A DNA stretch of 28,258 nucleotides. It comes from a virus. This document shows, piece by piece, positions 1 to 28,258 of this stretch. A program made the translations under genes and the position numbers. The stretch spans positions 1 to 28,258 of IMG/VR virus record IMGVR_UViG_3300047359_000601; one strand, given 5' to 3'. Position 1 is the first letter of the stretch; each line of letters begins with the position of its first letter. A model generated the notes under the pieces. It was not told the DNA's origin. It ran no database searches and saw nothing but the letters and a program-made list of their open reading frames with translations.

Positions 1-444
1 ACCGATGCCGCCTGTACCGTTTGCAGGTTTTGCTACTACAGGGAATGTTTTACGTAAAGATGTGTGAGTCATTGGTACTGGTATACCAATATTGTAAGCA
101 TGTGCAGTATAATTTTCTTTGTTTGATAGTATATTACATTGTTCTTTTGTGATACCGACTAGGTCGTGTATGTAAGGAAGCAACATGTCGTTATATAAGG
201 GAAATATATAATCTATATTATTTTCATTTATAATTTTACGTAACTGATTAGCAAGGTCTGATCTATCTTTAGCTTTAATAGCATAGTGTTCTATACCGTC
301 AGGAACACTAGGTATCATTTTATCTAGCAATGGAAATTGAGAGTTAGTATTTGCTTGCCAAGTACATAGTTTGTAATTTGTTAGTTCTTGTAGGGTATAC
401 CTTAAATTATTGCTTTGGTAATTTATAATTACTTTAGGCTCCAT
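1..444 (-). CDS. ATP-grasp enzyme, N-terminal part (runs off window)
   Basis: I read this frame by hand: ATG at 444-442 opens 148 codons without a stop to base 1, so the C-terminus is outside the window. The N-terminal ~95 residues look like a pre-ATP-grasp domain, with IDYIFPLYNDMLLPYIHD followed by SNKENYTAHAYNIGIPVPMT. That pattern (a Lys before a 'gipvP.t' segment) is typical of ATP-grasp ligases. It is followed by TFPVVAKPANGTGGIG, which resembles the ATP-grasp nucleotide-binding lysine and glycine-rich loop. These enzymes join a carboxylate to an amine or thiol through an acyl-phosphate. The substrate cannot be told from this part. The gene overlaps the upstream GNAT-like gene by 11 nt and is third in an operon led by panD, so beta-alanine is a candidate substrate (inference). 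A carbamoyl-phosphate-synthase-like or amino-acid ligase role is also possible. Confidence 0.75.
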   Translation of the reverse strand, partial: MEPKVIINYQSNNLRYTLQELTNYKLCTWQANTNSQFPLLDKMIPSVPDGIEHYAIKAKDRSDLANQLRKIINENNIDYIFPLYNDMLLPYIHDLVGITKEQCNILSNKENYTAHAYNIGIPVPMTHTSLRKTFPVVAKPANGTGGIG

Positions 445-1054
445 AAGTAATTTTATCCCTCATAATAGTATTGGTATACTTTATTTTCATAGTAATAAAT
501 CTTATAGTAGAATCATATGGTAAGGGTTTGTTGCCTAAGCAATAGTCATACAACTTATTACCAGTTAAATGGCCAGCTTTGACAAAAGCAGCATCTGTAA
601 CATTATATTTTTCTTCATATATTGAAGCATACTTCTTACCATACTTTGAAACATCTAAGCCTTGTACATTATGTGTATTTCTTTCTTTGTTTGCTCTTTC
701 AATGTCTTCACTGCGTACCCAAAAAAATCCCCATTTGCCTCGAGACTCACATTCATTTAATTGGAATTGCATTACTTTCAAAATGTTTCTAAAATTAGCA
801 AAATGGCTTTGGTCTTTTCTTGCCAGTAATGTATCACATAACACCCACGGCATATTTGGTAAATCTTCGCCTGCAACAATTGCTTGTATTTCTTTATTTT
901 TTAATACAGCATAAATGTGTCTATTAGGTTCTATAAATTTTATATTTTGCCAATGAAAATCGTTCTGTAAATTATGTGATTTAATTTGGTCGTTTATAAA
1001 ATTAAAGAATAAATCTTTATGATCAGGCGTTAATTTGATACATTCATCAATCAT
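434..1054 (-). CDS. GNAT-like acetyltransferase candidate (206 aa)
   Basis: Unrecognised at family level. The fold pattern looks GNAT-like: an N-terminal helix-rich segment, then strand pairs around IYAVLKNKEIQAIVAGEDL (residues ~48-66), a helix, and a 'CESRGKWGFFWVR' strand (~102-114) that could be the fourth or fifth beta strand. A clear acetyl-CoA Q/RxxGxG/A loop is not visible, so acetyltransferase activity is unproven. The ATG at 1054 overlaps the end of panD by 8 nt, and the gene's own end overlaps the ATP-grasp start by 11 nt. The three are therefore almost certainly co-translated. In this context it could acylate, or otherwise act on, the product of PanD or of the ATP-grasp enzyme; that is inference only. 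Confidence 0.6.
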   Translation of the reverse strand: MIDECIKLTPDHKDLFFNFINDQIKSHNLQNDFHWQNIKFIEPNRHIYAVLKNKEIQAIVAGEDLPNMPWVLCDTLLARKDQSHFANFRNILKVMQFQLNECESRGKWGFFWVRSEDIERANKERNTHNVQGLDVSKYGKKYASIYEEKYNVTDAAFVKAGHLTGNKLYDYCLGNKPLPYDSTIRFITMKIKYTNTIMRDKITYGA

Positions 1055-1391
1055 AGTTTATAGTCTTTTCAATAGTATTGTACTTATTTGTGTATATTAC
1101 TGTAGCTCCATCAAATTGAAAAGAAGTAGTATAACTAAGGACTACACATGGATCTCCTATTTCGCCTAATCTTGCACCACCGCCGTTTAGTTCAAACACA
1201 CCTTTGTTTCCTGGAATTACATATGTAGTCCAACGGTCACCGGTATTCATATTTACAATATCAACTTTTTGATACGGATCAAGATCAACTTTAGACATTA
1301 AATCACGACAGATAGTTACACTACCATCGTAGTCTAACGATTTATCAGTAACATGAATATTTTGAATTTTAGATTGGATATACTCTCTCAT
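1047..1391 (-). CDS. panD: Aspartate 1-decarboxylase (PanD)
   Basis: PanD is a pyruvoyl enzyme that converts L-aspartate to beta-alanine and CO2, normally for pantothenate/CoA synthesis. The 114 aa match the usual small size of the family and align along its length with the E. coli enzyme as I remember it. The self-cleavage site YDGS (Gly23-Ser24) corresponds to YEGS, and Lys8 to Lys9. GDRWTTY supplies Arg53 and Tyr57 (Arg54 and Tyr58 in E. coli), LNGGGAR (from Asn69) corresponds to NGAAA, and GDPCVVLSY to the last core strand. All residues needed for processing and catalysis appear present. It is first in an operon with a GNAT-like gene and an ATP-grasp gene. No Shine-Dalgarno is seen before the ATG, and the promoter -10 element ends only 6 nt upstream of it. 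A phage-borne PanD is unusual. I am confident of the family, less so of the pathway it serves. Confidence 0.88.
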   Translation of the reverse strand: MREYIQSKIQNIHVTDKSLDYDGSVTICRDLMSKVDLDPYQKVDIVNMNTGDRWTTYVIPGNKGVFELNGGGARLGEIGDPCVVLSYTTSFQFDGATVIYTNKYNTIEKTINYD

Positions 1392-1407
1392 AGTACTATT
1401 GTACTAT
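1390..1407. repeat. Inverted repeat over the panD -10 and start codon
   Basis: Perfect 7-bp arms ATAGTAC (1390-1396) and GTACTAT (1401-1407) around a 4-nt centre. The repeat covers the -10 element and the first bases of the start codon. It could be a repressor site. In transcripts reading through from the fibre gene it could also fold into a hairpin that hides the start. It may also be chance in AT-rich DNA. Confidence 0.5.
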
Positions 1408-1426
1408 AAAAAATTTGTGTTGTCAA
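1398..1426 (-). promoter_or_regulatory. Sigma70-type promoter of the panD operon
   Basis: On the minus strand, TTGACA (1426-1421), a 17-nt spacer and TACAAT (1403-1398). The -35 lies directly after the stop codon of the tail-fibre gene (1431). Only AGTACT separates the -10 from the panD ATG at 1391, so transcription starting about 7 nt past the -10 would begin at or next to the start codon, giving a leaderless message. Confidence 0.8.
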
Positions 1427-1430
1427 CCTA

Positions 1431-2960
1431 TTAGTTTAAGTCTACCCAAGCTGAGCCAGTATAGCCTTGGAATTTAGTGCCAGTACTATTAAAGATTATC
1501 ATACCTGCAGCTGGTGTTGTTACAGCCGCTGACCTTGCAGTATCGTCAGCAACTACTTTAAGCTGGATTGCTCCACTAAATGATGCTACAGAATCTGTTT
1601 GTGCAATTTGTAGCACTACAGTTTGATCGCCATTTGCTGCTGAATTGTATAATTCAATATTTGTTGGTATTCTGTTTGCCTCTGGAGCTGCCGAAGCAAG
1701 GAATCTAATACCTCCTGAGGCCCTATAAGCTGTACCGTTATATCCAGCTGCTGCATATGCTCCGAGTTGATCACCCGATTGTACTGCTGTTGGTGCAGCC
1801 TTTGTACCTCTAGATCTTAATGCACCATATGTACTTCCGTAGCCTGCATCAGAAGCATGAAATGTTCTTATTGTTGTTGTACCTTGTGTGACAGCGTCAT
1901 TATAAACACCAAGTGTTCTGTTGTTGCCTGTGTCTGTAACACCGCCAACTTGTGAACTTCTGCCTAATACTATCGATCCAGCAGTATTTTCAGTAGTGAT
2001 TGTAAAAACATTACTTTCAGTATTTTGCTCTAAGAACATTGTATTCTTACTAGTAGCTGAAGTTAGTTTAATATTGCCAGCTAGTACGCCTAATTGTGTA
2101 CTAACTTGTCCAGTAATCTTATTGTTAATACCATCTACAAGTAATGAACTATCTTCACCAAACACACTACCGCTCATAGTACCAAGTAATTGACCATTTA
2201 CAGTACCGTTAAATACTGCATTAAAACTATCTAATATCTTAGACGAGTCATCAGTTGAGCTGAATATATCACCTTGTATATCACCTAACCATTGGCCTGT
2301 AGCTTTATCAAATACCTTCCTTAAACCAAGATCAAAAATGTCACCTTGGAAATTACCAATAATATCACCGGTAAACAATTTAGTAGTTGGATTATATGCT
2401 GTTGTTCCATCACCGGCTTCGATGGTCATATTTTTAACAGTGCTAGTACTTGTATCAACTAGCTGGGTGCCATCAAGTTTGTATAAATCTCCGCCATATA
2501 CATCGCCCATAAGTCTATTATTATCATGATCAACTAATAAACTACTATTGTTTCCTACAATACTTAATCTAATCTGTGAGTCTTTTAATTGTTCAACTTT
2601 AAAGTTACTTCCATCATGTATCAGGATCTGACCCCAACCCGGGCCACCATCTGGATATATTACATCGTCATGATTATTTAAATTGCCTAGTGTTGCACCT
2701 GCAGGGTTTACTGCTGTCCAATAGTTGTCGCTTGAAGACCATGCTAAAACTTGCCCATCACTAATGCTACCCAGTGTAACATCATTTAAATCATTTAGTG
2801 ATGATGCGCCACCGCCGCTTCCTTGTACTACAACACCGCCAGCAGTTGTACCATCACCAACATATAACGACTTTGTATCAGTTGTGTAGATAAGTTCGCC
2901 CGCTGCTGGTGTAATAAGCTGACGCTCAGCGTTGGTACCTCGTCTTAGCCTTAATGCCAT
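1431..2960 (-). CDS. Tail fibre-like / receptor-binding structural protein (509 aa)
   Basis: Probably a trimeric fibre protein that contacts the host surface. The N-terminus, MALRLRRGTNAERQLITPAAG followed by ELIYTTDTKSLYVGDGTTAGG, is the short beta-rich module found at the head of many phage fibre and Mtd-type tropism proteins. The middle is rich in Gly, Asn, Ser and Thr, with repeat-like units. SSLLVDHDNNRLMG (~139-152) is echoed by SSLLVDGINNKITG (~271-284), and GDI/GDIF turns recur at ~199-232. The C-terminus (AAGMIIFNSTGTKFQGYTGS, then AWVDLN) is a common ending of marine phage fibre proteins and repeats the logic of the N-terminal module. The start has AGGAG upstream and lies 33 nt downstream of a T4-type late promoter, as expected for a virion gene. 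No chaperone or lysozyme domain is visible. Confidence 0.75.
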   Translation of the reverse strand: MALRLRRGTNAERQLITPAAGELIYTTDTKSLYVGDGTTAGGVVVQGSGGGASSLNDLNDVTLGSISDGQVLAWSSSDNYWTAVNPAGATLGNLNNHDDVIYPDGGPGWGQILIHDGSNFKVEQLKDSQIRLSIVGNNSSLLVDHDNNRLMGDVYGGDLYKLDGTQLVDTSTSTVKNMTIEAGDGTTAYNPTTKLFTGDIIGNFQGDIFDLGLRKVFDKATGQWLGDIQGDIFSSTDDSSKILDSFNAVFNGTVNGQLLGTMSGSVFGEDSSLLVDGINNKITGQVSTQLGVLAGNIKLTSATSKNTMFLEQNTESNVFTITTENTAGSIVLGRSSQVGGVTDTGNNRTLGVYNDAVTQGTTTIRTFHASDAGYGSTYGALRSRGTKAAPTAVQSGDQLGAYAAAGYNGTAYRASGGIRFLASAAPEANRIPTNIELYNSAANGDQTVVLQIAQTDSVASFSGAIQLKVVADDTARSAAVTTPAAGMIIFNSTGTKFQGYTGSAWVDLN

Positions 2961-2992
2961 GTTTATAACTCCTGAAACTTATTTCTTATTAG

Positions 2993-3000
2993 TATTTATA
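2993..3000 (-). promoter_or_regulatory. T4-type late promoter (TATAAATA)
   Basis: The minus strand reads exactly TATAAATA at 3000-2993, the T4 late promoter octamer read by gp55-type sigma factors. There is no -35-like element. It sits in the only gap before the fibre gene, 33 nt upstream of its ATG, with AGGAG between. Context and exact match make it convincing, although AT-rich DNA yields such octamers by chance. Confidence 0.7.
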
Positions 3001-3025
3001 CCTTTTTAAAGATAAACTATATTAA

Positions 3026-3340
3026 CTAAGATCTCTTCATAAAGGTTTTTGTATGAGATTTTACATCATTTACAAGTGAGGGAGTATCTAACTTAAATTC
3101 TACTGTTTTAATTACATCATTAAATTCATTAAAAAACAAGTTTAGTGTTTCTTCTAAATCAATTTCAGCAGATTCTTTCTTTTTCTTATCTTCGTCTAAA
3201 TCTATTTGCCATTCTTTGCCGTCTTTAAAGACTACTTGTACTTTGGATATGTATTTGATGGGTACTGCTTTGATTTCGATATGCTCAAAAACTTCAGGCC
3301 AGTAGTCGACAACTTCTGTAGGGAGTTTATTTTTAGACAC
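3026..3340 (-). CDS. Conserved-looking phage protein of unknown function (104 aa)
   Basis: Not recognised at family level. The protein is acidic to mixed charge, with beta-strand-like segments IKYISKVQVVFKDGKEWQID (~29-48), a charged run DEDKKKKESAEIDLEE (~49-64), and a helix LNLFFNEFNDVIKTVEFKL (~67-85). It resembles small T4-like marine phage proteins that lie near virion genes. The start is a GTG overlapping the end of the upstream 204-aa gene by 8 nt, so it is probably translationally coupled. It is the last gene before the gap holding the late promoter of the fibre gene. Confidence 0.65.
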   Translation of the reverse strand: MSKNKLPTEVVDYWPEVFEHIEIKAVPIKYISKVQVVFKDGKEWQIDLDEDKKKKESAEIDLEETLNLFFNEFNDVIKTVEFKLDTPSLVNDVKSHTKTFMKRS

Positions 3341-3947
3341 TCTCTACGGTCTTTTTAGCAGTCTTCTTCTTTGTAGGAACTAGCTCTTCTGCCTGTTCTC
3401 TTAGAGCCTTTGCTTCTTTAAAAAGAGCATCTGCTTGTGACCTATATTGAGCTGCTAAATCAGCATCACTTAAAACACCATCATTGCTTGCACCTGCTGC
3501 AACCTGTTCAGCACTCAAACTTGGATCTGTAGTTTCTGTAACAACTTCTGGTCTGTTTCCAGCTTCGTCAGCTAATGCTAAATCAGCAACAGTAACACCT
3601 TTTTGTTCTGCAATAACTTCGTTAAGTTCAGCAAGGCTTATTGATGTATTATTGTTAGGAGTCATTTCCACATCAGCTGATGCAACTTTCATCATTTTGC
3701 CTGTTGCATGGAATCGTGCTAGCATATTAGAACCGTCTGGTAGTTGTGTTCTTGCCATTACAGTTGCAAATTCATCTGCTTCTTGTCCTGCTGATCCTTC
3801 AACAGTTTTAATAAGTGTGTCATGCTCTTCTGCCATTAAACTACTAGTGTCAACAATAACACTTTGATCAGGCTCTCCTGGTACTACCCTATAAGCTACA
3901 ACAACTCCTCTTTGATTTTTGGCCATTCGACCTACATGTTTTAACAT
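3333..3947 (-). CDS. Unknown phage protein with Lys-rich tail (204 aa)
   Basis: Not recognised. The first ~100 residues look beta-rich (GVVVAYRVVPGEPDQSVIVD, ~14-33; FATVMARTQLPDGSNMLARF, ~61-80) with a small conserved-looking core. The segment from ~125 to 190 is Ala/Glu-rich and helical (AEQVAAGASNDGVLSDADLA, then QADALFKEAKALREQAEELV). The end, TKKKTAKKTVESV, is basic. This is compatible with a structural or scaffold-associated protein, but that is a guess. AGGAG lies 7 nt before the ATG. It follows a 91-aa gene after 1 nt and overlaps the next gene, so it belongs to the same operon. Confidence 0.65.
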   Translation of the reverse strand: MLKHVGRMAKNQRGVVVAYRVVPGEPDQSVIVDTSSLMAEEHDTLIKTVEGSAGQEADEFATVMARTQLPDGSNMLARFHATGKMMKVASADVEMTPNNNTSISLAELNEVIAEQKGVTVADLALADEAGNRPEVVTETTDPSLSAEQVAAGASNDGVLSDADLAAQYRSQADALFKEAKALREQAEELVPTKKKTAKKTVESV

Positions 3948-3948
3948 A

Positions 3949-4224
3949 TTATGCTCCTTGTGGCTGTTCCTGTTGATTCTGGGAGACAGCTTCTAAAAAT
4001 GCTTCTAATTTATTATAAGTTTGACCAACTGTCATCATTTCGTTAGGCTTAAATGCTCCGCGTTGACTAGCAACGTCGATTATGCTTCTTAATGCCTGAA
4101 GATCTTGTACAGTTAGATCAGGACCTGCTGGTGCTTGTTGCTGAGGTGCTTCTACAGGTTCTCCTGATAGTGCTGCCGCAACATCTGCAGAATCAACTGC
4201 GTCATTTACTTCATTCTCGCTCAT
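3949..4224 (-). CDS. Small acidic Ala/Gln-rich protein (91 aa)
   Basis: Not recognised. Residues 1-33 are Ala/Asp/Glu/Pro/Gln-rich and probably disordered (VDSADVAAALSGEPVEAPQQ). Residues ~37-82 form two likely helices (TVQDLQALRSIIDVASQRG and TVGQTYNKLEAFLEAVSQ), and the tail is Gln-rich. It could be a small accessory virion or protein-interaction factor; there is no direct evidence. The upstream gap (4225-4262) holds only a ribosome-binding region (AGGAGAAAG before the ATG) and no promoter I can see. Confidence 0.6.
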   Translation of the reverse strand: MSENEVNDAVDSADVAAALSGEPVEAPQQQAPAGPDLTVQDLQALRSIIDVASQRGAFKPNEMMTVGQTYNKLEAFLEAVSQNQQEQPQGA

Positions 4225-4262
4225 AATTTCTTTCTCCTATATAATTAATTATGCGTAAATTT

Positions 4263-4544
4263 TTAGGTATACTTTAAATGTGGACAAGCCAACATAAAGT
4301 AACTCATTTCTTTGGTTTCTTCGAAGCCAATAGTAATTACCTGATTAACTTTGTTGTCGTTATCTAAAGTGACTTTCCTACCAATATAATAACGGTTACG
4401 AAGATTAGAGTCAATCCAATTAGATAAACTTTCTTCTATATTATAAGATGATGGTAGATTTACGTATTCAAAATAAGGAATAGGTGTTTTAACCTTCCTT
4501 ATTCCAAATACATCATATGGATTTGGTTTTTTATTTTTTATCAT
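4263..4544 (-). CDS. Unknown small protein coupled to the VWA gene (93 aa)
   Basis: Not recognised. The ATG at 4544 overlaps the stop of the metallopeptidase/VWA gene as ATGA, so the two are translationally coupled. The sequence has a basic N-terminus (MIKNKKPNPYDVFGIRKVK), a tyrosine-rich middle (PYFEYVNLPSSYNIEESLS) and a beta-like C-terminal half (VITIGFEETKEMSYFMLACP). The tight coupling suggests it may work with, or be a substrate of, the VWA/MoxR pair (inference). Confidence 0.6.
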   Translation of the reverse strand: MIKNKKPNPYDVFGIRKVKTPIPYFEYVNLPSSYNIEESLSNWIDSNLRNRYYIGRKVTLDNDNKVNQVITIGFEETKEMSYFMLACPHLKYT

Positions 4545-5899
4545 GCAGCTTCGTCATAGTGTGCAGTAACACCAAATGGTGCCTGCAAGTTTTTATCTCT
4601 ATTACTGTGTATAACAAATACTGTATCACAGTAATCCTCATCGCCCCATGAGTCCCATGCATATCCATCTGTAAACATAAGGAACTTTTTAGGTTGAATG
4701 TCATTTTCTTTCATATAAGTCCAGTTAACCATAAAGTCAGTGCCGCCTCCACCTTTTACTTCATAGTCTTCTAGACTATCTCCGCCATCTGCACTAAAGT
4801 CAGCTTCGTTATAAACTTCTGTATCGAAGCACCACAATTTAATATTGTAGTCTCTGTATTCGTCCATAATGCCTTTTACTTCGCTTAAGAAGTCTTTGGC
4901 TTGCACATCACCAATTGAACCTGACATATCAATACAAATACATAGATCAATTGTTTCTTGAAAGTTCATTCCTGGAAGTATAGCACCAGTGTGCCAACCT
5001 TTTCTGCCTGGACGACTAAAAGTGTAATCATCACGTATAGTAGACTGTATCTGCTGACGTAGTATTTCACGCCAGTTCATTTTAGGCTCTGTAAGTTCTT
5101 TAATCATACGTTCAACACCTGCAGGAACATTACCAGCACCTGCACTCTGTGCCGCGGAAATCATATTCTCTTTGATTTCGTCACGTATCTTTCTAAGCTC
5201 TTCGTCACTGTAAGTTGGACGACCTTTACCTTTTTGGGTTCCACCGTCACCGTTGGCACTAGCGCCTTGGCCTTGTTCTTCTTCACCCGGATCTTTACCC
5301 CAGTCAACGTGTTCGTCAAGTAATTCACCAAGTTGTTTTAGTTCTTCTTCGTCATATTTCTTGTGAATATCATCATATACTTCTTCAGAAGTCCAATTTT
5401 CGTATTTAAAGTCTTGATAGCAATCAATAATCTTTGGTTTCTCTCCAATACGATCACGTACTAATATATTGTTTACAATATAGTCAGCCGCGATATTATA
5501 AATTAATGCATCGCGATCTTCACGTCTAATAAGGTGATCAAAAACGCAATGTAATATTTCGTGTGCAATAACAAATTCAATTTCACGATTTGAAAGTGCA
5601 TTAAAGAATTGGGTATTAAAGTATAAGTTTCTGCCATCAACTGCGGCAGTAGGGCACCAGTCATCTGCACATTGTATTCTAAGGCGTGTTGCCATGTTAC
5701 CAAAAAATGGATGTCTAAGGAGTAAGCCTACACGAGCAACAATAATTCTATCTTGGACGTCTTCACGCATTGTGTCCAATTCTGCTTCAGTAAGATCTGG
5801 GTTAGGTTGCCAATGTTTTTTACCTGCAACATTATAAATTGGAGCATGTAAATTAACTAAATCGGAATAGTGTGTTTCTATTTGTGCCAGTGCGTTCAT
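4541..5899 (-). CDS. Metallopeptidase-like plus VWA-domain protein (DUF2201 type, 452 aa)
   Basis: Two-part protein. The N-terminal half carries a zinc-peptidase-type motif, HEILH (His113, Glu114, His117), in the context FVIAHEILHCVFDHLIRRED, as in the putative metallopeptidase domain of the DUF2201 family. A charged, Gly-rich linker (~200-235) follows. The C-terminal part is a VWA-like domain: MIDAS motif DMSGS (Asp324, Ser326, Ser328) after IDLCIC, and a second metal-binding segment GGGGTDF (~384-389). VWA proteins of this type usually work with MoxR AAA+ ATPases as chaperone or activation machines, and such an ATPase lies directly upstream. The gene has its own consensus promoter after a terminator, so the ratio of the two proteins may be set separately. 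The client protein is unknown. Confidence 0.8.
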   Translation of the reverse strand: MNALAQIETHYSDLVNLHAPIYNVAGKKHWQPNPDLTEAELDTMREDVQDRIIVARVGLLLRHPFFGNMATRLRIQCADDWCPTAAVDGRNLYFNTQFFNALSNREIEFVIAHEILHCVFDHLIRREDRDALIYNIAADYIVNNILVRDRIGEKPKIIDCYQDFKYENWTSEEVYDDIHKKYDEEELKQLGELLDEHVDWGKDPGEEEQGQGASANGDGGTQKGKGRPTYSDEELRKIRDEIKENMISAAQSAGAGNVPAGVERMIKELTEPKMNWREILRQQIQSTIRDDYTFSRPGRKGWHTGAILPGMNFQETIDLCICIDMSGSIGDVQAKDFLSEVKGIMDEYRDYNIKLWCFDTEVYNEADFSADGGDSLEDYEVKGGGGTDFMVNWTYMKENDIQPKKFLMFTDGYAWDSWGDEDYCDTVFVIHSNRDKNLQAPFGVTAHYDEAA

Positions 5900-5934
5900 T
5901 GTGCTTATACCCTCTTTTCTAACTTTATATACTT

Positions 5935-5962
5935 ATTATAACATCTATACATAGTTTGTCAA
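5935..5962 (-). promoter_or_regulatory. Sigma70-type promoter of the VWA gene
   Basis: The minus strand reads TTGACA (5962-5957), a 16-nt spacer, then TATAAT (5940-5935). It lies between the terminator after the MoxR gene and the VWA gene start at 5899, giving a leader of about 30 nt with a GAGG-type ribosome site. Confidence 0.8.
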
Positions 5963-5963
5963 C

Positions 5964-5997
5964 CGAAAAGAATGGAGGGGGCGTTAACCCCCTCCAT
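5964..5997 (-). terminator. Rho-independent terminator after the MoxR gene
   Basis: On the minus strand, a 9-bp perfect GC-rich stem TGGAGGGGG / CCCCCTCCA (5996-5988 paired with 5981-5973) with a 6-nt loop, extended by one A-T pair. It is followed by TTCTTTT (5972-5966). It lies 8 nt past the MoxR stop codon and is the clearest intrinsic terminator in the window. Confidence 0.85.
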
Positions 5998-6004
5998 AAT
6001 TACA

Positions 6005-7096
6005 TTAAACGCCTTGTGCGGCCTTAATGTATTTGCCATAACGCTCGTGGAATTCATCAAAACAATCCACTTCGTCTGGATCAATGGGTAATGCATACTG
6101 TGTAAGTGCGAGCTTAATGCCCATAACCACTAGTTCAGTATCGAAGTTATCCATTGCAAATCGCAGGAAGTTATTGACTTTAGAGTCGAACTTCTTATCA
6201 CCTTTATCACAAGCTTCTTTCAGCTCGTAGCATAATGACACAGTGAGGGAATACATAGCACTGATTTCTTTACTGGTCATTTCAGTGACTTTGCCTGCGA
6301 GTATTTCAGTTGGATTGGGCATTTCGCTAGCTACTTTACGGTGTGCCATAAATTTAACTGCTAGTCCTTCACCAACTGCACCACTAACCAAATCGGTTAA
6401 TGTGGTTTCGTCAATGTCGTCATCCAATAATTCGGATACAAACGACCATGAACGAGGTGTTGCAAACGAACGACTTGGACTTTTTGGATCAAAGTCATAC
6501 AAGTCTTTCTTTGCAAATGTCAAGTAACCAACAACGTCTTGGTGCTGATTATTATTTACTGACCACTGGAACCAATCATCCCAACCAACTACAAGTTCTA
6601 AGTGGATAAATCTGTTAGCTAACGGAGCAGGCATTCTGTAAGTAACGCCCTTGTCAGCTTCTCTATTACCAGCTGCAATAATTAAAACATTGTCTGGAAG
6701 CTTGTATTGTCCAATACGTCTGTTAAGAATAAGCTGATATGCAGCCGCTTGCACACTAGGCGCAGCTGAATTCATTTCGTCTAAGAAAAGAACAACCCAA
6801 TCAAATTGTGCCGCAAACTCTTCACTTGGAAGTTCTGCAGGAGGTGCCCAAACCATTGTACCTGCATTACTATCAAAATACGGAATACCTTTAATATCTG
6901 TAGGTTCCCATAGTGATAATCGAATGTCAATCAAATGACTGTTACCTAAGTCATTTGTAATTTGTCCAACAATGTCGGATTTACCAATGCCTGGAGGCCC
7001 CCATAAGAAGATTGGACGCTTCTTTTTCAAAGCGACATTAATGCTCTTCTTTGCTTTATTTGGTGTTACGGTTCTAAGTGCTGTTGCAGTTTCCAT
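6005..7096 (-). CDS. MoxR-family AAA+ ATPase (363 aa)
   Basis: An AAA+ ATPase, expected to form a hexameric ring and remodel or load a client protein using ATP. Walker A is WGPPGIGKS (~32-40), Walker B is VVLFLDEMNS (~101-110), sensor 1 is IIAAGNRE (~139-146), and PAPLANRF (from ~156) supplies the arginine-finger region. This is the MoxR arrangement usually paired with DUF2201/VWA proteins, and such a partner is the next gene. It differs in sequence from the CobS-type AAA+ proteins well known in cyanophages, so I do not call it cobS. It has its own promoter upstream and a strong terminator directly downstream. Confidence 0.88.
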   Translation of the reverse strand: METATALRTVTPNKAKKSINVALKKKRPIFLWGPPGIGKSDIVGQITNDLGNSHLIDIRLSLWEPTDIKGIPYFDSNAGTMVWAPPAELPSEEFAAQFDWVVLFLDEMNSAAPSVQAAAYQLILNRRIGQYKLPDNVLIIAAGNREADKGVTYRMPAPLANRFIHLELVVGWDDWFQWSVNNNQHQDVVGYLTFAKKDLYDFDPKSPSRSFATPRSWSFVSELLDDDIDETTLTDLVSGAVGEGLAVKFMAHRKVASEMPNPTEILAGKVTEMTSKEISAMYSLTVSLCYELKEACDKGDKKFDSKVNNFLRFAMDNFDTELVVMGIKLALTQYALPIDPDEVDCFDEFHERYGKYIKAAQGV

Positions 7097-7159
7097 CTTG
7101 TGTTTCCCTCTTATCTGTTATCAAGTAAGTTATCAGTGCTAATTTCTAACTATACATAT

Positions 7160-7187
7160 AGTATAGCACCTTTTAAGGAAATGTCAA
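7160..7187 (-). promoter_or_regulatory. Sigma70-type promoter of the MoxR gene
   Basis: The minus strand reads TTGACA (7187-7182), a 16-nt spacer and TATACT (7165-7160). An inverted repeat CTATAC-N5-GTATAG (7150-7166) overlaps the -10 and could be an operator. The leader to the ATG at 7096 is about 55 nt and carries AGAGGG. Confidence 0.7.
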
Positions 7188-7197
7188 CCAGAAAATG

Positions 7198-7857
7198 CTA
7201 TTTTTTTGAAAAAAGATTGGAAATATCTTGGGCAGATAGTGTATTAAAGTCGACTCCTACATTAATACGTAGACTGTTTGGATTGGATTTTTGCACACTA
7301 TGCCACTCAAAATGATTAAAAATTAACCATTTATCTTCTACTAATTGTGCTTGATCTGCTACTTCTAACTTAGTTACATCAGGAATGCGATATTCGTCTA
7401 CTACTTTAAAGTCTTCTGTGTTCTTCCACCATGTAGTAGTCTCTTGGTCGCCTTGTAGTAGCTTAAAAATACTTGCTTTTCGATAGTGTCCTTTGTGTGG
7501 ATATAACATAGTTCCGCCTGTGCTAACTTGTAGAATTGGAACCATTTCGTCTCTACCAAGTTCTTTTAAAAATTCAGGTAGACTATCTATCAGTTCATCT
7601 GCTAGATCATCTGGTAAACTGTATTGACTAAATTCTAGTCTAGTAGCATCTGGAAACTTGCGAAGCATTAATAGCTTGCGCCGCATTAGTTCTTTGGCAT
7701 CGCGTACTCCGACAATAGCTTCCATTTCTTTTATTGTACTACTGTGGCTTAGTTTCCTCCATGCAGGGTTTCGTAATATAAATTTATCAAGAGGAGTATT
7801 TTTTATTTTATTACAGATATTTGTAGAAAAATCAGTTTCAATATATTCGTAATACAT
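7198..7857 (-). CDS. Oxygenase-like double-stranded beta-helix protein (219 aa)
   Basis: The C-terminal half has the look of a non-haem iron double-stranded beta-helix. VSTGGTMLYPHKGHYRKASI (~111-130) supplies candidate metal ligands His121/His124. KWLIFNHFEWHSVQK (~176-190) supplies a distal His186, and SLRINVGVDF has Arg197, where 2-oxoglutarate enzymes bind the co-substrate carboxylate. The N-terminal ~100 residues are helical and unrecognised. A clear HxD is missing, so it may be an aspartyl/asparaginyl-hydroxylase-like or cupin-like relative, or inactive. It is last in a five-gene run with two clearer oxygenases. Its stop at 7198 lies next to the -35 of the MoxR promoter. Confidence 0.6.
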   Translation of the reverse strand: MYYEYIETDFSTNICNKIKNTPLDKFILRNPAWRKLSHSSTIKEMEAIVGVRDAKELMRRKLLMLRKFPDATRLEFSQYSLPDDLADELIDSLPEFLKELGRDEMVPILQVSTGGTMLYPHKGHYRKASIFKLLQGDQETTTWWKNTEDFKVVDEYRIPDVTKLEVADQAQLVEDKWLIFNHFEWHSVQKSNPNSLRINVGVDFNTLSAQDISNLFSKK

Positions 7858-8477
7858 TATTCTTGATCCATAAATGAATTAAATCTTATGTTAAAGCTAA
7901 GGCTTATTCGTTCGTGATCAGTTTTATTAGTAGCAGTTTGATGTTCTATCATTCCTGGCCAAAGATATAATGCACCTACTTCTGGCATAATAAGTTTATC
8001 TGGATTTATCATTGACATTACATAATTACTCTGCAACATTACATTAGGATTGCGTAAACTAAGTTCACCATCTTGATTATTTGATTGTACATAATACACG
8101 CCAGCTATATCAGCATCACCATGGGAATGAAGATGGGCATGTTGTCCTTTTTTAGTTTTAGTGAACCAACTTGCAGTAATTCTATAATTAGGATGTTTAC
8201 TTAAATTGTTTGAAACTTCTGAATTAGGAAGTGTATTAAGATATTGCTTGATACAAAAGTCTAAATGTCGTAAAAAATTATTACACTCATTTTTAGTAAG
8301 AATACATTCATTAAACGGATTTTCACTTAGTTCATGTGTATTACTAGTCCAGTGTCTATTTTGTGCAAACTTTACACTATCACAAGCCTCAAATAATTCT
8401 TTCTGGACTATATCTAATCCAGAGCCTTCTAGCATTTTTCTATAAATAGGAATACCAAAGAGTTCTATAGTATGCAT
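7857..8477 (-). CDS. Putative 2OG-Fe(II) oxygenase (TIGR02466-like, 206 aa)
   Basis: Predicted non-haem iron, 2-oxoglutarate-dependent oxygenase. Key features are TASWFTKTKKGQHAHLHSHG and DADIAGVYYV. The HxD metal site is best read as His119-Gly-Asp121, in the family context 'H...d.sGVyYv'. ALYLWPGMIEHQT supplies the distal His179, and Arg190 in ERISLSFNIRF binds 2-oxoglutarate. Length and motif order fit the phage/bacterial family TIGR02466, whose substrate is unknown. Such genes are common in marine T4-like phages. Its start overlaps the preceding oxygenase gene by 1 nt (TAATG type), and it overlaps the next gene, so they are co-translated. Confidence 0.8.
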   Translation of the reverse strand: MHTIELFGIPIYRKMLEGSGLDIVQKELFEACDSVKFAQNRHWTSNTHELSENPFNECILTKNECNNFLRHLDFCIKQYLNTLPNSEVSNNLSKHPNYRITASWFTKTKKGQHAHLHSHGDADIAGVYYVQSNNQDGELSLRNPNVMLQSNYVMSMINPDKLIMPEVGALYLWPGMIEHQTATNKTDHERISLSFNIRFNSFMDQE

Positions 8478-8983
8478 TATATAGCCTCCAAGCTTGGTAG
8501 TTGTCCTGTAATTTGTAATGTATAACGGTCTTTAAGACCAAGATTAGCTGCAGAATGTTCACAAAAAGCGTCAAATAAAACAAATTCTCCGCGTTTGTAA
8601 TTTACAATAGCACGATGCTCGATATCAAAATAATGTCCAGGCTCCCAATCTTGAAGCACAACTACAGCTCTCCATACTTTGGATTTTTCTACATTAAATA
8701 TTTTTTGGTAAGTATTAAAATGATCTGTGTGTCTTGGCATTATATCACCTGTAGACATTTTATAAAATGTAAATCCACAATTTGACAAGCCAATTTTTTC
8801 TGCTATTTTGTTAAGCCAGATATAGTTTTCTTTTACTACATGCATTGCACCAGTAAAACTAGTATGAGTATAACCTTGTCTTTTCCAATCTGTTATATCA
8901 TATTCGTATGCTGAACGTTTTTCGTATGCTAAATTTTTATATTCGTTATAGACGGGAAGTTCTACTTGTCCTTGAAACCACAT
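8477..8983 (-). CDS. Putative 2OG-Fe(II) oxygenase, aspartyl-hydroxylase-like (168 aa)
   Basis: A short double-stranded beta-helix oxygenase candidate. The metal triad is complete: His85-Thr-Asp87 in MPRHTDHF and the distal His143 in FDAFCEHSAANLG. Arg153 in DRYTLQITG is the likely 2-oxoglutarate anchor. The intervening VWRAVVVLQDWEPGHYFDIE and YKRGEFVLFDAF strands fit the fold. The substrate is unknown. It could be a protein or small-molecule hydroxylase, or a nucleotide-modifying enzyme. The gene overlaps its neighbours by 1 nt on each side, within a run of three oxygenase-like genes. Confidence 0.75.
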   Translation of the reverse strand: MWFQGQVELPVYNEYKNLAYEKRSAYEYDITDWKRQGYTHTSFTGAMHVVKENYIWLNKIAEKIGLSNCGFTFYKMSTGDIMPRHTDHFNTYQKIFNVEKSKVWRAVVVLQDWEPGHYFDIEHRAIVNYKRGEFVLFDAFCEHSAANLGLKDRYTLQITGQLPSLEAI

Positions 8984-9372
8984 TATTCACCTTTCTCTGT
9001 TGATCTTGACATTGCTTTAGTAAGTCCATATTTTCTTAAATCTCCCGAAAAAAGAGTTAGTTCGACTGCTTTCTTTTCATTAGTAACTATAATAGATCGA
9101 GGACTAATGTAATATGGACAATCTATAAATTTATCTAGGAATATAATTACTTGGGTAGTTAATGGCATATCTTTTGGATAAGGAACATCGTATGTTGCTA
9201 AGTCTATTTCATTAACTACTTCAAATCCTAGATCTGTTAATCGTAAACCGCTTGCTCCTTTGTTTCTAGTGTTCTTCCACCATAGTGGCATGAACTCTTT
9301 TATTGTCAATTCGTTTGCACTTTTACCTTGTTCTTTTAAAAAGATCTTAGTATATGCTTCTTTCCAGTTCAT
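8983..9372 (-). CDS. Unknown phage protein (129 aa)
   Basis: Not recognised. N-terminal helices (MNWKEAYTKIFLKEQGKSA, ELTIKEFMPLWWKNTRNKG) are followed by a mixed alpha/beta segment (SGLRLTDLGFEVVNEIDLAT; FIDCPYYISPRSIIVTNEKK). The second segment resembles small conserved proteins of marine T4-like phages. No catalytic motif is seen. Its ATG at 9372 overlaps the 96-aa gene by 4 nt, and it touches the oxygenase run downstream, so it shares that operon. Confidence 0.6.
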   Translation of the reverse strand: MNWKEAYTKIFLKEQGKSANELTIKEFMPLWWKNTRNKGASGLRLTDLGFEVVNEIDLATYDVPYPKDMPLTTQVIIFLDKFIDCPYYISPRSIIVTNEKKAVELTLFSGDLRKYGLTKAMSRSTEKGE

Positions 9373-9659
9373 TCTTCAATAACTACTTCGCCGTCTGTTA
9401 ATCTATAAACAGCAAACTCTTCACTTGAAAACATATCGTTTAGTTTTTTAGCTAGATTATGTGCATGGCCTGGGTTGGAAAAAGAAACTTTCTTGTATTT
9501 CGGACCTGGGTAGTTAGTCAGCATGTTTGCACTTTTTAAATTAAAAGGTTTATCTTTATAAAAAACTGCCCAAATAGCTTCAGCTTCTAACACTTGATCT
9601 GACTTATAATTATCGTTATTAATATGCTCCAATATCACTGTGGGTTTTGGTCTGCTCAT
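9369..9659 (-). CDS. Unknown small protein (96 aa), first gene of the oxygenase run
   Basis: Not recognised. The protein is mixed alpha/beta: TVILEHINNDNYKSDQVLEA, an aromatic strand IWAVFYKDKPFNLK, a helix HAHNLAKKLNDMFSSEEFAV, and a final strand YRLTDGEVVIEE. No motif suggests a role. It is first in the run leading into three oxygenase-like genes. Its start codon is at the foot of a strong inverted repeat, with the ribosome site AGAGG in the loop, so its translation may be controlled by RNA structure. Confidence 0.6.
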   Translation of the reverse strand: MSRPKPTVILEHINNDNYKSDQVLEAEAIWAVFYKDKPFNLKSANMLTNYPGPKYKKVSFSNPGHAHNLAKKLNDMFSSEEFAVYRLTDGEVVIEE

Positions 9660-9688
9660 ATGCGTATCCTCTTATTAACTACGCATAT
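9658..9688 (-). promoter_or_regulatory. Hairpin enclosing the ribosome site of the 96-aa gene
   Basis: Perfect 9-bp inverted repeat: ATATGCGTA on the minus strand at 9688-9680 and TACGCATAT at 9666-9658. The 13-nt loop contains the Shine-Dalgarno AGAGGA, and the second arm runs into the ATG (9659-9657). In RNA this would put the ribosome site in the loop and the first two bases of the start codon in the stem. A near-match to the late promoter, GATAAATA (9695-9688), touches its upstream edge. The stop codon of the nitrilase gene is only 19 nt above, and no sigma70 promoter is visible in the gap. Confidence 0.6.
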
Positions 9689-9706
9689 ATTTATCTCTTT
9701 TAGAAG

Positions 9707-10504
9707 TTAAGTACCTATATATCCTCCAGCAAAGTCATAGTAAAAATATTGTGTACCTGTTCGAGGAACATTTGTTACCCATTCTCCGTTTATTATTACT
9801 CCACTTTCACTACTAGTTTTGCCATGATATTCTTCGCCAGTCATATGTATGCTATTATCTACAGTAAAGATAGGAATTTGTGAAGCTCTAGACAATAATC
9901 TAAAATGTGCATCGTGCCACCTTTCGAAGTATTCATCTTCATCGTTACCTCTATTGCCGTTTGTACTATGTATAAAGAGACCTACGCCGCCCGTTTTTTG
10001 TGCTTCATTTATAATACATTTTCCACCTAACCAACTGTGTCCCCATAGATCATTACATATTAATCCAACTATTGGTATATTACACTTTTCTGTAGTCAAC
10101 CAATGAATTCGAATGCCATCCTTTTCTAAGTCATTAGGTAATGATGCATCGTGTTCGATAATATGACTTTTATTAGTTACACCAATTAATTCACCATTAT
10201 TATAAAAACGTATTTGGTTCCTTCTAACTCTTCCAAAATATTCATCTTCTTGCCACATTGTTCCTAAACAAAGACCTACTTTTTTCTCTGCGGAATATTT
10301 TTCTATTTCTGTAAGGGCGGCTTGTACATCCTCAAAGTTATAATATGGCACATACCCACTAAGACTTCCTTCAGGAGTAACTAAGTAATCAACTTTATTT
10401 TCAGAAGCCCAATCAATTGCAGTTTTTATGGTGATAATATTTTTTTGTATATCTGCTCTTACTGGAATTTGTGCTCCGCCGATACGTATTGATCTTACTT
10501 CCAT
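9707..10504 (-). CDS. Nitrilase-superfamily (carbon-nitrogen) hydrolase (265 aa)
   Basis: A carbon-nitrogen hydrolase. The Glu-Lys-Cys triad is intact: Glu45 in VTPEGSLSGY, Lys112 in GVTNKSHIIEHD and the nucleophile Cys150 in IVGLICNDLWGH. Length (about 265 aa) and start (RSIRIGGAQIPV) fit the family. Members hydrolyse amides, carbamoyl groups or, more rarely, nitriles, and the substrate cannot be read from the sequence. Phage copies are unusual. Two ideas from context are a beta-ureidopropionase-like activity (another source of beta-alanine) or action on the nitrile of preQ0-type bases. Both are speculative. The ATG at 10504 overlaps the upstream 80-aa gene by 10 nt, so it is in the exonuclease operon. 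Confidence 0.82.
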   Translation of the reverse strand: MEVRSIRIGGAQIPVRADIQKNIITIKTAIDWASENKVDYLVTPEGSLSGYVPYYNFEDVQAALTEIEKYSAEKKVGLCLGTMWQEDEYFGRVRRNQIRFYNNGELIGVTNKSHIIEHDASLPNDLEKDGIRIHWLTTEKCNIPIVGLICNDLWGHSWLGGKCIINEAQKTGGVGLFIHSTNGNRGNDEDEYFERWHDAHFRLLSRASQIPIFTVDNSIHMTGEEYHGKTSSESGVIINGEWVTNVPRTGTQYFYYDFAGGYIGT

Positions 10505-10737
10505 CCAGACCCGCCATCAAGATTTATTTCTATTTTTTCATCTGATTGGCTACTTTGTGATACTAATTTTTCCAAGTCGCCTTCTAATCTACTCATTACA
10601 ATTCCTAATGTAAAAGCTAAATTTTTGGCTGTTGCAATATCTATTTTAATTTCTCTAGATTGACTAGATTCAGCACTCTTTACCTGTTGAATAAAAAGTT
10701 GTAAAGGTATTGTGTTTAATGGCTCAACGGTTTGCAA
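10495..10737 (-). CDS. Unknown small protein (80 aa)
   Basis: Not recognised. It starts with TTG at 10737, chosen because GGAG lies 7 nt upstream; the start overlaps the preceding gene by 14 nt. The sequence has a helix LQLFIQQVKSAESSQ, a strand REIKIDIATAKNL, a second helix AFTLGIVMSRLEGDLEKLVS and a polar tail SQSDEKIEINLDGGSGWK. It may be a small accessory protein. Its position between the exonuclease and nitrilase genes gives no function. Confidence 0.55.
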   Translation of the reverse strand: MQTVEPLNTIPLQLFIQQVKSAESSQSREIKIDIATAKNLAFTLGIVMSRLEGDLEKLVSQSSQSDEKIEINLDGGSGWK

Positions 10738-11191
10738 TTGACAACTCCGATCTCATTTCAACATCTGTTTTAAACGGTCCTTTATATCCATATCTTTCCA
10801 CAGTAACTAATTTAGGACAAAAACTTTTAACCCATCCTTTATCAAACTTAATAATATAATATCCTGCACAATACAAACTATTTGATTTTAAAGACTTTGT
10901 AAACAAAGGTAGTTTGCGTTGTACATCATACATTGTATTATGTGGTGTAACACTAGTTGGATAACCGTGTACAATTTTTTCTGATGTTGTTATAGTCTTT
11001 GGGACATCCTCGTCCCAGTGTATTGTTCCTAATTTTTTACTAATTTGCTTTGTATTGTCAAAGAAACAAGTTTCGTTATTACACGAATATAGGTATCGTT
11101 CGTCATTATAACTTAGTGTTCCAACTTTTTTACCATCATCTTCTACTATCCAAAATTTATTTTTTAAAACAGTATTTGCTTTTATTGTCAT
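10724..11191 (-). CDS. Unknown phage protein (155 aa)
   Basis: Not recognised. I place the start at ATG 11191 (MTIKANTVLKNKFWIVEDDG) because it overlaps the exonuclease stop as ATGA. A longer frame would run 69 nt into that gene. The sequence is beta-rich: KFWIVEDDGKKVGTLSYND, YLYSCNNETCFFDNTKQ, LGTIHWDEDVPKTI, and SLYCAGYYIIKFDKGWVKSF near the end. Five cysteines are present but not in a clear zinc motif. Similar proteins occur beside the exonuclease gene in marine T4-like phages as far as I recall, without a known role. Confidence 0.65.
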   Translation of the reverse strand: MTIKANTVLKNKFWIVEDDGKKVGTLSYNDERYLYSCNNETCFFDNTKQISKKLGTIHWDEDVPKTITTSEKIVHGYPTSVTPHNTMYDVQRKLPLFTKSLKSNSLYCAGYYIIKFDKGWVKSFCPKLVTVERYGYKGPFKTDVEMRSELSIANR

Positions 11192-12174
11192 ACAGGGTAC
11201 CTCGCTTGTAAAGGGGTTGCATATAGCTGTGCTTGATCTGCAATACGTTGCATATCCCACTTAGCACAGAACTTCATAAGACGCATACCTACTTGTTGTA
11301 CTTCTTTAGGGGTCATTGCTTCTTCTATAGTATCGTTAATAATAGTTCTAATGTTATCAGGCTGTGCAGTGAGATCGCACAATATAACATTACGTTGATA
11401 ATCTTCTAGCACACGATGCTCTACACCATCATGATCAGTCCAACGTTGTAGCATCATGTTATTCCAGTTGTAGCCCTTTGTGTCTTTGTCTGCAAATGCT
11501 TCTAGTAGTCCAACTTTATTTTTAGTACCTTTCTTACGTACACCTGGATATGCACTAAACACGTTGTCGCTAGTGTCACCACGCATACATTTCTCAAATA
11601 ACATAAATGCAGGCACAGGTGCAGGCTTCGGCTCTTTAGTTTTCTTATCAATAACATGTTCACCTTTGTCTGTAAAATAGCCTTCATGAGTGATAGTTGT
11701 ATTACTAACACCATTGTATTGTTTACAGTTAGGAGCAATTAGTTGTGCAAAGTCACCGTCTGTACTAATGATTACATGTGTGTCTTTAGGATGTGCTTGT
11801 ACCCAGCCTGCAATAAGATCATCTGCTTCTAGTTGCGGATGTTGCATAACAGTACAATTAGTTTTGTCTGTAACAAAGTCCTTAAACTCATCAAAGATCT
11901 CCCAAAACAATGTATCTTCTTCTGCTTCTTTTACTGTAAGTGCATCACGTGCTACTTGCCTATTACGTTTGTAAGGTTCGTAAAAGTCCTTACGCCAACT
12001 ACGACCTTCTAAGCAAAACACAACATGATCAGCATCAAAGTCTTGCCAAGCCTTCTTAATGCTGTTAAGTGTAATATGTAGTGCCATGCCTACCTTAGTG
12101 TCAAGGTCACCACGAACTACATGTCTAGCACGAAAGAATGTATTTGCAGTGTCTACTAGTACATATGTACTCAT
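11188..12174 (-). CDS. T4 RNase H-like 5'-3' exonuclease / flap nuclease (328 aa)
   Basis: The replication nuclease that removes RNA primers and flaps from lagging strands, related to T4 Rnh. The PIN/FEN core is visible. YVLVDTANTFFRAR (~4-17) carries the first catalytic Asp. HVVFCLEGRSWRKDFYEPYK (~50-69) is the FEN-type strand and arch region. QLEADDLIAGWV (~114-125), ISTDGDFAQL (~136-145) and CMRGDTSDNVFSAYPGVRKK (~197-216) supply the acidic metal ligands and the helix-hairpin-helix (H3TH) region. The length is close to T4 Rnh (about 305 aa). It starts at ATG 12174 downstream of a consensus promoter and leads an operon with two unknown genes and the nitrilase. Confidence 0.88.
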   Translation of the reverse strand: MSTYVLVDTANTFFRARHVVRGDLDTKVGMALHITLNSIKKAWQDFDADHVVFCLEGRSWRKDFYEPYKRNRQVARDALTVKEAEEDTLFWEIFDEFKDFVTDKTNCTVMQHPQLEADDLIAGWVQAHPKDTHVIISTDGDFAQLIAPNCKQYNGVSNTTITHEGYFTDKGEHVIDKKTKEPKPAPVPAFMLFEKCMRGDTSDNVFSAYPGVRKKGTKNKVGLLEAFADKDTKGYNWNNMMLQRWTDHDGVEHRVLEDYQRNVILCDLTAQPDNIRTIINDTIEEAMTPKEVQQVGMRLMKFCAKWDMQRIADQAQLYATPLQARYPV

Positions 12175-12203
12175 AAGTCAATCCTTAAATAATTTATAAT
12201 ACT

Positions 12204-12232
12204 ATTATAGCACCAGATCTGGCTTGCGTCAA
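12204..12232 (-). promoter_or_regulatory. Sigma70-type promoter of the exonuclease operon, with palindromic spacer
   Basis: The minus strand reads TTGACG (12232-12227), a 17-nt spacer and TATAAT (12209-12204). The -35 overlaps the stop codon of the upstream oxygenase gene. The spacer contains the perfect 10-bp palindrome CCAGATCTGG (12213-12222), a possible operator. Confidence 0.8.
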
Positions 12233-12918
12233 CCACTTTCGTTAGACTGTAAATCATCTTCTATATTGAAAAATTCTTCTGATATTATATTTTCGCCAAC
12301 ACTATAATATGGAGGCATATCGAGATATAAATCAAATGCTATACTTACCCTTGGAGTTGTTCCAGTATACTCTGGAACAGCATGTTCGACGTAACTTGGA
12401 AATAGAGTCATTCCACCTTTGAAGTTTGATACCTCTTGACCTTGCTCCATATGCTCGTAGTATGTACATGTCTCATAGTCATCCAAATGCATATTACCAC
12501 TTAAATATGCACTAAACATAGCACTGTGCCTATGTTTTGTAATACGATCTCCTTTGCGTACTACATTAAACCAACTACCAATACGTAGATTATATGGTCT
12601 AGTTCCATCTTGCATAATATAGTTAAAGTATTGAAATTTAAGCCATTTTAGTAAATCTCCTATTTCAGGACATTCATCTTTAAATTCAAATGTATTAAAT
12701 CGACCATGCCTAGTAGTAACATTGTTAGCGTCTAATCCTGTTCTACCATCATTACGATAAGGTAAGTCATTAATAATCTTTTTTTCTTTAGCTAAAAGGA
12801 ATTCTCGAATAGTGTCTACTTTGTCGCTTTCATCCCATTGTGCAAATCCAAGAGGAGCGTTCCAAACTGGAGCATAAGGAGATATTGGATGCTCACTTTT
12901 AAGTCTAAGTATTTCCAT
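12229..12918 (-). CDS. Putative 2OG-Fe(II) oxygenase (229 aa)
   Basis: Double-stranded beta-helix oxygenase candidate. GSWFNVVRKGDRITKHRHSA precedes MFSAYLSGNMH, a pattern shared with phage 2OG-Fe(II) oxygenases ('H.H...s.vyYl'). GGMTLFPSYVEHAVPEY supplies the distal His, and TPRVSIAFDLYLDM the 2-oxoglutarate arginine. A strict HxD is not obvious (KHRHSAM), so the iron ligands need alignment. The substrate is unknown. Its ATG overlaps the stop of the 136-aa gene by 1 nt. It is the last gene of the folE-queE operon, so a role in finishing a modified base is conceivable (inference). Confidence 0.72.
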   Translation of the reverse strand: MEILRLKSEHPISPYAPVWNAPLGFAQWDESDKVDTIREFLLAKEKKIINDLPYRNDGRTGLDANNVTTRHGRFNTFEFKDECPEIGDLLKWLKFQYFNYIMQDGTRPYNLRIGSWFNVVRKGDRITKHRHSAMFSAYLSGNMHLDDYETCTYYEHMEQGQEVSNFKGGMTLFPSYVEHAVPEYTGTTPRVSIAFDLYLDMPPYYSVGENIISEEFFNIEDDLQSNESG

Positions 12919-13328
12919 TAGCTAACCTCAGACTTTCCATCTCCTGTTGAAACTATTTTAATATGTCCCATATCTCTATCTGTAGACTGTCCTTCTTCCT
13001 CTAACATTTGTACTACAATACTCTTAAACCAAGCATCTACTATAGCTTCATTTGTTTCGCCTTGATACCCTGCATCTAGTAGTTCTTCAATAAATTGATT
13101 GTTCCAATCTAATTCAAAGAATCCATTTTTAATATTTTCTGGATTAAGTTGTGTATCAAGAACTGCTACCCAAGCCTTACCTGCTTTAGTAGCTTCTTCT
13201 TTTTCACGTTCAAGCACTGCCCTACGTTCTTCTTCTGAAGTAGATTGCACTTGTACTTCAGGTTCGACTTTCTTTTTACCTAATGTATTGTTTACAAAGT
13301 TTGCAAACCAACTTTTATCTTTTTTCAT
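12918..13328 (-). CDS. Unknown charged protein (136 aa)
   Basis: Not recognised. A basic N-terminus (MKKDKSWFANFVNNTLGKKK) is followed by a long charged helix (SEEERRAVLEREKEEATKAG, ~30-49). A compact part then contains AWVAVLDTQLNPENIKNGFF and FIEELLDAGYQGETNEAIVD, and a polar tail ends the protein. GAGAGGAT before the ATG gives a good ribosome site. A similar protein is familiar to me from marine T4-like phages near queE, but no function is known to me. Confidence 0.65.
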   Translation of the reverse strand: MKKDKSWFANFVNNTLGKKKVEPEVQVQSTSEEERRAVLEREKEEATKAGKAWVAVLDTQLNPENIKNGFFELDWNNQFIEELLDAGYQGETNEAIVDAWFKSIVVQMLEEEGQSTDRDMGHIKIVSTGDGKSEVS

Positions 13329-13336
13329 ATCCTCTC

Positions 13337-13441
13337 CTAAAAACCTTTCTGTCTTAGCCTTTCTATATCTATCGGTGCTTTCATAGCTTTTGATAGTTTT
13401 TCTTGTCTTTCGCGTTCGACTTTATCATGTACCCCATGCAT
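13337..13441 (-). CDS. Possible small coupled ORF (34 aa)
   Basis: The ATG at 13441 lies inside the last codons of queE and the frame ends at 13337, 8 nt before the next gene. The product begins MHGVHDKVERERQEKLSKAM and ends APIDIERLRQKGF, a charged helix. It fills what would otherwise be an unusual 96-nt gap in a very tightly packed genome. The ribosome site is weak (CGGAA), so translation would rely on coupling to queE. A longer frame starting inside queE exists but runs antisense to nothing and is less likely. Confidence 0.4.
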   Translation of the reverse strand: MHGVHDKVERERQEKLSKAMKAPIDIERLRQKGF

Positions 13442-14324
13442 TTCCGAATAAGGATATGTGGAGTCTTGGGGTGAAACGCCATCCTCTTTCCATACACGCC
13501 TCCGCAACTTCTTGAACATTAAGGTTGTACTCTTCCGAACGTCCGCCCAGCGGCATAAGATATACTGGACAGTCGACCCCGGCGCTACGATACTCTTCGA
13601 CAGCTCTAGTAACTTCATCAAAGTCATCTTTAGTAGCAACCACAAACTTAAGATAGATATTGCTACCATCCACATTGCTATACTCACTAGCAACATCAGG
13701 CTTAATAGCAGTATCCCAAGGTTCTCCGCTAACTGATAGTTTTGGGGAACAAGACCAAGTAACTTCAAATCTGTCTTGATTGCTGAGATAGTCGCAGAAA
13801 TCATCTTTGAGACGTTGCGTAGTATTTGTTTCAAATGTAACATTTTTTAAATCCTGCATGCGTGGATGTTCGAATAGCTCAATGTAAAGCCGTTGCCACG
13901 CTAACAACGGTTCACCGCCTGTCATAATTAAATGTATATCTTGTCCATTATCCATTGTCCACTTACCTTCAGGAGTAAGTGAAAGAAGATGTTCTACTAC
14001 TTCATCTACTTCTTTTTGCTTATTAAAATGCTTAAACTCAGGATAGATACTTGCATAAGTATCACAGCCTGTGTGTATAATAGGCAAATCGTTAAAGTCT
14101 ACAGTTGTTTTATGTACATCTTTTGCAATTAATTCTGCAACCTCTGCATTATGCTTTTTACCTGCTTTGTGTTGTTCCCAACGATCTCTTGTTTCATCTG
14201 TACCAAAATTCATACAACGAAAGTTACAACCGAAGGTACGTAGGAATACACTAGGGACTCCTACAAATCTACCTTCACCTTGTACAGAGTAAAAAGCTTC
14301 TGAGTATCTAAGCTTATTTCCCAC
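13425..14324 (-). CDS. queE: QueE-like radical SAM 7-carboxy-7-deazaguanine synthase (299 aa)
   Basis: QueE converts 6-carboxytetrahydropterin to 7-carboxy-7-deazaguanine using SAM and a [4Fe-4S] cluster. The family signature RYSEAFYSVQGEGRFVGVPS (~6-25) is clear. It is followed by FLRTFGCNFRCMNFG (Cys33, Cys37), the SAM-binding motif MTGGEP (~134-139), FETNTTQ and TWSCSPKLS. The cluster motif is atypical: CX3C is kept, but the third Cys is Phe40, and the next Cys is Cys87 in IIHTGCDTY. The protein is longer than bacterial QueE (about 220-240 aa). I chose GTG at 14324 because AGGAG lies 7 nt upstream and the overlap with folE is then 11 nt; an ATG at 14351 is the alternative. It is co-transcribed with folE. 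Confidence 0.88.
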   Translation of the reverse strand: MGNKLRYSEAFYSVQGEGRFVGVPSVFLRTFGCNFRCMNFGTDETRDRWEQHKAGKKHNAEVAELIAKDVHKTTVDFNDLPIIHTGCDTYASIYPEFKHFNKQKEVDEVVEHLLSLTPEGKWTMDNGQDIHLIMTGGEPLLAWQRLYIELFEHPRMQDLKNVTFETNTTQRLKDDFCDYLSNQDRFEVTWSCSPKLSVSGEPWDTAIKPDVASEYSNVDGSNIYLKFVVATKDDFDEVTRAVEEYRSAGVDCPVYLMPLGGRSEEYNLNVQEVAEACMERGWRFTPRLHISLFGNAWGT

Positions 14325-15003
14325 ACGCGAACTCCTGCTGAAGTTTAACATTATCGATAAACTCTTTTTTAGTTGCAGGATCGTCTTTAAATGCACCACG
14401 CAATACAGTTGTTTGTGTTAGACTACTTTTTGCTCTAATACCTCTGTTCTCACAACAACCATGTGTCGCTTGTACGTATACGCCAACGTGTTCACTACCA
14501 GTTTGCTCTTGTATTGCATTTGCAATCATAACATTAAGCTCTTCTTGTAGTGTTCCTCGCATAGCACACCATTGTGCAATACGTGTGTACTTGCTAAGAC
14601 CTAATAGTTTAGGACCTGCAATAATACCAATGTATGCCACACCTTTTACTGTTTGGTGATGATGCGAACATAAACTTGTAAGTTCACTACGCACAACCAA
14701 CATACCTTCATAACCACCTTCAATGTAGTTAGGAAATGCACTTGGGTTAGGCATTGTATCATAACGACCAGACATAATTTCATTAATGTACATCTTAGCC
14801 ATACGCCTTGCGGTGTCTTGACTGTTAGGATCTGTTTTTGTATCAATTAACAGTGTTTGTAATACATTTTCGAAAGCAGGAACTGCTTCTTCAATTAGTT
14901 GTTGCTTGTCGCCTTCTTCAAGTACTTCACTAATGTTATCATTAGCCCAGTATCTAATACCAGCTTCTTCTAGCTTTGTTTTAATTTCTTCTACTTTGCT
15001 CAC
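14314..15003 (-). CDS. folE: GTP cyclohydrolase I (FolE)
   Basis: Converts GTP to 7,8-dihydroneopterin triphosphate, the first step towards 7-deazaguanines (and folate). The family core is intact. SELTSLCSHHHQTVKGVAYI (~106-125) gives zinc ligands Cys112 and His115. LLGLSKYTRIAQWCAMRGTL (~133-152) corresponds to the 'LGLSKlaRi' segment. VQATHGCCENRGIRAKSS (~177-194) gives the third ligand Cys183 and the 'MRGv'-like loop. The 229 aa match the usual length. The start is GTG at 15003 with CGGAGA 9 nt upstream. It leads an operon with queE behind a perfect sigma70 promoter that carries an inverted repeat. Confidence 0.93.
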   Translation of the reverse strand: MSKVEEIKTKLEEAGIRYWANDNISEVLEEGDKQQLIEEAVPAFENVLQTLLIDTKTDPNSQDTARRMAKMYINEIMSGRYDTMPNPSAFPNYIEGGYEGMLVVRSELTSLCSHHHQTVKGVAYIGIIAGPKLLGLSKYTRIAQWCAMRGTLQEELNVMIANAIQEQTGSEHVGVYVQATHGCCENRGIRAKSSLTQTTVLRGAFKDDPATKKEFIDNVKLQQEFACGK

Positions 15004-15048
15004 GTTTTATATCTCCGATGTTAAGGCAGTGGATTGCCATTAATAATA

Positions 15049-15086
15049 AAATACAATGCACAATAATATTATTATACATTGTATTT
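15049..15086. repeat. 10-bp inverted repeat flanking the folE -10 and transcription start
   Basis: Perfect arms AAATACAATG (15049-15058) and CATTGTATTT (15077-15086) with an 18-nt centre that holds the -10. The centre also overlaps a smaller 12-bp palindrome AATAATATTATT (15062-15073). One arm lies in the promoter spacer and the other just past the start point, the layout of an operator for a dimeric repressor or activator. Confidence 0.6.
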
Positions 15087-15099
15087 AGGTTTTTGTCAA
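15071..15099 (-). promoter_or_regulatory. Consensus sigma70 promoter of folE-queE
   Basis: The minus strand reads TTGACA (15099-15094), exactly 17 nt, then TATAAT (15076-15071): a perfect consensus. It lies 6 nt after the stop of the 69-aa gene. The leader to the folE GTG at 15003 is about 60 nt. No open frame or terminator is seen in the 15004-15104 gap. Confidence 0.9.
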
Positions 15100-15104
15100 G
15101 TATT

Positions 15105-15314
15105 TTATACAAAATACTTTTCTAGCATATCAATACGGTCTTGTGCGGCCGCCATTTGATCAAGCTCTTTCTGTATCGTTTCAATGATATCAGAATGTTC
15201 ACCAATGCCTACAACCTTTTGCATGTAAACTTCGATGTTAGTCTTATGCAACTCTAACTCCGCCTCGGCGTGTTTGATAGCTGCATTCACCATTTGTTGC
15301 TTCAAATTATCCAT
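15105..15314 (-). CDS. Small coiled-coil protein (69 aa)
   Basis: Not recognised at family level. It is nearly all helical with heptad-like spacing: MDNLKQQMVNAAIKHAEAEL, then ELHKTNIEVYMQKVVGIGEH and IIETIQKELDQMAAAQDRID. The start is ATG 15314, with GGAGAAAGGT directly upstream; an in-frame TTG 12 nt earlier would place the start over that ribosome site. It lies 19 nt after the HIT gene as the last gene of the queD operon and just before the folE promoter. It could be a small structural or DNA-associated protein. Confidence 0.65.
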   Translation of the reverse strand: MDNLKQQMVNAAIKHAEAELELHKTNIEVYMQKVVGIGEHSDIIETIQKELDQMAAAQDRIDMLEKYFV

Positions 15315-15333
15315 ACCTTTCTCCAATATTTGG

Positions 15334-15717
15334 TTAACTTAACTGGTAATTACCTTTTTCTGGAATAACATGTCTAACGCCACCACGTGGGTCTTTAGTG
15401 TCACCATCTCTTCTAAAAATCAAATGCACGTGGGGGTACATGCAAGTTTGCCCTGCACTCTCGCCTACATTCAACCCGACATTGTATCCAGTAATATTGT
15501 TTCTATTACTTTGCACATTGTCGTAACCCATAGTAACTGCATAATTAAAACACTTGAGGATATTCTCTTGTGTTGCTTCTCTAGGTACGATAAGAGTATG
15601 TCCTTCTGTAACCGGATAAGCATCTTTATATACTATGAAATCTCGTGTCTCCAATTCGACATCTGTCCACGGAGCTCTGTTGTCTTGTTGTGCTAATGTT
15701 AGTGTATCAGCTTTCAT
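15334..15717 (-). CDS. HIT-family protein (127 aa)
   Basis: Histidine-triad nucleotide-binding fold. DFIVYKDAYPVTEGHTLIVP (~26-45) matches the 'y.d..P...gH.Lvip' HIT start, and GQTCMYPHVHLIFRR (~89-103) the catalytic end. The triad HxHxH appears as YxHxH (Tyr94, His96, His98), so the first His is replaced while the catalytic pair stays. HIT enzymes cleave nucleoside phosphoramidates, dinucleoside polyphosphates or nucleotidyl-protein adducts. The ATG overlaps the phosphoribosyltransferase stop as ATGA, so the two are coupled and may act on the same nucleotide (inference). Confidence 0.8.
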   Translation of the reverse strand: MKADTLTLAQQDNRAPWTDVELETRDFIVYKDAYPVTEGHTLIVPREATQENILKCFNYAVTMGYDNVQSNRNNITGYNVGLNVGESAGQTCMYPHVHLIFRRDGDTKDPRGGVRHVIPEKGNYQLS

Positions 15718-16274
15718 TCGTATTTACCTACGTTTTCCCAAGGGTAAACTAACCAAACATCTTCCTCAGCTTTGTTTACTTCGTGGGCATAAAAATTAGT
15801 ATGATGGAAGTCGCTAGCTAAGTTTTCTGTAAGCACTGCAAACTTTACACTGTTGCCCCAAACACTTGCCCAAGCATTATCTTCATGGGGGAAACAACCT
15901 GACATCCAGTCATTTCTAATCCAATTAAAAGTAGCACCAGTGTCATTGATATCGTCTACAATAAGAATCTTTTTTCGTCTATCAGGATCCCATCTGCTTT
16001 TATATGTTCCTTGCTCATTATAAGGAACAATGCCAAATGCATCTTCGGCCATTGAACAGTTACTTTCTAATATGCTACCGTCACGTAGGCTAACTTTAAT
16101 TGCTTCACATGGTATACCAGTCATGTTACTAATAATTGTAGCGGGAACATTGCCACCCCTTGTAATACCTACAATATAATCAGGCTTATAGTTACTTGTA
16201 TACATTGTAGTTACAATTTCTGTACACATTGTTTCAACGTCTTTCCAACTATAGAAATGCTTATTGATTACCAT
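15714..16274 (-). CDS. Phosphoribosyltransferase (hypoxanthine/guanine type, 186 aa)
   Basis: Type I PRTase fold. KILIVDDINDTGATFNWI (~105-122) is the PRPP-binding loop ('vvDDi.DTG.T'). YIVGITRGGNVPATIIS (~34-50) is the early 'pvGI.RGG..pA' strand seen in hypoxanthine/xanthine-guanine PRTases. They move ribose-5-phosphate from PRPP to a purine base. In this phage the base could be guanine, or a 7-deazaguanine intermediate, given the neighbouring genes (inference). The start is ATG 16274, with GGAG upstream and a 14-nt overlap with the cupin gene. It is coupled to the HIT gene. Confidence 0.85.
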   Translation of the reverse strand: MVINKHFYSWKDVETMCTEIVTTMYTSNYKPDYIVGITRGGNVPATIISNMTGIPCEAIKVSLRDGSILESNCSMAEDAFGIVPYNEQGTYKSRWDPDRRKKILIVDDINDTGATFNWIRNDWMSGCFPHEDNAWASVWGNSVKFAVLTENLASDFHHTNFYAHEVNKAEEDVWLVYPWENVGKYE

Positions 16275-16743
16275 TTAAATACTCCTCACTGTCTACCCAA
16301 GTATAACCACCGTCTGAATAAGAAGTGCCAAACTTAAAAGGCATAAAGCCCCAGCTTTTTGCTTTCTTACCCATATAAAAAAGACTCCAACAAGGTATTT
16401 CATTACCATCTTCGTCTTTAGCTAATTCTAACCAATGTAGATCATCTGAATCACGATATCTAAAATGCCCTGGTCCTCGCCATACTGACTTACTACCTAC
16501 AACAGCACCTTCTCGTGATCGAATAGGTATATGCTCATAGTAACCGCCTTTAAGAATTAGTGTTGCATAAGACCATGGATGATCATGTAACACTTCTTCG
16601 TCACTCTTTAAAACTTTGTGTAGAGTAAAGTTAAAAGGAAACCATGTACGATCTTTTAAAAATAGATAGTATCTTATAAGATAAGGAATTTTACCTGCTC
16701 TATCGTAAATTACTCTTTTTCTGTTTTTGAAAAAACTAATCAT
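16261..16743 (-). CDS. Cupin-like protein (160 aa)
   Basis: A single cupin-type beta-barrel is likely. The motif LHDHPWSYATLILKGGYYEH (~52-71) gives candidate metal ligands His53, His55 and His71, in the 'H.H....  ..l.G.y.e' pattern of cysteine-dioxygenase-like or unassigned phage and bacterial cupins. WRGPGHFRYRDSDDLHWLEL (~88-107) gives a further barrel edge with histidines. CWSLFYMGKKAKSWGF ends the core. The reaction is unknown; oxygenase or isomerase activity is possible. It overlaps the upstream 131-aa gene by 8 nt and the phosphoribosyltransferase by 14 nt. Confidence 0.65.
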   Translation of the reverse strand: MISFFKNRKRVIYDRAGKIPYLIRYYLFLKDRTWFPFNFTLHKVLKSDEEVLHDHPWSYATLILKGGYYEHIPIRSREGAVVGSKSVWRGPGHFRYRDSDDLHWLELAKDEDGNEIPCWSLFYMGKKAKSWGFMPFKFGTSYSDGGYTWVDSEEYLNGNQ

Positions 16744-17131
16744 TTACTTTTTTCTTCCCCATCCAATCTTGATGAACCATTTTGTAAGTAACTTTAAAAT
16801 TATCAAATGCTTTGCTCAATCCTGGATACTCTGCACACATGTCTTGTATTTTATTTAAAGTAGGTAATTGGTCTACAAAATCTACTGGATCGTGTGTAGT
16901 TAAAGTAATATCATCACTACCAAATGTAATATCACCACCAGTACTGATTGTAAATGTTGATGCAGGATTACTACCAATTGTAAGTGTATCAGTTGTCCAA
17001 GAGCTCATTGTAGCAGAACTGTCGATATAACTAGTATCAATAGTATCACTTACACCAGTAAGTTTTATAGTATAATCATTATCATTTGTAAAAATATCTA
17101 ACTGCTCTTTCCAATCATCGTTATTACTCAC
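16736..17131 (-). CDS. Unknown beta-rich protein (131 aa)
   Basis: Not recognised. I chose GTG at 17131 because AGGAG lies 7 nt upstream and the overlap with the glycosyltransferase gene is then 8 nt. The product starts VSNNDDWKEQLDIFTNDNDY. The middle is Ser/Thr-rich with repeating strands (TDTLTIGSNPASTFTISTGG, then DITFGSDDITLTTHDPVDFV), recalling virion or fibre-like repeats. The C-terminus (LPTLNKIQDMCAEYPGLSKA, then FDNFKVTYKMVHQDW) is helical. That end is found in marine T4-like phage proteins that I know only as hypothetical. The placement among enzyme genes is odd for a structural protein. Confidence 0.65.
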   Translation of the reverse strand: MSNNDDWKEQLDIFTNDNDYTIKLTGVSDTIDTSYIDSSATMSSWTTDTLTIGSNPASTFTISTGGDITFGSDDITLTTHDPVDFVDQLPTLNKIQDMCAEYPGLSKAFDNFKVTYKMVHQDWMGKKKVND

Positions 17132-18182
17132 CTTTAATCTCCTCGTAAAGATCCTTGCCACTAAAAAAGTTTTTCTTAAGTTTGTTAGTTTGCTTTTGTA
17201 AAGCTGGAAGATAGTCGTCATAATTTTCCATGTACTCAATTATTTTATCTATTACGTCTTGCTTATGTAACAAATAAGTTTGAAAATCTTTAGTCCATTC
17301 ACTTGGATACTTAAATGTATCTGTAGCCATTTCTGAATAGCTAAGTCTGTCTGGTACCATAGGAATTGCATCAACTACTGCGCCTTCATACCAACTAATA
17401 CCTAGTGTTTCCTGTAAGTTTGCACTAAACACCATCTTAGCTTCACCAAGTAAATTATGATATTCATTCTTTGTTAGTTGTTGCTCTTGGCATACAATAA
17501 AATCATATTGTGGAAGTGACTGTCGAAGATCATTAAAGATATCAACTTGCTTTTCAGGAGCAATTCTATGTGGAAATAATATTACATCACGTTTTTCCAT
17601 ATGTCGATATTGCTCTAAAGAAGTACAAAGATACTCCATAGGCCATCCAACACGTACACTTTTTCTTTCAAAGTCTAATTCAGCTGATGCAAAGGCATCT
17701 TCGAACATATCAATGTGGAATTCGGTTGCAAAAAAATTATGATCATAACACTCATACATACTTGCTTCTGCAAGCCTAACCCAAGGTTTATCACCTATGA
17801 GTCTACCTAAAAAGTCTTGTGGATCATAACTACCTGCATGCCACATGCCACCAATATAAATGTCAACACCTAGTAGCTCTGCCATATAACGAAGCTGTAT
17901 AACAGTAGGGTTCCAAGCGTCGGTATACAAAAAATAGTCGCCATCACTAATCTTTCCTTTGCAGAAAAGCTCACCGATTTGTTCGAGTTGCTTGCTTTTA
18001 TATACATTTGTTCCTCCGAAATTAAGGAAAGCTCCAGGCGTAGTTGCCTGAGGCGTTTCCCCTCCACTTATAACTAAAACTTCTTCATTTGTAGCTCGCT
18101 TTAATTGCTTTGGAAGATGCTCCTTCCATTGTGCAGTGTAACGAGTATCAACTGCTTCGATATCTACAATATGAATTGTCAT
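17124..18182 (-). CDS. GT-B type glycosyltransferase (352 aa)
   Basis: Predicted sugar transferase with two Rossmann-like domains. The N-terminal half includes DGDYFLYTDAWNPTVIQLRY and VDIYIGGMWHAGSYDPQDF. The C-terminal half begins RDVILFPHRIAPEKQVDIFN (~195-214), the 'r....ekg....l' segment of GT4-like enzymes. YDFIVCQEQ follows, then the donor-binding signature AKMVFSANLQETLGISWYEG (~257-276), where the Glu of 'E.fG....EA' is visible. The acceptor may be DNA (as for T4 glucosyltransferases), a modified base or the host surface; sequence alone does not decide. It sits in the queD operon, and the phage carries a sugar-nucleotide set at 22-24.5 kb. Confidence 0.78.
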   Translation of the reverse strand: MTIHIVDIEAVDTRYTAQWKEHLPKQLKRATNEEVLVISGGETPQATTPGAFLNFGGTNVYKSKQLEQIGELFCKGKISDGDYFLYTDAWNPTVIQLRYMAELLGVDIYIGGMWHAGSYDPQDFLGRLIGDKPWVRLAEASMYECYDHNFFATEFHIDMFEDAFASAELDFERKSVRVGWPMEYLCTSLEQYRHMEKRDVILFPHRIAPEKQVDIFNDLRQSLPQYDFIVCQEQQLTKNEYHNLLGEAKMVFSANLQETLGISWYEGAVVDAIPMVPDRLSYSEMATDTFKYPSEWTKDFQTYLLHKQDVIDKIIEYMENYDDYLPALQKQTNKLKKNFFSGKDLYEEIKGE

Positions 18183-18185
18183 TAG

Positions 18186-18377
18186 TTACTTCCTTTTATT
18201 AAAGCCGGCCTTCTTAGCACGAAGCCACCCACGATACCTTTCGTAAGCTTGCCAGTTTGGATCGCTCTTTTTGTAAAGAGCTTTTTCATCAAACTTCTTT
18301 CCCTCAAAGCGGCAATAGTCGCGATAAGCGTCGAGGTCGTTGAAGATCTTTGCCACAACCGGGTTTTTAATAGACAT
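18186..18377 (-). CDS. Small basic protein (63 aa)
   Basis: Not recognised. The start is ATG 18377 (MSIKNPVVAKIFNDLDAYRD) with AAGGAAG upstream. A longer frame starting at 18446 would overlap queD by 47 nt and lacks a ribosome site. The protein is charged and aromatic (YCRFEGKKFDEKALYKKSDP, then NWQAYERYRGWLRAKKAGFN) and basic at the C-terminus, consistent with a small nucleic-acid-associated protein. It lies between queD and the glycosyltransferase gene. Confidence 0.65.
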   Translation of the reverse strand: MSIKNPVVAKIFNDLDAYRDYCRFEGKKFDEKALYKKSDPNWQAYERYRGWLRAKKAGFNKRK

Positions 18378-18399
18378 AGTATAATTCTTCCTTTTGTCA

Positions 18400-18933
18400 T
18401 TAACTATTTGGATAAAAAATTGAACAGCCGTTTTCGTTATCTTCACTTACTTCAATTTCGACAAAACGGCCGGGATGTCGATTTGAAATTTCTTTATATA
18501 GTTCATCTGCAATCATTTCGCAGGATTTATGATCTAGAACAAGCACTTGACCTTCAGCGGAATCACTGTATAGTCTTTCAAGCCATCGCTTGAACTGAAT
18601 GAATTCAATGTCTCTATCATCGTGAAACACCTCAATACGCACCCTGAAGTGGAAAATGTGACGATGAGGATGACCAAGAAAACTAACATCATCCCACCCA
18701 CCTGTTGCAAGTTTGGGATCATCTAATGCTGCCGGATAACAATGAATACCTTCCTTTGAGAATGTAACCCATATACTTCGTTGTGCATTATTTAGTGCAT
18801 TTTCTTTTTGCATTTTAGCATCTTCCTCTCTCATTCGTCTACCCATGTAATCATGATAGCTTTCACGATTGACTGCATCATACGATGGGTAACCTTTTTC
18901 AAAAACTGGTGATGTGTGTTCATCTTCTACCAT
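18400..18933 (-). CDS. queD: QueD-like 6-carboxytetrahydropterin synthase / PTPS family (177 aa)
   Basis: The family makes 6-carboxytetrahydropterin from dihydroneopterin triphosphate, the step between FolE and QueE. Recognisable parts are KEGIHCYPAA (His64), FLGHPHRHIFHFRV (metal-type His90 and His92, as in 'HGH.Y'), IEFIQFKRWLERLY (the 'v.DF..lk' segment), VLDHKSCEMIADEL (Asp134-His135) and VEIEVSEDNENGCSIFY (the C-terminal Glu strand). The Cys usually just before the HxH pair is missing (VSFLG there), and residues 1-50 are an extension, so activity is less certain than the fold. The ATG at 18933 has no ribosome site and lies 6 nt after a promoter -10, predicting a leaderless message. Confidence 0.8.
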   Translation of the reverse strand: MVEDEHTSPVFEKGYPSYDAVNRESYHDYMGRRMREEDAKMQKENALNNAQRSIWVTFSKEGIHCYPAALDDPKLATGGWDDVSFLGHPHRHIFHFRVRIEVFHDDRDIEFIQFKRWLERLYSDSAEGQVLVLDHKSCEMIADELYKEISNRHPGRFVEIEVSEDNENGCSIFYPNS

Positions 18934-18939
18934 ATTATT

Positions 18940-18968
18940 AGTATACTTTCATTTAATAGGTTTGTCAA
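18940..18968 (-). promoter_or_regulatory. Sigma70-type promoter of the queD operon
   Basis: The minus strand reads TTGACA (18968-18963), 17 nt, then TATACT (18945-18940). The -35 is inside the last codons of the upstream 171-aa gene. AATAAT separates the -10 from the queD ATG, so the transcript should begin at or beside the start codon. Confidence 0.78.
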
Positions 18969-19464
18969 GGCCATATTTGGACCAATTAGTAAATTTATTT
19001 GCATCCATCAAGTCATGAAGTCTGTGACTCCAAACACCTGGATTAGTTGCGGCAAATCCTTTGTCATCAATTTTAATCATAGTGTTGTAGTTCCATAGTT
19101 TTACATATGGAATCGGAACACGGATTTGCGGAATAAAATTGTCGTACTCTGTGAGACCGTCTTCTAAAATCTCTTCTGCACAAGTAATCGGAATATCTAA
19201 ACTACACCAATAATCTTGTTTTAAGAAGTGTGTAATCATTTCTCCCCAACCAGGTCCGACCTTATTTGCTTGCACACTATGATTAGCACCAAAGAAAATA
19301 TGTTCTACTTGATTATATGCCAATAGTTGTTCTTCGATATCTTTAACAGGTTGTACTCCTGTTACAAACAATGTATACATACCATATGCAGGAGTATGCT
19401 CTACTTCTGTACCAGTAAAGTATGTTACGTTATCAAACTCGCCTGCGTCATAATTTCTTTTCAT
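18949..19464 (-). CDS. Unknown protein between dpdA and queD (171 aa)
   Basis: Not recognised as a named family. The protein is alpha/beta: NVTYFTGTEVEHTPAYGMYT (~12-31), LFVTGVQPVKDIEEQLLAYN (~32-51), then VEHIFFGANHSVQANKVGPG, WCSLDIPITCAEEIL, FIPQIRVPIPYVKLWNYN, and TNPGVWSHRLHDLMDANKF near the end. The alternation of hydrophobic strands and His/Asn/Asp-rich turns suggests an enzyme or a metal-binding protein. The ATG overlaps the DUF465-like gene as ATGA. Because it is flanked by dpdA and queD, a role in 7-deazaguanine synthesis or insertion is a reasonable inference, without direct evidence. Confidence 0.7.
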   Translation of the reverse strand: MKRNYDAGEFDNVTYFTGTEVEHTPAYGMYTLFVTGVQPVKDIEEQLLAYNQVEHIFFGANHSVQANKVGPGWGEMITHFLKQDYWCSLDIPITCAEEILEDGLTEYDNFIPQIRVPIPYVKLWNYNTMIKIDDKGFAATNPGVWSHRLHDLMDANKFTNWSKYGLDKPIK

Positions 19465-19673
19465 GATATAGGTCCTAGGTCAACAAGTTTCTTTTCAATT
19501 CGATGTATTTCGTCTTTAAACCATAATTTTTTTGTTTTGAGTACTACAAGTTCTTGATCTGGCATTAATTTTTTATATCCTTCGATAATTTCTTTGTCCA
19601 GTGTTCTATGCTTTTTATAAAGTTCTTGTAGGTATATTGCATATTTTTCATGCTTCGCTGTGAAGTTGCTCAT
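19461..19673 (-). CDS. Small coiled-coil protein, DUF465/YdcH-like (70 aa)
   Basis: Helical protein with the DUF465-type pattern: LQELYKKHRTLDKEIIEGYK (~15-34) is the 'l...H..Ld.eI' part and VLKTKKLWFKDEIHRIEKKL (~44-63) the 'lK..kl.LKdei.r' part. These small proteins form helical hairpins and have no settled function. The start (ATG 19673) overlaps the end of dpdA by 26 nt, and the stop overlaps the next start, so it is co-translated with both. Confidence 0.6.
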   Translation of the reverse strand: MSNFTAKHEKYAIYLQELYKKHRTLDKEIIEGYKKLMPDQELVVLKTKKLWFKDEIHRIEKKLVDLGPIS

Positions 19674-21207
19674 CCTCTAGTACCTCTAACTTTTCTTCAT
19701 TAAGTTCCTGCTCTTGTTCTTCTTCAACATTATCGTCTGTGTCAAACAATGAATTAAAGTAGGTTTGTGCATTAACAGTCTTTTTACCAATAGCACCTCT
19801 AGTACCTGGTATTGACATCCAGAATTTTGAAAATTCTTCAATTACTGCATTCGCTTCGTCTCGACTGTCAGTTGCGAATATTGCTTCCACAACATCTCTA
19901 AAAAATAACCTGTCGAAACGTTCTTCAACAAGCATGTTCGGAATGATTCCATTGTCGTATTGTCTATTTGCTTCTTGTACTGCATTAATATGACTCCATA
20001 CATTATGACCCATTTGGATCGCATATGAAAAACTATCCCAAGATGTTTTTCCTTCTTTACCTATTTTATTTAGATCTCCTGGACCATATATGCATATATC
20101 TTTGGCTTGTAGTTCAGCAGTAATAGGAGAATCTTTAAAGCTAGTGTGCTTACCTTCTCTTACAAATGCACTGCCAAATGGTGTAGTATCTTGTGATAAT
20201 CCTTTATCATCAATACTAGGAACCATTCGATATACCCATTTCAATCTATCTTGTGTTTCGAGTTCACAATAAATCTGTCCATTAGCAGTTGCTAAGAAAG
20301 GACTTGCACAATCAAATGTAATCATAAAGTTTGGATTATGATATTTACGAACTGCTCTTTGTATATCAGTTAGTAGTGTAGCCCACTCTAGTTTTGATGT
20401 ACCTAAGAAGTGCATTACATCATGTATGCCTGTTTCCAGTAGTCCGTCGAATCTCAATGCAACTAGACGTTTAAGAACCAAATGTACATCACACATGTTC
20501 TGACCACCCATTGACCACCCATTAAAATGTGTGTCTGGATATACTTTAGGATCGCAGTAGTCTTTCATTTGATTGTACCAATCATCTGCGTCTGCGTGAT
20601 TTTCGCCTTGTAATACATTTAAAAATTTACAAGCACCTGTTCTGTGCTTCATAAAATAATCATTGTTAATACGTGTTGCGGCTACTGCTTCTGCATATGT
20701 TGAAATACCTGTTGCTTTTGCACCTTCTGGAGAACGTGCTACCCAAGCTGGAATATCAAGTATCATTCCATAGTCCATGTAAGCATCCATCCATTTAAGA
20801 ACACCGTCACGTTTCTTTTGTGCTTTAGGACAGTTGGGATCTTTCCAGTCTCCTTCCCAAACGCCTTTACCAATTTGGAAACCGCCACTATCACCTAATA
20901 ACCAAGTATTTGCTCTGTCTCTGTTTCGTACCATATCTTCTTTAGGTACAAACTTAGTTGTGTCTAAGTCGGCATGCCCTGCAGAATACAAACACCATTT
21001 GTATTGGAACATACCTTCTTGTTTATTAAGATAGTTTAAGCTTTCAACTCCATTTGGAAAGTTGCTAGGTACTCTAGCCGGATCAACATACGGACCTTTC
21101 ACAGGATCAGGATGTCGCTGTTTACCAACATACGTTGCAAAGAACCCGCTAAGTGCTGGTAAAAAAGTTGCGTAATCCTGTTGTGCTTTTGTCAAGTCTG
21201 TAATCAT
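19648..21207 (-). CDS. dpdA: DpdA-like TGT-family DNA transglycosylase (519 aa)
   Basis: Related to tRNA-guanine transglycosylase. DpdA-type members exchange guanine in DNA for a 7-deazaguanine base. The TGT path can be followed: LLGDSGGFQIGKG with Asp106 ('DSGGFQ'), MILDIPAW with Asp151 (base-binding Asp), FLNVLQGE (~195-202, 'f.ivQGg'), HFNGWSMGG (~227-235, 'y.iGGl.vGe') and FMITFDCASP with Asp299, at the place of the TGT nucleophile ('mFDcv.PtR'). The usual TGT zinc Cys cluster is not seen, and the acidic tail (DTDDNVEEEQEQELNEEKLE) is unlike cellular TGT. The length exceeds bacterial TGT (about 375 aa) and fits phage DpdA-like proteins. Neighbours queD, queE and folE support DNA rather than tRNA modification. 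Confidence 0.82.
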   Translation of the reverse strand: MITDLTKAQQDYATFLPALSGFFATYVGKQRHPDPVKGPYVDPARVPSNFPNGVESLNYLNKQEGMFQYKWCLYSAGHADLDTTKFVPKEDMVRNRDRANTWLLGDSGGFQIGKGVWEGDWKDPNCPKAQKKRDGVLKWMDAYMDYGMILDIPAWVARSPEGAKATGISTYAEAVAATRINNDYFMKHRTGACKFLNVLQGENHADADDWYNQMKDYCDPKVYPDTHFNGWSMGGQNMCDVHLVLKRLVALRFDGLLETGIHDVMHFLGTSKLEWATLLTDIQRAVRKYHNPNFMITFDCASPFLATANGQIYCELETQDRLKWVYRMVPSIDDKGLSQDTTPFGSAFVREGKHTSFKDSPITAELQAKDICIYGPGDLNKIGKEGKTSWDSFSYAIQMGHNVWSHINAVQEANRQYDNGIIPNMLVEERFDRLFFRDVVEAIFATDSRDEANAVIEEFSKFWMSIPGTRGAIGKKTVNAQTYFNSLFDTDDNVEEEQEQELNEEKLEVLEDEQLHSEA

Positions 21208-21410
21208 TATTTTCCCATATTCATTGGCGAATATTGTTCGCCATTATATTGAGACCCAGTTTTATTTGGTCCAGTCTCAACACCGTTATTACATGCAAAT
21301 ACTACAACGCAAAGAAAAATTGCACTCCACATCAAGCCTTTCTTAGACCAAGCCATAAAGCCGTCCATAGCTTGTTCTGCTTGTTTTTGTGCTTGTTCTG
21401 CTGGAGTCAT
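21207..21410 (-). CDS. Small single-span membrane protein (67 aa)
   Basis: Residues 1-24 form an amphipathic, Gln/Ala-rich helix (MTPAEQAQKQAEQAMDGFMA). Residues ~27-45 are a hydrophobic span, GLMWSAIFLCVVVFACNNG. The rest is polar (TGPNKTGSQYNGEQYSPMNM). No lipobox is convincing, although VVVFAC is slightly lipobox-like. Its role is unknown. It lies exactly between the clamp gene and dpdA (TAATG overlap with dpdA), so it is transcribed with them. Confidence 0.65.
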   Translation of the reverse strand: MTPAEQAQKQAEQAMDGFMAWSKKGLMWSAIFLCVVVFACNNGVETGPNKTGSQYNGEQYSPMNMGK

Positions 21411-22142
21411 TTATTTGCTCTGTGCTGGAAGTATGTAATCATATTTTGCCAAACCACTATCTACACTAATTTGCATAGCACCTTGATCACTAATACTCAT
21501 AGTAATATCACCATCTAAATTTAAGATAGCTTGCACTTGTGCAACAGGCCAACTCCATGTATGAGATAATGTACCTTCGACACCAGCTTCAAAAACAAAT
21601 GTACCTGCGTGTGTACTTGCATCACCAAAGCTAAACACTAAGTCATTGTCTTTAGTTGAAACATTAAATGTAGGCTCTTCTGAGTGTGCCGCACTTTGCA
21701 ATTTCATTCTACCAATTGCTGCCATACTAGGTTGAAATGTTACATTCCAAGACGCACCTTTAAATTTTACACTTTTAAGTTTTTCTTCAATGATCTGTTT
21801 ATTCATAAATCGATAATCATTTTCAAAGTCACCACTTGCGTTTTCAAAGTGTATATGTGTAGGAATAACTTCACCGTTCCTATCAGCAGTTACTACATCA
21901 ATTTTAGCATCTTTTTGATACTCAGGATTTTTTAAATGTAATGCTAGTTTATCTAGGTTAGGCATTCCAAATGTGCCGTTAAATTCTGACACAGCTGAGT
22001 GCGTAGTAGAATTTAAAATCACAGAACGATCTTCTGCCATACTTTCGAAAGTTGTTGCTTCGCTTTCACTGTTTACCTTTACTAAGCTTAAAAAGCCTAG
22101 TGCGTGGGTTTTAGCAACAACGTCTTGTAAAATGTCTTTCAT
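21411..22142 (-). CDS. Sliding clamp, T4 gp45-like (243 aa)
   Basis: Processivity clamp that tethers the DNA polymerase and, in T4, activates late transcription. The size (243 aa against about 228 for T4 gp45) fits. The beta-rich pattern fits as well, with FNGTFGMPNLDKLALHLKNP (~54-73) corresponding to the gp45 'i.dlngFLgil.l' segment. ASWNVTFQPSMAAIGRMKLQ lies at the inter-domain region, and a final edge strand, LAKYDYILPAQSK, ends the chain. Recognition rests on pattern and context rather than on a catalytic motif. Its ATG overlaps the epimerase stop (ATGA), and a promoter lies inside the epimerase gene. Clamp-loader genes 44 and 62 are not in the window. Confidence 0.75.
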   Translation of the reverse strand: MKDILQDVVAKTHALGFLSLVKVNSESEATTFESMAEDRSVILNSTTHSAVSEFNGTFGMPNLDKLALHLKNPEYQKDAKIDVVTADRNGEVIPTHIHFENASGDFENDYRFMNKQIIEEKLKSVKFKGASWNVTFQPSMAAIGRMKLQSAAHSEEPTFNVSTKDNDLVFSFGDASTHAGTFVFEAGVEGTLSHTWSWPVAQVQAILNLDGDITMSISDQGAMQISVDSGLAKYDYILPAQSK

Positions 22143-22903
22143 GCGGGTTCTCCATTAGTTATATTAAGTATAATGCCTTTATCAGCGTTTGTCAAGTAGT
22201 TTTCTATACTATATTTAGGTTTAAAGCCTAAGCTTTTCATTTTTTCTGTATTAGCACATGTAAATGTCCTTTCGTTCGGGGTATTTAGACGAATAGGAGC
22301 ATCAGGTGCTAAGTCACGGACTTTAATCGGGTTACCTGATCCGATGTCTAATACTCCTTTGACATGGGGTTTATTAATTAGTATTTGTATAGCATCGCAA
22401 ACATCATTAATATGTATGAAGTCTCGATGATGGTTAGTTACGTATTCTAATTTATTGTTAAAAAGTTTATCAAGAAACATTCCTTTTCTTGGAGTGTCAC
22501 TCCATACAGTATGAAATCTCATACCTAATGTATTTGGATAGCGTTCTGCTAATTCTTCTAGCACATATTTACTTGCCGCATAAGGATTTAAGTCTGGTTC
22601 GTATGCACTCGAACTGCTCGCATACAATATACGTGTTTCAGGATAACGCTCAAACAATCGCCTACTTGCTTCTATATTATTCTGCCAATATGCCGCAGGA
22701 TCATTAATGCTTTCACGAACACCAGAACGTCCTGCTAAGTGTATAATTAAATCAAAATCTACGTTAGGTAAATCACAAGTAAGCAAGTCTTGTCCGTCTA
22801 ATAAATCGATACCTACTACGTCATTGTGTAATAGTCTTTTGTGCAATCTACTACCAATAAATCCTCTATGACCTGTTAGTAGTATTTTTTGTACGGCTAT
22901 CAT
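22139..22903 (-). CDS. NAD-dependent sugar epimerase/dehydratase (254 aa)
   Basis: Short-chain dehydrogenase-type nucleotide-sugar enzyme. ILLTGHRGFIGSRL (~7-20) is the GxxGxxG NAD-binding turn, LIIHLAGRSGV the next strand, and SSSSAYEPDLNPYAASKYVL holds the catalytic Ser and YxxxK. HRDFIHINDVCDAI matches the 'rdfihV.Dva.a' segment of epimerases. At 254 aa it is shorter than most (about 310-340), mainly at the C-terminal substrate domain. The start is set at ATG 22903, which overlaps the preceding stop as ATGA. It is part of the sugar set with the HAD phosphatase/mutase and the cytidylyltransferase. Confidence 0.85.
   Translation of the reverse strand: MIAVQKILLTGHRGFIGSRLHKRLLHNDVVGIDLLDGQDLLTCDLPNVDFDLIIHLAGRSGVRESINDPAAYWQNNIEASRRLFERYPETRILYASSSSAYEPDLNPYAASKYVLEELAERYPNTLGMRFHTVWSDTPRKGMFLDKLFNNKLEYVTNHHRDFIHINDVCDAIQILINKPHVKGVLDIGSGNPIKVRDLAPDAPIRLNTPNERTFTCANTEKMKSLGFKPKYSIENYLTNADKGIILNITNGEPA
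22167..22195 (-). promoter_or_regulatory. Internal sigma70-type promoter for the clamp gene
   Basis: The minus strand reads TTGACA (22195-22190), 17 nt, then TATACT (22172-22167), all within the last 20 codons of the epimerase gene. The start point would be about 18 nt before the clamp ATG (22142), with TGGAG between. It would let the clamp and dpdA be expressed apart from the sugar genes. Confidence 0.7.
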
Positions 22904-23619
22904 GATGCTATTCCAGACTCTTGAAAAAATTGTAGATACTCTCTTGTTTGCTGCCAACTACTTACTGCTCTAGTGTGGTTCACAACTTGTGCTAAAGGAT
23001 AATCGTTTCCGTCCTTATCCATTCTATCTCCGAAGAAATATTTAGTATCTTCGGCATCAAAGTCTTTTATAATTTGTGCTTTATCAGTGCCGATAGGTGA
23101 TATATCGATACCTGTTTCTCCGCCTACTGTTGCCTTGATCTTAGGAAACAATGCATTGAATTGTCTTGCAATTATTTCACGTTCAGAAGTTAAAGAGTCA
23201 TAAACTACATATTTTTCTCTTTGTTCTTTTGTTGCATTGCGACCAACAACACTAAAATTTACCATACCAGGACGATGTTCAAAATGCAATCCTGTTCGTA
23301 AGTTGAAATCACTTTCTGTGAGCTCAATACTAAGCCACTCGTGTGCATCTTCTGGTAATATCCAATCGTTAGATCTAACATTTACATCTTTTTCCCAAAC
23401 ATCATTACCATTGCAATTATATACACGTTTACAGCTATTATAAATTGTTTCGCCGATTTGTTCGAGCGTTTTAGGCCGATCACTGCCTGTAACAAGATAA
23501 ACATCATTTGATTGGCAAAACGATTTAAACCAAACTGCAAATCGTTCATCGATTACTTGCCTGCTCGGAGTTAATGTTCCGTCAACATCAAAAATAAATT
23601 TATTTTTTACTTTTTTCAC
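22900..23619 (-). CDS. HAD-superfamily phosphomannomutase-like protein, eukaryotic PMM type (239 aa)
   Basis: Class IIB HAD fold with the features of eukaryotic phosphomannomutase. FIFDVDGTLTPSRQ (~8-21) carries the nucleophile and general-acid aspartates. YLVTGSDRPKTLEQIG is motif II. NFSVVGRNATKEQRE matches 'n.sPiGR.c..eer', and VGGETGIDISPIGTDKAQII matches the cap segment 'GG..s.Dv.p.GwDK'. FFGDRMDKDGNDYPLA is the metal-binding end ('fFGD.t..gGNDyei'). It may interconvert mannose-6- and mannose-1-phosphate or dephosphorylate a sugar. The start is uncertain: GTG 23619 (AGGA upstream, 20-nt overlap) is preferred over ATG 23640. Confidence 0.8.
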   Translation of the reverse strand: MKKVKNKFIFDVDGTLTPSRQVIDERFAVWFKSFCQSNDVYLVTGSDRPKTLEQIGETIYNSCKRVYNCNGNDVWEKDVNVRSNDWILPEDAHEWLSIELTESDFNLRTGLHFEHRPGMVNFSVVGRNATKEQREKYVVYDSLTSEREIIARQFNALFPKIKATVGGETGIDISPIGTDKAQIIKDFDAEDTKYFFGDRMDKDGNDYPLAQVVNHTRAVSSWQQTREYLQFFQESGIAS

Positions 23620-23779
23620 CCTTCTTTTTCCTTTTTGCATACATACCACTAGTATATTCTACTTCTTCAGATCTAGCACCATATGGATAAACTGTAATTT
23701 CGTTGCCTTTAGCTAACCATTCTTTGACTAATTTTCTGTCTGCTTCAATAGCCAATCTCTTTTCTTCTGCGTCAGTCAT
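23600..23779 (-). CDS. Small coupled protein (59 aa)
   Basis: Read by hand: the ATG at 23779 overlaps the stop of the cytidylyltransferase gene as ATGA, and the frame ends at 23600 inside the start of the HAD gene. The product begins MTDAEEKRLAIEADRKLVKE, continues WLAKGNEITVYPYGARSEEV and ends with a Lys-rich tail (YAKRKKKGEKSKK). It closes the only gap in this operon and looks like a real protein: an acidic helix, a beta hairpin and a basic tail. Its function is unknown. Confidence 0.7.
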   Translation of the reverse strand: MTDAEEKRLAIEADRKLVKEWLAKGNEITVYPYGARSEEVEYTSGMYAKRKKKGEKSKK

Positions 23780-24192
23780 TTCTTCTCCGTGTCAGCTACT
23801 CGTGAACGTAAATCACTTGTGCTGAATCGGTGATCTCGTTTATTAAAATGCAAATCTATATCTCTACTACGACATATATCCTTGCCAGTAAAATCCTTAT
23901 CGCGATATTCTTCTCCTAATATTCTAATGTTTATAGGATACATCTGCAAAATATCTTCTAAATCTTCTTCTGTGCCATAAGGGATAATTTCATCTACATA
24001 ACCAACTGCTTTTAATTGTGTATAACGTTCTACAATAGTTTGTATTGGTGAGTTCTTTTCTTTTCTATCTACGCTAGGATCAACTTGTAACCCCACTAAC
24101 AAATAGTCGCATTGCTCTTTCGCTTCACGTAGCATAATTACATGTCCTGCATGTAATAGATCAAATGTACTGCAAGTAAATCCTACTTTCAT
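23776..24192 (-). CDS. Cytidylyltransferase-like nucleotidyltransferase (138 aa)
   Basis: Activates a phosphorylated sugar or polyol with CTP or ATP. The nucleotidyltransferase signature is clear: GFTCSTFDLLHAGHVIMLRE with HxGH (His14, His17), YLLVGLQVDPSV, and RFSTSDLRSRV near the end, corresponding to 'iSTT.i..Ri'. The length is that of glycerol-3-phosphate cytidylyltransferase (TagD) or the nucleotidyl domain of HldE. Which substrate is used is unknown. It is coupled to the cupin gene upstream (1-nt overlap) and to the 59-aa gene downstream, within a sugar-nucleotide cluster. Confidence 0.87.
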   Translation of the reverse strand: MKVGFTCSTFDLLHAGHVIMLREAKEQCDYLLVGLQVDPSVDRKEKNSPIQTIVERYTQLKAVGYVDEIIPYGTEEDLEDILQMYPINIRILGEEYRDKDFTGKDICRSRDIDLHFNKRDHRFSTSDLRSRVADTEKK

Positions 24193-24521
24193 TAGTGTTT
24201 CCTTTGCCCGTCAAAGACGCAAATAAAATACATGTCTGCATCACGTGGATTTATTACTTTATGGAATACACCATCATTGATAGGTACTACATCGCCTGCT
24301 TCTACTTCGATAAATTCATTATCCAATTGCATTTGTCCTGCCCCTTCGATAAACAAATATACTTCTTCTTGTCCATCATGTTTATGTCCACTTGTTTCTT
24401 TATGTCCGTGTAATCTGGTACTGCTTAGGACTAGTGTATTACCAAAAGGATTGTCTTTAACAACATACCTATCATCTTGTTTTGCAATATAACCGCCTAT
24501 GTCATCCAGATTTACTTTCAT
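24192..24521 (-). CDS. Single-domain cupin (109 aa)
   Basis: Compact cupin. Motif 1 is TSGHKHDGQEEVYLFIEGAG (~39-58), with the two His and the Glu metal ligands in 'G.H.H...EE.y.vl.G'. Motif 2 is VEAGDVVPINDGVFHKVIN (~72-90), with the 'G.....p...H...n' His. This type is common beside sugar-phosphate enzymes (mannose-6-phosphate isomerase-like cupins). It may isomerise a sugar phosphate or sense one. The ATG overlaps the stop of the 34-aa gene (ATGA). Confidence 0.8.
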   Translation of the reverse strand: MKVNLDDIGGYIAKQDDRYVVKDNPFGNTLVLSSTRLHGHKETSGHKHDGQEEVYLFIEGAGQMQLDNEFIEVEAGDVVPINDGVFHKVINPRDADMYFICVFDGQRKH

Positions 24522-24622
24522 TGTCTCTCCTTTAGTTCTTTTAGTACATCCATTATTTGTTCTACTAAGTCTGCATCATCAGGCTTATCAGAATCAATTT
24601 CAATCTCTACTTTAATTTTCAT
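24518..24622 (-). CDS. Very small acidic protein (34 aa)
   Basis: Read by hand: ATG at 24622 immediately follows the polymerase stop codon, and GGAGAATAA gives a good ribosome site 5-8 nt upstream. The product begins MKIKVEIEIDSDKPDDADLV and ends EQIMDVLKELKERQ. The stop overlaps the cupin start as ATGA. A strand followed by an acidic helix suggests a small binding partner. Position, ribosome site and coupling make it likely real. Confidence 0.68.
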   Translation of the reverse strand: MKIKVEIEIDSDKPDDADLVEQIMDVLKELKERQ

Positions 24623-27292
24623 TTATTCTCCAAAATCAAATAAACTGTTAAACGTATTGTTACGCTTTGTATCTTCTAACGGATAGTTTAGCACACCAAT
24701 TAAGTTGTCTAGCTTATTATCAATAATAGTTTCTGCCATTGCTGCATCGTCAAATGGCAGTTCTTTGAACCAATCAGGTATATGAAGCTCATCTGTTGGA
24801 TAAGCAACACTTGTATACCCTAGTGGGTTCTGTTTTAATTTACAAACAATAACTTTCATACCGTCAACAATTTCTTGCGAATACTTGTCGCCATTCATGC
24901 GTTTAAGTGTATTCCAGTTAATGCTTGCTCGTACATGACCAGGCATATTTGCCTTGCCTTGTTTTTCTTCTAGTCGCTGATAGTGACCAATTTTATTAGC
25001 ACGTTTCGGCGAACCCTTTTCCCAACCAGGACGTTCACTAAACTCTTTACGGAATACAGTAATACGTTCTAGTACATCTTCTACTGGCTTGTCTGTTAGT
25101 ACCATTAGTAATAGTTCACTTAAAAACTCTTGCATAAACACAGGTGTATCTGATCTACGCAAGTCTAAGCCCATAGCTTTTACTTTTCCAGCTTTGCCAT
25201 CAACGTCAGTTCTAAACCCTTCGTTGTCAATTACTAGTGCTGCATAACGTTTCTTAGTAATATATAATCCGCTTTCTGCAACAATTTCTCTACCAGCTGC
25301 AATAACTTCTGCACGACTTGCTGGACAGTGAAATGCTTGGGCCATAAATTTTGTAAACGTACTATCTACAGCCTCGCTTACTTGATCATAAAGCTTAATA
25401 GCATTTTCTTTTGACCATGGAATTTTACCTGAATCAATATCAGCTTTAAGTGTTGGGTATGCACTAAAATATACAGAGTCAGTGTCACCATAAATTACTG
25501 CTTCACCTGTGTGATCATACTTACCTGCAATGACGTTGTTAGCTTCTGCACTCATATGCTTAACAATAGTTCGACCACTTAGTGTGGTTGATTGACCAAT
25601 TCTTTTATCAAAAAATCTACAGCCTGGATTTAAAATAGCACCATACAAACTATTCAAGTTAATCTTCTTAACAAGTTGACGTTTGTCCCAGTATTCAATT
25701 TCAATAGAATTGCCTGCGTCTTTTGCTTTTTTAAGTTGTGCTTGTAGATCTTTACGTTCACTATACCAACGCTTTAGAAGTCCAGGAATAACACCTTCGT
25801 ATTCTGTTGTAAAAATTGTGCCATTTGAACTAAGCATCCAAGGTTTATTACTATCAAAGATTACTTTGTATATTTCAGCACCACTCATTACCTTTGATTC
25901 GCCGTTCTCAAAGTCAACTGTAAGTGCAACATCTTTGCGTTGCTCCATAACAGCTTCGTATTCTTCTGTACTAAAACGCCCTTCCCAACTACCTGCAAAT
26001 GACTTTTTCTTTAGACCCATATCTTCTGTTACACGAGCATCTGAAATATCAGGACGTATTTGTCCAACAATAGTTGCCGGATCCATATTCAATGCACGAA
26101 TTACACTAGGATATAGACTGTTCAAGTCCATACTTGCAATCCATTTGTGCAGTCCTTTTTTCGGAAATGCCACATACGCACCTGCGGCTTGTGTGTTTTC
26201 ATCATCACGTTTTGCACGATTAGGAACTTGCATGCCTCGATGATGTGCTTCGTTGACAATGGCTTGTTCTGTAACTGCTACGGCCCCCATAGTGGTTTGT
26301 AGCAAAACAGTGTTTGCATGAGCAAGTTCGTTACTAAGATCAATAAATCTTAGTTTTTTGTCCAGCTTGTCCAGTAGTGCGGTATCTTGTATGTTGTATT
26401 CGATGAACTTTCTAAAGTCATTGTTGTACAATGCGTCCAAAGTACCTTCATAAGGGACCTTGTTCTCGCCAACTTCGATTTCGCCAATGGCATCAAGTCT
26501 ATATGTGTGTCTTTCTTCATATGTATATTTACGATATAAATTCAAACTATCTAAATGCACTCTGCCTATTAGGTCAAAGGTTTGTGCTATTTTACCATAC
26601 TTTTCATATTCACGCTTCTTAGGAAGTTGTCCCCACAAGCAAAATCTACGTGTGTCATCTTTGCTTAGTACACGAGCAGTTCTGTTTACAGTATAAGGAA
26701 TATCATAACCTTCGCTGTTCCAACCTGATAAGATATCACTATCTTCAATCAGTGTCAAGAAAGTGTCAATCATGTCACCTTCTTTTTCAAACAACATTAC
26801 ATTGTCGATACCTTCAAGTTCTTTTTTAGCTTCGTCCATAGTAAGTGTCTTAGGAGGAACAGCCAAGCATACCATTGTTTCTAACCATTGCAAGTATACT
26901 GAGATACTTGTAATAGGCATAAAGGGATCACTTGGATCAGCAAAGCCTCTCTCTGGATCAAAGTCAGTCTCAATATCAAAGAATGCAATGTTTAGTTTAG
27001 GTGCATCTTGATTAAGATAGTTTTCACTTAAACATTGAAATATAGGATTAATGTCGCTTTCGAATAGTTGCTTGTCTCTATTAATAGCAACTTCTTTGCG
27101 GAAGTCTTTTGTGTTTTTGCAAACAATACGACTTAGTGGGTCACCGTATATACTTTTATACTTGCCACGTTGGTCTTTGTAATAAAAAGTATACTTTACC
27201 GGATACTCTGTAAAATGTCTTTTGCCTTCTCGACGTTCAACAGCTCTAATAATATCAGAATCTCTATCGAACATTGCGTCCACGTAACTCAA
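24623..27292 (-). CDS. Family B DNA polymerase, T4 gp43-like (889 aa)
   Basis: Replicative polymerase with proofreading. The exonuclease motifs are IAFFDIETDF (Asp106, Glu108), GWNSEGYDIPY (~190-200) and EYNIQDTALLDKL (Asp303). Palm motif A is MDLNSLYPS (Asp389), motif B KKINLNSLYGA (~542-552) and motif C YGDTDS (~601-606). All catalytic residues are present, and the length matches T4 gp43 (898 aa). I keep the TTG start at 27292 because AGGAGG lies 7 nt upstream and the N-terminus MSYVDAMFDRDSD then resembles marine T4-like polymerases as I recall them. An ATG at 27274 lacks such a site. The T4 neighbours regA, 62 and 44 are absent between it and the clamp; sugar genes lie there instead. Confidence 0.96.
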   Translation of the reverse strand: MSYVDAMFDRDSDIIRAVERREGKRHFTEYPVKYTFYYKDQRGKYKSIYGDPLSRIVCKNTKDFRKEVAINRDKQLFESDINPIFQCLSENYLNQDAPKLNIAFFDIETDFDPERGFADPSDPFMPITSISVYLQWLETMVCLAVPPKTLTMDEAKKELEGIDNVMLFEKEGDMIDTFLTLIEDSDILSGWNSEGYDIPYTVNRTARVLSKDDTRRFCLWGQLPKKREYEKYGKIAQTFDLIGRVHLDSLNLYRKYTYEERHTYRLDAIGEIEVGENKVPYEGTLDALYNNDFRKFIEYNIQDTALLDKLDKKLRFIDLSNELAHANTVLLQTTMGAVAVTEQAIVNEAHHRGMQVPNRAKRDDENTQAAGAYVAFPKKGLHKWIASMDLNSLYPSVIRALNMDPATIVGQIRPDISDARVTEDMGLKKKSFAGSWEGRFSTEEYEAVMEQRKDVALTVDFENGESKVMSGAEIYKVIFDSNKPWMLSSNGTIFTTEYEGVIPGLLKRWYSERKDLQAQLKKAKDAGNSIEIEYWDKRQLVKKINLNSLYGAILNPGCRFFDKRIGQSTTLSGRTIVKHMSAEANNVIAGKYDHTGEAVIYGDTDSVYFSAYPTLKADIDSGKIPWSKENAIKLYDQVSEAVDSTFTKFMAQAFHCPASRAEVIAAGREIVAESGLYITKKRYAALVIDNEGFRTDVDGKAGKVKAMGLDLRRSDTPVFMQEFLSELLLMVLTDKPVEDVLERITVFRKEFSERPGWEKGSPKRANKIGHYQRLEEKQGKANMPGHVRASINWNTLKRMNGDKYSQEIVDGMKVIVCKLKQNPLGYTSVAYPTDELHIPDWFKELPFDDAAMAETIIDNKLDNLIGVLNYPLEDTKRNNTFNSLFDFGE

Positions 27293-27372
27293 ATCTTTGC
27301 CTCCTCGTTGCTTGCGGCCAACGCTAACCTTACTTGCTCTTTAGTGAGCGAATCTATACTAATATATATCAC
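27289..27372 (-). CDS. Possible 27-aa coupled ORF before the polymerase
   Basis: GTG at 27372 overlaps the membrane-protein stop (GTGA), and the stop at 27289 overlaps the polymerase TTG start (TTGA). The peptide reads VIYISIDSLTKEQVRLALAA followed by SNEEAKI. No ribosome site precedes the GTG, so translation would depend on coupling. The double overlap, the same GTGA junction seen one gene earlier, and the lack of any other content in 27293-27368 argue for it. Its tiny size argues against. Confidence 0.38.
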   Translation of the reverse strand: MIYISIDSLTKEQVRLALAASNEEAKI

Positions 27373-27650
27373 TGTAACACAAACAATTGTATTAAAGCGA
27401 TTGTATTCATTACAACAAACCAGCTACATAATATAATTGTAAATGCCGCTTTGCGTATAACAGTACTAATCAAACCTAGCAAACTACCTATGAGATACAT
27501 AGGAATAAAAATTTCAGTTGCAGGATCGAGTACTGTAAATGTTAGTACTGCACTAGCACCTACTAGGAAAATAGTTTCAACTAATTCACAGTAGAATGCA
27601 AATGGACTTAGTCGATAACTTTCTTTGAAGTAGCCAACGATACCATTCAC
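27369..27650 (-). CDS. Small multi-span membrane protein (93 aa)
   Basis: Three hydrophobic segments: FYCELVETIFLVGASAVLTF (~19-38), FIPMYLIGSLLGLISTV (~48-64) and FTIILCSWFVVMNTIALIQL (~70-89). The short N-terminus (MNGIVGYFKESYRLSPFA) is probably cytoplasmic. It starts with GTG at 27650, overlapping the upstream stop as GTGA. The function is unknown. Such small membrane proteins sit near the polymerase gene in some marine T4-like phages, as I recall. It could alter the host membrane or anchor replication proteins (inference). Confidence 0.7.
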   Translation of the reverse strand: MNGIVGYFKESYRLSPFAFYCELVETIFLVGASAVLTFTVLDPATEIFIPMYLIGSLLGLISTVIRKAAFTIILCSWFVVMNTIALIQLFVLQ

Positions 27651-27907
27651 TTATCTTTACCCACTGTTACAACAAGTGTTTCAAGATCATCAAACGCATC
27701 GGCATGTTGTGCCCAATCGCCTTTTTGTGCAATCTTAATTGCTTTGTTAATAAGAGTAGGTTTCATGTCCAATTCTTCTGCTACTGCTTTAACAGTTTCC
27801 TTTAGACCTGTGCTTAAATCTTCAATTTCTTGTAATACTGTTACGCCTTCGTTGACAAGACGTTCTAACTTAGCTTTTTCTTCAGCGCCATAGGTGCGAT
27901 CACTCAT
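27647..27907 (-). CDS. DsbA-like dsDNA-binding protein candidate (86 aa)
   Basis: In T4, DsbA binds double-stranded DNA near late promoters. This 86-aa protein has a similar length. Its middle and end, VKAVAEELDMKPTLINKAIK and IAQKGDWAQHADAFDDLETL, resemble the T4 DsbA segment 'akdeLgvd...fN.l...yhk.....f.....ev.elyd'. The N-terminal helix (EEKAKLERLVNEGVTVLQEI) also fits. The match is by eye and short. GGAG lies 8 nt before the ATG, and a perfect sigma70 promoter precedes it, making it the first gene of the polymerase operon. Confidence 0.55.
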   Translation of the reverse strand: MSDRTYGAEEKAKLERLVNEGVTVLQEIEDLSTGLKETVKAVAEELDMKPTLINKAIKIAQKGDWAQHADAFDDLETLVVTVGKDK

Positions 27908-27942
27908 ACAATTTCTCCATTAGGTGTTAGTGTAATTGTATT

Positions 27943-27971
27943 ATTATACTACAGTTTTAAGGGGTTGTCAA
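27943..27971 (-). promoter_or_regulatory. Consensus sigma70 promoter of the polymerase operon
   Basis: The minus strand reads TTGACA (27971-27966), exactly 17 nt, then TATAAT (27948-27943): full consensus. The -35 begins directly after the stop codon of the upstream gene. The leader to the ATG at 27907 is about 30 nt. Confidence 0.9.
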
Positions 27972-28258
27972 CTACTTTTTTGAGTTTAATGCTGCCCAGA
28001 GTTGGGACTTTATGGATTCATTAGTATCTTTATGTTTTTGTTTACGGGGAATGGTTTTTGTTTTATCTTTATGACCGCCTGCGGCACCACTTTTTCGTAG
28101 GTCATTCATATACTGAGCATTTGGATCTCTTGCTTTGATAGGTTTTTGTTTGTTCTTTTTATTTGCTGTTAATTTGTCAACAGCGCCACCAACTGCTTTG
28201 GCTGCTAATCCTCTAGCTGCCATACCTGCTATTGCTGGTAATATTTCATCTAGCTCTT
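27972..28258 (-). CDS. Basic low-complexity protein, N-terminus outside window
   Basis: The frame is open to the window edge, reading ELDEILPAIAG directly before the internal ATG at 28223, so I treat it as 5'-partial with 95 visible codons. An Ala/Gly-rich hydrophobic stretch (MAARGLAAKAVGGAVDKLTA) is followed by a strongly basic, probably disordered part (NKKNKQKPIKARDPNAQYMN; DKTKTIPRKQKHKDTNESIK) and a short final helix SQLWAALNSKK. Similar Ala/Gly-rich 'EILPA' segments occur in marine T4-like phage proteins of unknown role. DNA binding or virion packaging is possible. Confidence 0.6.
   Translation of the reverse strand, partial: ELDEILPAIAGMAARGLAAKAVGGAVDKLTANKKNKQKPIKARDPNAQYMNDLRKSGAAGGHKDKTKTIPRKQKHKDTNESIKSQLWAALNSKK

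Follow-up and report, generated by a model that had tools for sequence, protein, structure and literature searches.

A phage gene set of PanD, a GNAT-like protein and an ATP-grasp enzyme as a possible beta-alanine ligation pathway

Aspartate 1-decarboxylase (PanD) provides the beta-alanine step of vitamin B5 synthesis, and the presence of its gene in a phage raises the question of what the enzyme serves there. The window, by which is meant the whole stretch of DNA analysed, is a virus record of 28,258 bases (IMGVR_UViG_3300047359_000601, positions 1 to 28,258), with almost all of its genes on the minus strand. Genes for PanD, a GNAT-like protein and an ATP-grasp protein occupy window 1-1391 on that strand (Table 1), and the original prediction of a three-gene overlapping set headed by PanD was confirmed, the overlaps being 8 bases between the PanD and GNAT-like genes and 11 bases between the GNAT-like and ATP-grasp genes. 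Because the window is itself the whole virus record, the truncation of the ATP-grasp gene is an assembly end. The window PanD recurs with 100% amino-acid identity in two further viral contigs, one of which (48 kb) extends beyond window base 1, and the ATP-grasp gene could be read past that base, as had been proposed, to a complete protein of 381 aa. It is followed there by a convergent PhyH-like dioxygenase gene, a PP-loop protein gene and more dioxygenase-like, desaturase and radical-SAM genes. No phage of the annotated collection has a DNA match to the first 24 kb of the window, and the named phage isolates have neither a DNA match nor a protein match to the GNAT-like, ATP-grasp or PP-loop proteins. 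Since the DNA polymerase of the window shares 40-50% identity with its counterparts in jumbo phages (Agrobacterium phage Atu_ph07 and Sinorhizobium phage Phosso), the phage probably belongs to an uncultured, jumbo-related myovirus lineage.

Table 1. Features of the gene set and of related loci; coordinates are those of the window unless a record label precedes them.
Feature	Coordinates	Strand	Remarks
ATP-grasp amino-acid-ligase-like protein, N-terminal 148 of 381 aa	1..444	-	overlaps GNAT-like gene by 11 bases
GNAT-fold protein without canonical acyl-CoA loop	434..1054	-	206 aa; overlaps PanD by 8 bases
PanD-family pyruvoyl aspartate 1-decarboxylase, phage clade	1047..1391	-	114 aa; PF02261 E=3e-28; RW-TTY and NGGGARLG signatures
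Sigma-70-type promoter TTGACA-17-TACAAT	1398..1426	-	11/12 consensus bases; -10 ends 6 bases before PanD ATG
Tail-type protein with Mtd N-terminal domain	1431..2960	-	PF18454 E=2.4e-11; context, outside pathway
Full ATP-grasp gene	L003:6948-8093	+	381 aa; longer contig with identical proteins; ATP-grasp_3 E=1e-12
Genes interposed between PanD and the GNAT-like gene: two TauD-like dioxygenases, fatty-acid desaturase(s), radical SAM	L018:6354-9592, L021:7355-10581, L043:2358-6389		
Second PanD cassette (sister context)	L006:3347-6563, L016:899-4290, L027:5344-9164, L034:5853-8427, L046:2671-5945		

The window PanD covers nearly the whole PF02261 domain at 98.5 bits (gathering score 25) and scores 80.3 bits against the TIGR00223 equivalog model, whose cut-off is 106; because of the latter score it is, by profile comparison, a divergent member of the PanD family and not a certified equivalog. 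The claim of a complete enzyme with Gly23-Ser24, Lys8, Arg53 and Tyr57 in place is upheld by the invariance of these residues in 14 phage-clade sequences. The Gly-Ser processing site, together with Lys, Tyr, Arg, Thr, Tyr and Asn positions, is likewise invariant in these 14 and kept in nearly all of 19 other PanDs, and a catalytically complete window enzyme is supported at this level. While the phage enzymes share with bacterial PanD the whole domain, the self-cleavage site and the catalytic residues, they form a separate clade in the tree (support 97/96, 14 phage-type sequences against 19 others), have a shorter C-terminal part, and all 14 carry Trp54, usually Phe in bacterial PanD, and Gly72, which is Ala in nearly all bacterial PanDs. 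As these Ala-to-Gly and Phe-to-Trp changes lie beside the active site, the substrate could differ, for example in being another acidic amino acid or a carrier-bound aspartyl group, such that beta-alanine would not be the intermediate. The invariance of both residues across the clade, the shortened C-terminal segment and the sub-threshold TIGR00223 score favour such a shift; however, the residues that presumably act on aspartate are all kept, and since PanDs of Calditrichota already have the first Gly, the changes to the pocket appear to be gradual. A shifted substrate is held to be improbable. The Calditrichota PanDs (L047-L053) have the motif NGGAARLG, intermediate between the bacterial and phage forms. 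A further, independent and long-branched PanD (29% identical) is encoded by the cultured Achromobacter phage 2-1 (L062:3989-4384) between DNA polymerase and RNase H genes, with His at the positions of active-site Arg53 and Asn69.

As an auxiliary metabolic gene, the phage PanD would feed host pantothenate/CoA synthesis and its neighbours would be unrelated to it. It accords with this role that textbooks give PanD as the supplier of beta-alanine for pantothenate, and that bacterial PanD homologues can adjoin panB and panC (L064). However, a profile search of ten related contigs carrying the phage PanD, which are probably fragments with partner genes possibly elsewhere, returned no panB or panC over the cut-off; weak PF02569 matches in four contigs were sub-threshold, the one in the window contig falling on the gene at 23776-24192, a cytidylyltransferase. 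The CoA reading is thereby weakened, much as the original prediction had argued from the missing pantothenate genes, and it agrees poorly with the membership of this PanD in a phage-specific clade and with its strict linkage to an amino-acid-ligase-like enzyme. Simple CoA auxiliary metabolism was set aside as very unlikely, and the module apparently serves something other than vitamin B5 synthesis.

The linkage of the genes was followed in IMG/VR by scans seeded with PanD and ATP-grasp alignments, the GNAT-like alignment being too divergent for such a scan; many PanD matches in the phage collection look like bacterial contigs bearing a phage label. The search for conserved synteny that had been suggested found PanD and ATP-grasp together in ten phage contigs (nine distinguishable), either adjacent or with dioxygenase, desaturase and radical-SAM genes between them. 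The direct succession of PanD, GNAT-like and ATP-grasp genes occurs in the window contig, 3300024346_006002, 3300031519_000019 and 3300002144_000172. In a longer form (3300040808_001336, 3300017913_001833 and 3300002136_000057), two TauD-like dioxygenases, a desaturase and a radical SAM gene occupy the interval from PanD to the GNAT-like gene, with an additional second desaturase-like gene in 3300002136_000057, and these interposed enzymes may tailor the same product. A variant in 3300017913_002066 has a 188-aa protein between PanD and the GNAT-like gene, a similar protein being present in 3300040808_001336, while the near-identical pair 3300032435_000379 and 3300007522_000367 has an ATP-grasp of 32% identity and then a weakly similar 189-aa protein in place of the GNAT-like gene. 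When the conserved PP-loop neighbour was used as an independent anchor to control for linkage, PanD and ATP-grasp were both present at nine loci with intact flank; both were absent from one close relative, whose PP-loop protein is 44% identical, and from the distant anchor loci, and two loci were cut by contig ends. Wherever loci of the lineage have enough flank, PanD and ATP-grasp are thus both present or both absent, never one alone. The open frames recur in relatives at 58-66% (PanD), 21-58% (GNAT-like) and 31-75% (ATP-grasp) identity. Both PanD and ATP-grasp are under purifying selection, with dN/dS well below 1: where calculable, it is 0.07-0.27 for PanD and 0.11-0.29 for ATP-grasp (0.17 and 0.24-0.29, respectively, in the reliable pairs of low synonymous divergence), more distant pairs being near saturation. 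Because they recur at these identities with such ratios, the frames of the gene set are, by sequence comparison, beyond chance.

A promoter element equivalent to that of the window (Table 1) stands at all nine distinguishable loci, with the PanD ATG six bases after the -10 in every case, and it keeps its position also at loci with a different gene upstream of PanD. Since promoter-like matches in the window contig are no commoner than expected (21 observed, 18 expected), the evidence lies in the conserved position and not in the match itself. With transcription starting some seven bases downstream of the -10, the 5' end of the transcript would fall on or close to the PanD AUG. From a promoter common to nine loci, it is predicted that the gene set probably has its own transcript, which is possibly leaderless or near-leaderless. 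The separate host-type promoter behind the tail gene suggests that the set is expressed independently of the structural genes and therefore probably acts during infection rather than as part of the virion. A similar element, TTGACA-17-TATACT, at window 18940-18968 (minus strand), has a -10 that ends six bases before the ATG of the gene at 18400-18933 (minus strand), and may thus mark a further leaderless transcript of the phage.

The ATP-grasp model (pLDDT 83.6) has as its best structural match the L-amino acid ligase BL00235 (3vot; Z 32.4, 3.3 A over 366 residues), followed by YwfE/BacD at Z of about 29 and then by PurT, PurK and biotin carboxylase (Z 25-29). Lys139, Asp252, Asp264 and Arg268 are invariant in all nine sequences, the last three aligning with Glu, Glu and Arg of BL00235, and the protein thus has the two acidic Mg ligands and the Arg for the substrate carboxylate, with Asp instead of Glu at the presumed Mg positions. 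The fold, over the whole chain, the conserved Arg and the acidic positions are shared with BL00235 and BacD/YwfE; however, identity to them is about 16%, and the window-lineage protein reaches the cut-off of no curated NCBIfam model, such as NF053745, its sub-threshold matches being to PylC, MfnD, DdaF and BacD. In its predicted fold it is closest to the L-amino acid (dipeptide) ligases, outside their curated membership. The GNAT-like protein has no match in Pfam or PHROG, and its AlphaFold2 model (pLDDT 79.7) has a GNAT fold with Z 14.1 to RimI (Foldseek E 4e-6). The R/Q-x-x-G-x-G/A acyl-CoA pyrophosphate loop is carried by five of five ABC-GNAT controls and by none of eight GNAT-like homologues, and because this loop is missing the protein is not an ordinary acyltransferase. 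The acyl-group transfer originally ascribed to it was, as an acyl-CoA-dependent reaction, not borne out, and its modelled function is the weakest part of the scheme. The GNAT-like family also has no detectable profile relation to the ABC-GNAT domain or to Mu Mom, so that a Mom-like DNA modification was rejected; the ABC-GNAT domain itself has no match to Mom.

Taken together, the gene content, the recurrence, the shared promoter element, the predicted folds and the PanD clade allow the construction of a model in which the phage module encodes a pathway of beta-alanine ligation, a reading that is judged, by a narrow measure, to be probable. This model proposes that PanD would cleave itself at Gly23-Ser24 and convert aspartate to beta-alanine, as its family and intact residues imply, whereupon the ATP-grasp enzyme would activate a carboxylate as an acyl-phosphate and join it to an amine in an amide, in the manner of L-amino acid ligases. 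Either a dipeptide-like beta-alanyl compound or, on a larger acceptor, a beta-alanyl amide could result, and the GNAT-fold protein, lacking the usual acyl-CoA loop, would probably handle or transfer the conjugate. Each of these chemical steps, like the acceptor, is something we infer. As the ATP-grasp protein is closest in fold to amino-acid ligases, conjugation fits better than CoA supply; the idea of beta-alanine conjugation in the original prediction is thus strengthened by the intact PanD, the recurrence, the lack of panB and panC in the ten contigs and the ligase-like fold, although not in its use of GNAT as an acyl-CoA transferase. Against ligation count the sub-threshold TIGR00223 score, the changes beside the PanD active site, the ATP-grasp scores below every curated cut-off, Asp in place of Glu at its presumed Mg positions, the replacement of the GNAT-like gene in the near-identical pair, and the probably fragmentary state of all contigs. 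Ligases of the BL00235/BacD type make dipeptides from free amino acids, and in methanofuran synthesis the decarboxylase MfnA is paired with the ATP-grasp ligase MfnD. The module resembles this pair in that a decarboxylase would supply the amine used by an ATP-grasp ligase, and it has a weak MfnD match, whereas MfnA is a PLP enzyme and the module has a pyruvoyl PanD. Likened by function alone, the module would also perform the type of reaction, an ATP-driven amide bond with beta-alanine, of carnosine synthase, an ATP-grasp ligase that joins beta-alanine to histidine (PMC6920838). The literature covered, which included neither the original ABC-GNAT prediction paper nor the 2009 amidoligase survey, yielded no description of a phage panD with an ATP-grasp gene, nor of one with beta-alanine and hypermodified DNA; within that coverage the module is new as an arrangement, built from known enzyme families.

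The module PanDs (group support 89/69) are nested within the phage clade among PanDs of another context, namely those of Rhodococcus phage Jace (Gordonia phage Jace in NCBI naming), IMG/VR contigs L016, L027 and L034, and the Thermoanaerobaculia MAG contig L046. Records of this sister context encode, in whole or in part, ParB, an ABC-ATPase/GNAT fusion that keeps the acyl-CoA loop, PanD, a short CoA-transferase III that keeps its catalytic-Asp segment, and an ASCH protein. The prediction of base acylation by ABC-GNAT proteins was reportedly made by Iyer et al. in 2013, in NAR. Judged from its genes, the sister cassette is a probable beta-alanyl-CoA-dependent system of nucleobase acylation, in which the path would run from PanD through beta-alanyl-CoA to the GNAT, and in the window lineage the activating role would be taken by the ATP-grasp enzyme. 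This parallel is the best argument, by analogy, in suggesting that beta-alanine itself is the group attached. However, while the same PanD clade is used, the cassette would activate through CoA-transferase and a CoA-loop GNAT, with ParB and ASCH, and the window module has ATP-grasp and no ASCH; ASCH is present in five of five sister-context records and in none of the ten module contigs, and neither ParB, ABC-GNAT nor CoA-transferase was seen among the module-neighbouring genes read. A system identical to that of Jace-type phages was rejected because ASCH is absent from the ten contigs.

It is conceivable that the acceptor is the DNA of the phage itself, such that a beta-alanyl-modified nucleobase or nucleotide would arise by amide hypermodification in a variant of the ABC-GNAT/PanD/CoA-transferase/ASCH cassette. 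The nesting of the module PanD among those of that cassette fits this proposal, as do the predicted acylation of a DNA base by ABC-ATPase-coupled GNAT proteins (PMC7824862), the joining of glycine to a DNA base by the phage amide ligase CmoY (PMC12783734), and the GTP cyclohydrolase and QueE-like radical SAM genes inside the window. However, the distribution of ASCH argues against it, as do the profile comparisons of the GNAT-like protein, and the gene set adjoins a tail gene and not a DNA-modification cluster. The phage system CmoA/CmoX/CmoY, which forms the glycine amide of 5-carboxymethylcytosine (PMC12783734), resembles the proposed module in using a phage enzyme and ATP to attach an amino acid by an amide bond, but CmoY is an asparagine-synthetase-like AMP-forming ligase, and neither C5-methyltransferase (PF00145) nor CmoA (TIGR00740) was found in any of the ten contigs, so that 5cxmC amide hypermodification is not supported there. 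DNA as the acceptor is, on this evidence, unlikely. The PP-loop protein (L003:9215-10156, minus strand) is conserved in all these phages, at 44-72% identity in close relatives, and may, like CmoY, be an AMP-forming ligase of the asparagine-synthetase type. In a wider form, and because sister-cassette PanDs share the clade of the module PanD, the beta-alanine made by the clade might serve hypermodification of nucleic acids by a new class of systems, working through CoA-transferase and ABC-GNAT in Jace-like phages or through ATP-grasp and a CoA-independent GNAT fold in the window lineage; this, too, is regarded as doubtful.

Returning to beta-alanine ligation, in both of its contexts the phage PanD clade is associated with enzymes of the carboxylate-activating and acyl-transfer types, and not with panB/panC. 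This two-context clade, the conserved promoter and the larger variant cassette with TauD-like, desaturase and radical SAM genes had escaped the original prediction. If the model holds, phages would draw on beta-alanine to build conjugates, which perhaps protect phage DNA or alter host molecules. With three small proteins the module is directly testable in vitro, and Jace, a cultured phage among the carriers of the sister cassette, offers material for nucleoside analysis of that context. Elsewhere in the window, GTP cyclohydrolase I and the QueE-like radical SAM gene lie in the region 13425-15003 (minus strand), and a 519-aa protein with a DSGGFQ motif (19648-21207, minus strand), by eye like tRNA-guanine transglycosylase/DpdA, has a homologue in PA5oct-type phages; the three together make a 7-deazaguanine pathway in this phage probable, as read from the genes. 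A nitrilase-superfamily carbon-nitrogen hydrolase (PF00795) is encoded at 9707-10504 (minus strand), and its substrate could be a nitrile, for example preQ0.
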